Below are positions 1-64,000 of a stretch of 64,000 bases of DNA, piece by piece. How positions within the stretch are numbered: the stretch's first letter is position 1; each line of letters begins with the position of its first letter. The position numbers were made by a program, and so were the translations under genes. The notes under the pieces are model-generated. The model was not told the DNA's origin. It searched no databases and saw only the letters and a program-made list of their open reading frames with translations. The stretch is from Silvibacterium bohemicum (GTDB lineage Bacteria > Acidobacteriota > Terriglobia > Terriglobales > Acidobacteriaceae): NCBI RefSeq assembly GCF_001006305.1, contig NZ_LBHJ01000012.1, positions 718,231-782,230 on the forward strand. Direction: 5' to 3'.

Positions 1-512
1 GCGATCTCCTTGTTGCTGCGACCGGCGACGATGCGCTTGAGAACCTCAGTCTCGCGCGTGGTCAACGCCGGACCGCCCATGCGCTCGGCCAGCTTCTCCG
101 CGACAAAGCCGGGGATCTTCGATTTGCCGGCGTGCACCGCGCGAATGGCCTCGGTCAGTTCGTCGATATCCATCCCCTTGAGGAGGTAGCCTTTGGCCCC
201 TGCCTGCAGCGCGCGAAAGATATCTTCGTCACCATCGAAAGTGGTGAGGACGATGATGCGGGCCGAAGGGCTTTCTTCGCGGATGCGGGTGATGGCATCT
301 GCGCCGCCGATTTTTGGCAGGCGAAGATCCATCAGCGTGATGTCCGGCTTGTGCTTGCGGAAGGTCTCGATGGCCTCCGGGCCGTCAGAGGCTTCGGCTA
401 CTACTTGCAGGTCGGAAACCGTGTTGAGCAGCGCCACCAGGCCCTGCCGCACGACGTTATGATCGTCCACTACTAGGATTCGGATTGGTTCGGTCATTTG
501 CTTTTCGCTCAT
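1..512 (-). CDS. NarL/FixJ-family response regulator (3' end outside window)
   Basis: Reverse-strand reading gives a protein starting MSEKQMTEPIRILVVDDHNV, with the receiver DD pair, the phospho-acceptor Asp in DITLMDLRLPK, the Thr of IIVLTTFDGD and the Lys of AKGYLLKG. It then enters a LuxR-type helix-turn-helix (LTTRETEVLKRIVAGRSNKEIA) and runs off the window, so about 170 residues are visible. ATGs lie at 527, 512 and 497 in one frame. The first overlaps the stop of the upstream histidine kinase (520-522), which points to translational coupling. The protein is the expected DNA-binding partner of that HisKA_3-type kinase; its target genes cannot be told from here. Confidence 0.93.
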   Translation of the reverse strand, partial: MSEKQMTEPIRILVVDDHNVVRQGLVALLNTVSDLQVVAEASDGPEAIETFRKHKPDITLMDLRLPKIGGADAITRIREESPSARIIVLTTFDGDEDIFRALQAGAKGYLLKGMDIDELTEAIRAVHAGKSKIPGFVAEKLAERMGGPALTTRETEVLKRIVAGRSNKEI

Positions 513-519
513 GGGATTT

Positions 520-3500
520 TCACTCATTGTCTTTCGTTCGCGGCGTATTTTGCGGAATTTCCACCTGCACGCGCGTGCCCTGTCCTGCTTTGCTGCTCAC
601 CGTCAGGCTTCCGCCCATCTGTTCGGCGCGTTCTTTCATTCCTGTGAGGCCATAGTGGCCCTCGCGTATTGACGGCGCATCGCCGGAGAATCCGCGGCCG
701 TCGTCTTCCACCGTCACTGCGATCCGGTTTTCTGCGTAGCGAAGCTCGATTTCGACGCGGCCGGGCTGTGCATGGCGAACCGCATTGGTCACTGCTTCCT
801 GCGCGATGCGCAGCAGCTGGTCTTCGGTCTGGCTTGGTAGCGGACGATAAGTTCCGGAGACATGCACTTCGGTTTTAATTGTGCTCGATGCGGTGACGCG
901 ATTTGCCATGTGGATCAGCTGGCTGGCGAAATCGCTTTCCTGAACGCCCTGCGAACGAAGCTCCCAGATCGCACGCCGCGCATCTTCGAGCCCGCTTCGC
1001 ACCAGTTCCTGGGCCTGGGTCAGGTGCCGCTGGGCTGTGTCAGGCGCGTTCGTGAGAAGACGCGACGCGACCTGCAATTGCACGGAGACGGCAACAAATC
1101 CCTGCGCCAGCGTGTCGTGAATTTCGCGAGCGATGCGATTGCGTTCTGTCAACACGACCTGAAAGCGCGACTCGACCAGGCGAAGACGCCAGAGATAAAT
1201 TCCATATCCAAGAAGTGCGATGGTGAGAACAAGAAGGAGATAAAACCAGACCGTCTGATGGAAGTATGGCTGCAGGCGCAGCGCTAGGGCCGCGGACTCC
1301 TGGCCCCAGACGCCGTCGTTGTTGCAGGCTTTCACTCGAAAGGTGTAATGGCCAGGCGGCAGGTTCGTATAGTAGGCCGCGCGTCGGGCGCCGGCATCGA
1401 CCCAGTCGCGATCGAAGCCTTCCAGCTTGTACTGGAATCGAACTTTCTGTGGAGCGACAAACGACAGAGCCGCATATTCGAAGGCCAAGCGGTGGGAACC
1501 GGGTGGAATTGTAACCGTAGCTGATCCTTTTTGTGGCTTGCCGTTCATGCTGACGTCATCCACGCTGAGCTGCTCGATGCTCACCAGCGGCGGCACGCGA
1601 TTCATTGCCAGATGCGCGGGATCGACGGTAGCCACGCCTTTGAGCGTTGCGAACCACAGGCTTCCATCCTGCAAACGCCACGCCGCGGGATGTCCTCCAC
1701 TGCTGGCTTCGCTGATCTTCATGCCGTCGGCCACGCCGAAGGTCGCGACGGAAACCGGGTCTCGGCTTCCTTCGTCGAGAGAGTGATTGAGCGCGCCGCG
1801 ATTGACGCGAACCACGCCGTCGCTGGAGCTCAGCCAGAGATTGCCATCGTCATCCTCGAGAATGCTGTAGAGATTGGCGGGAAGGCCGGCATTCTGTTGC
1901 GTGACCGGCTGAATTTTTCCGGCGCGGTAACGATTGAGCCCGCCGCCATTGCTTCCAATCCACAGCGTTCCTTCGGAGTCCTCATGCAGCGCGGTGATGA
2001 CGCGATCGGAGAGGCCGTCTTTCTCGGTGTAGTTCTGGAATGCGCCATGACTCCAGTGGGTGAGGCCGCCCAACGTGCCGATCCACAGCGAGCCGTCGTG
2101 TGCTTGGAGGATTGCGCCGACGAGGTCGCTGCCCAGTCCGTCGAGCGCGGTGTAGGTGGTGAATTTGTCATCCTTCCACTCGGAAAGCCCGCGCCGGGTT
2201 CCGATCCATCCCGTGCCCTGGTTGTCGAAATAGATGGAGCGCACGAAATCGTCTGCGAGACCGTCGGCAGAGGTGAAAGTGCTCACCTTGCCATCGTGAA
2301 TGCGGTTCAATCCATCCGGCGTGCCCAGCAGAAGATCGCCATTTGGCGCGGCCGCGATCGAAAGCACCACATTGCTGGAGAGGCCATTGGCCGTGCTCAG
2401 AGCGGTAAAGCCATTCTTGTCGCGGCGGTCAAGACCGCCGCCGCTGGTTCCCAGCCAGACCGTGCCCGAGCGATCCTGATACACCGCGCGAATGTGGTCG
2501 TCGGAGATGCCATCCTCCGCGGTGTAGGTGGTGAACTTACGGTCGCGCAGAATGTCCAGGCCGCCGGATTCGGTTCCCAGCCATAGGCTCCCCTCGCGAT
2601 CCTCATAAAGGGCAAGCACAAGATTGCTGGAGAAGCCGGTCCGCGGCGTGAGGGCTTCGATCTTGCCGGCGAAGAACCTGGCGATGCCGCCGGCAGTTCC
2701 GACCCACAGCGCGCCCTCGCGATCGCTCATGAGCAGATTGACGCGGTTCGAAGGCAGGCCGTCAGTCGTCGACCAATGCGAAAACTGCTTACCGTCATAG
2801 GAGAGCAGGCCCGCATCGGTGCCAATCCATAGTTGTCCCCGGCCATCGAAGGTCAGCGCGTGGATGTTCTTCTCCGCTGCAGTCCCCGTCTCATCCACTG
2901 AAGTGCAAGCAGTGTTGGGATGGCAGACTTCAATGCCGCTGGCGGTTCCGGCCCACGCGTTGCCATTGTGATCGACCGCCAATGCCTGGATGGAAACCCG
3001 CGGGCCGGCCGGTTGAAACTGACGCGGACCCGCAGCTGTGCGACGTAAGCCTTCCATGGTGCCAAGCCAGAGAGAGCCATCGGCTCCTTCAGCCATGGCG
3101 CTCTCCTCGTCCAAAGGAGGAAGACCGGCGATCGGGACGAACTGCCTGCCGTCGAAGACCGCAAGACCATCGGCGCTAAGGAGCCAGACATTCCCGCTGC
3201 GATCCTCGTGAAAGGACCAGACGGCACCGTTGTGTGATGTCTCGGGAAAGGTTTCGAAGGTGTGGTTCTTGTAGCGCGCGACTCCACTTGACGTGCCGAT
3301 CCAGAGCGTGCCGGAGCGGTCTTCCATCAGGCTCTCGATCAGGTCGCTGCCCAGTTGAGGCGTGTCGGCGCGGGTGAAGACGCGAAACTGGGTCGAGTCG
3401 AAGCGGACCAGCCCAGCTTCGGTTCCAATCCACAGAAAGCCATCTCGAGTCTGCAGCACGGCGTGAACCGTGTTCTGGGGAAGGCCGCTGTCGGTCTGCC

Positions 3501-3636
3501 AGGATTGATAGCCGTATTGCCTCAACCCTTGATGAGGATCGAGCGCGAGGCAACTGGCAGCGGAGCAGAACAGCCATATTCCAAGGAGAGCCGTCGTCCA
3601 GCTGCGCCGCCGGTTGAGTTGTCGCAGAGCATTCAC
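520..3636 (-). CDS. Sensor histidine kinase with periplasmic beta-propeller (Reg_prop/Y_Y_Y/HisKA_3/HATPase)
   Basis: The product is 1038 residues and begins at a GTG. Residues 1-32 form a signal peptide ending CLALDP. Residues about 40-680 are repeated propeller blades of the DRSGTLWIGTSSG type, followed by a Y_Y_Y domain (about 700-780, FQYKLEGFDRDWVDAG). One membrane helix lies near 800 (VWFYLLLVLTIALLGYGIYL). The HisKA_3 box IAREIHDTLAQGF holds the phosphorylatable His near residue 840, and the HATPase segment has EDDGRGF and GLTGM. This is the periplasmic-sensing architecture seen in many carbohydrate-responsive kinases; the ligand is unknown. It is transcribed ahead of the overlapping NarL-type regulator, so the two are a cognate pair. 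Confidence 0.95.
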   Translation of the reverse strand: MNALRQLNRRRSWTTALLGIWLFCSAASCLALDPHQGLRQYGYQSWQTDSGLPQNTVHAVLQTRDGFLWIGTEAGLVRFDSTQFRVFTRADTPQLGSDLIESLMEDRSGTLWIGTSSGVARYKNHTFETFPETSHNGAVWSFHEDRSGNVWLLSADGLAVFDGRQFVPIAGLPPLDEESAMAEGADGSLWLGTMEGLRRTAAGPRQFQPAGPRVSIQALAVDHNGNAWAGTASGIEVCHPNTACTSVDETGTAAEKNIHALTFDGRGQLWIGTDAGLLSYDGKQFSHWSTTDGLPSNRVNLLMSDREGALWVGTAGGIARFFAGKIEALTPRTGFSSNLVLALYEDREGSLWLGTESGGLDILRDRKFTTYTAEDGISDDHIRAVYQDRSGTVWLGTSGGGLDRRDKNGFTALSTANGLSSNVVLSIAAAPNGDLLLGTPDGLNRIHDGKVSTFTSADGLADDFVRSIYFDNQGTGWIGTRRGLSEWKDDKFTTYTALDGLGSDLVGAILQAHDGSLWIGTLGGLTHWSHGAFQNYTEKDGLSDRVITALHEDSEGTLWIGSNGGGLNRYRAGKIQPVTQQNAGLPANLYSILEDDDGNLWLSSSDGVVRVNRGALNHSLDEGSRDPVSVATFGVADGMKISEASSGGHPAAWRLQDGSLWFATLKGVATVDPAHLAMNRVPPLVSIEQLSVDDVSMNGKPQKGSATVTIPPGSHRLAFEYAALSFVAPQKVRFQYKLEGFDRDWVDAGARRAAYYTNLPPGHYTFRVKACNNDGVWGQESAALALRLQPYFHQTVWFYLLLVLTIALLGYGIYLWRLRLVESRFQVVLTERNRIAREIHDTLAQGFVAVSVQLQVASRLLTNAPDTAQRHLTQAQELVRSGLEDARRAIWELRSQGVQESDFASQLIHMANRVTASSTIKTEVHVSGTYRPLPSQTEDQLLRIAQEAVTNAVRHAQPGRVEIELRYAENRIAVTVEDDGRGFSGDAPSIREGHYGLTGMKERAEQMGGSLTVSSKAGQGTRVQVEIPQNTPRTKDNE

Positions 3637-3750
3637 GTCCTGCTCGGAATACTACACACCTGACGATGGAATGCAGTATCCATCAAACGGTGGAGGGTTT
3701 CGCCCCAATTGTATTCGGAGCGTATTTCCCCGGTTATGCACCAGAAGGAA

Positions 3751-4137
3751 TTACCTGGTCGGCGGAGCCGTGGTTGCTGCTGTGGCCGTCGCCGTTGTCG
3801 TCGGGGATTTGCCTTCGAGTATTTGTATCGCCTGGGAGACGACCGGGGCGAGGCGCTTGAAGTCGGCGATCAGGGTGAGGAACTGCTGGTAGGCCTGCGT
3901 GTCGGCCGCCAGGTTGAGGCCTTCGGCGGTGACTGCGGTGCTGGAGGCGGCGATAAGCGCCTCGACATCGGCGACCACCGAGGCCAGCCCGACGACGAAC
4001 GGCGTTTCGAGCGGCCTGGCAGCTTTCAAGATCTGCTCGATTTTGGCGGACAGGTGAACCGTGTCCTCGATGGCTCCAGCGAACCACTTGCCGAAATCCA
4101 CGATGCCGATGCCCAGTTTCTTGAAGATATTGGTCAT
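3751..4137 (-). CDS. Hypothetical small protein, Ala/Thr-rich C-terminus
   Basis: This is a 128-residue protein starting MTNIFKKLGIGIVDFGKWF. An ATG preceded by AAAGGAAGAG gives a good ribosome binding site. The sequence is mostly helical and amphipathic (IEQILKAARPLETPFVVGL, YQQFLTLIADFKRLAPVVSQ) and ends in a Thr/Ala-rich tail (TTTATATAATTAPPT). There are no Cys residues, no clear signal peptide and no recognised domain. It stands alone on its strand, and two hairpins lie just upstream (see 4171-4239). I do not recognise the family and assign no function. Confidence 0.7.
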   Translation of the reverse strand: MTNIFKKLGIGIVDFGKWFAGAIEDTVHLSAKIEQILKAARPLETPFVVGLASVVADVEALIAASSTAVTAEGLNLAADTQAYQQFLTLIADFKRLAPVVSQAIQILEGKSPTTTATATAATTAPPTR

Positions 4138-4170
4138 ACTCTTCCTTTTGCGGCGGATTTAGAGAAAAAG

Positions 4171-4239
4171 GGGCAGCGGCCGCGCCCGTTGCGGCGCGCA
4201 GCCCAAAAGAAAAGGGCACGGCCGGAGCCATGCCCTTTT
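4171..4239 (-). terminator. Two terminator-like hairpins upstream of the small hypothetical gene
   Basis: At 4210-4239, AAAAGGGCA...TGCCCTTTT forms a 12-bp stem with one mismatch and a CGGA loop. At 4171-4204, GGGC/GCCC arms enclose a GC-rich inner stem (GCGCC/GGCGC); on the minus strand this is followed by CCCCTTTTTCTC. Both lie in the leader of the minus-strand gene at 4137, between divergently oriented genes, so they may attenuate its transcript or end an unseen short RNA. The pairing is directly visible; the role is inferred. Confidence 0.55.
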
Positions 4240-4409
4240 GAAATTTCCCTATAGCTCAATTTTATCGAGTCCGAAGAAATACTCCGCCACATATCCGGCA
4301 CGCCATCTGTCTGGGCTCATGGCGGTTAGCGGCCTTCTGTCTGAGAGTGGGCTTGACAGGCTGGAGCAACCTCTTCGCCTGCCGGCGCGATCCACTGTGG
4401 GGAGAGCAA

Positions 4410-5345
4410 GTGAGGAAACCCGTGGATCGCAAACATGGCAAGGTACGCATTGGAATCTCGGGATGGACCTATGCGCCCTGGCGCGGAGTCTTCTATCCTC
4501 CGAAGCTTCCGCAGAAGCAGGAGCTGAGCTACAGCTCGCGGGCCTTTTCCAGCATCGAGATCAATGGCAGCTTCTATTCGCTGCAGCGGCCAACCAGCTA
4601 TCAGCGATGGCGGGACGAGACGCCGGACGATTTCGTCTTCGCCGTGAAAGGGTCACGGTTCATCACCCATATGCTCAAGCTGCGCAATGCGGAGAAGGCG
4701 CTGGCAAACTTCTTCGCATCGGGTTTGCTGGCATTAGGGCCGAAGCTTGGGCCGATCCTGTGGCAGTTTCCTCCGCAGTTTTCTTTTCAGCCTGAACGAA
4801 TCGAGAGCTTTTTCAAGATCTTGCCCAAAAATATGGACGAAGCAGGAGTGCTGGCGAGCGGCCACGATCTTCCGGCGAAGGATCGAGCCTTTGTGGAGCC
4901 GGCGTCGCGCGGCAAGATTCGTCACGCGATGGAGATCCGGCATCCCAGCTTCGTCTGCGAGGAATTCATCGCGCTGCTGCGCAAGCACCGAGTGGCGCTG
5001 GTGTGCGCGGATACGGTGGAGTGGCCCCGTTTAATGGATGTGACTGCCGATTTCATCTATTGCCGCCTGCATGGATCGGCGCAGCTCTATGTGAGCGGGT
5101 ATGGCCCGAAGGCGCTGGATCGTTGGGCGACGCGAGTCGCCGACTGGGCGAGCGGCGGCGAGGCGGAGGGAGAACATGCGAGTGCGACGCCGGCTCCGCG
5201 GGGTGCCGCCGGGCGCGATGTTTATGTCTATTTCGATAACGATGCGAAAGTGCGGGCTCCGGTGGATGCTCAGGGGCTGATACGGCGAGTCGAGAAGCTG
5301 ACAGGTTCCGCAGGCCGTTCGACCGGGTTCGCGGCGCGAATTTAG
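4410..5345 (+). CDS. DUF72 family protein (YecE-like)
   Basis: The sequence KVRIGISGWTYAPWRGVFYP near the N-terminus, followed by FSSIEINGSFYSLQRPTSY, FVFAVKGSRFITH and LWQFPPQF, is the usual run of DUF72/YecE motifs in a predicted TIM-barrel of about 300 residues. I chose the GTG at 4410 because GGGGAG precedes it at the right spacing; the frame stays open to an ATG at 4347. The C-terminal half has the family's YCRLHGSAQLY and YVYFDNDAK elements. Biochemical function is not established for this family. The gene is monocistronic, with divergent and unrelated neighbours. Confidence 0.9.
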   Translation: MRKPVDRKHGKVRIGISGWTYAPWRGVFYPPKLPQKQELSYSSRAFSSIEINGSFYSLQRPTSYQRWRDETPDDFVFAVKGSRFITHMLKLRNAEKALANFFASGLLALGPKLGPILWQFPPQFSFQPERIESFFKILPKNMDEAGVLASGHDLPAKDRAFVEPASRGKIRHAMEIRHPSFVCEEFIALLRKHRVALVCADTVEWPRLMDVTADFIYCRLHGSAQLYVSGYGPKALDRWATRVADWASGGEAEGEHASATPAPRGAAGRDVYVYFDNDAKVRAPVDAQGLIRRVEKLTGSAGRSTGFAARI

Positions 5346-5415
5346 CTCGGGAAGAGACTGCAACTCAGTCGAATTGCTTGCCTTTGCTCCTGGTTACCAA
5401 GGTTTGCTTGCATCT

Positions 5416-5451
5416 ATTGCAAATCGCGATATTATTATCGCGTTTTGCAAT
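5416..5451. promoter_or_regulatory. Inverted-repeat operator before the XRE regulator
   Basis: A 16-nt arm (5416-5431, ATTGCAAATCGCGATA) and its partner (5436-5451, TATCGCGTTTTGCAAT) pair at 15 of 16 positions around a TTAT spacer. It sits immediately upstream of the XRE-type gene and covers the alternative TTG codon at 5445, so the ATG at 5463 is the better start. The layout fits an autoregulatory operator (inference). Confidence 0.75.
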
Positions 5452-5462
5452 ACGAGGTTGAG

Positions 5463-5987
5463 ATGAAGCTGGGCGAAAAACTTCGATACCTGCGAGAGGT
5501 CGAAGGCAATCTGCGCGGGCTGGACCGGGCGATGACACAGCAGGAGCTGGTGCGGGCCATCAAGGCGGAGCTGAAGACCTCGATGAGCCAGAGCTATCTG
5601 TCGCAGATCGAGAGCGGGGCGCGGCCACATCTGACCAACACCACACGCCAGCTGCTGGCCAGGTTCTTCAAGGTGCATCCGGGATATCTGGTCGACGACC
5701 CGGAGGGCTATCACTCCGAATTGTTGAGCGACGCCCGGGGACTCGAAGACAAGCTCGACCTGTGGCTGGTGAGCGGAGCGGAGCGCTTTCGTCGCGATGC
5801 GCCTCTGCGGCGAGCGCTCCTGGCCCTGGCTAAACATAAGGACACGCGCGAGTGCCTGGTGCTGCTGGAGGCCGTGATCGAGACTCCGGGCCTGGTAGAG
5901 CGTCTGCTCGAAGTATTGCGGCCCGGCTACGCCGCGGAGAAGAAGCATGCGCTGGAAAAAAGCCGGACGAGAAAGGAGGAGCAATGA
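5463..5987 (+). CDS. XRE-family transcriptional regulator of the NfeD-flotillin-PspA operon
   Basis: The protein is 174 residues from the ATG at 5463 (GAGG precedes it); a TTG 18 bases upstream falls inside the operator palindrome. The N-terminal helix-turn-helix reads MTQQELVRAI...MSQSYLSQIESGARPHLTN, with a long insert between the first helices. The C-terminal half (about 85-174) is charged and helical with no recognised ligand domain. Its stop overlaps the ATG of the next gene by four bases (ATGA), so it is co-translated with the membrane operon. It probably represses its own operon through the inverted repeat at 5416-5451; the signal it reads is unknown. Confidence 0.85.
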   Translation: MKLGEKLRYLREVEGNLRGLDRAMTQQELVRAIKAELKTSMSQSYLSQIESGARPHLTNTTRQLLARFFKVHPGYLVDDPEGYHSELLSDARGLEDKLDLWLVSGAERFRRDAPLRRALLALAKHKDTRECLVLLEAVIETPGLVERLLEVLRPGYAAEKKHALEKSRTRKEEQ

Positions 5988-6550
5988 GCTGGGAGGCGTT
6001 TTACCTGATCTGTTTTGCGCTGGGGCTGTCTCTGACGGGCTTGTCCCTGCTGGGCATGTTCTCGCATCTGCATTTCGGCCATGTGCATATCCATGCGGCC
6101 CATGGACATGCCGGCGCCCATGGGCGAGTGGGAGTAAGCCCGATCAATGGATTCACGCTGGCGGGTTTCCTCTGCTGGTTTGGCGGCTGTGGTTATCTGC
6201 TGAACCGGTATGGAGGGCTGCTGACGCCTGTGGTGCTGGGCGCGGCGATGGTTGCCGGTTTGGCTGGGGCGTCGCTGCTCTTCTGGTTCATGGCGAAGGT
6301 GCTGCTGCCGCACGAGCGTGAGCTGACCGCGGCAGACACCGACATAGTAGGCGTGCTGGGCCGGGTGAGCGGCACGATCCGCGAAGGGGGTGTGGGCGAG
6401 ATCCAGTTTTCGCAGAGCGGCGTGCGCCGTTTTGCGGTGGCGCGGAGTGAAGCAGGCGTAGCGATTCCGCGCGAGGTGGAGGTTGTAGTGATGCGCTACG
6501 AACAAGGGGTCGCTTGGGTGCGGCGATGGGACGAATTGTCTGAGGGCTAG
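5984..6550 (+). CDS. NfeD-like membrane protein with His-rich loop
   Basis: The product is 188 residues, starting at an ATG preceded by AAAGGAGGA and overlapping the regulator stop. Three hydrophobic segments are visible (about 4-26, 48-68 and 75-98). Between the first and second lies a histidine-dense loop (HLHFGHVHIHAAHGHAGAHG). The soluble C-terminal 80 residues (DIVGVLGRVSGTIREGGVGE...) look like the OB-fold domain of NfeD/YuaF proteins, which act beside flotillins. The flotillin gene follows directly, supporting that partnership. The His-rich loop is unusual for NfeD proteins and could bind metal (inference). Confidence 0.75.
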   Translation: MSWEAFYLICFALGLSLTGLSLLGMFSHLHFGHVHIHAAHGHAGAHGRVGVSPINGFTLAGFLCWFGGCGYLLNRYGGLLTPVVLGAAMVAGLAGASLLFWFMAKVLLPHERELTAADTDIVGVLGRVSGTIREGGVGEIQFSQSGVRRFAVARSEAGVAIPREVEVVVMRYEQGVAWVRRWDELSEG

Positions 6551-6577
6551 TCGTTTGGCGGACAAATTTGAGAAATT

Positions 6578-6601
6578 CCACGTCTCGACGTCGAGACGTG
6601 G
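6578..6601. repeat. Dispersed intergenic hairpin repeat, copy 1
   Basis: The 24-bp stretch CCACGTCTCGAC/GTCGAGACGTGG is a perfect palindrome and is followed by GGGCACCC. Three related copies occur at 14584, 16931 and 34114. It lies between the NfeD-like and flotillin genes of one operon, so it should be transcribed as a hairpin. Confidence 0.8.
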
Positions 6602-6686
6602 GGCACCCGGCGCTCCTGATAACAAAGTTTGTTGTAGCTGAGGTTGGAAACGCAGTTTTCCTGATGGAAAGGATCAGGAGGCGATT

Positions 6687-8114
6687 ATGACGAACACAGT
6701 GATTGTGGTGGTGGGATTAGGCCTGTTGGCGCTGATTTTGCTGATGGGCATGCTGGCCAAGATGTTTCGCAAGGCCGGTCCGAATGAGGCGCTGATTGTC
6801 TATGGTTTTCGCGGTCCGCGCGTGATCAAGGGGCATGGCACGGTGATCTTTCCCATGGTGGAAACGTGCCGGGAGCTGTCGCTGGAGCTGATGTCCTTCG
6901 ATGTGGCTCCGCAGCAGGATCTCTATACCAAGCAGGGTGTAGCGGTAACTGTGGAGGCTGTGGCGCAGATCAAAGTTCGGAGTGATCAGGAGTCGATCCT
7001 TACGGCGGCCGAGCAGTTCCTGAGCAAGTCTCCGCAGCAGCGCGAAGGACTGATCCGGTTGGTGATGGAGGGTCATCTGCGCGGCATCATCGGTCAGTTG
7101 ACTGTAGAGCAGATCGTCAAAGAACCGGAGATGGTGGGCGACCGCATGCGCGCGACCTGTGCAGACGACATCAGCAAGATGGGGCTTGAAGTTGTTTCGT
7201 TCACCATCAAGGAGGTGCGCGACAAGAATGAGTACATCACCAACATGGGCCGGCCGGACATTGTGCGCATCAAGCGCGATGCCGACGTGGCCGCTGCAGA
7301 AGCCGAGCGCGACACGGCGATTCGCCGCGCGAACGCGCTGCGGGAATCGGCGGTAGCAAAAGCCGCTGCCGACCAGGAGCGGGTGCTGGCAGAGACCTTG
7401 TCACTGGCCAAGCAGGCCGAGGCGCAACGCGATCTCGACATTCAAAAAGCCCAATTCACAGAACAGAGCCGCCGTCAGGAGGCGCAGGCGGATAAAGCTT
7501 ATGAGATCCAGACCAACATCATGCAGCAGCAAGTGACAGCGGAGCAGGTGAAGATCCAGCAGATCGAGAAAGAGCAGCAGATCAAGGTGCAGGAGGCGGA
7601 AATCCTGCGCCACGAGAAAGAATTGATCTCGACCGTACTGAAAGGCGCGGAGATCGAGCGCCAGCGAATCGAGACACTGGCGGCGGCGGAGAAGATGCGG
7701 CTGGCAACGGAGGCGGAAGGACGCTCGTCGGCGATCCGCACGCAAGGCGAAGCCGAGGCGGCGGTGATCTTCCAGAAGGGCGAGGCCGAGGCCAAGGCCA
7801 TGAACGTGAAGGCCGAGGCTTATCAGGATTGGAACCAGGCCGCCGTCGTCGATCGGCTGATTACCAACATGGCCGATGTGGTGCGGGCCATGGCCGAGCC
7901 GCTCTCGAAGGTGGACAAGATCACGATTGTGTCTACTGGTGCGGATGGTGCATCGGGCGTGAACAAGCTGACTGGCGATTTCACCAAGATCGCTGCGCAG
8001 GTTCCGGCGCTCTTCGAGGCTCTCTCGGGAATGAACATGAGCGAGCTGATGTCGAATGTGAAGACGATGCGCTCGCGACCGAATGGGAGCGGGACGGTCG
8101 AGGGCAAGCAGTAA
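6687..8114 (+). CDS. Flotillin family protein (SPFH domain)
   Basis: The product is 475 residues. An N-terminal membrane anchor (about 4-26) is followed by an SPFH/band-7 domain (about 27-200; AGPNEALIVYGFRGPRVIKG, EPEMVGDRMR, MGLEVVSFTIKEVRDKNEYI). A long Ala/Glu/Lys/Arg coiled coil follows (about 205-390), including the EAEAKAMNVKAEAYQDWNQA flotillin repeat. Flotillins form membrane-organising oligomers at the inner membrane. The ATG at 6687 has AGGAGG in front. Gene order regulator-NfeD-flotillin-PspA matches a membrane-integrity module. Confidence 0.93.
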   Translation: MTNTVIVVVGLGLLALILLMGMLAKMFRKAGPNEALIVYGFRGPRVIKGHGTVIFPMVETCRELSLELMSFDVAPQQDLYTKQGVAVTVEAVAQIKVRSDQESILTAAEQFLSKSPQQREGLIRLVMEGHLRGIIGQLTVEQIVKEPEMVGDRMRATCADDISKMGLEVVSFTIKEVRDKNEYITNMGRPDIVRIKRDADVAAAEAERDTAIRRANALRESAVAKAAADQERVLAETLSLAKQAEAQRDLDIQKAQFTEQSRRQEAQADKAYEIQTNIMQQQVTAEQVKIQQIEKEQQIKVQEAEILRHEKELISTVLKGAEIERQRIETLAAAEKMRLATEAEGRSSAIRTQGEAEAAVIFQKGEAEAKAMNVKAEAYQDWNQAAVVDRLITNMADVVRAMAEPLSKVDKITIVSTGADGASGVNKLTGDFTKIAAQVPALFEALSGMNMSELMSNVKTMRSRPNGSGTVEGKQ

Positions 8115-8122
8115 GTCGGGAA

Positions 8123-8146
8123 GGCGGAGAGCGCAAGCTCTCCGCC
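8123..8146 (+). terminator. Hairpin between flotillin and pspA genes
   Basis: GGCGGAGAGC and GCTCTCCGCC form a perfect 10-bp stem with a GCAA tetraloop, followed by TGTTTGTTT. It starts eight bases after the flotillin stop and 41 bases before the PspA start. It may act as a partial terminator or mRNA stabiliser that sets the ratio of the two products. Confidence 0.7.
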
Positions 8147-8187
8147 TGTTTGTTTCGGAAAGCATGAGTCAGCGAGGAGGAAATGTC

Positions 8188-8856
8188 ATGGCACTGCTCG
8201 AACGTGTGGGAACGTTGTTACGCGCCAATTTAAACGACCTGATCGAGAAGGCCGAAGATCCGGAGAAGCTGTTGAAGCAGCTGGTTCTGGATATGGAAAA
8301 TCAGCTGATGCAGGTGAAGACTCAGGTGGCCATCGCCATCGCCGATCAGCATGTGCTGGACAAGAAGCGCAAGGAGCACGAAGACGCTGTCGCGGAGTGG
8401 AAGCGCAAGGCGGAGCTGGCGGTGAAGAAGTCGGCGGACGATCTGGCGCGCGGCGCGCTGGAGCGCTCGCTGAGCAGCGAGCAGATGGCGAAGGGATTCG
8501 CGCAACAGCTCGAAGATCAGAAGGCTGAAGCCGAGACGCTGAAGAATGCGCTGCGCAAGCTGGAGCAAAAGCTACAGGAGACGCGATCACGCTGCGAGAT
8601 GATGATTGCCCAGCATCGCCGTGCGCGCGTAGTGGGCAACGCGCATAATGCACAGCAGGCGGTGGAGCGCAAGGATCACGCAGCGAGCCTCACCAAGATG
8701 CGCGGCCGCATTGTGGGCGCGGAGGCTGCCAACGCGGCGACCAGCGAGTTGATGAGCGGGGAATCGCTGGAAGACAAGTTCGCGGTGTTGGAGCGCGAAG
8801 AGCAGATCGATGCGCTGCTGAAAGATCTCAAGGAGCTGCACGCGCCTCGCGCTTGA
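8188..8856 (+). CDS. pspA: PspA/IM30 family protein
   Basis: The protein is 222 residues from the ATG at 8188 (AGGAGG upstream). MALLERVGTLLRANLNDLIE at the N-terminus is the PspA/IM30 membrane-binding helix, and EDPEKLLKQLVLDMENQLMQ follows. Nearly all of the rest is charged coiled coil (about 30-200), matching the ESCRT-III-like fold of the family. PspA proteins coat and stabilise stressed inner membranes. As the last gene of the XRE-NfeD-flotillin-PspA cluster it is probably the effector of that module. No PspF-type sigma-54 activator is nearby, so regulation differs from the E. coli psp operon. Confidence 0.9.
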   Translation: MALLERVGTLLRANLNDLIEKAEDPEKLLKQLVLDMENQLMQVKTQVAIAIADQHVLDKKRKEHEDAVAEWKRKAELAVKKSADDLARGALERSLSSEQMAKGFAQQLEDQKAEAETLKNALRKLEQKLQETRSRCEMMIAQHRRARVVGNAHNAQQAVERKDHAASLTKMRGRIVGAEAANAATSELMSGESLEDKFAVLEREEQIDALLKDLKELHAPRA

Positions 8857-8964
8857 CGACGGGCCGTCCAGGTGATCGCGCTTGGGCGCCTGATTGTGGG
8901 TTGCTCATTCTTATCTTGGCCAGGATTTCCTGGGCTCAATGCCGGGACGTGGGCGGGTAGAATT

Positions 8965-9777
8965 TCAGTCAAGCTTGGCTTGTCCGTATTCGAGCAGCGT
9001 CACGAGCAGCACGCCTCCCATGACGTTGCCGCATGTGGCAGGAAGCAGCCACTTAAGGTAATCCAGCGCTGAGAGCTGATGGCTGAGCATCGCGGCAAGG
9101 ATCTCCCCACTCGTGGCAACGCAGTGGGCGAAGTGGCCCAGGCCGACGATGAAGGTGAGACTCCAGATGACGGCGACCGAGCCGGTGATGGAGTGGCTGC
9201 CGCTGACCAGCCACGCGACCATGGCGATGATCCAGCCTCCGACCACGCCGCTCCAGAAGACGTGAGACCATGGAACGCTCGCCGCATCGGTGCCGAATTT
9301 GACCATGGCGGCGAGGATCGCTGGCTGCAGCGCTCCCGTGCGTGCGCAGAGCAGCGCGAAGAGCAGGGCTCCGGCGATGTTCGATGGAAACACGATGGAC
9401 CAAAGCCGCAGCGTGCCGAGGAAGTGACGGCGCTCGGCGAGAATGAGAGCAACGGGATAGAGCGTGTTCTCGGTGAAGAGCTGGGCGCGGCCCAAGATCA
9501 CGGCCATGAATCCGAGCGGATAGAGAAAAAAAGGCAGAAACGCCGCGCCGCGTCCGTGTCCTATGGCCGCAGCGACGGTCGAGACCCCCAACCCGGTGAG
9601 GCCCATGGTAAGTCCGCCAACCACGCCGGAGAGCGCGAGCGCCTTCTTCGTGCGAGAGAGCTCGCCCTTGGCGATGCGTGAAACCTGCTGATAGATCTGA
9701 ACGGCGGTGGGGCGGTCGAGGTCTTGCTGAATGGATTGCGAGGTATCGGCTTCTGGCAGATTTTTTAACGGACGCAT
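8965..9777 (-). CDS. Formate/nitrite transporter (FNT) family membrane protein
   Basis: The protein is 270 residues with a cytosolic N-terminus (about 1-45), then six hydrophobic spans. The motif GRAQLFTENTLYPV matches the conserved FNT signature after the third span, and SGSHSITG and VGLGHFAHCVATSGE correspond to the second-half signatures. FNT proteins are pentameric channels for small monovalent anions such as formate or nitrite. The sequence resembles the YfdC-type branch, so the substrate is uncertain. A siroheme reductase block lies about 8 kb away on the same strand but is not contiguous. The gene is convergent with pspA and has no operon partner. Confidence 0.88.
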   Translation of the reverse strand: MRPLKNLPEADTSQSIQQDLDRPTAVQIYQQVSRIAKGELSRTKKALALSGVVGGLTMGLTGLGVSTVAAAIGHGRGAAFLPFFLYPLGFMAVILGRAQLFTENTLYPVALILAERRHFLGTLRLWSIVFPSNIAGALLFALLCARTGALQPAILAAMVKFGTDAASVPWSHVFWSGVVGGWIIAMVAWLVSGSHSITGSVAVIWSLTFIVGLGHFAHCVATSGEILAAMLSHQLSALDYLKWLLPATCGNVMGGVLLVTLLEYGQAKLD

Positions 9778-9856
9778 GGATGAGTGCTTGGATGCGCGAT
9801 CTCCGCGCCGCGTGCTAGGGTGGAGTTTCGTGCCGTGGCCGCGGCGCAGGAGGTCT

Positions 9857-11329
9857 ATGAGCTCGCATCCGCCGTTCGATCTCGTTGCAGCCGCTCGTGA
9901 AGCGGTGAAGGAACATGGATTTCAGCCGGACTACCCTCCAGAGGTGCAGCAACAAGTAGCAGCTCTCGAAGCGCATCCGCCGCTTCTTCCTGAAGGCGCG
10001 GAAGATCTGCGGCATCTTCTGTGGTCTTCGATCGACAACGACACCTCGCGGGATCTCGACCAGATCGAGTATGCGGACACGCTGCCTGACGGAAGAATGC
10101 GGGTGCAGATCGGCATCGCCGACGTGGACGCATACGTACCCAAAGGGTCGGCGATCGATCGCTATGCGGCCAACGAGACAGCCACGCTGTACACCGGCGT
10201 GAAAAATTTCTCCATGTTGCCGGAAGCGCTGTCCACCGGCCTCACTTCTCTTCTCGAAGGAGAAGATCGCGCCGTCGTAGTGACAGAGTTTGTGTTGGAC
10301 GCCAACGTATGCGCCACGGAGAGCTGCGTTGCGGAGAGCCGTATCTATCTGGCGCTGGTGCGCAACCACGCACAGCTTGCCTATCCTGGCGTCGGAGCGT
10401 GGCTGGATGGCAAGGCGGCCGCCCCACCGAAAGTAGCTGCGTCGAGCGAACTGCAGACGCAGCTCAAATTGCAGAACGAGATTGCGCAGAGGCTGCGGCT
10501 GGAGCGCTATCGGCATGGGGCGTTGAATATCGATACTGCCGAGACGCATGACCAGGTAGAGGCAAGTGGCATCAAGCTCGGCAATGAGGAAAAGAATTCC
10601 GCGACCGAGTTGATCGAGGATTTCATGATCGCTGCCAATGGTGTGGTGGCGCGAGCTCTGGAGGCGAAAAAGATCGCGTCGATTCGCCGCATCGTGAGAA
10701 CTCCGAAGCGCTGGGACAGGATCGTGGAACTTGCCGCGAGTTTGGGAGCAAAATTGCCAGTGGCTCCCGATTCAACGGCGCTGAATGATTTTCTGTGCGA
10801 GCGGAAAGAGAACGATCCCGATCATTTTCCCGATCTGTCGCTGGCGATTGTGAAATTGCTGGGGCCCGGAGAATATGTGCTGGAGCGGCCGGGCGCACCA
10901 TCGGAAGGTCATTTCGGGCTGGCAGTGGAGGATTACACGCACTCTACAGCCCCCAACCGCCGCTACGCGGATCTGGTTACGCAGAGGTTGCTGAAGGCGA
11001 TGATCGCGGGCCGGCCTTCTCCCTATTCGGACGACGAATTGGCGGCGATCGCGGCGAACTGCACCGCCAAGGCCGCCGCGGAACGCAAGCTGGAGCGCGA
11101 GATGCAGAAGCGCATCGCAGCAGTGGCGCTCGCAAACAGGATCGGCGAGAAGTTCCGCGCGATTGTGACCGGAGTCAATGAGCATGGCAGCTTTGTGCGC
11201 ACGCTGGCGCCGCGTGTGGATGGCATGCTGGTGCAAGGGCAGCATGGTGTCGACGTTGGCGATAAGCTGAATGTGCGGCTGGTGCGCACCGACCCGAATC
11301 GCGGCTTTATCGACTTTGCGCGCGCGTAA
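9857..11329 (+). CDS. RNB-domain exoribonuclease (RNase II/R-like)
   Basis: The protein is 490 residues from the ATG at 9857, preceded by AGGAGG; the frame is open upstream. The RNB core opens with SSIDNDTSRDLDQIEYA and continues with VQIGIADVDAYV, SMLPEALSTGLTSLLEGEDR, ELIEDFMIAANGVVA and YTHSTAPNRRYADLVTQRLL. A short S1-like domain closes the protein (IVTGVNEHGSFVRTL). The N-terminal cold-shock domains of E. coli RNase II/R are absent. The motif keeps two catalytic aspartates of RDxD but has Gln where RNase II has the next Asp. The family degrades RNA 3'-5'; a specific target cannot be inferred. Confidence 0.88.
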   Translation: MSSHPPFDLVAAAREAVKEHGFQPDYPPEVQQQVAALEAHPPLLPEGAEDLRHLLWSSIDNDTSRDLDQIEYADTLPDGRMRVQIGIADVDAYVPKGSAIDRYAANETATLYTGVKNFSMLPEALSTGLTSLLEGEDRAVVVTEFVLDANVCATESCVAESRIYLALVRNHAQLAYPGVGAWLDGKAAAPPKVAASSELQTQLKLQNEIAQRLRLERYRHGALNIDTAETHDQVEASGIKLGNEEKNSATELIEDFMIAANGVVARALEAKKIASIRRIVRTPKRWDRIVELAASLGAKLPVAPDSTALNDFLCERKENDPDHFPDLSLAIVKLLGPGEYVLERPGAPSEGHFGLAVEDYTHSTAPNRRYADLVTQRLLKAMIAGRPSPYSDDELAAIAANCTAKAAAERKLEREMQKRIAAVALANRIGEKFRAIVTGVNEHGSFVRTLAPRVDGMLVQGQHGVDVGDKLNVRLVRTDPNRGFIDFARA

Positions 11330-11355
11330 ATTTTCCAAGAGGCAATGACGGAGAC

Positions 11356-13986
11356 ATGCGGTCTCATCTGGCGACGCTGGTCGAAGATTTCAGAAAACAT
11401 GAAAATGGCACAGCCATTGTTACGTATCGCGGTAACCGGCGCATCGGTTCAACCTATCGCGAGCTGGCCCGGCTTGCCGACCGTTTTTCCGCGGAGCTGA
11501 GGCGCCGCGAGATTCTCGCAGGCGAGCGAGTCGTGCTGTGGGGGCAGAACTCGGTCGAGTGGGTGGGCGCGTTCTTCGGATGCGTATTGCGCGGCGTGAT
11601 TGCGGTTCCGCTGGATGTGGCGGGCAGTGCGGATTTCGCGAGACGCGTCATCTCGGAAACCAGGCCAAGGCTGGTAGTTGGCGACGCGACGCTGCTGGCG
11701 CAACTTGATGCGGATACCGCACGGCTGGCCTTCGAGAATTTCTCGGATATGCTTGCGCAGACTACTGCTCCGGAGACTCCGGATGAGTCCCTGAGCCTCG
11801 ATTCTCCACTGCAAATCCTGTTTACTTCGGGAACGACAGCGGAGCCCAAGGGCATCGTCCACACGCACCGCAATGTAGCGTCAAGCGTTGCTCCAATTGA
11901 GCGCGAGATGCAGAAGTATCTAAAATATGAGCGCTGGGTGCATCCGCTGCGCTTTCTGCACACGCTTCCGCTGAGCCATGTCTTCGGGCAGTTCATGGGG
12001 CTTTGGATTCCACCGTTGCTGGGAGCGGAGGTGCATTTCGAGTCGCGCCTCCAGGCTCCGCGATTGATTGAGACTGCGCGGCGGGAACGCATCTCCGTGC
12101 TGGCTGCTGTGCCGCGCGTGCTCGAACTATTGCGCGATGCGCTGTTAGCGGAGCATCCCGGGCTGCCGAGTGACATAGAAGCAGCGAAGGGCGAGAAGGT
12201 TTGGATGCGCTGGTGGCGCTTCCGTCGAATTCATCACAGCCTGGGTTACAAATTCTGGGCCTTTGTCTGCGGAGGCGCTTCGCTGCCGGCCGATCTTGAA
12301 AATTTCTGGAACACCCTGGGATTTGCGTTGGTCCAGGGCTACGGCATGACCGAGACAGCGGCGCTCATCACGCTGAATCATCCCTTCAAGGTGGGCAAGG
12401 GAACGATTGGCAAGGTGCTGCCGGGTCGCGACGTGGAAATTCGCGAGGACGGCGAGATTCTGGTTCGCGGCGATATGGTGTCCACGGCCACGTGGCGCGA
12501 CGGCGCGATCCGGCAAAACGATTCGCCATGGCTCGCGACTGGTGATCTGGCTGCTCGGGACGAAGCCGGACAACTTCGTTTTCTGGGCCGCAAGAATCAA
12601 GTCATCGTGACTTCATCGGGACTCAATCTGCATCCCGAAGATGTGGAGGCGGCGCTGAATGCGCAAAAGGGAATCGAAGCATCGACGGTAGTCGCGCTGG
12701 AGACGCCGCGAGGTCCGGAGCCCGTGGCCGTGCTGCTGTTTCGCGGCGCGAGGGAAGAAGTAGAGCGAGCGGTAATCGCGGCGAACGCGCAGTTGGCCGA
12801 TTTCCAGAAGGTGCGGCGATGGCAGATATGGCCGGAGCTGGACCTGCCGCGCACGTCGACGGGAAAGATTCAGCGGCGCAAGGTTGCCGAGTGGGTCAAT
12901 GCGAAGAACAGTGAGGGAGCGGCGGCTGCGACGAACGATGCATTGCTCGCTCTGATTCTGTCGATCACTGGAGCGAGCCCCGGCAGGCAGGATGACTCCG
13001 CGCGCCTCGAGGAAGATTTGCAACTCGACAGCCTGGGGCGCGTGCAGTTGCAATCGGCGCTCGAGCAGAAGTTCGGGCTTACGCTGAGCGACGCGACCTT
13101 GGAGCAAATAACTACTCTGGGATGTTTGCGGCGTCTGCTGGGGCTCGGCGTCGCCATGACGACGGACGATGCGACAGCTTCGGAAGCCGCGCCAAGCGGC
13201 CATGCCATCGCGGCAGACGGCGAGCGCGATGACATTTACCCGCGCTGGAGCTGGTCGTGGCCGGTGCAGATGGCCAGGGTGGCGTTCCTCGAGTGTGTGT
13301 TGCGGCCGCTGGTATGGCTGTTGGCGGCACCGCAGGTCCGGTGGCAGTTCTCCTCCCACGTTTCAGGTACGAGACGCGCGGCGTCCGGCTTGAATCTGCA
13401 ACAACCGTTGTTGCTTATTGCCAATCATGTGAGCACCTTCGATGTTCCGCTGGTTCTGTATGCCTTGCCGGGCTCGATGCGGAGGCATGTGGCGGCTGCG
13501 ATGGCCGCGAATATGCTGGAAGATTGGCGCAAGCAGCGAAATCAGGGCTCGTGGTTTCTGAATGCGCTGGGACCCTTCACTTATCTTTTGGTCACCGGCA
13601 TCTTTAATGTCTTTCCTCTGCCGCGCAGCGCTGGATTTCGGCGCAGCTTTCAGCATGCAGGCGATGCGTTGGATCGGGGATACAATGTGCTGGTTTTTCC
13701 GGAGGGCCGCCGTTCCGGGGACGGACAGTTGCAGCGGTTTCGCTCGGGCATCGGGCTGCTGGTGGAGCAGTCGAAGACACAGGTGCTTCCCGTTGCGCTG
13801 GTGGGATTGGGCGGAGCGAAGCTGGGCAAATATCGCTGGTTTCGCTCGGGCAGGCTGCGCGTGGTTGTGGGTTCTCCGATGTCGTTCGTCGCGAATACGA
13901 GCGCGGAGGAAATTACGGATCAGCTGCGCGCGGAAATAGCTCGTCTGATGTCATTAGATGAGAACGGCTCGGCTGGATCGAGTTAA
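11356..13986 (+). CDS. Acyl-CoA/ACP synthetase - acyl carrier - PlsC acyltransferase fusion
   Basis: This 876-residue protein has three domains. First is an AMP-binding ligase (about 1-500): FTSGTTAEPKGIVHTH near 155, GYGMTETAALI near 327, TGDLA near 391 and the Lys of RTSTGKIQRRK near 497. Next is an acyl carrier domain (about 525-590) with the phosphopantetheine serine in LQLDSLGRVQL. Last is a PlsC-type acyltransferase (about 660-876) with NHVSTFD as the NHX4D box and FPEGRRS. It could activate a fatty acid, hold it on its own carrier and transfer it to a lysolipid, like a self-contained Aas enzyme. Product specificity is unknown. Confidence 0.9.
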   Translation: MRSHLATLVEDFRKHENGTAIVTYRGNRRIGSTYRELARLADRFSAELRRREILAGERVVLWGQNSVEWVGAFFGCVLRGVIAVPLDVAGSADFARRVISETRPRLVVGDATLLAQLDADTARLAFENFSDMLAQTTAPETPDESLSLDSPLQILFTSGTTAEPKGIVHTHRNVASSVAPIEREMQKYLKYERWVHPLRFLHTLPLSHVFGQFMGLWIPPLLGAEVHFESRLQAPRLIETARRERISVLAAVPRVLELLRDALLAEHPGLPSDIEAAKGEKVWMRWWRFRRIHHSLGYKFWAFVCGGASLPADLENFWNTLGFALVQGYGMTETAALITLNHPFKVGKGTIGKVLPGRDVEIREDGEILVRGDMVSTATWRDGAIRQNDSPWLATGDLAARDEAGQLRFLGRKNQVIVTSSGLNLHPEDVEAALNAQKGIEASTVVALETPRGPEPVAVLLFRGAREEVERAVIAANAQLADFQKVRRWQIWPELDLPRTSTGKIQRRKVAEWVNAKNSEGAAAATNDALLALILSITGASPGRQDDSARLEEDLQLDSLGRVQLQSALEQKFGLTLSDATLEQITTLGCLRRLLGLGVAMTTDDATASEAAPSGHAIAADGERDDIYPRWSWSWPVQMARVAFLECVLRPLVWLLAAPQVRWQFSSHVSGTRRAASGLNLQQPLLLIANHVSTFDVPLVLYALPGSMRRHVAAAMAANMLEDWRKQRNQGSWFLNALGPFTYLLVTGIFNVFPLPRSAGFRRSFQHAGDALDRGYNVLVFPEGRRSGDGQLQRFRSGIGLLVEQSKTQVLPVALVGLGGAKLGKYRWFRSGRLRVVVGSPMSFVANTSAEEITDQLRAEIARLMSLDENGSAGSS

Positions 13987-14108
13987 TGTGAAAAACCCCG
14001 GCCTTGGGTGCGAGGCGCGGACACCGACGAAGCCCGCTCGTGACGCCGATGTTTTGCTTGTGACCAAAGTGTCTTGGCGCATCCGATGATGCGCAGGACA
14101 ATAACGCT

Positions 14109-14561
14109 GTGCTTTTCCTCTCTCTCTTCGAATCAGTCGTCGAGTGTTGTGGCAAGACCGCGTTGCGGCGATCGGCTCCATCTTCGCGGCTGCCTGCGCA
14201 TCTTGCAACCGGCCAGCGCGGCGAGCGTGCGGCGTTCTTCTATCTACGAAGGAATGGGTTCGTGATCACTGCGCGGGGATGGCGGTCGGACCTGGCGCGC
14301 GGCGATCTGGACCTGGTGGCGTGGGAGGATGAGACGATTTGCTTCGTTGAAGTGAAGACGCGCACCACGCGCGCGGTTGCTCCGGCCGAGGCTGCCGTGG
14401 ATGAAGACAAGCAGAAGATCCTGATGCGGCTGGCGCGACACTATCTGCGGCAATTGCCGGTAGAAAATGTTCCGGTTCGCTTCGATATTCTTTCCGTCTA
14501 CTTCGAGGCAGGGAAACGCGCGGAGTTCGAGTTGTTTTGCGGAGCCTTTGGATGGGATTGA
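14109..14561 (+). CDS. UPF0102/YraN family putative nuclease
   Basis: The frame opens at GTG 14109 and gives 150 residues. From about residue 35 it matches YraN: GQRGERAAFFYLRRNGF, then ARGDLDLVAWEDETICFVEVKTR, which supplies the D...ExK residues of a PD-(D/E)XK-like fold, and DEDKQKILMRLARHYL. The N-terminal 30 residues are not typical of the family, so the true start may lie further in. The role of YraN in cells is not settled. It is convergent with an NAD(P)-binding protein gene. Confidence 0.88.
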   Translation: MLFLSLFESVVECCGKTALRRSAPSSRLPAHLATGQRGERAAFFYLRRNGFVITARGWRSDLARGDLDLVAWEDETICFVEVKTRTTRAVAPAEAAVDEDKQKILMRLARHYLRQLPVENVPVRFDILSVYFEAGKRAEFELFCGAFGWD

Positions 14562-14583
14562 TCTCGCATGATGCGGAATCAAT

Positions 14584-14609
14584 CCCACATCTTATAAGCG
14601 AGATATGGG
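14584..14609. repeat. Dispersed intergenic hairpin repeat, copy 2 (degenerate)
   Basis: CCCACATCT and AGATATGGG pair at 8 of 9 positions around an 8-nt loop, and GCAACCGG follows. The flanks match copy 1 (GGGGCACCCGG). It sits between two convergent genes, so it may also serve as a terminator. Confidence 0.65.
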
Positions 14610-14632
14610 GCAACCGGCAGATTGAATCAGGC

Positions 14633-15319
14633 TCAAGAACGCAACGCCGCGTCCTTCCTCACCAGCTGATCGATGTCGGCGGTTTCGAGGACGGCCTCAG
14701 GCGCTCCATATCGCGCGGCGTAGATCATGGCGCGGCCTAATTTATCAGTGCTGGTTACATATCTTGGCAGTGTGGGTTCGAGCAGCGGCAAAATGGGCGC
14801 GGTAAGCACATACAGGATTCGATACGCACGCGTCTTCGACCGGATGCCGCGCCGCGGCACGATCAATCCCGGGCGAAACATGTAGGCAGCCTGGAAAGGC
14901 AAAGCGAGCAGCGCGTTTTCGGTCTCTCCTTTGACGCGTGCCCACATGCTGCGGCCTTTGGCGGAGCTGTCCGTTCCTTGGCCCGAGACATAGGTGAAGA
15001 CCATCGCCGGATTCGGCCGGACGAGCGCATTGGCCGCCGCGAGCGTAATGTCATAAGCAATCCGCCGATATTGCTCTTCGCTCATGCCTGCCGAACTAAC
15101 TCCCAGGGTGAAGAAGCAGGCGTCGAGGCCGGTAAGCTGGGCCTCGATGCTGGAGAAGTCGTAGAAATTTTGATGGACGATCTCGCGCAGCTTCTCGTGG
15201 TGTTGCCCGCTGGGGGAGCGGACGACGGAGACGATGGTCTCGATTTCAGGATCGAGCAGGCATTCGCGCAGAACACCCTGACCGACCATGCCGGTAGTTC
15301 CGAAGAGAACGACTTTCAT
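14633..15319 (-). CDS. NAD(P)H-binding Rossmann protein (HTATIP2-like)
   Basis: The protein is 228 residues starting MKVVLFGTTGMVGQGVLREC, whose GTTGMVGQG is the dinucleotide-binding loop of atypical short-chain dehydrogenases. DACFFTLGVSSAGMSEEQYR, VFTYVSGQGTDSS and MFRPGLIVPRRG match the HTATIP2/semialdehyde-type NAD(P)-binding family. There is no clear YxxxK catalytic pair. The substrate is unknown, and the gene is transcribed alone. Confidence 0.85.
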   Translation of the reverse strand: MKVVLFGTTGMVGQGVLRECLLDPEIETIVSVVRSPSGQHHEKLREIVHQNFYDFSSIEAQLTGLDACFFTLGVSSAGMSEEQYRRIAYDITLAAANALVRPNPAMVFTYVSGQGTDSSAKGRSMWARVKGETENALLALPFQAAYMFRPGLIVPRRGIRSKTRAYRILYVLTAPILPLLEPTLPRYVTSTDKLGRAMIYAARYGAPEAVLETADIDQLVRKDAALRS

Positions 15320-15418
15320 CTGGCCTCGTATCTGATTTCCAGATTAGACAGAATCACACATCTCGAAGACGACATATGGGAAGTCTGGACGTGATATCCG
15401 GTCTATCCGGAGTCAATT

Positions 15419-16213
15419 CTAGCTTTCGATGGCGGGGCGGTCTTCGGCGAGGTTTTCGAGGATGGCGTCGAACTCCGGAGTGCCTACCTGAACGTTTTGG
15501 AAGACCCATCCGGCGAGGAGCAGAACCGGCGCGGGGCCAGGGTCGGTGTTGCTGAGTGCGCCGAGCGTGGCGATAGTGATCTGCTGATCGGGCTGGGCTA
15601 CGCGCGAGATGGCGATGCAGGGGAAGCTTGGGGGCAGGCCGCTGGCGGTCCACTCGGCGGCGAGTGTGGTGAAGTCGCGGCCGGGCATATAGACGATGCG
15701 CGTAGGCTCATTGGGCTTGAGCGCCTCCGGAGCTTCGGAGGCGTGGTGGCCGGAGCTGAAGACGATGCTCGAAGAGGCGCGGCGGTCGGTGAGCGAGCAC
15801 TCGAGCGCGGCAGCGGCGGCGAAGGCTGTGGTGATCCCGGGAACAATTTCGAAGGGAATGCCGGCGGCGCGGAGGGCATCCATCTCTTCGGCGGCGCGGC
15901 CGAAGACCAGCGGGTCGCCGGCCTTGAGGCGTACAACCGAGAATCCCTGTGCCGCTTTTTCGACCATGAGCTGGTTGATCTCGGCCTGCGTAATTTTCTT
16001 CGTGCCGCAACGCTTGCCGACGTTGACGGTGAGGCAGCGCGGACCGGCGAGGGCAAGAATAGCGGGTGGCACCAGATCATCATTCAGAACGATGTCCGCG
16101 GATCCAAGAAGTCGCAGGGCCTTTACGGTGAGCAGATCGGGATCGCCGGGGCCGGCTCCGACTAGATAAACTACGCCTTTCCTGGCGCCGGACGGAGATT
16201 CGCCAGTCGTCAT
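15419..16213 (-). CDS. cobA: Uroporphyrinogen-III C-methyltransferase
   Basis: The protein is 264 residues from the ATG at 16213. VYLVGAGPGDPDLLTVKALR is the N-terminal SAM-binding loop of the precorrin methylase family, and VVRLKAGDPLVFGRAAEEMD and EIVPGITTAFAAAAALE are the second and third signatures. It methylates uroporphyrinogen III at C2 and C7 to give precorrin-2. The ATG overlaps the stop of the upstream precorrin-2 dehydrogenase by four bases, so the two siroheme steps are co-translated. Together they supply siroheme to the reductase upstream. The gene is often annotated as cysG or sumT. Confidence 0.93.
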   Translation of the reverse strand: MTTGESPSGARKGVVYLVGAGPGDPDLLTVKALRLLGSADIVLNDDLVPPAILALAGPRCLTVNVGKRCGTKKITQAEINQLMVEKAAQGFSVVRLKAGDPLVFGRAAEEMDALRAAGIPFEIVPGITTAFAAAAALECSLTDRRASSSIVFSSGHHASEAPEALKPNEPTRIVYMPGRDFTTLAAEWTASGLPPSFPCIAISRVAQPDQQITIATLGALSNTDPGPAPVLLLAGWVFQNVQVGTPEFDAILENLAEDRPAIES

Positions 16214-16854
16214 GCCAGAGCTTCCTTGACATGCGTGGTCTCGTGCCGGGCCTCGATGGCGAGATGTTGCGCCGGGCATGCCCTTGGATCGCAGACGTGA
16301 CGCTGCGCAAGCTGATGGAGCAGCAGCTTGCGGTCTTCGCCCGGTTCGTAGGCGGTAAGAATGTCGCGCCGCACCTGGCCGAGATCGTGCAGCCAGGGGC
16401 CGAGGTCGGTCGGAAGCTGCGCGTCGATCTCGCGGCGAAGATGCTGGGCGAGCGCGGGGCTTTCGCCGGCAGTAGAGATGGCGACCTGCAGATCGCCGCG
16501 GCTCACCACCGATCCAAAATAGAAGTCGCAGTGCGGCGGGTCGTCGACCGAGTTGCAGAGGATGTTGCGATCGACCGCCTCTTCGTAGATTGCCGCGTTC
16601 ACTTCAGGATCGTCAGTTGCGGCGATGACCAGGAAGGTGCGATCAAGATCGGATGGAGTGAATCTGCGTTGATCGAGCTCGATGTGGCCCTGCCGGGCGA
16701 GTGCCGCGATCTCCGGATGGACTCGCGGCGCGATCACGCGAAGCCGGGCTTCGGCGCTCAGCAGCGAAGGAATCTTCTGGAGCGCGATTTCACCCGCACC
16801 GACCAGCAGGCAAGGGCGGCGTGCTAGCTTCAGGAAAATGGGTAAAAGGCTCAT
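16210..16854 (-). CDS. Precorrin-2 dehydrogenase / sirohydrochlorin ferrochelatase (CysG N-terminal/Met8p type)
   Basis: The 214-residue protein starts MSLLPIFLKLARRPCLLVGA; LVGAGEIALQK is the GxGxxAxxK NAD-binding loop. FLVIAATDDPEVNAAIYEEA, CNSVDDPPHCDFYFGSVV and ISTAGESPALAQHLRREID match the CysG N-terminal half, with the DD of the active site. It oxidises precorrin-2 to sirohydrochlorin and probably inserts iron. GGAGG lies eight bases before the ATG. The gene sits downstream of the reductase gene and overlaps cobA, giving a siroheme supply operon. Confidence 0.92.
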   Translation of the reverse strand: MSLLPIFLKLARRPCLLVGAGEIALQKIPSLLSAEARLRVIAPRVHPEIAALARQGHIELDQRRFTPSDLDRTFLVIAATDDPEVNAAIYEEAVDRNILCNSVDDPPHCDFYFGSVVSRGDLQVAISTAGESPALAQHLRREIDAQLPTDLGPWLHDLGQVRRDILTAYEPGEDRKLLLHQLAQRHVCDPRACPAQHLAIEARHETTHVKEALA

Positions 16855-16930
16855 GGTTGTGTTCCTCCGGTGAGGTGAAGATGGATCACAGGTCCCTCGC
16901 CTTGCTCAGAACGACGGCCTTGGTCTGAAT

Positions 16931-16956
16931 CCCACGTCTCAAGTGCGAGACGTGGG
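16931..16956. repeat. Dispersed intergenic hairpin repeat, copy 3
   Basis: CCCACGTCTC and GAGACGTGGG form a perfect 10-bp stem around AAGTGC, followed by GAATCC. The sequence TGCTCAGAACGAC lies upstream at 16903-16915, as it does before copy 4. The repeat fills the gap between the reductase and siroheme genes. Confidence 0.8.
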
Positions 16957-17080
16957 GAATCCTGTATTGGTTTAGCGAATGCGACAGTCGCGCGGAGGGA
17001 AGCGTCGAGATTCCTTTTCCCGCTGGTCGTCAAAACGACGACATTTTTAGTCGCTGAATTCGCACTATTCATATCTATCC

Positions 17081-18787
17081 TCAGTCGCCGTCCATTGCTC
17101 TCGTTGCCAGGTCGCGCTCTACGGCTTCGAGAGATTCTCCAGCCAGCCGGGCGCGGATAGCCCCAGCGTCGTGGCGGCCAAAGTAGTTGCGCAGGTTTTC
17201 GCCGGGCGTGCGTTCGTTGAGATATGCGCCAAGCAGGCGGGTGAGCGCTGCCGGCACTTCGGTTGCGGGAGCGCGATAGCCGACCGGCCGGGCGATCGCG
17301 GCGTGCGCGCCGACCGCACCACCTACGCAGAAATAGTAGGCGTCGACCATCTTGCCTTCGTGCTTGATCTTTTTGCCTTCGAGGCCGATGTCGGCGATCC
17401 AGTGCTGGCCGCAGCTGTTGGGGCATCCCGTGACGTGGAGCTTGAGCTGCTGATCGAATTGCGGCAGGCTCTCCTGCAGCTCGTCGACCAGCCAGCGGGT
17501 GAAGCCCTTGGTCTCGCTGATGGCCAGCTTGCAGAATTCTGTTCCTGTGCAGGCAATAGCGCCGCGCCAGAAGGGTGTGCCGTCGACATGCAGACCGATG
17601 TGCTGCAGCTCCTTGGCCAGCTCGCCTGCGCGAGCGGTATCGATGTTCACGAAGATCAGGTTCTGCATGATGGTGGTGCGGAGCTGGCCGTTGCCAAAGC
17701 GTTCGGCGAGGTCGGCCGCTGCGGCGAGCTGGTCGCCGGTAAGGCGGCCGCGCAGGACTGAAGCGCCGACGTAGCTGAGGCCGGGCTGTTTCTGCTTGTG
17801 AATGCCGACGTGGTCGCGAAGAACGTCTTCGGGAAGCTTCTCGGGCGCGCCGGGCTCGAATTTGTAACCGAGACGGCGTTCTACTTCCGCGAGGAAGCTC
17901 TCCGCGGTCCAGTTCTCCTTCATGAAGAGGTACTTGATGCGGGCGCGATCGCGGCTTTCACGCAGCACTTCCTGATCGCGGAAGATGGCGGTGATGGCGC
18001 GAGCCACATCGACAGCCTGATTGGGACGGACGAACGCATCCAATTTCACAGCAAGGTGCGGCTCGTTGGAAAGGCCTCCACCGACGCGGACGGTATAGCC
18101 CACCTCGCCGCTGTTGTTCTTGATGGCAGTGAAAGCGACGTCGTTGATCTCGGGGTAGCTGCACCAGACGGGGCAGCCGGTAGCGGAGATCTTGAACTTG
18201 CGCGGCAGGTTATAGAACTCGGGGTTGGCGACCAGGGCGTGAGCCAGCTCGACAGCGAGCGACGAAGCATCGGCAATCTCTTCGTGGTCGATGCCGGCCA
18301 GCGGGCAGCCGGTGACGTTGCGCACAACGTCGCCGCAGGCTCCCTTGGGAGAGAGGCCGATCTTGGTCAGCTCGTCGACGATCTCGGGAATGTCTTCGAT
18401 AGTCAGCCAATGAAGCTGGATGTTCTGCCGGGTGGTGATGTCGGCGACATTGCGGGCATGCCTTTCGGTGATGTCCGCGATGGTGCGCAGCTGATGCGAT
18501 GTGAGCAGGCCGTTGGGCAGGCCGATGCGCATCATGAAGTATTCGGTGGCGAGACCTTCGCCGCCCTTGCCGCCCACGGCGCCGATTCCATCGCCCTGGG
18601 TGTAGATACCCCACCACTTGAAGTAGGCGTTGGCCCATTCCGGCACGACGCTGCTGCGGCCCTCGCGGGCAAAGGCGCGGACCTCATCGAAGACTTCCCA
18701 CGGGTTCTTCTCGCGCTTGAGGCGTTCGATGCGCTGGGCTTTGGTTTCCTTGGCGGCTTCTTTGGGTGGGGCTATGATCTGAGTCAT
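17081..18787 (-). CDS. nirA: Ferredoxin-type nitrite/sulfite reductase (siroheme, 4Fe-4S)
   Basis: The protein is 568 residues from the ATG at 18787. The frame extends to a GTG at 18820, but that codon lies inside a terminator stem and is rejected. Two reductase half-repeats are present, each with a ferredoxin-like segment (FMMRIGLPNGLLTSHQLR; LRGRLTGDQLAAAADLAERF). The siroheme/4Fe-4S ligands are visible as CTGTEFC and GCPNSCGQ in the C-terminal half. Such enzymes reduce nitrite to ammonia or sulfite to sulfide with six electrons; sequence alone does not separate the two here. Siroheme genes follow on the same strand, and a structured leader precedes the gene. Confidence 0.9.
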   Translation of the reverse strand: MTQIIAPPKEAAKETKAQRIERLKREKNPWEVFDEVRAFAREGRSSVVPEWANAYFKWWGIYTQGDGIGAVGGKGGEGLATEYFMMRIGLPNGLLTSHQLRTIADITERHARNVADITTRQNIQLHWLTIEDIPEIVDELTKIGLSPKGACGDVVRNVTGCPLAGIDHEEIADASSLAVELAHALVANPEFYNLPRKFKISATGCPVWCSYPEINDVAFTAIKNNSGEVGYTVRVGGGLSNEPHLAVKLDAFVRPNQAVDVARAITAIFRDQEVLRESRDRARIKYLFMKENWTAESFLAEVERRLGYKFEPGAPEKLPEDVLRDHVGIHKQKQPGLSYVGASVLRGRLTGDQLAAAADLAERFGNGQLRTTIMQNLIFVNIDTARAGELAKELQHIGLHVDGTPFWRGAIACTGTEFCKLAISETKGFTRWLVDELQESLPQFDQQLKLHVTGCPNSCGQHWIADIGLEGKKIKHEGKMVDAYYFCVGGAVGAHAAIARPVGYRAPATEVPAALTRLLGAYLNERTPGENLRNYFGRHDAGAIRARLAGESLEAVERDLATRAMDGD

Positions 18788-18810
18788 CTCTTCTCTGAAT
18801 TTGGAAAGTA

Positions 18811-18833
18811 AAAAACCCACCGGCGATGGTGGG
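18811..18833 (-). terminator. Leader terminator before the nitrite/sulfite reductase gene
   Basis: On the minus strand CCCACC-ATCGCC-GGTGGG is followed by six T residues (18816-18833 plus 18810-18815). It ends about 23 bases before the ATG at 18787, so transcripts from the leader must read through it. That is the layout of a transcription attenuator. Confidence 0.75.
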
Positions 18834-18960
18834 CTGAGCGGGACGGTGTGTGCGATTAGGGTTCTGCTACGCGCACGTCCGGCTCAGCATGGGACAACAT
18901 GCTGGACAGCAAACTGCCGGAGTGGAATAAATCCGCACTCCCAACAGGATAAACGGTGAG
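18834..18960 (-). promoter_or_regulatory. Structured leader with short ORF upstream of nirA
   Basis: The minus-strand leader contains a 7-bp stem (18885-18904, CAGCATG/CATGCTG, 6-nt loop) and a 14-codon ORF (18856-18900, MLSHAEPDVRVAEP) that ends 22 bases before the terminator stem. The ORF has no clear ribosome binding site and no run of Cys or Met codons. A riboswitch or protein-bound leader is therefore as likely as ribosome-mediated attenuation. I recognise no named riboswitch class. Confidence 0.4.
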
Positions 18961-19068
18961 CCGGTCGGGGGCAAGCTAGGGCCACAGGTGAGTTTCATGG
19001 GTTTTGCAGCGGCTAGATTTCAGTGGGCTTTTGAGAATGCCGGCTTATGATGATTGCTGCGAGGCGCT

Positions 19069-20028
19069 ATGCAGCCGACTCCTTCCTCTACGCCCATTTC
19101 ATCGTCCATCGATTCCGGCCCGGTCTGGCCGGCTTTACCGCAATCGGCCTGGAGCGAGACCTGCGCTACTTTGCAGCTCTGGATGCAGATTGTGGGCAAG
19201 GTCAGGCTGGCGCTCACGCCGCCGATTAACCATACGTGGAACGTGACCCTGTATCCCACGGTGCGCGGCGTTACCACTTCGCCGATGGCCCATGGCACGC
19301 GCATTCTGCAGATAGACTTCGATTTCCTGGAGCACGCGCTCCTCCTGCAGACCAGCGATGGCGGCGTGCGCCGGATCGCGCTCCGGCCGATGACGGTGGC
19401 TGCATTCTACGGGGACGTGGTAGCCGCGTTGGCCGAGCTGGGCACTCCGGTGCACGTGTGGCCGGTGCCGGTGGAGATTGCAAAGCCCATCCCCTTCGAG
19501 CAGGATGAAACGCACAAGGCCTACGATCCTGAATATGCGCAGCGGTTTTGGCGGATTTTGCTGCAAACCAACCGTGTCTTCACTGTTTTCCGTGCGCGCT
19601 TCATCGGTAAGGTGAGCCCGATCCATCTTTTCTGGGGCGCATTGGACCTGGCTTGCAGCCGCTTCTCAGGCCGTACTGCGCCGGAGCATCCGAGCATGGC
19701 GGGATTGCCGGATCGCGTAACCCGCGACGCGTATTCGCACGAAGTCAGCAGCTGCGGTTTCTGGCCCGGTGCGCCGGGAATCGAACCGTTCTTTTACAGC
19801 TATGCCTACCCGGAGCCGCCCGGCTATCGGGAGTACCCCATCGCGCCAGCGTCGGGGGCGTTCGATGCGACGATGGGTGAGTTCGTGCTGCCGTACGAAG
19901 AAGTGCGCCGGTCCGCTGATCCGGATTCGGTGCTGCTGCAGTTTCTGCAGAAGACATATGAAGCAGCGGCGAACTGTGCGGGGTGGGATCGGACGGCGTT
20001 AGAAACGGCTGCCGGACGTAGCTCCTGA
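19069..20028 (+). CDS. DUF5996 family protein
   Basis: The product is 319 residues from the ATG at 19069 (GAGG precedes it); a TTG at 19054 is an alternative. The run WPALPQSAWSETCATLQLWM, QIVGKVRLALTPPINHTWNV and YPTVRGVTTSPMAHG matches DUF5996. HLFWGALDLACSRFSGRTAP and SHEVSSCGFWPG near the C-terminus hold conserved His, Trp and Cys residues. No signal peptide or membrane helix is seen. The family has no known function. The gene stands alone, divergent from nirA. Confidence 0.85.
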   Translation: MQPTPSSTPISSSIDSGPVWPALPQSAWSETCATLQLWMQIVGKVRLALTPPINHTWNVTLYPTVRGVTTSPMAHGTRILQIDFDFLEHALLLQTSDGGVRRIALRPMTVAAFYGDVVAALAELGTPVHVWPVPVEIAKPIPFEQDETHKAYDPEYAQRFWRILLQTNRVFTVFRARFIGKVSPIHLFWGALDLACSRFSGRTAPEHPSMAGLPDRVTRDAYSHEVSSCGFWPGAPGIEPFFYSYAYPEPPGYREYPIAPASGAFDATMGEFVLPYEEVRRSADPDSVLLQFLQKTYEAAANCAGWDRTALETAAGRSS

Positions 20029-20141
20029 AACTCTTCGATGAAGAGCGCGAGCGCTCTCGTGTATTCCGGTGGAAGCCCTTTACGCAGGTAGGCCCGCGTC
20101 GCGGACGCGGGCCTACCTGTTCGTGAAGATAAGCGGCTCTT

Positions 20142-23100
20142 TTAGAAGCTGAAGACGGCCTGGACAAAGATGCGGCGGCTGGCCGATCCCGAGGAGAAGA
20201 TCTGTCCGGCCAGAGCATTCGATTTGCCGAACTCGGGCGAGCCGAGAGTTCCCGTGGGCGGCGCAAGGTTGATGTCGTTGAAGAGGTTCAGCGCCTGCGC
20301 GTTGAAGGTCAGATTGTATTTGCGATTCAGGGCCTGCTGGCCGTTTCGGCCCCCGCCCGGTCCCCCCGGACCTCCCCGATTGCCGCTGAGGCCGCCAGGG
20401 CCTAAGCCGCCGCCGAGCCCACCGCCACCGCCGCCACGGCCACCACCGCCTCCTCCACCTCCGAAGCCGCCGCCTCCCGCAGGACCGCCGGCAACTTTGG
20501 GTCCGAAGGGAATGCTTTTGCTGGCGCGCAGATTGAAGGTAAAGAGTGTAGGCCCGTTCCCTATATTGACAGGGATGGGAGTCTCGCCTGCAGCCGGAGT
20601 GAGGTTGAAATTGCCGTAGGCTGTCGAGATGGTGTTGGTGTCACCGGCCTTGGCGAAGGATGGGCGGTCGTTGAAAAACGAATCTCCGTTCTGATCCTCA
20701 GGCAAGGTGACGTTGAAGGGTTTTCCGGACGCGACCACAACAAAGGGGCTAAAGCGCAGTCCCCAGCGCGTAGACCAGCTGCCGACCAGGAACATCTGGT
20801 TGCGCACATCAAAGGAGGCGCGGCCGTAATCCAGCTTCAGATCGGCGGAGTTGCTGGGATTGCTGTTGATGCCGCCGCTGTCGCTGTTGGCCCAGCTCGC
20901 CGTATAGAAGCCGAAGAGAGAGAGGCTGGGGCTGATGCGGGCATTGAAGTTGGCGATCAGCTGGTTCTGCTTGAAAACCGCTTCGGAGTAGTACTGATAG
21001 ATATTCGGAGCAGCCGGATCGTAGCCCAACACTTGCGGTGCGTTGGCATTGCGGGTGATGAATTGATGATTGCCGAGCGAGTTTAGGTAGGTGAGTGAGA
21101 TGGTCGATGTCTTAGACAGCTGGCGCTCGACTCCGATCGCGGCCTGCTGCGTGACGGGCGCGTGGAGGTTGGGTGCGATTTGGTAGACGGCCGTCTTGCT
21201 GCTGCTACTGCCTGCCTGGGAGCAGGATGTCAGATCATTTTGGGTGATACCGGTGGCCGAGTAGCAGGTTGGATTCTGAATGACAGCCTCAGCCTGCGGC
21301 GAATTTGCGTTGGCGTTGAGGCGCCTCTCCTGCAGGAGATTGGAGATAGCGAAGCGATCATAGAAAAATCCGTATCCGCCGCGGATGACGGTCTTGGGCT
21401 GCTTGCCGCCCTTGCCCACACCCCAGGCAAAGCTGAAGCGCGGAGCCCAGTCGTTCTTATCGCTGATGCTGGTCTGCGACTCCCAGCGCACGCCATAGCT
21501 GAGGGTCAGATTCTGGCGGGCGCGCCAGTCATCCTGGTAGAAGAGGCCGACATCGGTGAGGCCCACTTTGGTGGAGGGATTGCCGTAGACGAGATTCAAT
21601 TGGCTGGGACCGCCGCCGGCGGCGTGAATCTGCGCCCAGCTCTGGCCGGTGCCGAGTCCCTGGATGGTGCTGCCGTAGGCCTGAGCGGGCGAAGAGGAGA
21701 CGCAGCCGGTCTCTCCTGCGCTGCACCTGTTGCCGCCGAAGGTGAAGAGGCCGTTGAAGCTGGAGTTCGCGGTATTGGCGTCGCGTGCGAAGCGCAGACG
21801 GCCGCCGACATTGATGGAGTGGGTCTTGAGCGCGATCTCGGTCAGGTTCTGCAGCTCGTAGTGGAGTGAGTGGTCTTTGATGATCTGGTCGCTGTTGCCG
21901 CCGAAGGTTTCCAGGCCGGAAACCTGCACCTGCGGAGTGAGGGTCGACGGAGTTTCGCTGGAGAAATCGCGCAGGAACTGAAAGCGGGTTTCGTTGATGA
22001 CCTTGTCGCTGATGATCTGGGTGTCGCTGATCTGGACGGTGTGCTCGGTGGAGTCCTGCTTGTAGGCCTGATCGCGCAGTGAAAACTGGCCAACACCCTG
22101 GTTCTGCTCGCCGTTGTCGTAATACTGGTACCGGACACTTAACGTGTTCTTCGCGCCGATGGCCAGATCGATGCGCGGGCTGATGTTGGTGCGGGTGCGG
22201 GGCGCGACCAGCGCATCGTTGAAGCCTACAGTGCCGTAGTCGGCTGGATTGGTGAAGATGCCGTTGGCGAAATCGCCGTTCACCTCGCCGGCCAGGCGAA
22301 ACGCGCTGACGATGGCGTCGTCTTGAATAATGCGATGTTCGGCGCTGACGAAGAACGACGCGTTTTTGCTTATCGGCCCGTTCACCGTGCCGTTGTATTG
22401 ATAGCTGTAGTAGTCCGGGATGTTTTTTGAAAAGGGATTGCCGGTATTCAGCTGCGAGGGATCGCCCTGAATGAAGAACTGACCGTGCAGCTTGTCTGTG
22501 CCGGGCTTGGTGAGGATCTCAATGCGTCCGTAGCCTAGCTTGTCGTATTCGGCGGAGAAGGGATTCTGGTTGATGCGAATTTCACGGATGGCGGATTTCG
22601 GCGGAAGCTGTCCGGCGGTAAAGCCGTCGATATAAATTTGCCCGCCATTTGGACCCGCTCCAGGGCCGGCGAGCGCACTCAGTTCGTTCTGCAGCTCATC
22701 GGGATCGTCGGAGAGCGCATCGAGATCTTTGCCTTTGATGACCAGGCTGTTGGCATTGCTGGTGGGATCGACGCTGACCGTCGGCGTGTCTTCGTTGACC
22801 ACCACCTGCTGCTTCTCGACCTCGATTTGCAGGGCGATGTCGAATTGCTTGCTCTGTCCGGAGGCTAGAACGACGGCCTTCGAACTCGACTGTGCGAAAC
22901 CCTGCGCTCCCGCAAGGACGATGTAGGTTCCGGCAGGCAATCCCTTGGTCTGATAGGCGCCCGAGGAATCTGATGTCGCAGTCGCGATGGTGTGGCCGTC
23001 GGGCGTGGTGATGCTCACCGTGGCATTGGGAATTACCGCGCCGCTGGGATCGGTGACCGTACCGCGAAGGATGCCATTTCCGGCCTGCGCCCACAGGGTC

Positions 23101-23168
23101 GGGGCGAGCGCGAGAAGAAACATAGCCAGGCAGAGACACAAAGAGCGAAGGATGAGCTTGTAAGTCAC
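20142..23168 (-). CDS. Oar-like TonB-dependent receptor with Gly-rich insertion
   Basis: This 1008-residue protein starts at a GTG with GGGAG upstream. A signal peptide (about 1-28, ending LWAQAG) is followed by a carboxypeptidase regulatory-like domain (GILRGTVTDPSGAVIPNATV, about 30-120) and a plug-like segment (about 140-230, GPNGGQIYIDGF). A large barrel follows, with many alternating aromatic strands and the terminal Phe (FVQAVFSF). Near residue 900 about 50 residues are almost all Gly with Arg and Pro, just before NLTFNAQALNLFNDINLAPP. Oar-type receptors are abundant in Acidobacteriota and their ligands are mostly unknown. A secreted DUF5666-like gene lies upstream on the same strand. 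Confidence 0.92.
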   Translation of the reverse strand: MTYKLILRSLCLCLAMFLLALAPTLWAQAGNGILRGTVTDPSGAVIPNATVSITTPDGHTIATATSDSSGAYQTKGLPAGTYIVLAGAQGFAQSSSKAVVLASGQSKQFDIALQIEVEKQQVVVNEDTPTVSVDPTSNANSLVIKGKDLDALSDDPDELQNELSALAGPGAGPNGGQIYIDGFTAGQLPPKSAIREIRINQNPFSAEYDKLGYGRIEILTKPGTDKLHGQFFIQGDPSQLNTGNPFSKNIPDYYSYQYNGTVNGPISKNASFFVSAEHRIIQDDAIVSAFRLAGEVNGDFANGIFTNPADYGTVGFNDALVAPRTRTNISPRIDLAIGAKNTLSVRYQYYDNGEQNQGVGQFSLRDQAYKQDSTEHTVQISDTQIISDKVINETRFQFLRDFSSETPSTLTPQVQVSGLETFGGNSDQIIKDHSLHYELQNLTEIALKTHSINVGGRLRFARDANTANSSFNGLFTFGGNRCSAGETGCVSSSPAQAYGSTIQGLGTGQSWAQIHAAGGGPSQLNLVYGNPSTKVGLTDVGLFYQDDWRARQNLTLSYGVRWESQTSISDKNDWAPRFSFAWGVGKGGKQPKTVIRGGYGFFYDRFAISNLLQERRLNANANSPQAEAVIQNPTCYSATGITQNDLTSCSQAGSSSSKTAVYQIAPNLHAPVTQQAAIGVERQLSKTSTISLTYLNSLGNHQFITRNANAPQVLGYDPAAPNIYQYYSEAVFKQNQLIANFNARISPSLSLFGFYTASWANSDSGGINSNPSNSADLKLDYGRASFDVRNQMFLVGSWSTRWGLRFSPFVVVASGKPFNVTLPEDQNGDSFFNDRPSFAKAGDTNTISTAYGNFNLTPAAGETPIPVNIGNGPTLFTFNLRASKSIPFGPKVAGGPAGGGGFGGGGGGGGRGGGGGGLGGGLGPGGLSGNRGGPGGPGGGRNGQQALNRKYNLTFNAQALNLFNDINLAPPTGTLGSPEFGKSNALAGQIFSSGSASRRIFVQAVFSF

Positions 23169-23307
23169 AGTACTCCCGAAACAAAGAGAAGTTATATGGA
23201 TGACGCAGTACGCCGCATGGCCTGTGCGGCGGAGGCAAAACTATGTGAGCAGGCATTTCCTTCATGCCCGCCTGAATGGTGCTCTGCTATAAAGACGCAA
23301 ATTTCTC

Positions 23308-24471
23308 TTACTGTGTTCCTTCACCCGCTCCCGCGCCGCCTCCGCCCAGGTTCCAGGAGGCCGAGAACATATCCCGGCTGGCGGAGGGCGATGCGGTGAG
23401 GATGGGCTCAACGCCGGCGAGCAGGGTCACAGCGGTTGCGGCGTCAGGTGTTCCTTGCGTGGCGACGATCATGACCGCGTCGCCCTTGTGAAGATCGGAA
23501 AGCTGTAGAGCAGGCGTGCGTTGCAGAAATTGCGAGAGGTCGCCGTTGCGCTGTCCACCGCCGGGACGTTGTCCGTTTTCGGACGGCGGGTTTGCAGCTG
23601 GCGCCTGCGCCGTGCTCTCGGTATGCGTCGCGCCGCCATTCTTGAATCGAGCGGCCAGCGCCTGGGCCATCATCGGCGGCAGCTTGTGCAGTTGCGAATC
23701 CGCGCTAACGCGGATGACGACGGGCTTCTTGGTTGCGAGGTCAGTCACGGTCACGCTATTGGCGGAGGCATCGACGGAGACTACCGTTCCCGAGATGTTA
23801 CGGAACGAGCCTGCGATGACTTCGTCCGCCGCGACTTCGCTGTTGTCGGCATTGTGTTCGCCGCGCGCACGAATCTGATCTCCGGTGTGGATCTGGTCAA
23901 GCGTCGATGGCTTGGCGTCGGAGAACTTGATCGATTCCGGATCGTAGCGGCGGACAACGGTTTTTGGCGTTGTATGGATGATCCAGGTCTTGGCGCCGGC
24001 GGCAACAGTGACTGTTCCCGCCGCGGTGTCGACCGATTTGACCAGCCCGCCCACGCCGCGGCGCTGCCAATCAGCCTGATCGGCCTGCTGCTGCTGGGCA
24101 ATGTCTGTCTGCTTCATGGCGATGACGGTCGTGGCGGTCGGTGCAGAGCCGTCGGCCGCGGGATGAATAGCGACCAGTACGCGGTCGCCGATTACAAGGT
24201 CGGTGATCGCGATGGGAGTGGCTCCGGCCAGGGTCTTGGCTCCCGGTGCGGTGCGCAGGACGTGCGCCGTCTCGCTGAGAATCACAGTGGTGGGTGAGCC
24301 TGTGTCCGGCTTGATGGTGAGGGATTTGCCGTCGATCGCTGTGATCGCGCCCACCAGCCGGTTCGCACTCGTCTGCTGGGCGGCCGGCAGTTGTGCTGCA
24401 GTCGGATGGACGAGAATGCTGCCGAAACCGCCGAACATCATAAGTGAGAATGCGATGCTTCTTCTGCCCAT
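23308..24471 (-). CDS. Secreted DUF5666-like protein
   Basis: The 387-residue protein has a signal peptide (MGRRSIAFSLMMFGGFGSIL... to about 26). At least three beta-rich repeats follow, of the form LVGAITAIDGKSLTIKPDTG, LVKSVDTAAGTVTVAAGAKT and ISGTVVSVDASANSVTVTDL, each followed by a segment like LVIGDRVLVAI or IHTGDQIRARG. This matches DUF5666-type OB-like repeats. A Gln/Gly/Pro-rich linker (NPPSENGQRPGGGQRNGD) precedes the last repeat, and the C-terminus is Gly-rich. It is likely periplasmic or surface-exposed. It may share a transcript with the Oar-like receptor 139 bases downstream. Confidence 0.7.
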   Translation of the reverse strand: MGRRSIAFSLMMFGGFGSILVHPTAAQLPAAQQTSANRLVGAITAIDGKSLTIKPDTGSPTTVILSETAHVLRTAPGAKTLAGATPIAITDLVIGDRVLVAIHPAADGSAPTATTVIAMKQTDIAQQQQADQADWQRRGVGGLVKSVDTAAGTVTVAAGAKTWIIHTTPKTVVRRYDPESIKFSDAKPSTLDQIHTGDQIRARGEHNADNSEVAADEVIAGSFRNISGTVVSVDASANSVTVTDLATKKPVVIRVSADSQLHKLPPMMAQALAARFKNGGATHTESTAQAPAANPPSENGQRPGGGQRNGDLSQFLQRTPALQLSDLHKGDAVMIVATQGTPDAATAVTLLAGVEPILTASPSASRDMFSASWNLGGGGAGAGEGTQ

Positions 24472-24756
24472 CGAAAACCTTTTCCTCTGCTGCGCCGCGA
24501 CCCGGCGCTCTCCCCTTCGGGCATTGGTGCTCAGAATGACGTATTACTCGTTCAAAAGTTTCATGAATCGTGCAACATACGTTCAGTTTAAACGGAAAAA
24601 ACCGGCACTTTGTTGAGAGCGAACAGGGTGTAGGTTCTAAAAGGTGGCAGTGCAGCGCGCTGAAGAGAAATCCTTGAAGCAGGTATGATTCTCGGCAGGC
24701 ACAAATCCCCACGGGCCGCGACCAAGCCAGCGGTCTATCGGTAGGATGCTAAAAAA
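24472..24756. other. Intergenic region between divergent genes
   Basis: About 285 bases lie between the DUF5666-like gene and the tandem repeat before the transporter. I see no open frame with codon structure here. The only recognisable element is TGCTCAGAATGAC at 24528-24540, the same string that precedes hairpin repeats 3 and 4, but no hairpin follows it here. Promoters for both divergent genes should lie in this stretch. Confidence 0.5.
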
Positions 24757-24784
24757 CACAAGGAATACTCCACAAGGAATACTC
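24757..24784 (+). repeat. Perfect 14-bp tandem duplication before the sugar transporter
   Basis: CACAAGGAATACTC occurs twice in immediate tandem. Each copy carries an AAGGA string that resembles a ribosome binding site; the start codon lies nine bases after the second copy. Confidence 0.8.
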
Positions 24785-24793
24785 TAGGATCCG

Positions 24794-26095
24794 ATGGCCA
24801 TCAGCAACGCAGGAAGTTCGACCCGAATCACCGCCGCTCCGGGCGGCAACAGTTATAAGAGCGCATTCGCGATGGTCACCACGCTGTTTTTCGTGTGGGG
24901 ATTCCTGACTTCGCTCAACGACATTCTGATTCCGCATCTGAAGGCGATCTTCGACCTTAACTATGCCGGGGCTCTGCTGATTCAGTTCGCCTTTTTTTCG
25001 GCGTACGCGGCTTTCGGCCTTATCTCGGGCAAAATCGTGGAGTGGATCGGCTACCAGCGCACCATGGTCGCCGGCCTGCTGACCATGGGAGTGGGCGCAA
25101 TACTGTTTGTTCCCGCCGCCAACATGCCGTCGTTCCCGCTCTTCCTGACAGCCCTCATCGTGCTGGCCGCGGGCATTACCGCGCTGCAGGTCGCGGCGAA
25201 TCCTTATGTCACGGTGCTGGGATCCCCGCAGACCGCTTCGAGCCGCCTCAATCTGACCCAGGCTTTCAACTCACTGGGCACGACCATCGGGCCTCCGCTG
25301 GGCGGATGGCTGATCCTGAAAGGCGCCGAGAAGACGGTCGAGAACACCGATACGATGTCCAAGGCCGCGCTGCATGCCTATCGCATTCAGCAGGCGGCGA
25401 CGGTGAAATTTCCTTACCTGGCGATCACGCTGGCATTGGTCGTGCTAGCGCTGGCGATTGCGTTCTATAAATTTCCACGGCTCGACACCACGAAGGATTA
25501 TCGTCCGACCAAGGCCGCCGACAAGGGTGCGTCGATGTGGCGTTACCCCCACGTGGTGCTGGGTGCAGTCGCTATCTTTGTCTACGTGGGGGCCGAGGTC
25601 TCGATCGGCAGCTTCCTCATCAACTACTTCAATCAGTCCTACATTCTCGGGCTGACCGCGCTGGCCGCGGCGAATCTGGTGCCGTTTTACTGGGGCGGCG
25701 CCATGGTAGGGCGCTTCCTGGGTTCGGCCGTGCTGCAAAAAGTGAAGACCGGACATCTGCTCACCTTCTGCGCCATCGTGGCGGGGCTGCTCGTGCTTAT
25801 ATCCATGATGACCTCGGGTCACGCCGCGGCATGGAGCATCCTGGCGGTCGGCTTCTTCAACTCGATCATGTTCCCCTCGATCTTCACCCTCGGCGTCGCC
25901 GAGATGGGACCGCTGACCGGCGAGGCCTCAGGGCTGCTGGTGACGGCCATCGTGGGTGGCGCGATCATTCCCGAGATTCAGGGAGTGCTCGCGGACAAGA
26001 TCGGCATCCATCACGCGTTTATCGTGCCGGTGATCTGCTATGTCTTCATCGCCTATTACGGATGGAGAGGATCGCGCATCATCCAGCCATCGTAG
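24794..26095 (+). CDS. FucP-family sugar/H+ symporter (MFS)
   Basis: The protein is 433 residues with twelve predicted spans. TTLFFVWGFLTSLNDILIPH is the diagnostic start of the FucP/glucose-galactose porter branch, and LQVAANPYVTVLGSPQTASS, RLNLTQAFNSLGTTIGPPLG and GVLADKIGIHHAFIVPVICY continue the match. These symporters import L-fucose, galactose, glucose or similar sugars with protons. No catabolic gene is beside it, so the sugar cannot be fixed. Tandem AAGGA copies lie directly upstream. A hairpin 29 bases after the stop probably terminates it. Confidence 0.92.
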   Translation: MAISNAGSSTRITAAPGGNSYKSAFAMVTTLFFVWGFLTSLNDILIPHLKAIFDLNYAGALLIQFAFFSAYAAFGLISGKIVEWIGYQRTMVAGLLTMGVGAILFVPAANMPSFPLFLTALIVLAAGITALQVAANPYVTVLGSPQTASSRLNLTQAFNSLGTTIGPPLGGWLILKGAEKTVENTDTMSKAALHAYRIQQAATVKFPYLAITLALVVLALAIAFYKFPRLDTTKDYRPTKAADKGASMWRYPHVVLGAVAIFVYVGAEVSIGSFLINYFNQSYILGLTALAAANLVPFYWGGAMVGRFLGSAVLQKVKTGHLLTFCAIVAGLLVLISMMTSGHAAAWSILAVGFFNSIMFPSIFTLGVAEMGPLTGEASGLLVTAIVGGAIIPEIQGVLADKIGIHHAFIVPVICYVFIAYYGWRGSRIIQPS

Positions 26096-26115
26096 AGATC
26101 GATTCACCGACAAAA

Positions 26116-26622
26116 TCAGCGCGGGCGGCCTTTGGGCCGCCTGTTTTCTTTGGGTGGATTCAAGCGCGTAAGGTCGGGGCCGCGTCGCACGACCGGCGAC
26201 GAGAAGACCAGGCTGGTGGTGGGAATGCCGTAGGGCAGCAGACGCTCAATGAGGCGTTCGAGATCGACCAGCGACGATGTCGCGATTTCAAGATAGAAGG
26301 CATCGGCTCCGGTGACGTGGTGGCAGAGACGAACCTCATTAAGCGTCTTCACAAATTTCAGGAACGGATGATAGTGCGTTCCGTCGCAGGTCATGCGGAT
26401 GACGGCGAGCACAGGCAGACCCAGAATGGCGGGATCGATCTCGATGCCATAACCCTTGATGACGCCGTCTTCTTCCATGCGGCGCATGCGCTCGGCAACA
26501 GCGGAAGGGGAGAGTCCCACGCGGCGGCCGAGATCGGCATAAGAGGCTCGCGCGTTGGTAGCAAGCTCCGCGAGAAGGTTTCGGGCGTATTCATCGAGTA
26601 TTTCGGCGGTTTCTGCCGTCAT
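26116..26622 (-). CDS. Lrp/AsnC-family transcriptional regulator
   Basis: The product is 168 residues from the ATG at 26622; in-frame ATGs exist further upstream (26661) but give an atypical extension. The N-terminal helix-turn-helix is LLAELATNARASYADLGRRV, GLSPSAVAERMRRMEEDGVI, and the C-terminal part is the RAM/Lrp ligand domain (LAVIRMTCDGTHYHPFLKFV, CHHVTGADAFYLEIATSSL). Family members bind amino acids as octamers or hexadecamers. It is divergent from hutH with a 26-bp dyad between them, so control of the hut genes by histidine or a product is plausible. Confidence 0.9.
   Translation of the reverse strand: MTAETAEILDEYARNLLAELATNARASYADLGRRVGLSPSAVAERMRRMEEDGVIKGYGIEIDPAILGLPVLAVIRMTCDGTHYHPFLKFVKTLNEVRLCHHVTGADAFYLEIATSSLVDLERLIERLLPYGIPTTSLVFSSPVVRRGPDLTRLNPPKENRRPKGRPR
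26124..26148 (+). terminator. Terminator after the FucP-type gene
   Basis: GGCGGCC-TTTG-GGCCGCC is followed by TGTTTTCTT. It lies 29 bases after the transporter stop and inside the last codons of the convergent Lrp gene, where it encodes a basic C-terminal tail. Confidence 0.7.
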
Positions 26623-26670
26623 AGCGTCTATTTCCCTGAGATTTCTCTTAGATTGTGACATGTTTACCGT

Positions 26671-26696
26671 GGAATGTGGGTGTACACCCGGATTCC
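26671..26696. promoter_or_regulatory. 26-bp dyad between Lrp and hutH genes
   Basis: A perfect 12-bp core, GGGTGTACACCC (26678-26689), is flanked symmetrically by GGAAT and ATTCC, so 22 of 26 bases are in dyad symmetry. It lies 49 bases from the Lrp ATG and 21 bases before the hutH ATG. That position fits a shared operator for the divergent promoters. Confidence 0.7.
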
Positions 26697-26717
26697 CAAT
26701 CCTTAGCATCTCCTGCA

Positions 26718-28241
26718 ATGAAAAAACCTTTGAAGCTTGATGGCCGATCGTTGCCGGTCGAAGAGATCGCGGCGGTCGCACTGGATGGCCGGGCGGTCGC
26801 AATTGCGGAGGACGCGTATCCGCGCATAAAGGCGTCGCGCGCGGTGGTCGAGGGCGTGGTAGCCCGGGGAGAAACCGCGTATGGCATCAACACCGGCTTC
26901 GGCAAGTTGAGCGACGTGCGTATTGGTCCGGACCAGTTGGAGGCTTTGCAGCGTAATCTGGTGCGCAGCCACGCCTGCGGGATCGGCGAGCCGCTGCCTC
27001 AGGATGAAGTCCGCGCCATGCTGCTGTTGCGCGCAAACGTGCTGGCCAAGGGATTGAGCGGAGTGCGGCCCGTCGTCTTGGAAACGCTGGTGGCCATGCT
27101 GAATGCCAGTGTCCATCCGGTAATTCCTGCGCGCGGCTCGGTCGGCGCGAGCGGCGACCTGGCTCCCTTGGCGCATCTCGCGCTGGCGTTGATCGGCGAG
27201 GGCGAGGTGTTTTACGGCGGCCATCGCATGAGCGCGGCTCGTTCCTTCGAGCTAGCCGGAATCACACCGCTGACATTGGCTGCAAAAGAAGGACTCGCGC
27301 TGCTAAACGGCACGCAGGCCATGGCCGGCGTGGGTGGGCTGGCCCTCGCTCGCGCGTTGCGCGTGGTCGAGCTCTTCGATCTGGCCGGCGCGATGTCGCT
27401 TGAGGCGCTGCGCGGAACACCCGCAGCTTTCGACGCGCGCATCCATGAGGCGAGACCGCATGCGGGACAGATCGCCGCGGCAGCGCATCTGCGCGGGCTG
27501 CTTGCGGAGAGCGAAATACGCGAGTCGCACCGTCACGACGATCCCCGCGTGCAGGATGCCTATTGCCTGCGCTGCATGCCGCAGGTGCATGGAGCCGCGC
27601 GTGGCGCGTTAACCCATGTGCGCGAGGTGATCGAGGTCGAAACGGGATCGGCCACGGACAACCCTTTGATCTTCGCGCTGGAAGAGAGCGGAGAAATTCT
27701 TTCCGGCGGAAACTTCCACGGAGCGCCGCTGGCGTTAGCCTTGGACTATGCGGCGATTGCGCTGACCGATCTGATGAGCATCAGCGAGCGTCGCATTGAC
27801 CGGCTCATCAATCCGGACATCAACGAAGGCCTCCCGGCATTTCTTTCTCCCGATGCCGGCGTTTCCTCGGGGTTGATGATCGCGCACGTGGCGGCCGCCG
27901 CGTTGTTGAACGAAGCCAAGGTGCTGTCGCATCCTTCGAGCGTCGATTCGGTGCCGACATCGGGCGGCAAAGAGGATCACGTATCGATGGGCATGACCGG
28001 TGCGCTGAAGCTGCGGCAGGTGGTGCAGAATGCGGAGTACGTGCTGGCCATGGAGTTGATGGCGGCGGCACAGGGGTTGGAATACAGGCTGCCTCTGCGG
28101 CCGGCGCAAGCGGTGGGTCGCGCGGCAGAGGTTGTGCGCACCATCAGCCCTGCGTTGAAAGAAGATCGCGTGCTTGCGAGTGAGATAGAAAAGCTGGCGC
28201 AGGCGGTGCGCGCGGGTAAATTCGACGAGTGGAGAGGATAG
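26718..28241 (+). CDS. hutH: Histidine ammonia-lyase
   Basis: The protein is 507 residues. The MIO prosthetic group forms from Ala144-Ser145-Gly146 in [14 protein letters not shown], the diagnostic motif of the family. [43 protein letters not shown] and [10 protein letters not shown] are further conserved blocks. It deaminates L-histidine to urocanate in the cytosol. The chosen ATG at 26718 lacks a strong Shine-Dalgarno sequence. The urocanase gene starts six bases after its stop, so the hut genes form an operon. The antisense strand is also open over long stretches, as usual for G+C-rich genes. Confidence 0.96.
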
Positions 28242-28246
28242 TAACC

Positions 28247-29923
28247 ATGGCTGATATGGCAGTAGAAGCGCGCGTGGTTCGCGCGCCGCGCGGATCAAAG
28301 CTGAATACTCGCGGATGGCAGCAGGAGGCGGCGCTGCGCATGCTGATGAACAACCTCGATCCCGAAGTGGCGGAGCGGCCGGATGACCTCGTTGTCTATG
28401 GCGGCACCGGAAAGGCTGCGCGCAACTGGGAGTCGTTCGAGGCGATCGTGCGCACACTGAAGACGCTGGCCGACGACGAAACCCTGCTGATCCAATCAGG
28501 AAAACCAGTTGGCGTATTGAAAACGCATGAGGCTGCACCGCGCGTATTGATCGCAAATTCGAATCTCGTCGGCCGCTGGTCGAACTGGGAGCACTTTCAC
28601 GAGCTCGAACGCAAGGGCCTGATGATGTACGGGCAGATGACGGCTGGCTCGTGGATCTACATCGGCAGCCAGGGCATCGTGCAAGGGACATACGAAACCT
28701 TCGCCGAGGCGGGACGGCAGCATTTCGGCGGAAGCCTTGAGGGCAAGCTGGTGGTGTCGGGCGGCATAGGCGGCATGGGCGGAGCGCAGCCGCTGGCGGC
28801 GACCATGAACGGCGCACGCTTTCTCGGCATCGATGTGGATGCTGCGCGCATCGAGAAGCGGTTGAAGAGCGGATACTGCGACGCGATTGCCCGGAGTCTC
28901 GATGAGGCGCTGCGGATTCTTGATGACGCACGCAGGGACGGCAAGGCGATCTCCGTTGGGCTGGTGGGCAACTGTGCCGACGTGCTGCCTGAGTTGATCG
29001 CGCGCGGAGTTGTTCCCGATGTGCTGACCGACCAGACCAGCGCGCACGATCCCCTGCATGGATATGTGCCGAATGGCATGTCTCTCGAAGACGCGCTGCG
29101 CCTGCGTGAAAGCGATCCTGAGGAATACACAAGGCGCTCGATGGAGACGATGGGGCGGCACGTCGAGGCGATGCTCGAGCTGAAGCGGCGCGGCGCTGTG
29201 ACCTTCGACTATGGCAACAATCTGCGCACGCAGGCCAAGCTAGCCGGCGTGAACGACGCCTTCGATATCCCGGGTTTTGTGCCCGAGTACATTCGTCCGC
29301 TGTTCTGCGTGGGCAAAGGGCCGTTCCGCTGGGTTGCCCTGTCGGGCGATCCCGAAGACATCTATCGGACCGATCGTTTAGTCCTGGAGATGTTCCCCGA
29401 AGACGCGAGCCTGCGGCGTTGGATCAATTTGGCACAGCAGCGGATACATTTTCAGGGACTGCCGGCGCGCATCTGCTGGCTGGGTTATGGCGAGCGCGCC
29501 AAGCTGGGTGTCGCGATCAACGAGCTGGTGCGCCGCGGAGAAATTTCAGCTCCCATCGTGATCGGACGCGACCACCTCGATGCAGGATCGGTTGCGTCTC
29601 CGCATCGCGAGACCGAAGCGATGAAGGATGGATCGGACGCGGTCGCCGACTGGCCGCTCTTGAACGCGCTGGTGAACACCGCGGCCGGCGCTTCGTGGGT
29701 GAGCATTCACAATGGCGGCGGCGTGGGCATCGGCTATTCCCATCATGCCGGAATGGTGGTAGTGGCCGATGGATCGGATCTCGCAGCGCAGCGGTTGCAG
29801 CGCGTGCTGACCACCGATCCGGGTACGGGCGTGCTGCGGCATGTAGATGCGGGTTACGAGGAGGCGATTGAGTTCGCGAAGGCCTCGGGAGTGCGGGTGC
29901 CGATGATGGAAGATCCCGCGTGA
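28247..29923 (+). CDS. hutU: Urocanate hydratase
   Basis: The protein is 558 residues from the ATG at 28247 with GGAGAGG upstream, in frame with a GTG at 28229 inside hut[34 protein letters not shown] and [20 protein letters not shown], then [19 protein letters not shown], are signature urocanase blocks, and the dinucleotide site binds tightly held NAD+. It converts urocanate to imidazolone propionate, the second step of histidine breakdown. Its stop overlaps the GTG of hutI (GTGA), so these two genes are translationally coupled. Confidence 0.96.
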
Positions 29924-31176
29924 GCCAGCTCTTGATTACGAACTGCTCGCAGCTGGCGACGCTGGCCGGGCCGGCGCGCCCTCGCGTGAGCCATGAACTG
30001 CGTGAGGTTGCTGCGATTGCCGACGGCGCGATGCTGGTGCGCGATGGACGCATTGCGGCGGTTGGTTCGCGCGCGGATATCGAGCCGCTGGCCGAAAAAA
30101 CCAGAAAAAGCGTTTTGACTATTAACGCCGGTGGCCGGCTTGTCACGCCGGGTTTCGTCGATGCGCATACGCATCTGGTCTTCGCCGGGAATCGCGCGGA
30201 CGAGTTCGAGATGCGCTGTGCAGGTGCGACCTACCAGGAAATTGCAGCGCAAGGCGGAGGCATCCGTTCGACGGTGCGCAAGACGCGCGCGGCCAGCGAA
30301 GAGGATCTGAATGCCGCCGCCACACGCTATGCGCGATGGTTTCTCGAGAGCGGAACGACAACCGTCGAGGCAAAGTCGGGCTACGGGCTCACGGTCGAAG
30401 ACGAGCTGAAGATCCTGCGTGTGATTCGCCAGGTGGGAATGACAACCGCTCTGCGCACGGTTCCGACCTTTCTTGGCGCGCACGAAATTCCTTCGGAGTA
30501 TGCCGGACGTGCGGATGATTACGTCGGGCTAATCGTCGACGAGATGCTGCCGCTGGTAGCCCGGGAGAAGCTGGCGGAGTTCTGCGACATCTTCTGCGAG
30601 GCCAAGGTCTTTAATCTCGATCAGGCGCGGCGTGTGTTTACTGCCGCAAACCAGCATGGCCTCGGCCTGCGCATGCACGCAGATCAGTTCACTGCGTTTG
30701 GCGCGTCGGAACTGGCGGCGGAGATGGGTGCGAAGACCTGCGATCACCTTGAGCAGACGAGCGCCGCATCGATGGAGAAGCTCATGCAGGCAGGCGTGCA
30801 GCCGGTGCTTCTGCCCGGATCGGTGTATGCCATCGGATCGCAGAAGTATCCCGCGGCGCGGGCGATGATCGACGCAGGGCTGGCGGTGGTGCTGGCTACG
30901 GACTTCAATCCAGGCTCGTCGCCGGTTTCCTCCATGCGGATGGTGATGTCTCTGGCCTGCACGCAGATGAAGATGACTCCGGCGGAGACGCTGGTGGCCG
31001 CGACCGTGAATGCTGCGTACAGCCTGAATCGCGGCCACGAGATCGGCTCGCTCGAAACCGGCAAAGTTGCCGACTTCGTTGTGCATGACGCGGAGGACTA
31101 TCGCGAGCTGCCGTATTTCTTCGGTGATTCGCGGGCCGCGATGGTATTCACGAACGGTATTTCGTTTTCGGCTTAG
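29920..31176 (+). CDS. hutI: Imidazolonepropionase
   Basis: This 418-residue amidohydrolase starts at a GTG overlapping the hutU stop. Metal ligands are visible in [30 protein letters not shown] and [27 protein letters not shown] is also conserved. It hydrolyses imidazolone-5-propionate to N-formimidoyl-L-glutamate. No hutG, hutF or glutamate formimidoyltransferase is adjacent, so the last step must be encoded elsewhere. Its 3' end overlaps that of the convergent AraC gene by four bases. Confidence 0.95.
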
Positions 31177-32021
31177 TCGCCGCGCTTGGCCATCTTTCGA
31201 TACTGCACCGGCGAGTAGCCGACGATGGAGCGAAAGTCGTTGATCAAATGCGCCTGATCGAAGTAGCCGAGGTCGACGGCCACCTGCGCGAAATCCAGTT
31301 GCTCTCCGGAGTGGCAGCGCTCGACCAGTTCGTGCAGCCGATAGCGGCGGATCACCCACTTTGGCGTCGCGCCCACATATTGGTGGAAGAGCCTCTGCAG
31401 TGAGCGCTTGTTCATGCCCGTGAATGCGGCGAGTTGGTCGACCGTGGAGATCTCAGGATTGTGCAGAATGCCTTTGACGATTTGATTCACCTGCGTGACC
31501 AGCGGGTCTGGAGCGGGATGTCGCGACAACAGAAATGCCGACGACTGCGGGACCATCTCGTCTTCGGCATTCGCGTCGAGCTGGAGCTTCTCAATGCAAG
31601 GCCCGAAGATGCCTTTCGCCGAAACCATTTTGTTGGCCAGCGACGCGGCAGGCTGATTGAAAAATGCATGAAAGCCGGCGGGAGTGAATTTGATCCCGAA
31701 GGCGAATGCGTTGCCTTCGAGCGTGCGCGTGAATTTTCCTGTGTGAATGCCGGAGACTATCCACGCACCGCTTTCGAAAACAAGATGGAAGTTGGGATGG
31801 GGTAGCGTTTCGACGAGGTGCGGTTCGAGTCCTTCGAGCTGCCAGCCGGTCATCCAGAAGTGCGCGACCCACGGCGAGAGCTCGGCCGGCGCGCTCATGC
31901 GCAGATGCCTGAATTTCCCGGCCGACGCCGGCTGCTGGAGCACGCCGCGCGCCTTGCCGACAATGGCGTCATAGCGCTCTTCGTATTCGGGCCTGGCGTC
32001 CGGTCGCGTTTTTCCAAGCAT
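31173..32021 (-). CDS. AraC-family transcriptional regulator
   Basis: The protein is 282 residues. The N-terminal half ([40 protein letters not shown]) is of the DUF6597 type seen in one-component AraC regulators. The C-terminal 100 residues carry the two helix-turn-helix motifs: [20 protein letters not shown] and [20 protein letters not shown], ending [10 protein letters not shown]. It is divergent from an SRPBCC gene across only 47 bases and probably controls that gene, itself, or both. Confidence 0.9.
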
Positions 32022-32068
32022 GGTGCCGCAATTCTATTTACATTGCGGGTGAGGAGAAATGGGTTCCT

Positions 32069-32509
32069 ATGGCAGAACTTGTGATTCGCAAAACGGTGAA
32101 GGTCGAAGCTCCGCTGGCCACTCTGTGGAAGGTGCTCACAGACAACGAGTTTATCCCGCAGTATATGTTCGGTTGCGTGGCCGAGACTGACTGGAAGCCA
32201 GGCTCGCCCCTCTTGTGGAAGGGCGCAGCCGACCAGAAGCTCTATGTGAAGGGGCATGTGGTAGCCATTGATGCTCCGCGGCGTCTGGAGTACACGGTGA
32301 TCGATCCCAACTCCGACATTGCAGACATCCCAGAGAACTACCTGAAGATGACCTACGATCTAAAGGAAGAGGACGGAGGAACGGTTCTGGAGATTTCGCA
32401 GGGAGATTTTTCAATCGTTGCGAATGGGCAGAAGAGATACGAAGATGTGATGGCGGGCGACGATCATCTGATGGTGGCGATCAAGAAGGTGGCAGAGGCC
32501 CAGGACTAG
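32069..32509 (+). CDS. SRPBCC/AHSA1-type START-like protein
   Basis: The 146-residue protein starts MAELVIRKTVKVEAPLATLW and has KVLTDNEFIPQYMFGCVAET, GSPLLWKGAADQKLYVKG and RRLEYTVIDPNSD, the usual strand/helix order of Bet-v1/AHSA1-type folds with a large hydrophobic cavity. These proteins bind lipids or other hydrophobic ligands; the ligand here is unknown. It faces the AraC gene, a common pairing in soil bacteria. There is no signal peptide. Confidence 0.85.
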   Translation: MAELVIRKTVKVEAPLATLWKVLTDNEFIPQYMFGCVAETDWKPGSPLLWKGAADQKLYVKGHVVAIDAPRRLEYTVIDPNSDIADIPENYLKMTYDLKEEDGGTVLEISQGDFSIVANGQKRYEDVMAGDDHLMVAIKKVAEAQD

Positions 32510-32584
32510 AGCAAGATCCACTCCCGCGTCATGTATTCGTTCCATCCTCATGACGATGCCGTGAAGGGTGCGGCGCTCAACGAT

Positions 32585-32613
32585 TTGACTAACTTCTTGC
32601 AGTCTGTTGTGAT
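32585..32613 (+). promoter_or_regulatory. Candidate sigma-70 promoter for the ilvA leader
   Basis: TTGACT (32585-32590), a 17-base spacer and TGTGAT (32608-32613) match the -35 box at 5 of 6 positions and the -10 box at 4 of 6. Transcription would start near 32620, just before the leader ORF. Confidence 0.5.
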
Positions 32614-32637
32614 GCTGACATTCGCATGTATTCCGTA

Positions 32638-32727
32638 ATGACCAGCTTCGGCCTCCGCACCTCGATGCTCGTTCGCATCGATACGCGAATTATCGCCGGC
32701 CGAATGATCGGGATCATTCCCTTCTAG
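32638..32727 (+). CDS. Isoleucine-rich leader peptide of the threonine dehydratase gene
   Basis: This 29-codon ORF translates as MTSFGLRTSMLVRIDTRIIA followed by GRMIGIIPF and a TAG stop. Six residues are Ile, five of them in the last twelve codons, with Leu, Val and Thr also present. An in-frame ATG at 32626 would add four codons. No strong ribosome binding site is seen, but the candidate promoter places the 5' end close to these ATGs, so leaderless or short-leader initiation is possible. It ends 46 bases before a perfect terminator stem and 99 bases before a branched-chain amino acid gene, as expected for ribosome-mediated attenuation. Confidence 0.75.
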   Translation: MTSFGLRTSMLVRIDTRIIAGRMIGIIPF

Positions 32728-32773
32728 TCAGCGGACGGCGAGCGAGTTCAGCGAAAGCGCAAAGATTCCAATC

Positions 32774-32807
32774 AGCCACCATCCGCACCATGCGGATGGT
32801 GGCTTTT
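32774..32807 (+). terminator. ilvA: Attenuator terminator upstream of ilvA
   Basis: AGCCACCATCCGCA and TGCGGATGGTGGCT form a perfect 14-bp stem with a CCA loop, then TTTT. It ends 19 bases before the threonine dehydratase ATG. The segment GCGGACGG (32731-32738), right after the leader stop codon, can pair with CCATCCGC of the stem's left arm at 7 of 8 positions, giving a competing antiterminator. Confidence 0.85.
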
Positions 32808-32826
32808 CATTTCGGGAGAAAGATCG

Positions 32827-34038
32827 ATGGCGGTTACTCTGCACCATGTTCAAGAGGCGAAACGACGCATTCAAGACTTCATTTACCTCTCGCCGGCGCC
32901 GCATTCTCACGCGCTCTCGGGCATGACTGGCCAACAGGTTTTTCTCAAGATGGACAACCTGCAGCGTACGGGCGCGTTCAAGGAGCGCGGCGCGCTGAAC
33001 AAGGTCCTCACCCTTTCCGATGACGAAAAGCGGCGGGGTGTGATCGCGGCGAGCGCCGGCAATCATGCCCAGGCTGTTGCTTATCATGCGACGCAGCGGG
33101 GCATCCGCGCGCGTATCGTGATGCCCCTCATGACTCCGCTGGTAAAGGTCTCCTCGACAGCGAATTTCGGCGCGGAAGTAGTCTTACACGGAGCGAATTA
33201 TGATGAGGCCTACGCAGAGGCGGTGCGTCTCGGCGAAGCGGAGGGCATGACCTTTCTGCATCCCTTCGACGACGACGCGGTGATCGCCGGCCAGGGCACG
33301 ATCGGCCTCGAATTGCTCGATCAGGTGGCGGGGCTGGAGGCCGTTGTGGTTCCCATCGGCGGCGGCGGATTGATCGGCGGAGTGGCTTGCGCGATCAAGG
33401 AGTCGAACCCCAAGGTGCGGGTGATTGGCGTTCAGACCGAGCGTCTGCCCTCGATGCTGCGTGCCGTCGAGGCCGGCGCGCCGGTGACGATTCCCGCCGA
33501 GGCAACCATTGCCGACGGCATCGCAGTGCGGCGCGCAGGCGAGCGGACGCTCCCGCTCGTGCAGCGCTACGTGGACGAGATTGTTACGGTCGAAGAGGAG
33601 GAAATCGCCAAGGCCATCCTGGTGCTGCTGGAGCGGGAAAAGACCCTTGCCGAGGGCGCGGGCGCGGTGGCGTTGGCCAGTCTGCTGCAGCACAAGACCT
33701 CGCTCGAAGGGCAGCGGACCGCGGTTCTGGTCTGTGGCGGCAATATCGATGTCAGCCTGCTGGCCAAGATGATCGAGCGGGGCTTGGTCAAGGATGGCCG
33801 GCGGACTCGGCTGCGCATTCATCTCACCGATCGGCCGGGATCTCTGCATCAACTCACGCGGATCATCGCCGACGCGCGGGCAAATATCGTGCAGACCTCG
33901 TATGACCGGGCGCACTATGGCGTAAACCTTGGCGACACCGTGATCGATGTAACGCTCGAGACGCGGGGAGGCGAGCACATCGCAGAAATCGCGCAGATGC
34001 TCTCCCAGGGCGGCTATCGCCACGAACGCATCGACTGA
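32827..34038 (+). CDS. ilvA: Threonine ammonia-lyase (threonine dehydratase)
   Basis: The protein is 403 residues. The PLP-dependent fold carries its Schiff-base lysine at K52 (RTGAFKERGALN), the AASAGNHAQAVAYHA loop and the glycine-rich phosphate loop VPIGGGGLIGG. The C-terminal 70 residues form one ACT domain (RLRIHLTDRPGSLHQLTRII), so this is the shorter TdcB/IlvA1-like form with one ACT module rather than the long E. coli IlvA. It deaminates threonine to 2-oxobutanoate. The Ile-rich leader and attenuator argue for a biosynthetic role in isoleucine formation. GGAG lies nine bases before the ATG. Confidence 0.93.
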   Translation: MAVTLHHVQEAKRRIQDFIYLSPAPHSHALSGMTGQQVFLKMDNLQRTGAFKERGALNKVLTLSDDEKRRGVIAASAGNHAQAVAYHATQRGIRARIVMPLMTPLVKVSSTANFGAEVVLHGANYDEAYAEAVRLGEAEGMTFLHPFDDDAVIAGQGTIGLELLDQVAGLEAVVVPIGGGGLIGGVACAIKESNPKVRVIGVQTERLPSMLRAVEAGAPVTIPAEATIADGIAVRRAGERTLPLVQRYVDEIVTVEEEEIAKAILVLLEREKTLAEGAGAVALASLLQHKTSLEGQRTAVLVCGGNIDVSLLAKMIERGLVKDGRRTRLRIHLTDRPGSLHQLTRIIADARANIVQTSYDRAHYGVNLGDTVIDVTLETRGGEHIAEIAQMLSQGGYRHERID

Positions 34039-34113
34039 TTTGCCGTCAGGGCGGAGCGCGCTTCGCGCGAAACCGTTGCATTCTTCGCGTTGCTCAGAAT
34101 AATCACCGGGTGA

Positions 34114-34137
34114 CCACATCTCGACTCTGAGATGTGG
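34114..34137. repeat. Dispersed intergenic hairpin repeat, copy 4
   Basis: CCACATCTC and GAGATGTGG form a perfect 9-bp stem with a 6-nt loop, followed by GACTCC. TGCTCAGAATAAT lies upstream at 34091-34103, as in copy 3. It sits between convergent ilvA and lacI-type genes and may double as a terminator. Confidence 0.75.
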
Positions 34138-34150
34138 GACTCCACTGCTG

Positions 34151-35218
34151 TCAGGCGCGATGTTTGGGAGCGGGGCCAGTGGACTTGCGTTCGATGAGCG
34201 TGGGCTGGATGGTGAATTCAGCGCCCATGGCAGTGGCGTCGTCCTTGGCGTCGTAGAGAGCGCGGAACGCAACTTTGGCGATCTCAGGCCGCGAGAGCCG
34301 GACCGTGGTCAATGCGGGTTGAGTGAACGCGCCAAGCTCGATGTCGTCGAATCCGATGATGGAGATGTCGCGGGGCACCTTGAGCCCATGCTCGCCGAGC
34401 GCGCCGATGGCGCCGATAGCCATCATGTCATTCGAGGTGAGCACGGCGGTCGGGCGCGGATTTTTCCCCAGCAGCCGAAGCATGGCTTCATGGCCGCCGT
34501 CCATGCGGTGATTGCCCTCCTCGATCAGCTGATTGTCGAGAAGCAATCCCTTACGCTTGAGGCTCTGGATGAAGGCGCGGCGACGGGTGCGGGCGGAGGT
34601 TAGCTGCATGGGTCCGCAGATGAAGCCGATCGAGGTGTGGCCCAGCGCGGACAGGTGTTCTACAGCAGCGTCGATGCCCGAGGCGTAATCGATAGCGATG
34701 TTGCTGATGCCCTTTTGCGGCTTGCCGGTATCGAGAAAGACCATGCGAATGCTGCGGCTGTTGAGCTCGTCGATCAACCGCTCGTCCATCTCCGAGGTCA
34801 TAATGGCGACGCCGTCGACCTTGCGCTGCAGCATGCGGCTCACGCAGACTTCCATGCGATGCGGGTCGTAGTTGGTGTTGGCGATCAGCACCTCCTGGCC
34901 GAATTGCACTGCGATGTCCTCGAAGCTTTTCACCAGTTCGGGAAAGAAGGGGTTGGTGATGTCCGAGATGATGAGGCCGTAGAGACTGCTGCGTCCCGAG
35001 CCTAGGGCTCGGGCGTTGGTGTTGGGATAAAACTTCAGCGTCTCGATGGCGCGGCGCACACGCTCCGCTGTTTTGGCCGTGACTTTATCCGATCCGTTGA
35101 TGGTGCGCGAAACGGTGGCGGTTGAGACCTTGGCGAGTCGTGCGACCTCTTTGATATTCATAGTTGGTGGCGCCGGAGCCTTTCGCGCGCGGGGAACACG
35201 GAAAGAGCTGTAGCTCAT
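34151..35218 (-). CDS. LacI/GalR-family transcriptional regulator
   Basis: The frame is 355 codons. The DNA-binding headpiece MNIKEVARLAKVSTATVSRT begins at an ATG at 35161, which may be the true start; the extra 19 residues from 35218 are Pro/Arg-rich, and neither ATG has a clear Shine-Dalgarno sequence. The hinge (NARALGSGRSSLYGLIISDI) and the periplasmic-binding-like sensor domain (FICGPMQLTSARTRRRAF, PTAVLTSNDMMAIGAIGAL, DISIIGFDDIELGAFTQPAL) follow. It is divergent from a secreted glycoside hydrolase, and a perfect LacI/GalR consensus site lies between them, so it probably controls use of an oligosaccharide. Confidence 0.93.
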   Translation of the reverse strand: MSYSSFRVPRARKAPAPPTMNIKEVARLAKVSTATVSRTINGSDKVTAKTAERVRRAIETLKFYPNTNARALGSGRSSLYGLIISDITNPFFPELVKSFEDIAVQFGQEVLIANTNYDPHRMEVCVSRMLQRKVDGVAIMTSEMDERLIDELNSRSIRMVFLDTGKPQKGISNIAIDYASGIDAAVEHLSALGHTSIGFICGPMQLTSARTRRRAFIQSLKRKGLLLDNQLIEEGNHRMDGGHEAMLRLLGKNPRPTAVLTSNDMMAIGAIGALGEHGLKVPRDISIIGFDDIELGAFTQPALTTVRLSRPEIAKVAFRALYDAKDDATAMGAEFTIQPTLIERKSTGPAPKHRA

Positions 35219-35262
35219 TTAGCCAAAACGCTGGCAAGGTTATACCGAATTAACAGACGAAT

Positions 35263-35276
35263 TGGAACCGATTTCA
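35263..35276. promoter_or_regulatory. LacI/GalR-type operator
   Basis: TGGAACCGATTTCA matches the 14-bp LacI/GalR consensus TGnAAnCGnTTnCA at every fixed position, with the central CG. It lies 45 bases from the regulator ATG (35218) and 84 bases before the hydrolase ATG. Confidence 0.8.
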
Positions 35277-35359
35277 GTCTCGCCAATCTTAAATGCGCTC
35301 GTCTCGTCAACTTGCGAAGAGCTTTGTCGGGTCTGGATGTCTCCACGTATGATTCCCGG

Positions 35360-36586
35360 ATGATTGAGCGATCGACGAAGCGGAAAGTCAGAATTAATGG
35401 TGTGGGCGAAACACAAGCCTTCCAGCCCTGCAATAGCTTTGCCACGACTTTGCGATTTCTTACCGTCTTTCTGCTGGCATCGACATTGCTGGCCTCTGCG
35501 CAAACGAAAACCGGGCGCTGGTCGGAAGAGCAGGCGAGCTCCTGGTATGCCCGGCAGCCGTGGCTGGTGGGCAGTGACTACATTCCGTCAAATGCCATCA
35601 ACGAGCTGGAGATGTGGCAGGCCGACACCTTCGACGCGCAGGAGATTGACAAGGAGCTAGGCTGGGCGCAAGGCATTGGCATGAACACCATGCGCGTCTT
35701 CCTTCATGACCTTCTCTGGAAGCAGGACCCGCAAGGATTCAAACAGCGCATCGATACTTTTCTGGCCATTGCGGCGAAGCATCACATCCGGCCGGTGTTT
35801 GTGCTCTTCGATTCCTGCTGGGATCCCAATCCGAAGCTGGGGCCGCAGCATCCGCCCATCCCCGGCGTCCACAATTCCGGCTGGGTGCAGAGTCCTGGCA
35901 CGAAAGCATTGCAGGATTCGGCGGAGTATCCGCGGTTGAAAACGTACGTGCAGGGAGTGGTAGGCGCTTTCGCCAAGGATGATCGAATTCTGGCCTGGGA
36001 TCTATGGAACGAGCCCGATAACAACGGCGGCGGCAACTACGACAGCGAAGAGCCGAAGGGAAAGGCCGAGCTCGTGCTCGCCCTGCTCCCGCAGGTTTAC
36101 ACGTGGGCGAGAGAGGAGCATCCCACGCAGCCGCTGACCAGCGGGCTGTGGCAGGGGGACTGGTCCTCGCTCGGCGCCATGAGTCCGATGGCGCGAGTGG
36201 AGATCGAGTATTCGGATGTGATTTCGTTCCACAACTACGGCTGGCCCGAGGATTTCGAGCGCCACGTCGAGATGCTGGAACAGTTTCATCGCCCGCTGAT
36301 CTGCACGGAATATATGGCTCGCGGCGCAGGAAGCACCTTCGATACGGTTCTCCCCATCGCGCAGAAGCATCATGTAGCAGCCATCAACTGGGGTTTCGTA
36401 GCGGGCAAGACGCAGACCTACCTGCCCTGGGATTCGTGGACTCGTCCCTATACGCTGCAGGCACCAGCGATCTGGTTTCACGAGGTGTTTCATCCTGATG
36501 GATCGCCCTATCGAAGCCACGAGACGGACCTGATTCGGCGGCTGACCACGGAGACGAACGGGAGCGGCGCAGGTCTACATTCTTAG
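35360..36586 (+). CDS. Secreted GH5-like glycoside hydrolase (clan A)
   Basis: The frame gives 408 residues from ATG 35360; a GTG at 35402 would give a more compact signal peptide (core FLTVFLLASTLLASAQ). DLWNEPD places the acid/base Glu near residue 218 and ICTEYMAR the nucleophile near 317, the NEP/TEY spacing of clan A (alpha/beta)8 glycosidases. QGIGMNTMRVFLHDLLW and VISFHNYGWPEDF are further core strands. It resembles proteins annotated as cellulase or beta-xylanase; the substrate is not determinable. The neighbouring LacI regulator and operator suggest it is induced by a sugar. Confidence 0.85.
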   Translation: MIERSTKRKVRINGVGETQAFQPCNSFATTLRFLTVFLLASTLLASAQTKTGRWSEEQASSWYARQPWLVGSDYIPSNAINELEMWQADTFDAQEIDKELGWAQGIGMNTMRVFLHDLLWKQDPQGFKQRIDTFLAIAAKHHIRPVFVLFDSCWDPNPKLGPQHPPIPGVHNSGWVQSPGTKALQDSAEYPRLKTYVQGVVGAFAKDDRILAWDLWNEPDNNGGGNYDSEEPKGKAELVLALLPQVYTWAREEHPTQPLTSGLWQGDWSSLGAMSPMARVEIEYSDVISFHNYGWPEDFERHVEMLEQFHRPLICTEYMARGAGSTFDTVLPIAQKHHVAAINWGFVAGKTQTYLPWDSWTRPYTLQAPAIWFHEVFHPDGSPYRSHETDLIRRLTTETNGSGAGLHS

Positions 36587-36646
36587 CGGTCTGCTATGCT
36601 CTCGGCGTATCGATAAAGAAGATCAAAAAGCATCAGGAGTTGCAGG

Positions 36647-38518
36647 TTGCTCTCAGCCTTTTTTCGATTTGCTGTTTTTTTTTCAGGGGTGTGTGTGCTG
36701 GCTTCGGTTTCTGCGTGGGGGCAAACTGCTCCTCCTGATGCGCAGGCCGGAGGAGGAAACTCGACGGGCGGCGTACATGCCGCGGTCCACGATGCGGAAA
36801 ATCGCCCCATCACCGCCGGCGGATTCGTCGACTCCGGTCCGGTAGTCTTCGAGGACATCACGAAGAAGTCGGGGCTGGCCTCATGGCATCACACCATGGG
36901 CACGCCGGAGAAGCGTTTTATCATAGAGGCCAACGGCTCGGGCGTAGGCCTGATCGATTACGACAACGACGGCTGGCTCGACATCTATCTGGTGAACGGT
37001 TCCACCTACGACGCGCTCGATGGCAAAGCCGAGTCGCCGCATGCGGCGCTCTTCCACAACAATCATGACGGGACATTTACCGACGTTGCGGCAAAGGCGG
37101 GTGTGACCAACGACCGCTGGGGCTTCGGCGTGGCCATCGGCGATTACGACAACGACGGCTGGCCGGATATCTTCGTCGCGAACTACGGCAAGAACCGCCT
37201 GTACCACAACAATCACAATGGAACATTCACCGATGTAGGCGAGAAGGCGGGCATCACGCTGGGCAACTGGTCGACGGGCGCGACCTTCGGCGACTACGAC
37301 GGCGATGGAAGACTGGACCTGTTCGTCGCCGGCTATGTTCACTTCGACCGCGGCGACTTGCCGGCGCCGGGGACCAAGGCGGTTTCCTATAACTACTGCA
37401 ATTTTCGCGGGGTTGGCGTGATGTGCGGACCGCGCGGCCTGGTTGGCGAACCGGATCATCTCTTCCATAACAACGGCGATGGAACCTTCACCGACGTCAG
37501 CGTCAAAGCAGGCGTGAACGATCCGAATAAGTATTACGGATTCACCAGCGTCTTTGTCGATTTGAACAACGACGGCAAGGTGGATCTCGTCGTGGCCGAT
37601 GACTCGACGCCGAATTATCTCTACATCAACAAGGGCAATGGCACCTTCGACGATGACAGCTATGCGTCCGGGTTCGCGCTGAATCAGGATGGGCGCGAAG
37701 TGGCTTCGATGGGCCTGGCGGTCGGAGACTACGAGAATAACGGCCTCAACGACCTGCTGGTGACCACCTTCTCCGATGATTACAAGGTGCTGTATCACGA
37801 TGATGGCGACGCCAACTACACGGACGTGAGCTACCACACGGGGATCGCGCAGGACACGATTCCTTTCCTGGGCTGGGGCACGGAGTTCATCGACTACGAC
37901 AACGACGGCTGGAAGGATCTGATGATGATCAACGGCCACGTCTATCCCACCGTCGACAAATACGACTGGGGGACCACGTTCGCCGAGCGGCCGCTGCTCT
38001 TTCGCAATCTGGAAGGGAAGAAATTTCAGCTGGTGCCGCCCGTGAAGAATACGGGGCTCGCGGTGGTGACTCCGGGCCGCGGCGCGGCCTTCGGCGATCT
38101 CTTCAACGATGGCAAGATCGATGTGGTGATCAACTCGCTCGACACAACGCCGGTGCTGCTGCGCAACGTGAATGCGGACAACCATCATTGGGTCGAGTTG
38201 AAGCTGGTGGGCGGGGCGAAGAATCCTCGCGACGCGGTAGGCGCGACCGTCTATCTGGCCGCAAACGGGATGAAGCAGCGCGAAGACGTGATGAGCGGAG
38301 GCAGCTATATCTCCTCGAACGATCAGCGCGTGCACTTTGGCCTGGGCGATGCCACAGTGGTGAGTGATGTTGAGATCCACTGGCCGGGCGGAGCGATCGA
38401 GAAGATCAAGCTGCCGAATGTGGATCGCATCTTCACCGTGCAGGAGGGCAAAGGCGTTACCGGTGAGCTGTGTACGGCATGCAAGGCGGGATCGGCTGCA
38501 GGGGCGAAGGTTAAATAG
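36647..38518 (+). CDS. Secreted FG-GAP repeat / ASPIC-UnbV protein (CRTAC1-like)
   Basis: The 623-residue protein starts at a TTG with AGGAG eight bases upstream; the signal peptide ends SAWGQTA. At least six calcium-type FG-GAP blades are visible, such as VGLIDYDNDGWLDIYLVNG, IGDYDNDGWPDIFVANYG, FGDYDGDGRLDLFVAG and FIDYDNDGWKDLMMING. The C-terminus carries an ASPIC/UnbV domain (GGSYISSNDQRVHFGLGD, VEIHWPGG). These form extracellular beta-propellers of unknown role, common in Acidobacteriota and Planctomycetes. The TTG start is unusual but fits both the signal peptide and the ribosome site. Confidence 0.9.
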   Translation: MLSAFFRFAVFFSGVCVLASVSAWGQTAPPDAQAGGGNSTGGVHAAVHDAENRPITAGGFVDSGPVVFEDITKKSGLASWHHTMGTPEKRFIIEANGSGVGLIDYDNDGWLDIYLVNGSTYDALDGKAESPHAALFHNNHDGTFTDVAAKAGVTNDRWGFGVAIGDYDNDGWPDIFVANYGKNRLYHNNHNGTFTDVGEKAGITLGNWSTGATFGDYDGDGRLDLFVAGYVHFDRGDLPAPGTKAVSYNYCNFRGVGVMCGPRGLVGEPDHLFHNNGDGTFTDVSVKAGVNDPNKYYGFTSVFVDLNNDGKVDLVVADDSTPNYLYINKGNGTFDDDSYASGFALNQDGREVASMGLAVGDYENNGLNDLLVTTFSDDYKVLYHDDGDANYTDVSYHTGIAQDTIPFLGWGTEFIDYDNDGWKDLMMINGHVYPTVDKYDWGTTFAERPLLFRNLEGKKFQLVPPVKNTGLAVVTPGRGAAFGDLFNDGKIDVVINSLDTTPVLLRNVNADNHHWVELKLVGGAKNPRDAVGATVYLAANGMKQREDVMSGGSYISSNDQRVHFGLGDATVVSDVEIHWPGGAIEKIKLPNVDRIFTVQEGKGVTGELCTACKAGSAAGAKVK

Positions 38519-38589
38519 GAACGTGGGCGCCTCATGGAACGCGCCGGAGAACGGGTAGACTGTACTTTTCTCCAGGAGCGTTTTTCTTC

Positions 38590-40794
38590 ATGCACAGATC
38601 GGCCGCCTTCTCGCGTTTTCGATGTTCGCCATGTTGTAAAACTGCAATTCTTGCTGCTGTGGTGGCGTTTCTCGCGCCGGCTTCGATGCTGGCTTTCGGT
38701 AAGCACGGCAATGCCTCGCAACTCGACAGCTATGCCGGCCAGTATCGCGAGCTGAAGGAGCCGGACAGCGTGTTCTCGGTCTTCCGCGAAGGCGATCACC
38801 TGACCATCGAGAGCGCGCGTATAGCGCGTACAGCACTTGCTTCAGCGAATACTGCCTCGTCCGACGTTTTTGTGGCAGAGGGCGGCAAGCTGAAATATAC
38901 GTTCGTGAAAGATTCTGCCGGCAAAGTCGCTTCCCTGAAATGGATATCCAGCAGAAGAGGCAACGATGAGGAGATCGTAGCCGCACGCATCGACGGTCCG
39001 CCTGTGCACAACCGCTTCCGGCCTTACAGCCGCCAGGAGGTCATGATTCCCATGCGGGATGGGATCAAGCTGCGCGCCATTATCCTGCGTCCGACGGACA
39101 CGCATGAGACGCTCCCTTTTCTGATGGAGAGAACGCCCTACGGCGTGGGTGATTGCGACTCCAATTTCATAAATGGCGAGTACACGGAGATGGCGCAGAG
39201 CGGATACATCTTCGTAATGGAGGACATTCGCGGACGGTATGAGTCGCAGGGACAGTTTGTGATGATGCGGCCGATTGCGGCGCATCACGATCCCGCCTCC
39301 GCCGATCCGAATGGAATCGACGAAAGCACCGACACCTACGACACAGTCGCGTGGCTGCTCAAGAATGTACCGCAGAACAATGGCCGGGTCGGCGTGACCG
39401 GTATCTCATATGACGGGTTTCTGGCAGCTGAGGCAGGCATCGATCCCAATCCCGCGGTGAAGGCCATCTCCCCGCAGGCTCCCATGACGGATGTGTGGAT
39501 CGGCGATGACTTCTTTCATAACGGAGCGTTTCGCCAGACATATGGATACGACTACGTCCTGGGCATGGAGTCGGGCAAAGAAAACGCCTTCGGCAAATTG
39601 GATGAGGATGCCTATACCTACTTCCTGAACGCGGGTTCTTACTACGCGGCAGGCGCCAAGTCTGGTGTCGACGACCTGCCGTCGGCGCAATCGTTTCTCC
39701 ATCATCCGAGCTACGACGAATTCTGGCAGGCGCGAGCGGTGCAGGCGCACCTGAACGAGGTGCATGTGGCCACCCTGGAGGTCGGCGGCTGGTGGGACCA
39801 GGAAGATATGTGGGGTCCGCAGGCCGAGTATGCCGCATTGAAGCCGCATGACGCGAAGCATGAGGTCTTCCTCGCGCTCGGCCCATGGAACCACGGGCAG
39901 TGGGTGGCAACGACGCGGCATCTTGGAGAAGTCGATTTCGGTGCAGCCACTGGCGACCAGTTTCGCCGCCAGATCGAGGCGCCGTTCTTCGCGCATTATC
40001 TGAAAGATCAGCCGGGCTTCGATTTGCAGGACACAGCATCCTTCCAGACAGGAACGGATCGCTGGATGCGCTATAGTTCATGGCCTCCGAAGGAAGGGAT
40101 TGCTCAGCGAGATCTCTATCTCGAGCGGGATGGTTCTCTCAGCTTCGAAAAGCCGGCTTCGGCTCAGGAGTTTGCCCAGTACATTTCAGATCCCGCAGCT
40201 CCGGTGAACTACCGCAAACGGCCGATCGAGGCCACGTATGCTCCCACAGGGTCGCACTGGTACACCTGGCTGGCAGAGGATCAGCGCCCCTACGATGGCC
40301 GCAAGGATGTGGCTGGCTGGAGGACTGCGGTTCTCGATCACGATGTGACGATTACCGGCGATGTGCTCGCCGATATCTTTGCCTCTACCTCCGGCACCGA
40401 CAGCGATTGGGTGGTGAAGCTCATCGATCAATATCCGCAAGTCACGAATTGCCCGGAGCCGTGCACCGGCGTGAAGGCGGACAAGGATGGCTATGAACTG
40501 ATGGTTGCCGAGGAGATCTTCCGTGGACGCTACCGCGAGAGCTATGCGCGCCCGGAGGCGATTCTTGCAGGGCAGTCCGAGGAATACAAGTTCAGCCTGC
40601 ATGGGGCCGACCACGTCTTCCTGAAGGGGCACCGCATCCTGGTGCAGGTGCAGAGCTCATGGTTTCCGCTCTACGACCGGAACCCGCAGACCTTCGTGCC
40701 CAACATCATGACGGCCAAGCCCGAGGACTACAAGGCAGCCGAGCAGCATATCTACGCGAACTCGCACTTGGTGCTGCCGGTGGCCGAGCGGTAG
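38590..40794 (+). CDS. CocE/NonD-family hydrolase (X-Pro dipeptidyl-peptidase S15-like)
   Basis: The protein is 734 residues. A signal peptide (about 1-35) is followed by about 90 residues with a beta-rich segment of DUF3471 type (YAGQYRELKEPDSVFSVFRE). The alpha/beta-hydrolase domain then begins (MIPMRDGIKLRAIILRPTD, MERTPYGVGDCDSNF). The nucleophile is Ser273 in VGVTGISYDGFLA, and GPWNHGQW holds the candidate His. The C-terminal third is the jelly-roll domain (VTITGDVLADIFASTSGTDS, GHRILVQVQSSWFP). The family includes cocaine esterase, cephalosporin acylases and Xaa-Pro peptidases; the substrate is unknown. A 42-bp palindrome closes the gene. Confidence 0.92.
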   Translation: MHRSAAFSRFRCSPCCKTAILAAVVAFLAPASMLAFGKHGNASQLDSYAGQYRELKEPDSVFSVFREGDHLTIESARIARTALASANTASSDVFVAEGGKLKYTFVKDSAGKVASLKWISSRRGNDEEIVAARIDGPPVHNRFRPYSRQEVMIPMRDGIKLRAIILRPTDTHETLPFLMERTPYGVGDCDSNFINGEYTEMAQSGYIFVMEDIRGRYESQGQFVMMRPIAAHHDPASADPNGIDESTDTYDTVAWLLKNVPQNNGRVGVTGISYDGFLAAEAGIDPNPAVKAISPQAPMTDVWIGDDFFHNGAFRQTYGYDYVLGMESGKENAFGKLDEDAYTYFLNAGSYYAAGAKSGVDDLPSAQSFLHHPSYDEFWQARAVQAHLNEVHVATLEVGGWWDQEDMWGPQAEYAALKPHDAKHEVFLALGPWNHGQWVATTRHLGEVDFGAATGDQFRRQIEAPFFAHYLKDQPGFDLQDTASFQTGTDRWMRYSSWPPKEGIAQRDLYLERDGSLSFEKPASAQEFAQYISDPAAPVNYRKRPIEATYAPTGSHWYTWLAEDQRPYDGRKDVAGWRTAVLDHDVTITGDVLADIFASTSGTDSDWVVKLIDQYPQVTNCPEPCTGVKADKDGYELMVAEEIFRGRYRESYARPEAILAGQSEEYKFSLHGADHVFLKGHRILVQVQSSWFPLYDRNPQTFVPNIMTAKPEDYKAAEQHIYANSHLVLPVAER

Positions 40795-40814
40795 ATTGTT
40801 GCGCGGGTGCGCAG

Positions 40815-40856
40815 GCACGAGAAAAGGCCGGACTCGAGTCCGGCCTTTTCTCGTGC
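40815..40856. terminator. 42-bp perfect palindrome, bidirectional terminator
   Basis: Each base from 40815 to 40856 pairs with its mirror: 21-nt arms beginning GCACGAGAAAAGG and meeting at ACTCGAGT. It lies 21 bases after the CocE-type stop and 16 bases beyond the rpsT stop. The AAAAGG...CCTTTT content gives a U-rich side on both strands. Confidence 0.85.
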
Positions 40857-40872
40857 AGTTGAAGCCTGAAAG

Positions 40873-41151
40873 CTAGGCGGCCGTCTTAGTCGACAGAGCC
40901 TTGACGCGGGCGTTGAGGCGGCTCTTGTAGCGGGAGGCGGTGTTCTTGTGCAGAATGCCCTTCTGGACGCTCTTGTCGAGCGCGGAGGCGGTAGCGCGGT
41001 ACTGCTCGCCGGCGGCCTTCACATCGCCCTTCTGGATGGCCTCACGGAGGGCGCGCAGGCTGCCGCGGACGCGGCTTCGGTTGGCGCGGTTCACCGCGGT
41101 CTTGGTTTCGGTCTGACGGACGCGCTTGAGCGCGGAGACGTGGTTTGCCAT
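40873..41151 (-). CDS. rpsT: 30S ribosomal protein S20
   Basis: The protein is 92 residues from the ATG at 41151 (AGGA seven bases upstream). [20 protein letters not shown] and [19 protein letters not shown] are the conserved N-terminal helices of bS20, and [19 protein letters not shown] is the C-terminal block. The protein is Lys/Arg/Ala-rich and binds 16S rRNA early in small-subunit assembly. The frame is open upstream to 41193, but the family N-terminus fixes the start. The gene is monocistronic and convergent with the hydrolase gene. Confidence 0.97.
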
Positions 41152-41286
41152 GGTAGTTCCTGAACTCTTTTCCTGAAAATGGGATGCAGGCAATGTGGCA
41201 TCCCCTGCAATCCTTAAGTTTATGGGATCGACTGGCTTTGGTCAATGGTGGAAGCGGCCAAGGTCAAGCCCTCACGAGCCTTTTTT

Positions 41287-41886
41287 CTACGCTCCGGGGC
41301 GCTCCCAGGGTTGGAGGATCTTGACCGAGGCCATGCCGGCGGCGGTGGCAGCCTGTATCCCCATCTCCGTGTCCTCGAAGACCAGGCAGGCTTCCGGTGG
41401 AACGCCCAGCTTGGCGGCGGCCATCAAAAAAGCTTCCGGATCGGGTTTGCCGTTTTTGTAGTCTCCGGCGCAGACCAGCACGTCGAACTTGTCCAGAAGA
41501 TTCAGTGTCTCCAGAGATGCGGTCACGCTCTTCCGGGTGCTGCCCGAGACGACCGCGAAAGGGATCCGCCCATGCTGCTCCTCGATCTGCTCCAGCACCT
41601 CAGGCACCGCCTTGAGCTGGTGCAGAATCTCGTAGTAGAGCGCTTCCTTCCGTTCCGCCACAGCATCAACCGGCATAGCGAGGCCCTGCTGCTCGTTGAG
41701 CAGAGAGATGATCTTCACCACGGGGTAGCCGCCCCAGGCGTAAAAGGTGCGTTCCGGAAATTCGCAGTTCCATTCGCTGAGCGTCTGGTTCCACGCCACG
41801 TAGTGCAAAGGCATGGAATCGGCAATCGTGCCGTCGCAATCGAAGAGATAGGCCTGAAAGGGACCGGCCGGGATATCCAGTTTCAT
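41287..41886 (-). CDS. HAD-superfamily hydrolase (beta-phosphoglucomutase/YqaB-like)
   Basis: The 199-residue protein starts near MKLDIPAGPFQAYLFDCDGT. The HAD motifs are visible: FDCDGTIADS (nucleophile Asp and acid/base Asp), VVSGSTRKSV (motif II Ser), GDYKNGKPDP (motif III Lys) and VFEDTEMGIQAA (motif IV acidic pair). A small alpha-helical C1 cap lies between motifs I and II. It is probably a sugar-phosphate phosphatase of the YqaB type; the substrate is not known. The ATG at 41886 was chosen over the longer frame to 41916, which adds a non-family extension. Confidence 0.9.
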   Translation of the reverse strand: MKLDIPAGPFQAYLFDCDGTIADSMPLHYVAWNQTLSEWNCEFPERTFYAWGGYPVVKIISLLNEQQGLAMPVDAVAERKEALYYEILHQLKAVPEVLEQIEEQHGRIPFAVVSGSTRKSVTASLETLNLLDKFDVLVCAGDYKNGKPDPEAFLMAAAKLGVPPEACLVFEDTEMGIQAATAAGMASVKILQPWERPGA

Positions 41887-42070
41887 CTTTCTATCTTCGC
41901 ATCCCGCCGCGGCCATAATTTTTTGTTGAACGAAGCCATGCGCAAACGAGTGTTTCTAGCTGCCGTCTGGCAGAGATTGTGCAGGAATGACGCGGGATTT
42001 GTAGTAGAGGGGGCAAGATTTCCTGTACTCTATATAGGCCCTTATCGGGACGGTTTGGAGGTGTAGTTTC

Positions 42071-42268
42071 TTGGCAGAGGTTCGTGTGCAAGAAGGCGAG
42101 CCGCTTGAAAATGCATTACGTCGCTTCAAGCGCAAGGTTCAGCAGGAGGACATCATCAAGGAAGTAAAACGTCACTCCTTCTATTTGAAACCGGGCGAGA
42201 AGAAGCGCGTGAAGGAAGCACTCGCACGCAAGCGGAATCGCAAGAAAGCTCGTAAAGAGCAGGACTAG
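42071..42268 (+). CDS. rpsU: 30S ribosomal protein S21
   Basis: The protein is 65 residues. EVRVQEGEPLENALRRFKRK, DIIKEVKRHSFYLKPGEKK and the Lys/Arg-rich C-terminus are typical of bS21. Translation begins at a TTG (42071) with GGAGG nine bases upstream; no ATG is available in frame, so the weak start is real. The short protein binds the 16S rRNA platform during initiation. A stem-loop with a 19-nt loop follows the gene at 42283-42325. Confidence 0.96.
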   Translation: MAEVRVQEGEPLENALRRFKRKVQQEDIIKEVKRHSFYLKPGEKKRVKEALARKRNRKKARKEQD

Positions 42269-42282
42269 TTTTTTGTAATCAC

Positions 42283-42325
42283 GCCGGTCTGTCCCAATTC
42301 ACCCACGTTTTCCGGACAGACCGGC
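42283..42325 (+). terminator. Stem-loop downstream of rpsU
   Basis: GCCGGTCTGTCC and GGACAGACCGGC form a perfect 12-bp stem with a 19-nt loop. There is no U-run after it, so it may be an RNA-stabilising or factor-dependent end instead of a simple intrinsic terminator. Confidence 0.5.
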
Positions 42326-42614
42326 CTGCTAAGCATCCAGAATCGGAAGTTTCGAGTTTGGCGACATAATGCTTAGCCGCTTCGAGCGCAAATCCCATTC
42401 GAAGCTTCGCCGCATCCGCGGCATCGGGCCATTTTCACAACGTTTCTCGAGTACTGCAGTGTGGCGGTTGCACAATCGCAGCAATTGTCGGCTGGGACCG
42501 GCCCATCTTCCACGCAGCGCTATCTGAGGAAAGGTTAAGAAGCCGTGAGCAATACCGATCCGTGATGGATCGGAGCCATTCACCACGCTAGATGCGGTGG
42601 GGCAAGGACGCGGG
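42326..42614. other. Intergenic region before the zinc-ribbon gene
   Basis: No convincing gene is seen. The one open frame (minus strand, about 85 codons) lacks a start signal and family resemblance. A perfect hairpin, CCGATCC-GTGAT-GGATCGG, lies at 42555-42573, 41 bases before the next ATG, and could act in its leader. Confidence 0.5.
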
Positions 42615-42902
42615 ATGGACTTCGTAGATAGAACTCTAAAGTGCGTGGATTGTGCGGGCGATTTCGTTTTTACGGCCGGTGAACAGCTTTTTTTTCACGA
42701 TAAACAGTTCAAAAACGACCCAAAACGATGTAAAAACTGCAAAGCCAAGCGTGTATCGGGACCCGGAGGGGTGCGCTCCGAAACGCGAACGGTCTGTTCC
42801 GAATGTGGAACGGAGACCACGGTTCCGTTTAAGCCAACCCAGGGACGCCCGGTTCTATGCCGGCAGTGCTTCCAGCAGAAGCGAACCCCTCAGGCCAGCT
42901 GA
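42615..42902 (+). CDS. Small zinc-ribbon protein with four CxxC motifs
   Basis: The protein is 95 residues from the ATG at 42615 (AAGGA upstream); a GTG at 42597 is possible. Two zinc ribbons are visible: LKCVDCAGDF paired with RCKNCKAKR, and TVCSECGTET paired with VLCRQCFQQK. The first ribbon matches the probable zinc-ribbon domain seen in many short bacterial proteins (FTAGEQLFFHDKQFKNDPKR); the second resembles the CxxCxxx...CxxC module of RNA- or DNA-binding proteins. Similar proteins are abundant in Acidobacteriota and Chloroflexi. Function is not known; nucleic-acid binding is a guess. Confidence 0.85.
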   Translation: MDFVDRTLKCVDCAGDFVFTAGEQLFFHDKQFKNDPKRCKNCKAKRVSGPGGVRSETRTVCSECGTETTVPFKPTQGRPVLCRQCFQQKRTPQAS

Positions 42903-43000
42903 AATCGCCGCGAAGACCGCCTGCCATGCTTTCCCCGTAAAAATTCGTGTGTTCTGGCATGGTCGCAGCCCCTCTCCCAGCGCCTTCGCCGCAGGCCCGG

Positions 43001-43477
43001 CTACCGCGCGGTAGCTAACTTCTTCGCTGAAGACTTTTTCTTCGCCGCGACAGGTGCTTTGGCCGCCAACGAGGCGGCGGGGAGGAAGCTGTTTTCTTCC
43101 TTCCGCTTCTTGTCCTCATGGGTTACCAGCATGGCTTCGAGCTGACGCAGAAGATCGTCGGTGTTCATGGGCTTGACCAGCATCTTGTCGGGATTGGGCG
43201 TATCCGGACCCCGATCGGCCATGGGGAAGGCGGTGAGCATGGCCACTGCCGGCTGGTAGGGAGCCTTTCTGGCCGCCTGAACCACCTCATTGCCGGAGTA
43301 GTCGCTTTCCATTCGCATATCGGTAATGATCATGTGGTATTGCCCCGAGCGGATCTTCAGCTTTGCCTCTCGTGCAGAAGCAGCAGTCTCGACGTCGAAG
43401 CCGCTGATTTCAAGAACCGCTTTCAGCGTGAGCAGGATGGCTAATTCGTCGTCTACCAGGAGAATACGGCGTTTCAT
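43001..43477 (-). CDS. Single-domain response regulator with Lys/Ala-rich tail
   Basis: The protein is 158 residues. Residues 1-120 form a receiver domain: ILLVDDELAILLTLKAVLEI, the phospho-acceptor Asp in MIITDMRMESDYSG, the Thr of AMLTAFPMA and the Lys of KMLVKPMNTDDLL. There is no output domain; the last 30 residues (SLAAKAPVAAKKKSSAKKLA) are strongly basic and Ala-rich. The tail resembles the histone-H1-like protein encoded at 53909. No histidine kinase gene adjoins it. Confidence 0.9.
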   Translation of the reverse strand: MKRRILLVDDELAILLTLKAVLEISGFDVETAASAREAKLKIRSGQYHMIITDMRMESDYSGNEVVQAARKAPYQPAVAMLTAFPMADRGPDTPNPDKMLVKPMNTDDLLRQLEAMLVTHEDKKRKEENSFLPAASLAAKAPVAAKKKSSAKKLATAR

Positions 43478-43744
43478 AATGATTTTCGTCCTTCAGCATA
43501 GAAAATGGGCAGGATAGATTCAGTTCTGCGGGTGGAGTCGAGTAGCCTGGATTTCATGCCAGGAAGAGCTCTCTGTTCGGCAACCAAGCAACGAGGCAGA
43601 ATACCACGCCGGACCCGTCGAATGCGGTTACTGGGGAACGGAGACGGGGTGAAGCAGGTGGGCCTTACTTTGGATTGGATCACGCGCTGCTTTTCTATTT
43701 CTGCTGGCATCTAACCTCAGGAAGCACGATATACTGAGTAGCTA

Positions 43745-43780
43745 CGTGGCAGTGTGCCACGCAAATTTTGGAGGACACCC
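43745..43780 (+). promoter_or_regulatory. infC: infC leader: hairpin and ribosome binding site
   Basis: CGTGGCA-GTG-TGCCACG (43745-43761) forms a perfect 7-bp stem, followed by TTTTGGAGGACACCC and the ATC start. The stem covers the alternative GTG at 43754, and GGAGG (43770-43774) is correctly spaced only for the ATC. A TATACT (-10-like) lies at 43730-43735. Confidence 0.7.
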
Positions 43781-44380
43781 ATCGATAAGCGTTCGGCCAA
43801 GCAGTTTATCCGCATTAACGAAAGGATCCGCGCGCGCGAAGTGCGCGTGATCGACGACGCCGGAAACCAACTCGGCATTCTCCCCCCATTTGAAGCGCTG
43901 AAGATTGCCCGCGAACGCGGATTGGACCTGGTTGAGGTTTCTCCCAACGCCGTTCCGCCGGTTTGCCGCATTCAGGATTACGGCAAGTTCCTCTACGAGA
44001 AGGACAAGAGCGAGCGGGCCGCGCGCAAGAAACAAAAGGTCATCGTAGTCAAGGAAGTGAAGTTCTCGGTCACCGTCGACGAGCACGATTATCAGACCAA
44101 GAAGAACCAGGCCGTCCGCTTTCTCACCGAGGGCGATAAGGTCAAGGCTTCGCTGCGCTTCAAGGGGCGGCAGATGGCTCACCGCGAACTTGGCTATGCC
44201 ATCATCAATCGACTGATCCAGGACATCGGCGATGCCGGCTCCGTAGAGTTCATGCCGCGCATGGAAGGCACCACGCTCCACGCCATCCTCGCGCCTGGCA
44301 AGAAAGAAGCGCCGAAGAAGCCTGTCGCTCCGAAGCCTCCCGCGCCCATTCCCGCCGGACAGAGCCAGACCGTCCAGTAA
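43781..44380 (+). CDS. infC: Translation initiation factor IF-3 (ATC start)
   Basis: The protein is 199 residues. KQFIRINERIRAREVRVIDD, GRGLDLVEVSP-type blocks (RERGLDLVEVSPNAVPPVCR) and IQDYGKFLYEKDKSERAARK make up the N-domain and linker; FLTEGDKVKASLRFKGRQMA and HRELGYAIINRLI are in the C-domain. Translation most likely starts at an ATC (43781), six bases after GGAGG. Non-AUG starts in infC are a known autoregulatory device, since IF-3 discriminates against them. A Pro/Lys/Ala-rich tail of about 25 residues (KKEAPKKPVAPKPPAPIPAG) extends the usual length. rpmI and rplT, the usual followers, are absent. Confidence 0.95.
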   Translation: MDKRSAKQFIRINERIRAREVRVIDDAGNQLGILPPFEALKIARERGLDLVEVSPNAVPPVCRIQDYGKFLYEKDKSERAARKKQKVIVVKEVKFSVTVDEHDYQTKKNQAVRFLTEGDKVKASLRFKGRQMAHRELGYAIINRLIQDIGDAGSVEFMPRMEGTTLHAILAPGKKEAPKKPVAPKPPAPIPAGQSQTVQ

Positions 44381-44417
44381 CCTGCAAAGCCTTCGCCGGC
44401 AAAATTCTCGAAGAAAC

Positions 44418-44448
44418 GCCCCATCCTTTGCTCGGATGGGGCTTCTTG
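44418..44448 (+). terminator. Terminator after infC
   Basis: GCCCCATCC and GGATGGGGC form a perfect 9-bp stem with a 7-nt loop, followed by TTCTTGT. It lies 38 bases after the infC stop, and the convergent SnoaL-like gene ends just beyond it. Confidence 0.75.
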
Positions 44449-44473
44449 TCTCAGAGCTTTGCGGCTTGGGCGC

Positions 44474-44938
44474 TCAATTTGTGCTGGTGTGATCGAGGAT
44501 GATCCGCCAGCCCTCCGGTTCGCGCTCCAAGATCAGAGAGTAGATGCCGCTGGCGTCGCCGCCTCCCGCCGCGTTGCGGGTGAGGTGGAACTTGCCGACG
44601 ACGACCGCGTGGTCGGGTCCAAGCATGCGGGTATCCAGTTCGCTGAAGTCGAGATGGCCCATGGCGTCGGGAGTCGAATATCCGGTGAGATAGCGCTTCA
44701 GGATCGGCTGATAGCCGTGTGCGATGCTCTTGCCGATGAATGTCGTGTCCGGCGAATCTTTATACCCGCGCATGAAAGTCTGGATGTCACCCTTGTTCCA
44801 CGCCTCCTGCTGGCCGCGCAGCACCTGCTCGATGGCGGCTTTTTCATTGATTTGCGCCAGCGCGAGCGGCCGGGCGAGTGTGGATAGGGCGAGGCAGAGA
44901 AAGACACTCAGCAAGCCGGAGATTCGGTTTTGGCGCAC
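44474..44938 (-). CDS. Secreted SnoaL/DUF4440-like NTF2-fold protein
   Basis: The product is 154 residues from GTG 44938, which has GGAGG four bases upstream; the frame is open for another 68 codons with no signal. A signal peptide (LLSVFLCLALSTLARPLALA) is followed by an NTF2-like domain: EKAAIEQVLRGQQEAWNKGD, FMRGYKDSPDTTFIG and GWRIILDHTSTN at the end. DUF4440/SnoaL-like proteins are small alpha/beta cones that bind or isomerise diverse ligands, so no activity can be named. It stands alone, convergent with infC. Confidence 0.82.
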   Translation of the reverse strand: MRQNRISGLLSVFLCLALSTLARPLALAQINEKAAIEQVLRGQQEAWNKGDIQTFMRGYKDSPDTTFIGKSIAHGYQPILKRYLTGYSTPDAMGHLDFSELDTRMLGPDHAVVVGKFHLTRNAAGGGDASGIYSLILEREPEGWRIILDHTSTN

Positions 44939-45235
44939 AGTTCCTCCAGAGAATTCACCACAGGGTACACAGGGAGCACGGAGAAAAGCCACGGAGATCG
45001 TCTTTGCCTCGTCGAATGCCGGCCTGCTGTCTTTCCGCCGGCCGGCGATTTCATCCGGCAAATCCGGTTCGCCGGGCCTGCCCGGGGCGCCGCGTATTAT
45101 TCCGCTCTGGTCGAGGTGCGGAAACTCTCTTGAAACGTCCAACCGGAAGACAGCGTCAGGAGTCGGCTAAAGGGAAGCGAAGTCTCGCGCCTTCCGATAG
45201 ACTAAGAGCGGATTTGAGTTTCGACAGAGGTAGCC

Positions 45236-45418
45236 ATGCCTGTAGAGGCTGGGTTCCAATGCGCTGGCTGTGGAGAGTGGAATGAAACTGTTGTGGATGA
45301 GTCAGGCGGCAGCAGGCAGTCCTACGTCGAGGACTGTCAGGTCTGTTGCAAGCCCAATGTACTTGCGATCAATTGGGACGGCACGGGATACCTCATCCTC
45401 GCAGAATTGGAAAGTTGA
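45236..45418 (+). CDS. CPXCG-type cysteine-rich small protein
   Basis: The protein is 60 residues starting MPVEAGFQCAGCGEWNETVV, then SGGSRQSYVEDCQVCCKPNV. Two Cys pairs (CAGC and CQVC, with a third Cys after) make a probable small zinc-binding knuckle. The family is conserved in many proteobacteria and Acidobacteriota with no assigned role. GAGG lies five bases before the ATG. It is close upstream of bamA, but bamA has its own promoter-like signal, so co-transcription is uncertain. Confidence 0.88.
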   Translation: MPVEAGFQCAGCGEWNETVVDESGGSRQSYVEDCQVCCKPNVLAINWDGTGYLILAELES

Positions 45419-45484
45419 CCGCTTCCGCCAGCGGCGTTCGGCTATCGTCTGATGAAGAACCGGGTTCCGGAGAGCATTGCGGAG

Positions 45485-45514
45485 TTGGGTTCTGTCCCTT
45501 CCGTCACATATAAT
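45485..45514 (+). promoter_or_regulatory. Candidate bamA promoter
   Basis: A perfect TATAAT (45509-45514) is preceded at an 18-base spacing by TTGGGT (45485-45490). It lies inside the upstream part of the bamA frame, which argues that translation starts further downstream than the first ATG. Confidence 0.55.
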
Positions 45515-45616
45515 CGCCTTTTCCTCAAGATTGGCCTGATTTTCTGCAGTGAGGGTGTGCATATTTTTCCCGTCGAACGTGGGGGCATAAGCTCCTCAAT
45601 CCAACAAAGTAAGAGT

Positions 45617-48433
45617 TTGCGCCGTACCATTCGCCGCACGCTGCAGTTTCTTCCGCTCTTTTGCTGTCTCTTGACGCTTTCGGCGTGGGCGCAGCAGTCT
45701 GTCGTGAGTCAGATCCGGGTCATCGGCAACCGCCAGATTCCCAAGGAAACAGTTCTGGCGCGCATGTTCAGCCGGGTGAATGACACCTACGACCCGCTGA
45801 CGGTCGAGCGCGACTTCAACTCACTATGGAACACAGGCTATTTCGAGAACGTGTACATCGAGAAGGAAGACACCCCCAAGGGCGTAGTCCTCGACGTGTA
45901 TGTGACCGAAAAGCCCACGATCCGCGAAATCAATTACAAGGGTCTGAACTCGGTTACCCAGTCCGATGTGCTGGACCGTTTCAAGAAGGAAAAGGTCCCC
46001 TTCTCGGTCGAGAGCAAATACGACCCGACGAGGGTCGCCCAGGCCATTGCTGTGCTCAAGGAGCTGCTCGGCGAGCACGGCCATCAGTTCGCGACCATCA
46101 AGGCCGATATCAAGAGAATTCCTCCCGCCTCGGTGCAGGTCAACTTCATCATCAAGGAAGGGCCGAAGGTCAAGGTCGGCAAGATCGAGTTCACGGGGAA
46201 TGAGCACGTCAGCGCCCGCGTACTGCGCGAGTCGATGAAGAATCTCCGCCCCGTCGGTATTCCCAAGTCGATCTTCCTCGAAAATATCTTTGCCCGGACC
46301 TATGACGCCTCCAAGCTCGAAGAAGATTCCGAGCGCGTCCGTCAGGCTTATCGCGACCGCGGCTACTTCCGCGCCAGCGTCGGCGATCCCAAAACTCACC
46401 TGCGCAACGAGACAGGACTTTCGCTGCTGACCTTCCGGCCTAGGCAGGGCAAGCGCATCGATATCGTGATGCCGGTGGAAGAAGGCGGCCGCTATCGGCT
46501 GGGCAAGATCACCTTCTCGGGTAACAAGGCGGTCACTAACGTCAAGGCATTGCGCGGACAGTTTGCAGAGAAAGAAGGCGACTGGTTCAACGCCACCGTC
46601 TTCGGCAAAGGATTGCAGAACCTGCAAAAGGCCTACGGCCAGCTCGGTTATATCAACTTTGTCGGCATTCCGACTCCGACCGTGGATGAAGCAACCAAGG
46701 TTGTTTCGTGGAATATCGACATCGATGAAGGCAAGCCCTTCTACGTCTCCCGGATCGAGTTTCAGGGCAACACCACCACGCGCGACTTCGTGATTCGCCG
46801 CGAGCTGGCTCTCGAAGAAGGCCAGATCTACAACAGCCGTCTTTGGGAAGTCAGCATTCTGCGCCTGAATCAGCTGGACTACTTCGATCCGTTGAAGGTA
46901 GACCAGGATTCCGAAACCCACCAGAACGCCGAAGCCGGCACCGTCGATCTGCTGTTGAAAGTGAAGGAAAAGGGCAAGAACTCGATCGGACTGAACGGCG
47001 GCGTCAGCGGACTGGGCGGTTCGTTCCTCGGCCTCAATTACCAGACCAACAACTTCCTCGGTCTGGGCGAGACCCTGAGCCTGGCGGCGAATGTCGGCGA
47101 GGTCCAGCGCAACGTGCGCTTTGGCTTCAACGAGCCTTACGTGCACAATCGGCCTCTAAACCTGGGATTCCAGATCTTCAATACGAAGTACGACTACAAC
47201 GCGAGCAAGAACTACAAGCTCGCTGGCGGAAATCCGAACAATTTGTCCACCGCCACATCGTCGCTGTTGCAGAAGTACAACCAGGCATCGACCGGCTTCT
47301 CGGTTTCAGGCAGCTATCCCATTCGCCACAGCTTCAAGCGGCTGGGTGTCACCTATACTCTGGATCGTTCTTCGATCAGCACCTTCAGCGCGGCCTCCTC
47401 CAGCTTCTTCCAGACGCTGGCCTTCCGCAGCGGCATCCAGGGACAGAATGCGCTGGACGGCATCGTGAGCAGCATGGCCTCCTTCAGCTTCCAGGAGAAC
47501 AAGCTGGACGCGACCTATCAACCGCATAACGGCCATGAGATCTCCGCTCTATTCCAGGTGGCCGGTCTCTTCGGCAACGTCCGCTACATCAGCCCGGTGA
47601 TCGAATACCGCAGCTTCCACCCCGTCAAGGGGCTCAGGTTTAACAAGGAAGGCCGCAACGTCTTCGGCCTCCGGCTGCAGGGTTCGTACATTCGAGGCAT
47701 CAGCGGCGATGTGGCACCGCCCTTCAACCGCTTCTACTCCGGCGGTGAGGCCGAACTGCGCGGCTTCGACATTCGCTCGGCGACGCCTTATGGCTTCGTC
47801 CCCACGAAAGTTAACTTCAACCTGACCAATCCGGACGGAAGCACCGTACCTCGCGATCCAACCAATCCGTCCCTGGGCGCGATTCAGGTTCCGCTTCCGG
47901 TCTACGGTATTGCTTCGATCGGCGGCGATCTCAACTTCGTCAGCAACATGCAGTACACCATCCCCATTTATGCGCGCACGGTCGCCTTCGTGATCTTCAA
48001 CGACCTGGGGATCAATATGGCGACCAACAACAGCCAACTGCGGCAAAGTCCCGAAGGCCAGGCCATCCTGAATTCTCCGCTCTATGGTTGCCCCAACTAC
48101 TCCAATGGGGCCTGCCAGGGCGGTGTGCCGATCTCGTTCAGCCGAACCATCAATCCGATCAACGGGACCAACTACATTCCGCGCGATTCGCTGGGCGGCG
48201 AACTGGACATCATGGCGCCGATCATCAACGCGCCTTTCCGTATCTACTATGCCTTCAACCCGTTACGCCTGGAGAAGAACTTCTTCCAGACCAACCTGAT
48301 TACCCGTGCCATGTTCCCGGCCGGTGGGGCCGGCGACTTCAGCTTTGCCGAGGCCGAAGAGGCCTATGGGGCACTGCTCCAGCTTCGCGAGCCGCGCAAA
48401 ACCTTCAGGCTGACGGTAAGCACGACGTTCTAA
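45617..48433 (+). CDS. bamA: Outer membrane protein assembly factor BamA
   Basis: The protein is about 938 residues from the TTG at 45617; the frame extends to an ATG at 45452. I prefer the TTG because a TATAAT promoter lies between the two and because it places the signal peptide (RRTLQFLPLFCCLLTLSAWA) at the N-terminus. Five POTRA-type repeats follow (VVSQIRVIGNRQIPKETVLA, PTIREINYKGLNSVTQSDVL, KVKVGKIEFTGNEHVSARVL, RYRLGKITFSGNKAVTNVKA, PFYVSRIEFQGNTTTRDFVI). The 16-strand barrel ends in RLTVSTTF with a terminal Phe. It inserts beta-barrel proteins into the outer membrane. An OmpH/Skp-like gene follows, the classic pairing. Confidence 0.94.
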   Translation: MRRTIRRTLQFLPLFCCLLTLSAWAQQSVVSQIRVIGNRQIPKETVLARMFSRVNDTYDPLTVERDFNSLWNTGYFENVYIEKEDTPKGVVLDVYVTEKPTIREINYKGLNSVTQSDVLDRFKKEKVPFSVESKYDPTRVAQAIAVLKELLGEHGHQFATIKADIKRIPPASVQVNFIIKEGPKVKVGKIEFTGNEHVSARVLRESMKNLRPVGIPKSIFLENIFARTYDASKLEEDSERVRQAYRDRGYFRASVGDPKTHLRNETGLSLLTFRPRQGKRIDIVMPVEEGGRYRLGKITFSGNKAVTNVKALRGQFAEKEGDWFNATVFGKGLQNLQKAYGQLGYINFVGIPTPTVDEATKVVSWNIDIDEGKPFYVSRIEFQGNTTTRDFVIRRELALEEGQIYNSRLWEVSILRLNQLDYFDPLKVDQDSETHQNAEAGTVDLLLKVKEKGKNSIGLNGGVSGLGGSFLGLNYQTNNFLGLGETLSLAANVGEVQRNVRFGFNEPYVHNRPLNLGFQIFNTKYDYNASKNYKLAGGNPNNLSTATSSLLQKYNQASTGFSVSGSYPIRHSFKRLGVTYTLDRSSISTFSAASSSFFQTLAFRSGIQGQNALDGIVSSMASFSFQENKLDATYQPHNGHEISALFQVAGLFGNVRYISPVIEYRSFHPVKGLRFNKEGRNVFGLRLQGSYIRGISGDVAPPFNRFYSGGEAELRGFDIRSATPYGFVPTKVNFNLTNPDGSTVPRDPTNPSLGAIQVPLPVYGIASIGGDLNFVSNMQYTIPIYARTVAFVIFNDLGINMATNNSQLRQSPEGQAILNSPLYGCPNYSNGACQGGVPISFSRTINPINGTNYIPRDSLGGELDIMAPIINAPFRIYYAFNPLRLEKNFFQTNLITRAMFPAGGAGDFSFAEAEEAYGALLQLREPRKTFRLTVSTTF

Positions 48434-48670
48434 AAACCACGGGAATGGGCAGAATTGACCGAATTTTGCCCATTTGCCGGTTTGACCTTGCCTATGCCGG
48501 AACCTATAATTCGGCTCAGTTCCTGAGAATGTCTTCTGGCCGTGTCTCGTCATAGCATTCCGATCGTCTAATGATCTGGAATCTGCCTCTACGAACTAAG
48601 CAGCAGGTAGATCAGGAAGCGAAGTTCGCTTCCGCACGTGCGGGCGATCTCACTCAAAACGGAGGAATTT
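48434..48670. other. Intergenic region between bamA and ompH
   Basis: These 237 bases hold no convincing gene. They carry the ompH ribosome binding site (GGAGG at 48661) at their right end and no clear terminator after bamA, so the two genes may be co-transcribed. Confidence 0.5.
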
Positions 48671-49360
48671 TTGATTTCCATGAAACGTGTTATTTCGCGT
48701 TCTTTGCCACTCACTTGCGTGCTCGTCTCAGGCCTGGGGCTGAGCGCCCTAGCCCAGGCAGGAACAACCCCTGCCGCTCCCGCCGCCGCGAATGCCACTG
48801 CAGCCGCTCCCACCGGCTCGACCAAGATCGCCGTTATCAACTTCCAGGCTGCCGTCATGCAGACCAACGAAGGTCAGCGCAATTTTGCCGAGCTACGGAA
48901 GAAGTTCGAGCCGAAGCAGACGCAACTCAAGACCGAGGCTGATGAAATCGATGGGCTCAAGAAGCAGCTTCAGACCTCCGGCGATAAGCTCAGCGATGCC
49001 GAGCGCCAGACTCGTCTGAAGACCATCGACGAACGGGAAAAGAGCTACCAGCGCACTGGCGAGGACGCGCAGAACGACTTCCAGCAGGAAATGGCCTCGA
49101 CCTATCAGCAGCTGGCGGAGAAGGTTTACGGCAGCCTGAACACCTACGCCACAGACAACGGATTTGGAGTTGTTCTGGACGCGTCCGCATCCCAGCAGCA
49201 GGCGCCCACCGTACTTTGGGCCGGCCAGGGCACGGACATCACCATGGCCGTCGTTCAGGCCTATAACACCAAGTCGGGCGTTCCTGCCCCAGCCGCCGGA
49301 GCGCCTTCAGCGCCCGCTGCGCACCCCACCACCGCACCCCACACTGCATCGCCTAAATAG
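48671..49360 (+). CDS. OmpH/Skp-family periplasmic chaperone
   Basis: The product is 229 residues. I chose the TTG at 48671 because GGAGG lies five bases upstream; an ATG at 48680 is 14 bases from it. The signal peptide (SLPLTCVLVSGLGLSALAQA) is followed by an Ala/Pro/Thr linker, then KIAVINFQAAVMQTNEGQRN, the first strand of the OmpH family. A coiled-coil tentacle region follows (about 70-150, KKFEPKQTQLKTEADEIDGL), then the closing strand (GFGVVLDASASQQQAPTVLW). The C-terminus is an Ala/Pro/Thr tail. Skp-like trimers hold outer-membrane proteins for BamA, matching the neighbour. Confidence 0.88.
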   Translation: MISMKRVISRSLPLTCVLVSGLGLSALAQAGTTPAAPAAANATAAAPTGSTKIAVINFQAAVMQTNEGQRNFAELRKKFEPKQTQLKTEADEIDGLKKQLQTSGDKLSDAERQTRLKTIDEREKSYQRTGEDAQNDFQQEMASTYQQLAEKVYGSLNTYATDNGFGVVLDASASQQQAPTVLWAGQGTDITMAVVQAYNTKSGVPAPAAGAPSAPAAHPTTAPHTASPK

Positions 49361-49372
49361 GCTTTTGTCCCA

Positions 49373-49408
49373 AGCGAAAGGGCCTCGAATTTTCGAGGTC
49401 CTTTCGCT
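49373..49408 (+). terminator. Stem-loop after ompH
   Basis: AGCGAAAGGGCCTCGAA and TTCGAGGTCCTTTCGCT pair over 17 positions with one G-U. It starts 13 bases after the ompH stop. The following sequence is not a clean U-run, but the stem is long enough to end the transcript. Confidence 0.65.
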
Positions 49409-49773
49409 GATCAACAACTTATTTTGGGAACATTACTGTATCCGCTTCCCCTGTGGAAAAAAATGTGGAAGGTTTTGCCCTTCCCATCAGGCAATCGCCC
49501 GCAGGGATCCACTTTTTTAAGCATTTGCGGATGGAAGCTCGCAATCCTCTGATTACAGGATGGTTAAGTCGGTAATATCGGGAAGTAACCCAAAGTTCGG
49601 TGGCTCAAATTATTTTTGCAGCCGAAAGAGCTTTCCACAATACAGATTACAGGCTGATGACTCATGGCTTGAATCAGACCGTCAAAGCTCCTCTCGAACA
49701 ACCAATTCCAGCATCCTGACTGGGCCCCAAAACACTGAGCGCGCCCTGCGCTGGAATCGCAAATTTTGCGAAC
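49409..49773. other. Intergenic region between ompH and lepA
   Basis: About 365 bases between convergent genes. The A+T-rich left part includes a small GGAAGG...CCTTCC stem near 49470. An open frame starting at 49560 runs into lepA antisense and has no family features. I see no RNA gene here. Confidence 0.5.
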
Positions 49774-51585
49774 TCAACGGGAGCTGTCTTCGCCGATTTT
49801 CAGCACTGCGAGGAAGGCTTCCTGCGGTATATCCACTTTGCCGATGCGCTTCATCCGCTTTTTGCCTTCTTTTTGCTTTTCCAGCAGCTTGCGCTTACGG
49901 GAAATGTCGCCGCCGTAGCATTTCGCGATGACGTTCTTGCGGATCGCGGTCACCGTCTCACGGGCGATGATCTTGGCTCCGATGGCGGCCTGGATAGCCA
50001 CCTCGAACATCTGCCGGGGGATAAGCTCGCGCATCTTGGAGACGAGCATGCGGCCGCGATCATAGGCAAAGTCGCGGTGGACGATGATCGAGAGGGCGTC
50101 GACCGGCTCGCCGGAAACCAAAATGTCCAGCTTCTGCATCGGCGACTCCCAGGTTCCCGACAGGTGGTAGTCGAGCGACGCATAGCCGCGGGAGACGGAC
50201 TTGAGCCGGTCGTAGAAATCAAGAACGATCTCGTTCAGCGGAAGTTCATAGGTGAGCATCACGCGGGTGGGTGTGACGTACTCGAAATTTTTCTGACGCC
50301 CGCGCTTTTCTTCCACCAGCTCGAGAATCCCGCCGACATATTCCTCGTTGGTGAGGATGGTCGCGGTAATGATCGGCTCTTCGATCTTCTCGATGCCGGT
50401 TACATCCGGCCAGCGCGAGGGATTGTCGACCTCGAGCAGCGTTCCGTCGGTCATCGTGATCTTGTAGCGCACGCCCGGAGCAGTTGTGATCAGATCCAGA
50501 TCGAACTCGCGCTCCAGCCGCTCCTGGATGATCTCCATATGCAGGAGGCCTAGGAAGCCGCAGCGGAAGCCGAAGCCGAGAGCCGCGGAGCTTTCCGGTT
50601 CGAAGAAGAACGAAGAGTCATTGAGACGGAGCTTCTCCAGGGCTTCGCGAAGCAGCGTGTGCTCATGCGAGTCGACCGTGTACAGTCCGGCGAAAACCAT
50701 GGACTTGATGTCTTCAAAGCCGGGTAGCGGCTCAGCGGCGGGACGAGCGTCATCGGTGACCGTGTCGCCGATCTTCGTATCAGCCACGTTCTTGATGGTC
50801 GCCACGAAGAAGCCTACTTCGCCGGCAGTCAATTCTTCGATCTCGACGGGCTTGGGTGTGAGCACGCCCATGGATTCGACGTCGAAGACCCTGCCATTCG
50901 ACATGAGGCGGATCTTCATGCCCTTGCGCAGACGTCCGTGAATGATGCGGGCGAGAACGATGACGCCGCGGTACGCGTCGAACCAGGAATCGAAGATGAG
51001 AGCTTGCAGCGGAGCGTCGATATCTCCGGCCGGCGGCGGCAGGCGATTGACGACCGCCTCGAGGATGTCCGGCACGCCCAGGCCGGTTTTGGCGCTGACA
51101 GCCAGAGCATCCGTGGCGTCGATGCCGACGGCCTGCTCGATCATCTCCTGGGTGCGTCCAATGTCGGCGCTCGGCAGATCGATCTTGTTGATGACAGGGA
51201 TGATCTCGAGCCCGTTGCTGATTGCGAGATAGGCGTTGGCCAGAGTCTGCGCTTCGACCCCCTGCGAGGCGTCGACGACCAGCAGCGCGCCTTCGCACGA
51301 GGCCAGCGAGCGCGAGACCTCATAGGAGAAGTCGACGTGGCCAGGCGTGTCGATCAGGTTTAGCTGATAGATCTGTCCGTCTTTCGCCGGATAGCTCATG
51401 CGGACGGAGTGCGCTTTGATGGTGATGCCGCGCTCGCGCTCCAGATCCATGGCATCGAGAACCTGCGCCTGCATCTCACGCGCGGTGAGCGAGCCGGTGA
51501 GCTCCAGGAGGCGATCGGAGAGGGTGGATTTGCCATGATCGATGTGCGCGATGATGGCGAAATTGCGGATGTGCTTACTGTCCAT
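49774..51585 (-). CDS. lepA: Elongation factor 4 (LepA)
   Basis: The protein is 603 residues from the ATG at 51585. The GTPase motifs are complete: AHIDHGKST (G1), [10 protein letters not shown] (G2), DTPGHVDF (G3), NKIDLPSAD (G4) and VSAKTG (G5). Domains II-V follow ([53 protein letters not shown]), and the LepA-specific C-terminus has [19 protein letters not shown]. It back-translocates or remodels stalled ribosomes under stress. No Shine-Dalgarno sequence is seen at the ATG and the frame is open upstream to 51906, but the family N-terminus ([19 protein letters not shown]) fixes the start. Confidence 0.96.
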
Positions 51586-51670
51586 GAATAAGAGGAGGCG
51601 TGCCAGATGACCGCACGCGGAAGAAACTTTCCTAAAGGTTGAGTTTATCAGGGGACGGATTATCCTGCGG

Positions 51671-51724
51671 GACTCGCCGCCCACGCGGACGCGCTTGGAC
51701 TTGCCGTCCACGCGGATGCGCTTC
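51671..51724. repeat. 27-bp tandem duplication upstream of lepA
   Basis: Two 27-bp units (51671-51697 and 51698-51724) share the core CCACGCGGA(C/T)GCGCTT and differ at four positions, three of them C/T. The repeat lies in the region between lepA and the divergent transglycosylase gene. Confidence 0.75.
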
Positions 51725-51865
51725 GCGCATCTGTGACTCACTCTGTTGGTGAACGCACTTGCGAGAGCACTCTTCTCCATTAATCTTTTTGTCGCGTCCC
51801 ATACAATAGCTCTGGAACGGGGCCGGTTGAGAGAACTTGATCGATCCTTCGTCTCATAACTACGC

Positions 51866-53608
51866 ATGGTTCTTTCTCGATCCTTTGTCGCCATCGCCGC
51901 TGCCATTGTCCTCCTGCCATCGATCCCCCTCGGGCATGCTCAGGCTACTTCCGCCGCTTCGCAGAGCAACCCTGCGCAGCATCAGCGTGTTCAGCAGCTG
52001 ATCCAGAATGTAGAGAAGGCTTACGAGAACGGCGTCGCCAACTATCGTGACGGCCATCTGTCCGCGGCCAAATCGAACTTCGACTACGCCGTAGACCAGA
52101 TGCTCACCAGCGGTATTCCTATCAAGAGCGATGCCGACCTGAGCGCGGAGTTCGACCGCATCGTGGACGCGGTGAACACGCTGGAGATGGATTCACTGAA
52201 GCAGGGGAATGGCTTCGCCGGGACCGCAGAACCAACCCCGGCCGAGGCAGCCGAGCAGGCGACCTTCAGCGTAGATCCCGCCGTAGTTGCCCAGGCGCAG
52301 GAAGCACTGAAGACCACACAATCGGATCTCCCCCTTGTGCTGAACGATTACGTCGCCAGCTTTATCACCTTCTACACGAAGAGCCGCGTGGGACACGGAA
52401 CGATTGTGGCTTCCCTTCAGCGTGCCGGGCGCTACAGGGAGATGATCGAAAAGGTGCTCAAGGAAGAGGGCCTGCCGCAGGATCTCATCTACCTTGCTTT
52501 TGCGGAATCGAGCTTCCGTCCGCAGGCGTTGAATGCAGGGTCGGGCGCCGGCGGCATGTGGCAGTTCATGCCGTTTGGAGTCTATGGGCTTTCCCGGACG
52601 GGCTGGTATGACGAGCGTTTCGATCCGGAGAAAGCGACGCGCGCTTATGCGCGGCTGATCAAGGCCAACTACGCGCAACTGGGTGACTGGTATCTGGCGA
52701 TTGCCGCCTATAACTGGGGGGCCGGCGCGGTGCAGCGCGCGGTGCAGCGCACCGGCTACGCCGATTTCTGGGAGCTATACCGGCGCAACAACCTGCCCGC
52801 CCAGACTAAGAACTACGTTCCCGAAATCATCGCCGTCGCGCTCATCGCCAAGAACCCGAAGCAGTATGGATTGGAAGACATCCAACCCGATCCTCCGCTG
52901 CTGATGGATACGGTGAAGACCGACTACAGCGTCGATCTACGCCTGGTAGCCGACATCACCGGCGCGCCGGTGCAGGAGATTACGGGTCTGAATCCAAGCC
53001 TCCTGCGCATGGCCACTCCTCCGGATGAGAGCTATGACCTGCATCTGCCCGCAGGCACCCTGGATCTCTTCCAGAAAGAGATTGCGGAGATCCCGGAAGA
53101 CAAGCGGCGCTACTGGCGCTTCCACAAGCTTGCCTCCGGCGAAACGCTGGAAGAGGTGGCGCGTGCTTATCATGTCTCGGCAGCGGAGATCGCAACTGCC
53201 AATCAATTGACTTCGACGGACGACGTTTCCAACCTCGAGGCTCTGGTGATTCCCGTGGCCCCGGCGACAGCTCCAGCGCTGCGGACTGCTCTTTATCACG
53301 CGCGACGCGGCGACAGTCTGGTCACCGTGGCGGATCGATTCGGAGTGACAGTCGATCAGTTGAAGCGTTGGAACCGTTTGAAGACGAAAGCAGTGCCAGT
53401 CGGCCGCGGCCTCTATGTGGCTGAGCCGGCGAATATCTCCTCGTCGGTTTCACGCTCCAGCCGCGGGAGAGCATCGACGGGCGCGGCTCGCAGAGCAACC
53501 ACGCGCACCTCAGGCAAAGCTTCGCGACATGCCGTGAAGAGCACGGGCAACGCAAAAGCCCGAGCATCGCAAGCCAAGCCTGCCCAGCATCGCGCGCGAA
53601 AATCCTAA
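51866..53608 (+). CDS. Membrane-bound lytic transglycosylase, MltD-like, with LysM domains
   Basis: The protein is 580 residues. A signal peptide (about 1-25, ending GHAQA) precedes a helical region (about 40-140). The SLT domain follows (about 170-330), with the catalytic Glu in [14 protein letters not shown], then [18 protein letters not shown] and [19 protein letters not shown]. Two LysM repeats occupy about 415-475 ([20 protein letters not shown]) and 475-525 ([20 protein letters not shown]). The last 50 residues are Arg/Lys/Ala/Ser-rich. It cleaves peptidoglycan non-hydrolytically to anhydro-muropeptides in the periplasm. It is divergent from lepA. Confidence 0.92.
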
Positions 53609-53670
53609 GCCTTGTCTCGATTGTGTGCAGCGACGGTGACGATTGGAACCTCTTCGCGTCTTAGCCGATA

Positions 53671-53694
53671 GAGAATCGATGTACATCGACTCTC
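53671..53694. repeat. 24-bp dyad downstream of the transglycosylase gene
   Basis: GAGAATCGATGT and ACATCGACTCTC pair at 11 of 12 positions around a perfect core CGATGTACATCG. It lies 63 bases after the stop and is followed by TTTACAT. It could be a terminator or a protein-binding site. Confidence 0.6.
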
Positions 53695-53786
53695 TTTACA
53701 TGAGATGTTCGACGTATTACATGGCCGTTGTGCGAGAGAATACGTGAAGTGGACGATAGAAATTTGGTTCATGCTGAAGTAAGCGC

Positions 53787-53827
53787 TTGCGTTCCATCGC
53801 AAGGCGTTGCATCCTGTTGCTATAATT
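53787..53827 (+). promoter_or_regulatory. Extended -10 promoter with inverted repeat before the H1-like gene
   Basis: TGCTATAAT (53819-53827) is an extended -10 box. At -35 there is no TTGACA; instead CTTGCG-TTCCAT-CGCAAG (53787-53804) forms an inverted repeat where an activator or repressor would sit. The gene's ATG lies 82 bases downstream. Confidence 0.55.
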
Positions 53828-53908
53828 CGCGGCGCGGGACTTGTTCGTTGCCGCGGCAAGTTAGTTTGGAAACGCACAGTCAGGGCCGAAGGCCGGAGGG
53901 CCAATTCG

Positions 53909-54526
53909 ATGCAGGAAGATCGTAAGCTTTACGCACACAGCGACGGTGATTACGAACCAGAGACGGACGAATTTCCCGAGGAGATAGAAGATGGCTTCGG
54001 CGAAGATGACGATGAAGAAGAAGAGATCTTAGTCTCGGTATCCTCCGACGACGACGACATCGAAGACGACGACGAAGAGCACAAGGATGAAATCGCGAGC
54101 GAGGCGGCTGCGAAGCCGGCTCCCCCGGCTGTCGCCAAGAAGGCGGCTCCGGCAAAGAAAAGTTCGGTCAAGAAGGCAGCCAAGAAAGCTCCTGCTAAGA
54201 AAGCTCCAGCGAAGAAAGCAGCGAAGAAGGCTGTCGCCAAGAAGCCGGTTGCGAAAAAAGCTCCGGCGAAGAAGGCCGCAAAGAAATCTGCCGCGAAAAA
54301 GAGCACTAAGGGCGCTAGCGGCAGGAAGGCTGTGAAGAAATCCACAGCCGGCAACAAGAGCGCCAGCAGTAAAAAATCAACTAGACGAGGTATTCCTTTG
54401 GCAGTCAAGAAAGCAGCAAAAAAGGCAGCAAAGAAGGCTCCGGCCAAGAAGGCAGCAAAGAAGGCCCCTGCAAAGAAGGCCGTGAAGAAGGCAGCAAAAA
54501 AGGCAACCAAAAAGGCAACCAAGTAA
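53909..54526 (+). CDS. Histone H1-like protein with acidic N-terminus
   Basis: The product is 205 residues from ATG 53909 (GGAGG nine bases upstream). Residues about 1-65 are strongly acidic (EDGFGEDDDEEEEILVSVSS, DDDDIEDDDEEHKDE). Residues about 70-205 are almost wholly Lys, Ala and Pro in (A)AKKAPAKK-type repeats, the composition of bacterial H1/HctB-like nucleoid proteins. The basic half should bind DNA without sequence preference, and the acidic half could mask or modulate it. A spacer with GIPLAVKK splits the basic region into two blocks. A strong terminator follows. Confidence 0.85.
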   Translation: MQEDRKLYAHSDGDYEPETDEFPEEIEDGFGEDDDEEEEILVSVSSDDDDIEDDDEEHKDEIASEAAAKPAPPAVAKKAAPAKKSSVKKAAKKAPAKKAPAKKAAKKAVAKKPVAKKAPAKKAAKKSAAKKSTKGASGRKAVKKSTAGNKSASSKKSTRRGIPLAVKKAAKKAAKKAPAKKAAKKAPAKKAVKKAAKKATKKATK

Positions 54527-54558
54527 CTTTTAACCCGCAGTAAAGAGGCAAGCAAAAG

Positions 54559-54584
54559 AGCCCGGCATAAAGCCGGGCTTTTTT
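54559..54584 (+). terminator. Intrinsic terminator after the H1-like gene
   Basis: AGCCCGGC-ATAAA-GCCGGGCT is followed by TTTTTG. The stem is a perfect 8-bp, the loop is 5 nt, and it starts 32 bases after the stop codon. Confidence 0.9.
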
Positions 54585-54632
54585 GCGTCTGGACGATTCC
54601 TATTGCTTTCCCATATCAGCCCATGCCATGAT

Positions 54633-54651
54633 CCTATGGTTAACCAATAGG
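54633..54651. promoter_or_regulatory. Dyad before the PadR gene
   Basis: CCTAT-GGTTAACC-A-ATAGG contains the 8-bp palindrome GGTTAACC, flanked by CCTAT and ATAGG arms one base off perfect symmetry. It ends nine bases before the PadR ATG, a position suited to autorepression. Confidence 0.5.
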
Positions 54652-54660
54652 AGATGGGTC

Positions 54661-55002
54661 ATGGGCGATAAGAAAGATGTCTGGCAGGGAACCCTGGCGC
54701 TGATGGTGCTCAAGACCCTGGAGACGATGGGGCCTCAGCATGGCTACGGGATCGCGCGGCGCATCGAGCAGACCAGCGGCGACCTGCTCTCGCTGAACTA
54801 CGGAACGCTCTACCCCGCGCTGCTCAAGCTAGAGCAGGAGGGCTACATCGCTTCGCGCTGGGGCGTCTCCGAGAACAATCGCAAGGCAAAGTTCTACGAG
54901 CTGACGCGGGCGGGACAGAAGCAGGTAAAGAAAGAGACCGCTGACTGGGAGCAGACGACTGCCATCCTGGCGCGCTTTCTTTCGCCGGCAGAGGAAGCGT
55001 AA
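54661..55002 (+). CDS. PadR-family transcriptional regulator
   Basis: The protein is 113 residues from the ATG at 54661, preceded by AGGAG. WQGTLALMVLKTLETMGPQH and GYGIARRIEQTSGDLLSLNY, then GTLYPALLKLEQEGYIASRW with KFYELTRAGQKQVKKE, make up the winged helix of the short PadR type. The first permease ORF starts 24 bases after its stop. In Acidobacteriota such PadR genes usually precede duplicated MacB/FtsX-type permeases, so it probably represses them. The inducer is unknown. Confidence 0.93.
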   Translation: MGDKKDVWQGTLALMVLKTLETMGPQHGYGIARRIEQTSGDLLSLNYGTLYPALLKLEQEGYIASRWGVSENNRKAKFYELTRAGQKQVKKETADWEQTTAILARFLSPAEEA

Positions 55003-55025
55003 GGGGACGCATAAGGAGAAGCGCG

Positions 55026-57737
55026 ATGCGAAAGCTGCGGGCGTTATGGTTTCGGTTGCTGGGGATGTTCGGCGTGGACAGTGATGAAGCGGACTTCGCC
55101 GCCGAGCTGGAGAACGACATCGATCTGCGGATCGAGGATGGAATGCGAATCGGTCTGAGCCGCGAGGAGGCGCGACGCCGCGTGCTGATCCAGATGGGCG
55201 GTATCGAGCAGACTCGGCAGGCGTATCGCGAGCGGCGCGGACTGCCGGTGCTCGAAGATTTTTTGCACGATGTGAAGCACGGCCTGCGCATGATGAGCCG
55301 CAATCCTTCCTTCACCGCTGTTGCCGTCCTGACCCTCGCACTCGGCATTGGCACCAGCACGACGGCTTTTACGTGGATAGATAACGTGCTGCTTCGTCCT
55401 TTGCGCGGGGTGAGCGATCCGGGACGGCTAGTAGCTCTGGAATCGGTGACCCCGGGCGGCGATTTCGTACCTAACTCTTATCCCGACTACCGGGATTTTC
55501 GCGATCATCTCACCTTGCTCGACGGCATTGCGGTGACTCGTCCCGCGGCGTTCAGCATCGGGCAGAAGGACCATGCCGAGCGTGTGTCGGGCGAGTATGT
55601 CTCGGGGAACTTCTTTGCCGTGCTCGGAGTGAAGCCGGAAGTCGGGCGCATGTTCGCTCCTGACGAGTATGGCGACAAGCCGGGCGCGTTTCCCGTCGCC
55701 GTCATCAGCGACCGATACTGGCGCTCTCACTTCGGAGCCGATCCTTCCATTGTCGGAAAGACCATCCGCGTCGATCAGCATGAGCTGACGGTGGCGGGGG
55801 TAGCCGATCCGGCGTTTCATGGATCGATGGCCGCCCTGGCCTTCGATCTTTGGGTGCCGTATATGCAGCGGCCGGTGCTGGAGGGCGTCGAGCCGTGGAT
55901 GATCCGGAATCGGCAGGACCGCGCCGTGCTGGGCATTGCCCGGCTGAAGCGAGGCGTGAGCGTGGAACAGGCCCGCGAGGAGCTGGCGTTGCTGGCCGCG
56001 CGCATGGCCAAAGCCGATGCCGACACCAACGAAGGCATGAGCGCCACGCTGCTGCCGCTATCCAAATCGCCGCACGGGCCGCAGGGATTGCTGGCCGGAC
56101 CGCTGCAGATTTTGATGGGCGTCTGTGTCCTGTTGCTGGCGATTGTCTGCGTGAATGTCGCGAATCTGCTGCTGGCGCGTGCCACGGTGCGGGAAAAAGA
56201 GTTCAGCACGCGCCTTGCGTTGGGATCAGGACGGTGGAGACTGGTGCGGCAGGTGCTGACCGAAAGCCTGCTGCTCTCCGCAATGGGTGCGACGCTGGGA
56301 GCCGTAGCAGCGCACTGGATGACCCACGCATTGCGGCTCTTCATGCCGCCGGTGCAACTTTCGCTGGTGCTCGATACCGGGCTGCATCTGCGCGTGGTGC
56401 TCTTCACGGCCGGAATCTGCGTTCTCGCGACCGTTGCCGCGGGAGTCGTTCCGGCTCTGCAATCGGGCAGGACTGAACTCAGTGCAAGGATGAACGAAGG
56501 TGGACGCAGTGGAGCTGCCGGCCGCAGACGGCATCGGCTGGGCTCCGCGCTGGTGGCCGCAGAGGTAGCTCTGGCGCTGGTTGCTCTGGTCTGCGCGGGT
56601 CTGTTTGCGCGGAGCTTTGAGCAGACGCGGCAGATCGACCCCGGCTTCGATGCGCGCGGCGTTCTCCTGTCGCAGTTCTCTCTGGCGACGAATGGCTACG
56701 ACCTGGAACAGCGGAAGGAGTTCTGCCGCCGCCTGGCCGACAAGATGAGCTCTGCGCCCGGCGTTGTCGACGTGGCGTATTCCGACGGTGTGCCTCTGGG
56801 CTTTGAACCGAGCTGGTGGGAAGACTTACAGATCGAGGGATATGTTCCATCCGCGGGCGAGAACATGAAGATGTTTCGCAATGTAATCTCGCCTGGGTAT
56901 CTCTCGCTTCTCAAAATACCGATGATGGATGGCCGGCAGTTCACCGAACACGACGACGAAAAGTCGCAGCCGGTGATGATCGTCAACCAGACCTTCGCGC
57001 GCCGGTTCTTCGCCGGGCGCAACCCCATCGGGCGACGCATTCACGGATGGGGCGAGTGGTTCACCGTGGTCGGCGTCGTGAAGGACAGCAAGTATCACTA
57101 CCTCGCCGAGTCGTTTGTGCCGTATATCTATGTTCCGTTTCGCCAGATCTATCGCGCAGATATGAACCTGGCATTTTACGTACGCTCTCAAGGCGATCCG
57201 GGCATCGTACTGGCGGCGCTGCGGTCCAGCGTGCGGCAACTCGATCCCAGCGTGACTGTCTTCGATGCTGTGCCCATGTCGGAGTTCATCGGAGCCTCGC
57301 TCTATCCGCAGCGTGTGGCGGCAAGCCTGCTTACGGTGCTCGGAGGCCTTTCGGTTCTGCTCGCGGCCATCGGACTGTATAGCGTCATGGCTTACTCGGT
57401 GGCGCAGCGTACGCCGGAGATCGGCATCCGCATGGCATTGGGAGCGCGGCCGGTCGATGTCCTTAGTCTGGTGGTGAGACAGGGGATGCGGCTGACCGTG
57501 GCCGGGCTGCTGGCTGGCGCTGTGGTGGCGCTCGGAGTGACGCGCAGTCTTGCCGCCGTGTCCTTCACCAACTCGGCGATGGGTGCGGGAGCAAAGCTGC
57601 TGCGCGTGAGTTCGACCGATCCGCTGGTTTATCTTCTGGCTGCGGCTTTTCTCAGCGCGGTTTCAGCGTTGGCCGCGTATGTGCCTGCCCGGCGCGCGGC
57701 TTCGGTCGATCCCATGACCACTTTACGGATGGAATAG
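55026..57737 (+). CDS. MacB/FtsX-type permease (acidobacterial duplicated orphan permease), copy 1
   Basis: The protein is 903 residues. The family-specific N-terminus (MRKLRALWFRLLGMFG, with GLSREEARRRVLIQMGGIEQ) occupies about 1-85. A first FtsX-like span and MacB-type periplasmic core follow (about 95-330), then a membrane bundle (about 350-470; LLLAIVCVNVANLLLARATV). The whole unit then repeats, with a second core and a final bundle (GLYSVMAYSVAQRTPEIGIR, MALGARPVDVLSLVV). No ATPase gene adjoins, hence 'orphan'. It begins 24 bases after the PadR gene; RBS AAGGAGAAG. The substrate is unknown. Confidence 0.92.
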   Translation: MRKLRALWFRLLGMFGVDSDEADFAAELENDIDLRIEDGMRIGLSREEARRRVLIQMGGIEQTRQAYRERRGLPVLEDFLHDVKHGLRMMSRNPSFTAVAVLTLALGIGTSTTAFTWIDNVLLRPLRGVSDPGRLVALESVTPGGDFVPNSYPDYRDFRDHLTLLDGIAVTRPAAFSIGQKDHAERVSGEYVSGNFFAVLGVKPEVGRMFAPDEYGDKPGAFPVAVISDRYWRSHFGADPSIVGKTIRVDQHELTVAGVADPAFHGSMAALAFDLWVPYMQRPVLEGVEPWMIRNRQDRAVLGIARLKRGVSVEQAREELALLAARMAKADADTNEGMSATLLPLSKSPHGPQGLLAGPLQILMGVCVLLLAIVCVNVANLLLARATVREKEFSTRLALGSGRWRLVRQVLTESLLLSAMGATLGAVAAHWMTHALRLFMPPVQLSLVLDTGLHLRVVLFTAGICVLATVAAGVVPALQSGRTELSARMNEGGRSGAAGRRRHRLGSALVAAEVALALVALVCAGLFARSFEQTRQIDPGFDARGVLLSQFSLATNGYDLEQRKEFCRRLADKMSSAPGVVDVAYSDGVPLGFEPSWWEDLQIEGYVPSAGENMKMFRNVISPGYLSLLKIPMMDGRQFTEHDDEKSQPVMIVNQTFARRFFAGRNPIGRRIHGWGEWFTVVGVVKDSKYHYLAESFVPYIYVPFRQIYRADMNLAFYVRSQGDPGIVLAALRSSVRQLDPSVTVFDAVPMSEFIGASLYPQRVAASLLTVLGGLSVLLAAIGLYSVMAYSVAQRTPEIGIRMALGARPVDVLSLVVRQGMRLTVAGLLAGAVVALGVTRSLAAVSFTNSAMGAGAKLLRVSSTDPLVYLLAAAFLSAVSALAAYVPARRAASVDPMTTLRME

Positions 57738-57747
57738 GAGAACGAGG

Positions 57748-60429
57748 ATGCGAAAGCTGCGAGCGTTATGGTTTCGGCTGTTGGGGATGTTCGGCGCGCA
57801 TGACGGCGAAGCAGAGTTTGCGACTGAGCTGGAGAACGACATCGCGATGCGCATCGAGGATGGAGTCCGCATCGGCCTGAGCCGCGAGGAGGCGCGACGC
57901 CGCGTGCTCATCCAGATGGGAGGCATTGCGCAGACCCAACAGGCTTACCGCGAGCGTCGCGGGCTTCCAGTGCTCGAAAAGCTCGTTCAGGATGTCGGCT
58001 ACGGCGCCCGCATGCTGCTCAAGAATCCCGGATTCACCCTCGTCGCGGTGCTCACCCTGGCGCTGGGGATCGGAGCCAACACCGCGCTCTTCTCGGTGGT
58101 GAACGGCGTGCTGCTCAATCCGCTTCCTTATCCGCATCCGGAAGAGTTGGTGACAGTGCATGAGAGCAAGCAGAACTTCAGCGAGGGATCGATCTCCTAT
58201 CTCAACTTTCGCGACTGGCAGCGCGATAACAAGACGCTGTCTGCTCTCGCCGTGGCGCGGCCCACAGGCTACAACATGACCGGCCAGGGAGACGCAGAAG
58301 AGGTTGCCGCGGATCTGGTGTCCTCGGATTTCTTTCCTCTTCTCGGAGTCAAGCCGGCGCTCGGCAGGCTATTCGCTCCGAAAGAAGACGAGATCGGCCG
58401 TGGGCCAGTAGTACTGCTGAGCGCCGGTTTATGGAAGCGCAAGTTCGGCTCGCGGCCTGAGGTTCTGGGCAGGGCGCTGACCCTCGATGGACGCGACTAC
58501 ACCATCGTGGGCGTGTTGCCGGAGAGCTTCAATCTCACCATCAACAACTTCCGGCCCACGGATCTGTACGTTCCTATCGGCCAGTTTCAGAATCCCGCGC
58601 TCAAGGATCGTGCTGCCGGATTGGGGATTCACGGCATCGCCCGGCTGAGGTCAGGAGTAACGCTGGAGCAGGCGCAGGAAGATATGGCGCGTCTATCCGA
58701 GCGGTTGGAAAAGGAATTTCCCCAGGACGATGGGGGGATTCGCGCCAGGCTTGTACCCTTCCGGTATGCAATGGTGCGCAATGTGCAGCCGCTGTTGCTC
58801 ATCCTGTTCGGGGCGGTGGGATTCGTTCTATTGATCGCCTGCGTCAATGTGGCCAATCTTCTCCTGGCAAGATCCAGCGTTCGTACAGCGGAGTTCGCAG
58901 TTCGCTCAGCGCTCGGTGCCGGACGCGGCCGGCTGATCCGGCAGCTGCTGACGGAGAGCGCAATGCTTTCGCTGGCAGGAGGCGCTCTGGGTCTGTTGAT
59001 TGCCGGTTTCGGCACCAAGGCCGCATTGAAGCTGGTGCCCCAGGACCTTCCACGCGCCGGCGACATTCACATCAGCGCAGGTGTTCTCTGCTTCACCCTC
59101 TTTGTCTCGCTGGCTTCGGGGATTTTTTTTGGGCTCGCTCCGGCGCTCAACACATTTCGGCAGAATCTGGTCGACACCCTGCGTGAAGGCGGACGAGGGA
59201 CCAGCGGCAGTCGTCATCGAGTGCAGGACACACTGGTGATCGTGCAGATGGCATTGGCGTTGGTGCTGCTGGCCGGCGCCGGGCTGGTCATCCGCAGCAT
59301 GATGAAGCTCTCCGAAATCAATCCGGGCTTCCGGCCCGAAGGAGTCCTGACGCTCGGTGTGCAGGCGCCGCCTTCGGTGGGCAGCAGCGAAGACCGCGTG
59401 CGCGCTTACCTGCGCGAAGTGGAACGAACGATCGCCGCCACACCTGGAGTGCAAGCCGTATCGCTTTCGTGGGGTGCGGTGCCCATGGGATCCGATGATG
59501 AAACTCTTTTCTGGCTCGATGGAGAGCCGAAGCCAACCAGCGAAAACGCGATGCACTGGTCGATCCGCTACATCGTCGGGTCGGGATATCTCAAGGCCAT
59601 GGGTGTGCCGCTGCTGCGCGGGCGCTTTCTCGCGGATGCCGACGATCAACATTCGCCGCGCGTGGTGGTCGTCGACGACGTCTTCGCGCACAAGTTCTTC
59701 GGCAACGAAGATCCGATCGGAAAGCGCATTCATTTGGATAACTTCGACGCCCCGGCAGTGATCGTCGGCGTTGTAGGGCACGTAAACCAGTGGGGACTCG
59801 ACCTCGATGCGACCAACTCCCTGCGCGCTGAGACGTACCAGCCCATACTGCAGCTGCCGCCGGTTCAATTGAGTTTGGTTCCGCTGGGGATGCAGGTCTT
59901 CGTGCGTTCAAGCACCGATGGTGCTTCCACCTTCCGGGCCATTCAATCATCTTTGGCTCGCATGAGCCGGGAGCAAGTTGCCTACAACCCTGAGACTATG
60001 GACGCAATGATCGCGGATTTGCTGGCCTCGCGCCGCTTTTCCATGATCCTGTTGAGCGTGTTTGCTGCGACGGCGCTCCTGCTGGCGAGCGTCGGCATGT
60101 ATGGAGTCATCTCCTACGTGGTGAGCCAGCGCACGCAGGAGATCGGCGTTCGCATGGCTCTGGGTGCCGACCGGAGCCGGGTGTTGCGCTGGGTGATCGA
60201 ACAGGGTGGAAGACTGGCAATCCTGGGCGCGTGCGCCGGATTGGCCGCAGCCCTGGCGTTGACTCAAGTGATGGCCCACTCTTCGCTGCTCTACGGCGTG
60301 AGCGCCTACGATCCCTGGACGATGGGCGTGGTGACGGCGCTGCTGTTGCTGGTAGCCATCGCCGCCTGCTGCGTTCCCGCGTGGAGGGCGACGAGGATCG
60401 ATCCGATGCGGGCTCTACGAATGGAATAG
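57748..60429 (+). CDS. MacB/FtsX-type permease (acidobacterial duplicated orphan permease), copy 2
   Basis: The protein is 893 residues with the same layout as the gene before it; the first 16 residues are identical (MRKLRALWFRLLGMFG) and the next 80 nearly so, while the rest diverges. MacB-like markers include GFTLVAVLTLALGIGANTAL, AVGFVLLIACVNVANLLLAR, SSVRTAEFAVRSALGAGRGR and GMYGVISYVVSQRTQEIGVR. It starts 11 bases after the previous stop with AGGAG upstream. The pair probably arose by tandem duplication and forms one operon with PadR. Confidence 0.92.
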   Translation: MRKLRALWFRLLGMFGAHDGEAEFATELENDIAMRIEDGVRIGLSREEARRRVLIQMGGIAQTQQAYRERRGLPVLEKLVQDVGYGARMLLKNPGFTLVAVLTLALGIGANTALFSVVNGVLLNPLPYPHPEELVTVHESKQNFSEGSISYLNFRDWQRDNKTLSALAVARPTGYNMTGQGDAEEVAADLVSSDFFPLLGVKPALGRLFAPKEDEIGRGPVVLLSAGLWKRKFGSRPEVLGRALTLDGRDYTIVGVLPESFNLTINNFRPTDLYVPIGQFQNPALKDRAAGLGIHGIARLRSGVTLEQAQEDMARLSERLEKEFPQDDGGIRARLVPFRYAMVRNVQPLLLILFGAVGFVLLIACVNVANLLLARSSVRTAEFAVRSALGAGRGRLIRQLLTESAMLSLAGGALGLLIAGFGTKAALKLVPQDLPRAGDIHISAGVLCFTLFVSLASGIFFGLAPALNTFRQNLVDTLREGGRGTSGSRHRVQDTLVIVQMALALVLLAGAGLVIRSMMKLSEINPGFRPEGVLTLGVQAPPSVGSSEDRVRAYLREVERTIAATPGVQAVSLSWGAVPMGSDDETLFWLDGEPKPTSENAMHWSIRYIVGSGYLKAMGVPLLRGRFLADADDQHSPRVVVVDDVFAHKFFGNEDPIGKRIHLDNFDAPAVIVGVVGHVNQWGLDLDATNSLRAETYQPILQLPPVQLSLVPLGMQVFVRSSTDGASTFRAIQSSLARMSREQVAYNPETMDAMIADLLASRRFSMILLSVFAATALLLASVGMYGVISYVVSQRTQEIGVRMALGADRSRVLRWVIEQGGRLAILGACAGLAAALALTQVMAHSSLLYGVSAYDPWTMGVVTALLLLVAIAACCVPAWRATRIDPMRALRME

Positions 60430-60535
60430 GAAAATGATGAAGGCGCGAAGTGGTTTCTGCCTCGTTCTCTCCACCCCAAATTGAATCAGGCGAGCCGGCA
60501 TCAACTCGCCTGATCGTTTTTTGTCTGGCAGACGA

Positions 60536-62671
60536 CTACCAGTCGCTGCTTGACACCAGGTTGGTTGCGTTGACGGTTCCGATGCCGGTAGCGAAATCCC
60601 AACCGGTTACCGCCTTGAACGCCGGCTGGTCGCTGGCGTCGGAGACGGAGACCACACCGTTCGTTCCAGACGGATCGAAGCAGTTATGCGTTCCCTTGCA
60701 ATTGACTGACATATCGCCCCGGGTCACATCGTAGAAAATGCAGCCCGCGTTCACCTTGTTCCCCAGCGTGGAATTGCACGCAGAGCTGCCCTTCGCTCCA
60801 TATTCCGATTGGGCAATCTTGTAATAAATCGAGTCGGGATTTCCTTGGCGTCCGTGTTGCTCATCGACCAGAGCCTGGATGCCGGCCATGATCGGCGAAG
60901 AAAAGCTGGTCCCGCCCTCGCCCGTCCAGCCGCTCGGATTGCCCACGCAAGGCGTGCCGCCGTGAGCCGTATCGCTAAAGCAGAAGATGTAGAGATGGGA
61001 CGAAAACCCGTTGCCGGCGAAGAGAGAGACATCCGGAAGGTCGCGCACTCCATCGGATGGAACGCCGAGCAACGACTGCCAGGAGGGCTTGGCATAGCCT
61101 TTGCACGTGCCGCTCACCACGCCGGGAGTGCTCGCGGTGCCGGTTGCGCATCCGCTCGGGCCGCCCCCGCCGCCCGTTATCGAGAGAAAGCCCTCGCCGG
61201 TAGAGCTATTGCAAAATCCGCTGGAACCGAAGGGCACGGAGAACCCGGCAAACGTCGTGAACAACTGGCCGGCGCAGGAGTCGTTCCAGGGAATTTCAGG
61301 AACGTAGGACTTCGCCGATTCGAAGGTGGATGAGTTGGTGGTGTTCCAGAAAGTGCTGACATCGTTTGCGAAGAGATCGCCGAAGTCCGTCCCGCCCACA
61401 GCGACGTTAAACGGAGTCGACGCCAGGCCGTTCACCGCAATACCGTGCGTAGCCGCAGAGCTGCCGAGATCGCAGGTCACTCCCGCCGCATCACCCGCGG
61501 CCACGAAGAGTGAGACCCCCTCGATGGCTGCCTGGCGAAAAAGGCTGCTGATCGCAGCATTGCCCGCCGCGCCGATATTCGCTTCGCATATTTGAAAGCT
61601 GAGGCTTGCGATTGCCGGACGGGTGGAAGTCCTATCGAGCAGGTTTTGAAGTGCAAGCATCGTGCCGGAGGACGTCGAGCTATTCTGGCAGGAAACGAGT
61701 TCGATGGTCGCATTGGGCGCTGCCGCGCTGGCATACTCCACGTCCAAGGTCGCTTCTCCATCGTCTCCGGTCGCGCCAGGATCGATGCAGTTATTCGTTC
61801 CCGATCCCGGAGTCGGGTGTACCTGGGTGAAGCTGCCCGAGGTGAATTTCGAAAGCCCAAATGTTGACCGGAAGGTGGAGATGTCCTTCGTCGAGAAAAC
61901 ATCGGAGTCTTGAAGGATCGCGATAACCTGGCCTGTCCCAGTAATGCCCTCGGAAAACAGCGGGTTCAGGTTATAGATCTCAGCCAGATCTCCTGGTGTT
62001 ACTGCCTCCGTCGTGCTGCCTGCAGGGCCGAAGGTGAAGGCAGCTTTAGGTACGCTCGCTGGCTGAGGAAAGAAATCATGCATAGATACCACGCCGGTCA
62101 CGACTGGCTCCAGGGCGGCGGGAATGCTGGGGTCGCTCGCGTTCGCGATATGCATCACTCCTTTCACCTTGTAAGAGTGAATTTCACATCGGAATGCTTC
62201 ACGGATGCTTGCTTCGGTGCCGGAGAAGTCGATCGTCGTCCGGTTCGCCGCAACTGAATTCACTTTGAATCCATGCAATTCGAGCCAGCCTGAAACCTTC
62301 TCGATGTCTTCATCCGCTACGCCATAATGCAATGCGTAATCCTCGAGTGTCATCCACTGGTGGTAGTGCGGAGAACGCTTGTCAGTCACACTCTCGGCAT
62401 ACTCGTTCAGCTCTTTTTCCTGAGCCTCCGATCGCTTTAGCAGCAGCTGCATATGTTCGAGCGGCTGGCTGTCCGGTACTTCGCCCATATCGTGTGCAGG
62501 AGTCGCCGCCGGATGGATGTTCCCGGCCAAAGTAACACGGCTGGATTCATCAATCGCTGCAATCACTCTGGGTTGGATGGAACCGTTGGCCGCAGTTGCG
62601 GCAAATAGCATTGAGGCTGTCGCCAGCGGCACTGACGATAGCAGCAGCAGAAATGTTTTCCAATTTCTCAC
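60536..62671 (-). CDS. S53-family (sedolisin) peptidase with pro-domain
   Basis: The product is 711 residues from GTG 62671, preceded by AAGGAGAAG; a TTG at 62692 also opens the frame. The signal peptide contains TFLLLLSSVPLATASMLFA. The pro-kumamolisin activation domain follows (about 45-190, LEHMQLLLKRSEAQEKELNE, SPHYHQWMTLEDYALHYGV). In the catalytic domain, DDGEATLDVEYA gives the Glu/Asp pair (ExxxD), VAAGDAAG the oxyanion Asp and GEGGTSFSSPIMAG the nucleophile Ser. FYDVTRGD near the end is the calcium site. S53 enzymes are acid-stable secreted endopeptidases, which suits an acidic-soil organism. Confidence 0.93.
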   Translation of the reverse strand: MRNWKTFLLLLSSVPLATASMLFAATAANGSIQPRVIAAIDESSRVTLAGNIHPAATPAHDMGEVPDSQPLEHMQLLLKRSEAQEKELNEYAESVTDKRSPHYHQWMTLEDYALHYGVADEDIEKVSGWLELHGFKVNSVAANRTTIDFSGTEASIREAFRCEIHSYKVKGVMHIANASDPSIPAALEPVVTGVVSMHDFFPQPASVPKAAFTFGPAGSTTEAVTPGDLAEIYNLNPLFSEGITGTGQVIAILQDSDVFSTKDISTFRSTFGLSKFTSGSFTQVHPTPGSGTNNCIDPGATGDDGEATLDVEYASAAAPNATIELVSCQNSSTSSGTMLALQNLLDRTSTRPAIASLSFQICEANIGAAGNAAISSLFRQAAIEGVSLFVAAGDAAGVTCDLGSSAATHGIAVNGLASTPFNVAVGGTDFGDLFANDVSTFWNTTNSSTFESAKSYVPEIPWNDSCAGQLFTTFAGFSVPFGSSGFCNSSTGEGFLSITGGGGGPSGCATGTASTPGVVSGTCKGYAKPSWQSLLGVPSDGVRDLPDVSLFAGNGFSSHLYIFCFSDTAHGGTPCVGNPSGWTGEGGTSFSSPIMAGIQALVDEQHGRQGNPDSIYYKIAQSEYGAKGSSACNSTLGNKVNAGCIFYDVTRGDMSVNCKGTHNCFDPSGTNGVVSVSDASDQPAFKAVTGWDFATGIGTVNATNLVSSSDW

Positions 62672-62733
62672 GTGGGTATCTTCTCCTTGCAACTCTTGCC
62701 GAATGAGGAAAGCTCAGGAACTGAAACATTCCG

Positions 62734-62760
62734 ATGAATTAACAGGGCTTGTTAATCCAT
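62734..62760. promoter_or_regulatory. 27-bp operator-like dyad between S53 peptidase and oxidase genes
   Basis: ATGAATTAACA-GGGCT-TGTTAATCCAT pairs at 10 of 11 arm positions, with a perfect inner ATTAACA/TGTTAAT. It lies 63 bases upstream of the peptidase GTG and 106 bases before the oxidase ATG, between divergent genes, and could bind one regulator serving both. Confidence 0.65.
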
Positions 62761-62865
62761 ATTCCTAAAATCGCAATAAATATTTATCTCGATCGCGCTC
62801 TTGGCCTGGTTTGATTTGGCCGACCGTTGACGGAATACTCTGCATCGCGAGACGATGGTCGGCCT

Positions 62866-64000
62866 ATGGATAAGCGGGAGTTTATCAAGACGTCGGCAGT
62901 GGTTGCGGCCGGTTCGATGTTTTCACGTATTCTGAATGCGGAGCTTACACTGGCGGCGCATCGGACCAATTGGGCGGGGAATCTCGAGTACAGCACCGAT
63001 CACCTGTACCTGCCCGCGACCGTCGAGGAGACGCAGGCGAACGTCAAGGCCTGCGCGAAGATCAAGGCTTTGGGCGCGCGGCACTCCTTCAATCGGATCG
63101 CCGACAGCAAGGCTGCGCAAATCTCTCCAGTGCATCTCGATTCGATGGAGATCGACCAGGCCGCGCGCACGGTGACGGTCGGCGCTGGCGTGAAATATGG
63201 CCAGCTTGCTCCTTACCTCGACAGCCATGGATTTGCCCTGCACAATCTGGCCTCGCTGCCGCACGTGTCGGTGGCCGGAGCGTGCGCCACGGCGACACAT
63301 GGATCGGGGAGCAGGAACGGCAATCTGTCGACAGCCGTTGCAGGGATGGAGCTGGTTAGGGCCGATGGATCGCTAGTCTCGCTCTCGCGCAAGAAAGATG
63401 GAGCGAAGTTTGACGGGATGGTCGTCGGGCTCGGCGCGCTGGGCGTGCAGACCAAGGTGACCCTCGACCTGCTGCCTACATTTCAAGCCGCGCAGGTGGT
63501 CTATCAGGACCTCTCCTTCGACCGGCTGGAGACGCATCTGGAAGAAATCTTCGCGGCTGGATATAGCGTGAGCCTCTTCACCGACTGGCAAGATCATCGC
63601 GCGACGCAGGTGTGGATCAAGCGCAAGGTCGAGGGCGGCGCGGCAGGCGGCTGCCCCGGCGAGTTCTTCGGCGCCAAGCGGGCAACGGAGAAGCTGCATC
63701 CGATTACCGGCCACGACGCAACTCCCTGCACCGAGCAGATGGGAATTCCGGGCCCATGGTACGAGCGGCTGCCGCACTTCAAGATGGCATTCACGCCAAG
63801 CAGCGGGAACGAGATCCAGACCGAGTACTTCGTTCCGCGCGACAAAGGCTACGAGGCCATCCTGGCGGTGGAGCAGCTGAAAGACCGCATCACGCCGCAT
63901 CTCTTTGTGACCGAGCTGCGCACCATCGCTGCCGATGATCTGTGGATGAGCATGGCCTATCAGCGGCCGTCGATGGCCATCCACTTCACCTGGAAGCCGG
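62866..64000 (+). CDS. FAD-linked alditol/aldonolactone oxidase, 3' end outside window
   Basis: The visible 378 residues start MDKREFIKTSAVVAAGSMFS, a Tat-like leader with a single Arg-Lys pair where consensus has two Arg. The FAD-binding domain has KIKALGARHSFNRIADSKAA, in which the His is the usual covalent FAD site of alditol oxidases, then VTVGAGVKYGQLAPYLDSHG and ASLPHVSVAGACATATHGSG. The region LGALGVQTKVTLDLLPTFQ opens the substrate domain of the D-arabinono-lactone oxidase family. Such enzymes oxidise xylitol, sorbitol or sugar lactones with O2. It is divergent from the S53 peptidase gene. Confidence 0.88.
   Translation, partial: MDKREFIKTSAVVAAGSMFSRILNAELTLAAHRTNWAGNLEYSTDHLYLPATVEETQANVKACAKIKALGARHSFNRIADSKAAQISPVHLDSMEIDQAARTVTVGAGVKYGQLAPYLDSHGFALHNLASLPHVSVAGACATATHGSGSRNGNLSTAVAGMELVRADGSLVSLSRKKDGAKFDGMVVGLGALGVQTKVTLDLLPTFQAAQVVYQDLSFDRLETHLEEIFAAGYSVSLFTDWQDHRATQVWIKRKVEGGAAGGCPGEFFGAKRATEKLHPITGHDATPCTEQMGIPGPWYERLPHFKMAFTPSSGNEIQTEYFVPRDKGYEAILAVEQLKDRITPHLFVTELRTIAADDLWMSMAYQRPSMAIHFTWKP

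Follow-up and report, generated by a model that had tools for sequence, protein, structure and literature searches.

The leader of the siroheme-dependent reductase gene of Silvibacterium bohemicum is best read as a ribosome-mediated transcription attenuator that would respond to the supply of Cys-tRNA and is built like the attenuators of trp and his operons, a reading to which we assign a probability of about 0.86. The leader lies in a window of 64,000 nucleotides, by which we mean the whole stretch of DNA analysed, and precedes a gene whose product, judged from its sequence, fits the name assimilatory sulfite reductase better than that of nitrite reductase. Across the sequences that we compared, the leaders combine a Cys-rich upstream ORF (uORF), a uORF start adjacent to a promoter-like site and a terminator, and a leader of this kind also precedes cysD. 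Two features that mark attenuators recur among orthologues: a short uORF rich in codons for the pathway end product precedes 86 of 108 genes, and a terminator stands between uORF and gene in 78 of these 86. We infer translation of the uORF, ribosome stalling, the switch itself and its direction. The elements of the leader and of the operon that follows it are listed here in the order of transcription.

18969..18974, minus strand: -35-like box TTGCCC, belonging to the best sigma70-type promoter upstream of the Cys run, a consensus match only
18946..18951, minus strand: -10-like box TATCCT, after a 17-nt spacer and 7 nt before the uORF start, predicted by consensus
18867..18938, minus strand: Cys-rich leader ORF MRIYSTPAVCCPACCPMLSRTCA, GTG start at 18938, TAG stop at 18869-18867, predicted to be leaderless
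18885..18904, minus strand: putative protector-type hairpin CAGCATG/CATGCTG, spanning the final codons of the Cys run and overlapping region 2 (folds, -8.5 kcal/mol)
18876..18888, minus strand: region 2, GCTGAGCcGGACG, 5' side of the predicted antiterminator, pairing with region 3
18833..18845, minus strand: region 3, CGTCCcGCTCAGC, 3' side of the predicted antiterminator, from sequence and folds
18814..18835, minus strand: intrinsic terminator hairpin AGCCCACC-AUCGCC-GGTGGGTT, -12.9 kcal/mol alone
18815-18810, minus strand: terminator U-tract of six T, separated by 22 nt from the ATG at 18787
17084..18787, minus strand: probable assimilatory sulfite reductase, NirA/SirA-like, siroheme [4Fe-4S], 568 aa, ATG start at 18787
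16210..16854, minus strand: second gene, siroheme synthase N-terminal-domain protein (CysG N-terminal type)
15419..16279, minus strand: third gene, uroporphyrinogen-III C-methyltransferase of the siroheme pathway

The siroheme-making genes thus lie downstream of the reductase, whose closest solved structure is that of Mycobacterium tuberculosis NirA (1zj8), which we take to be a sulfite reductase with a Tyr69-Cys161 bond. Counted along the alignment (offset 11), the equivalents of these residues in the window protein are Y62 and C151; both are invariant in 14 orthologues, and the nitrite reductase 3b0l carries Gly at the position aligned with C151. The score of the window reductase lies below the curated NirA-family cut-off (400.9 against 523). 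Among relatives, locus L091 holds a single 958-aa open frame (1524-4400) that joins sulfate adenylyltransferase to a sulfite reductase homologue, locus L035 has the gene row cysN-cysH and then the reductase, and genome G014 has a cysH match on the reductase strand, about 1.5 kb downstream of that gene. We rejected a nitrite reductase in favour of sulfite reductase on the structure match and its aligned residues, the L091 fusion, the L035 gene row and the separate NirA paralogue of genome G001 described below. Of the name "nitrite/sulfite reductase" in the original prediction, the siroheme reductase survives, and assimilatory sulfite reductase is the better label than nitrite reductase. Its placement of the gene start stands: since the upstream GTG, at 18820, is itself part of the terminator, the gene most sensibly begins at 18787.

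A separate paralogue in genome G001 scores above the NirA cut-off (783.6), and its neighbours, a CysJ-like flavoprotein, a HemD-GAF-ANTAR fusion (L269, 4587-6251) and an MFS transporter, make a neighbourhood that looks like nitrate assimilation. Two further genomes, G002 and G025, have ANTAR matches at most 5 kb from a second NirA-type match. On the other side of the window leader, the divergent neighbour at 19054-20028 (plus strand) encodes a DUF5996 protein, and 20142-23168 (minus strand) encodes a large beta-barrel protein of the outer membrane that contains a carboxypeptidase-regulatory-like domain and a long stretch rich in Gly.

Within the leader, the CCCACC stem arm (18833-18828), AUCGCC loop (18827-18822), GGTGGG arm (18821-18816) and six T residues (18815-18810) described earlier are all present on the minus strand, as is the separate 7-bp stem CAGCATG/CATGCTG (18904-18898/18891-18885). 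The 14-codon ORF MLSHAEPDVRVAEP (18900-18856) that had been put forward as the leader ORF also exists, but it is another frame that is conserved. This conserved frame carries the pattern CC-PA-CC and one more Cys, contrary to the earlier statement that the ORF has no Cys run, and places the Cys codons for predicted stalling at 18911-18894. The view that metabolite or protein sensing is as likely as stalling rested on the wrong frame, whereas it is a Cys-rich ORF that is conserved. The element also begins further upstream than the originally marked interval of 18811-18960, with promoter-like boxes at 18974-18946 and a transcription start that we predict at or next to the GTG at 18938. Of 200 shuffles of the 100-nt leader, 199 fold less well than the real sequence (z -3.6). 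Over 4 kb, terminator-like sites occur at chance level (4 found, 3.7 expected), so the case for the window leader rests on comparison. A scan of the S. bohemicum genome for CC-x-x-CC codons gave 75 hits, of which 18 rows fell in short closed ORFs (16 distinct ORFs), and under the stricter rules the window leader alone passed both the promoter and the terminator scan. No similar sequence was found when the window DNA was compared with plasmid records.

We assembled 108 orthologous leaders, 30 from a genome search and 78 from named loci. The former are the best 30 matching places with loci in 61 genomes covering the own genome, genus, family and order; of 80 named loci, 78 were usable, and L056 and L088 were dropped because their matches begin at the first base. 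A Cys uORF was scored where the densest run in any short upstream ORF held at least three Cys in 8 codons. By this rule 86 of 108 leaders have a Cys uORF, compared with 12 of 108 on the reverse strand and with 10.7% of dinucleotide shuffles (n=2160); at least four Cys are reached in 60 of the 86, in one leader on the reverse strand and in 1% of the shuffles. Collapsing near-identical leaders (90% alike or more across 200 nt) left the proportion at 84 of 106. The genome-search loci all carry the uORF (30/30, the window's own included). Sorted by record title, named loci from Acidobacteria or a member group carry it in 55 of 62 cases, and those with other titles, 11 of them Rokubacteria, in one of 16, the one being a metagenome-assembled genome titled Opitutia. 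Among the seven Acidobacteriota-titled loci without a Cys uORF under the three-in-eight rule are L060, which has a CC uORF, L035 with its cysN-cysH-reductase row, and L091 with its fusion protein. L057, which bears another title, has a CC uORF with a hairpin by our own reading and a terminator score of 20.2. Common to the groups are the Cys frame and the layout; primary sequence and stems vary by group, and in loci L001 to L006 the Cys-rich peptide is partly conserved, ending in CCxxLSRxC or similar.

The same rule also fires elsewhere. Windows of at least three Cys precede 6 of 12 NirA-type paralogues, by rank 2 of 6 in the same family (L272, L280), 4 of 4 in the same order (L276-L279) and 0 of 2 in the same class (L275, L281). 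The order-level paralogues have Cys windows of up to 5 and short upstream ORFs with CC-containing runs, and may themselves be sulfite reductases with their own leaders. In genome G043 this paralogue lies about 4 kb from cysD. Among 16 of the 30 cysK-type loci fetched, four (L145, L147, L148, L151) have a window of three, none has a higher count, and no clear leader was seen. A window of three by itself is therefore weak and not specific, and the claim of a Cys leader rests on the uORF in combination with its position, the terminator and codon bias.

To locate the uORFs relative to transcription, the best sigma70-type promoter was sought upstream of the Cys run in the 86 uORFs, one of which had none. 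The first in-frame ATG or GTG falls 4-10 nt past the -10 box in 71 of 85 leaders, with 51 at 6 or 7 nt; in the two other frames a start falls 4-10 nt after the box in 4 of 170, a comparison in which selection of uORFs for having a start codon favours the own frame somewhat, though not the 4-10 nt distance. These uORFs are accordingly spaced like leaderless ones, and we predict that they are leaderless. Cys codons in the uORF runs are UGU in 266 and UGC in 102 of 368 cases. In 40 downstream genes, comprising the 30 genome-search genes and 10 of the 80 named-locus genes, they are UGU in 39 and UGC in 380 of 419. Attenuators elsewhere use rare codons as regulatory codons, and the use in Cys runs of UGU, which is rare in the genes, would fit such a role.

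Between uORF and gene, a strong terminator (score of at least 15) is found in 78 of 86 leaders compared with 3.0% of shuffles; the window terminator scores 18.2, higher than any of 20 shuffles of the same region. This stricter score replaced a looser rule that also fired in some loci without a uORF. Of the 22 loci that lack the Cys uORF, L057, L060, L094, L100 and L107 score at least 20 and L096 scores 18.7, so hairpins of this kind also occur where that uORF is absent. We aligned 21 of the 84 leaders that have both uORF and hairpin, picked by terminator sequence. The terminator helix is paired in 97.4% of cells of this alignment and four of its pairs have changed on both sides, a level of compensatory change reached by 0 of 500 shuffles; the AUCGCC hexaloop is not conserved within the genus. 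A small GCTGA/TCGGC-type hairpin that encloses the uORF stop codon was also observed in these leaders (84.8% of cells paired; alignment A2, columns 105-143, for example L019:3176-3343, minus strand). This comparison of orthologous leaders gives good support to the central earlier proposal, that the siroheme reductase gene has a terminator-controlled leader. Conserved structure among orthologues, on which that proposal had been made to depend, is seen for the terminator; the antiterminator given here is a candidate.

In many leaders, the RNA that follows the Cys codons is able to base-pair with the 5' side of the terminator. The energy of this duplex between regions 2 and 3 beats the shuffle median in 79 of 84 leaders and reaches p<0.05 in 29 of 84, where about 4 are expected; for the window p is 0.005, with 1 of 200 shuffles pairing as well. 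The helix, with a small inner hairpin, pairs in 85.4% of cells of the 21-leader alignment and in no more than 46.5% when shifted by as many as 3 columns. Covariation in the helix showed no excess over shuffles in the 21-leader alignment or in the window leader with five leaders of its genus. The window antiterminator GCTGAGCcGGACG/CGTCCcGCTCAGC overlaps the terminator by only three bases, AGC (18835-18833), and without this foot the terminator is a 5-bp hairpin of -7.0 kcal/mol compared with -12.9; with so few shared bases and such a hairpin left, antitermination in the window is not assured.

We modelled the switch in two ways. At equilibrium, with the ribosome on Cys or stop codons and the RNA extending through the terminator, the terminator wins at most ribosome positions; its value at the stop exceeds that at the lowest stall by more than 0.1 in 25 of 84 leaders, with the reverse in 2. 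Because the terminator wins at equilibrium, the switch would have to be kinetic. In a co-transcriptional model, the RNA was cut before the last terminator arm and a stall was represented by a ribosome on the first Cys of the run. Occupancy of the first terminator arm is then 0.63 at the stall compared with 0.35 at the stop, being higher at the stall by more than 0.1 in 72 of 84 leaders and lower in 5. Shuffles give 0.56 at the stall, 37 of 84 leaders lying above their shuffles by more than 0.1 and 9 below. The window leader, at 0.40, does no better than its own shuffles (0.39). Taken together with the pairing results, these models leave the attenuator switch plausible across the leaders generally; in the window's own genus it is only predicted.

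On this basis we propose that transcription would start at or next to the GTG and that the leader ORF would be translated as a leaderless message. With ample cysteine, the ribosome would pass the Cys codons, reach the UAG at 18869-18867 and cover region 2 (18888-18876), leaving region 3 free, such that the terminator (18835-18814) could form and transcription would end before the sulfite reductase-siroheme operon. When Cys-tRNA runs short, the ribosome would stall at the Cys codons (18911-18894) and hold open the hairpin at 18904-18885, whereupon regions 2 and 3 would pair, the foot of the terminator would be captured and polymerase would read through.

A second operon is preceded by a leader of the same type. 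The cysD gene of S. bohemicum (C4:239596) has a leader (L131, 238096-241974 of the same contig, at about 1190-1360) in which TTGACA and a weak -10 box lie upstream of the leaderless-type Cys uORF MQFVMPVPSCCQLHSCCRECCVPARL, itself followed by a hairpin with a U-tract; this leader failed the stricter promoter and terminator rules and passed both under looser ones. At least three Cys in 8 codons are found before cysD in 8 of 9 members of the genus, the ninth (G006) having 2, in 6 of 8 from the rest of the family and in 3 of 11 outside it, although one of these three, L187, looks to us like the tail of a gene upstream. In relatives, six cysD leaders (L134, L136, L174, L177, L181, L182) have a Cys-rich uORF and no U-tract hairpin in our scan, and may be controlled at translation or by Rho. 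The sulfate permease family TIGR00969 gave no match over its cut-off in 8 genomes. We raise, tentatively and as less probable than its opposite, the broader idea that Acidobacteriota relatives run a cysteine regulon, made up of the sulfite reductase-siroheme and cysD operons, by leaderless Cys leaders with terminators, partly with antiterminators that capture only the terminator foot and with some cysD leaders lacking a terminator, in which one leader type would give transcriptional control in some genomes and control at another level in sister genomes.

The six hairpin-less cysD leaders speak for an alternative, like that proposed for mycobacterial cys leaders, in which the Cys uORF would act on the downstream gene through translation or Rho-dependent termination and the hairpin with its U-tract would be secondary. 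Cys leader ORFs that precede actinobacterial cys operons without terminators, in the portion of PMC1262725 available, lend this account further weight. We nonetheless consider it unlikely for the sulfite reductase gene, given the strong terminators in 78 of 86 leaders and the compensatory changes in the aligned subset. In the window, moreover, the start-codon region lies past the terminator, and the fold pairs few of its bases, with bases near the uORF start. That the Cys-rich nascent peptide itself senses sulfide, redox state, a metal or siroheme in or near the ribosome might be suggested by the partly conserved peptide of L001 to L006, but across loci it is mainly Cys richness that is kept, with number, spacing and surroundings varying, and the bias to UGU points to decoding; we regard such sensing as very improbable.

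Equally little probability attaches to an aptamer (for SAM, SAH, siroheme or sulfide) or other metabolite-sensing RNA that would control the terminator with the uORF incidental. The strong structure of the leader speaks for it, yet the groups share the Cys frame and layout and differ in primary sequence and stems, and Rfam scans gave no match, either for the window at gathering thresholds or for the 201-nt leader at E up to 1. The earlier remark that the leader belongs to no known class is borne out as regards Rfam families, but not as regards the device, which is of a recognisable kind, the leader-peptide attenuator. The least credible reading of all makes the terminator hairpin the target of a NasR/NasT-type ANTAR-protein antiterminator. 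Such systems control nitrate and nitrite assimilation genes, and the window hexaloop AUCGCC fits the A1-G4 pattern of ANTAR targets; against this, the S. bohemicum genome has no ANTAR match, loops vary within the genus, and the ANTAR protein of G001 is the HemD-GAF-ANTAR fusion adjoining the other NirA paralogue. We rejected this candidate on the absent ANTAR match and the varying loops.

If the attenuator reading is true, it shows a way in which sulfate assimilation is controlled within a large phylum of soil bacteria, re-labels an enzyme read as nirA as a sulfite reductase, and yields a plain search rule for other cysteine-controlled operons. It also suggests that leaderless Cys leader peptides have arisen in, or spread to, bacteria other than Actinobacteria, here coupled to an intrinsic terminator. 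No Cys attenuator in Acidobacteria was recognised among the literature matches listed, which comprised titles and the start of abstracts, most subscription papers lying outside the coverage. In the excerpts available, a 2010 study states that hardly any of the attenuators predicted in Acidobacteria had a function associated with them (PMC2965389), and another mentions Acidobacteria for leader-gene spacing, the word cysteine being absent from the main text (PMC4833913).

Several known systems invite comparison. Classical trp, his, leu and thr attenuators have a leader ORF with regulatory codons, competing helices and a terminator before a biosynthetic operon. The present leaders resemble them in regulatory codons, competing helices, a terminator ahead of the operon and rare codons, and differ in that the amino acid is cysteine, the uORF is predicted to be leaderless, the genes are those of sulfate assimilation, and, in the window, antiterminator and terminator overlap by three bases. 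Cys leader peptides were predicted in 2005 for cys operons of Mycobacterium and Propionibacterium and for cbs of Bifidobacterium (Seliverstov et al., PMC1262725), with no conserved terminator found in the Actinobacteria according to the available text. For mycobacteria, leaderless polycysteine small ORFs have been described (Canestrari et al. 2020, doi 10.1111/mmi.14498), cysteine-responsive Cys-rich small ORFs are cited in the accessible parts of PMC13236596 and PMC9094748, and the control exerted in M. smegmatis is described in the former as translation attenuation. As far as these partial sources go, the leaders described here share with actinobacterial and mycobacterial ones a short Cys-rich ORF upstream of sulfur-assimilation genes and, with the polycysteine small ORFs, a leaderless start (here predicted from promoter consensus) and an expected cysteine response. 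They differ from the mycobacterial leaders in the intrinsic terminator after the uORF and in the phylum, Acidobacteriota, and because the terminator is present we do not assign the window leader to the mycobacterial type of polycysteine attenuator. Streptomyces lividans leuL2, trpL1 and ilvL are leaderless leader peptides with terminators (PMC8079986); in the portion of that report available, eight leaders are given, none is called a Cys leader, and the metL peptide has three Cys. These Streptomyces leaders serve other amino acids in another phylum, and, on that same portion, share with ours a leaderless leader ORF followed by hairpins and a U-tract.
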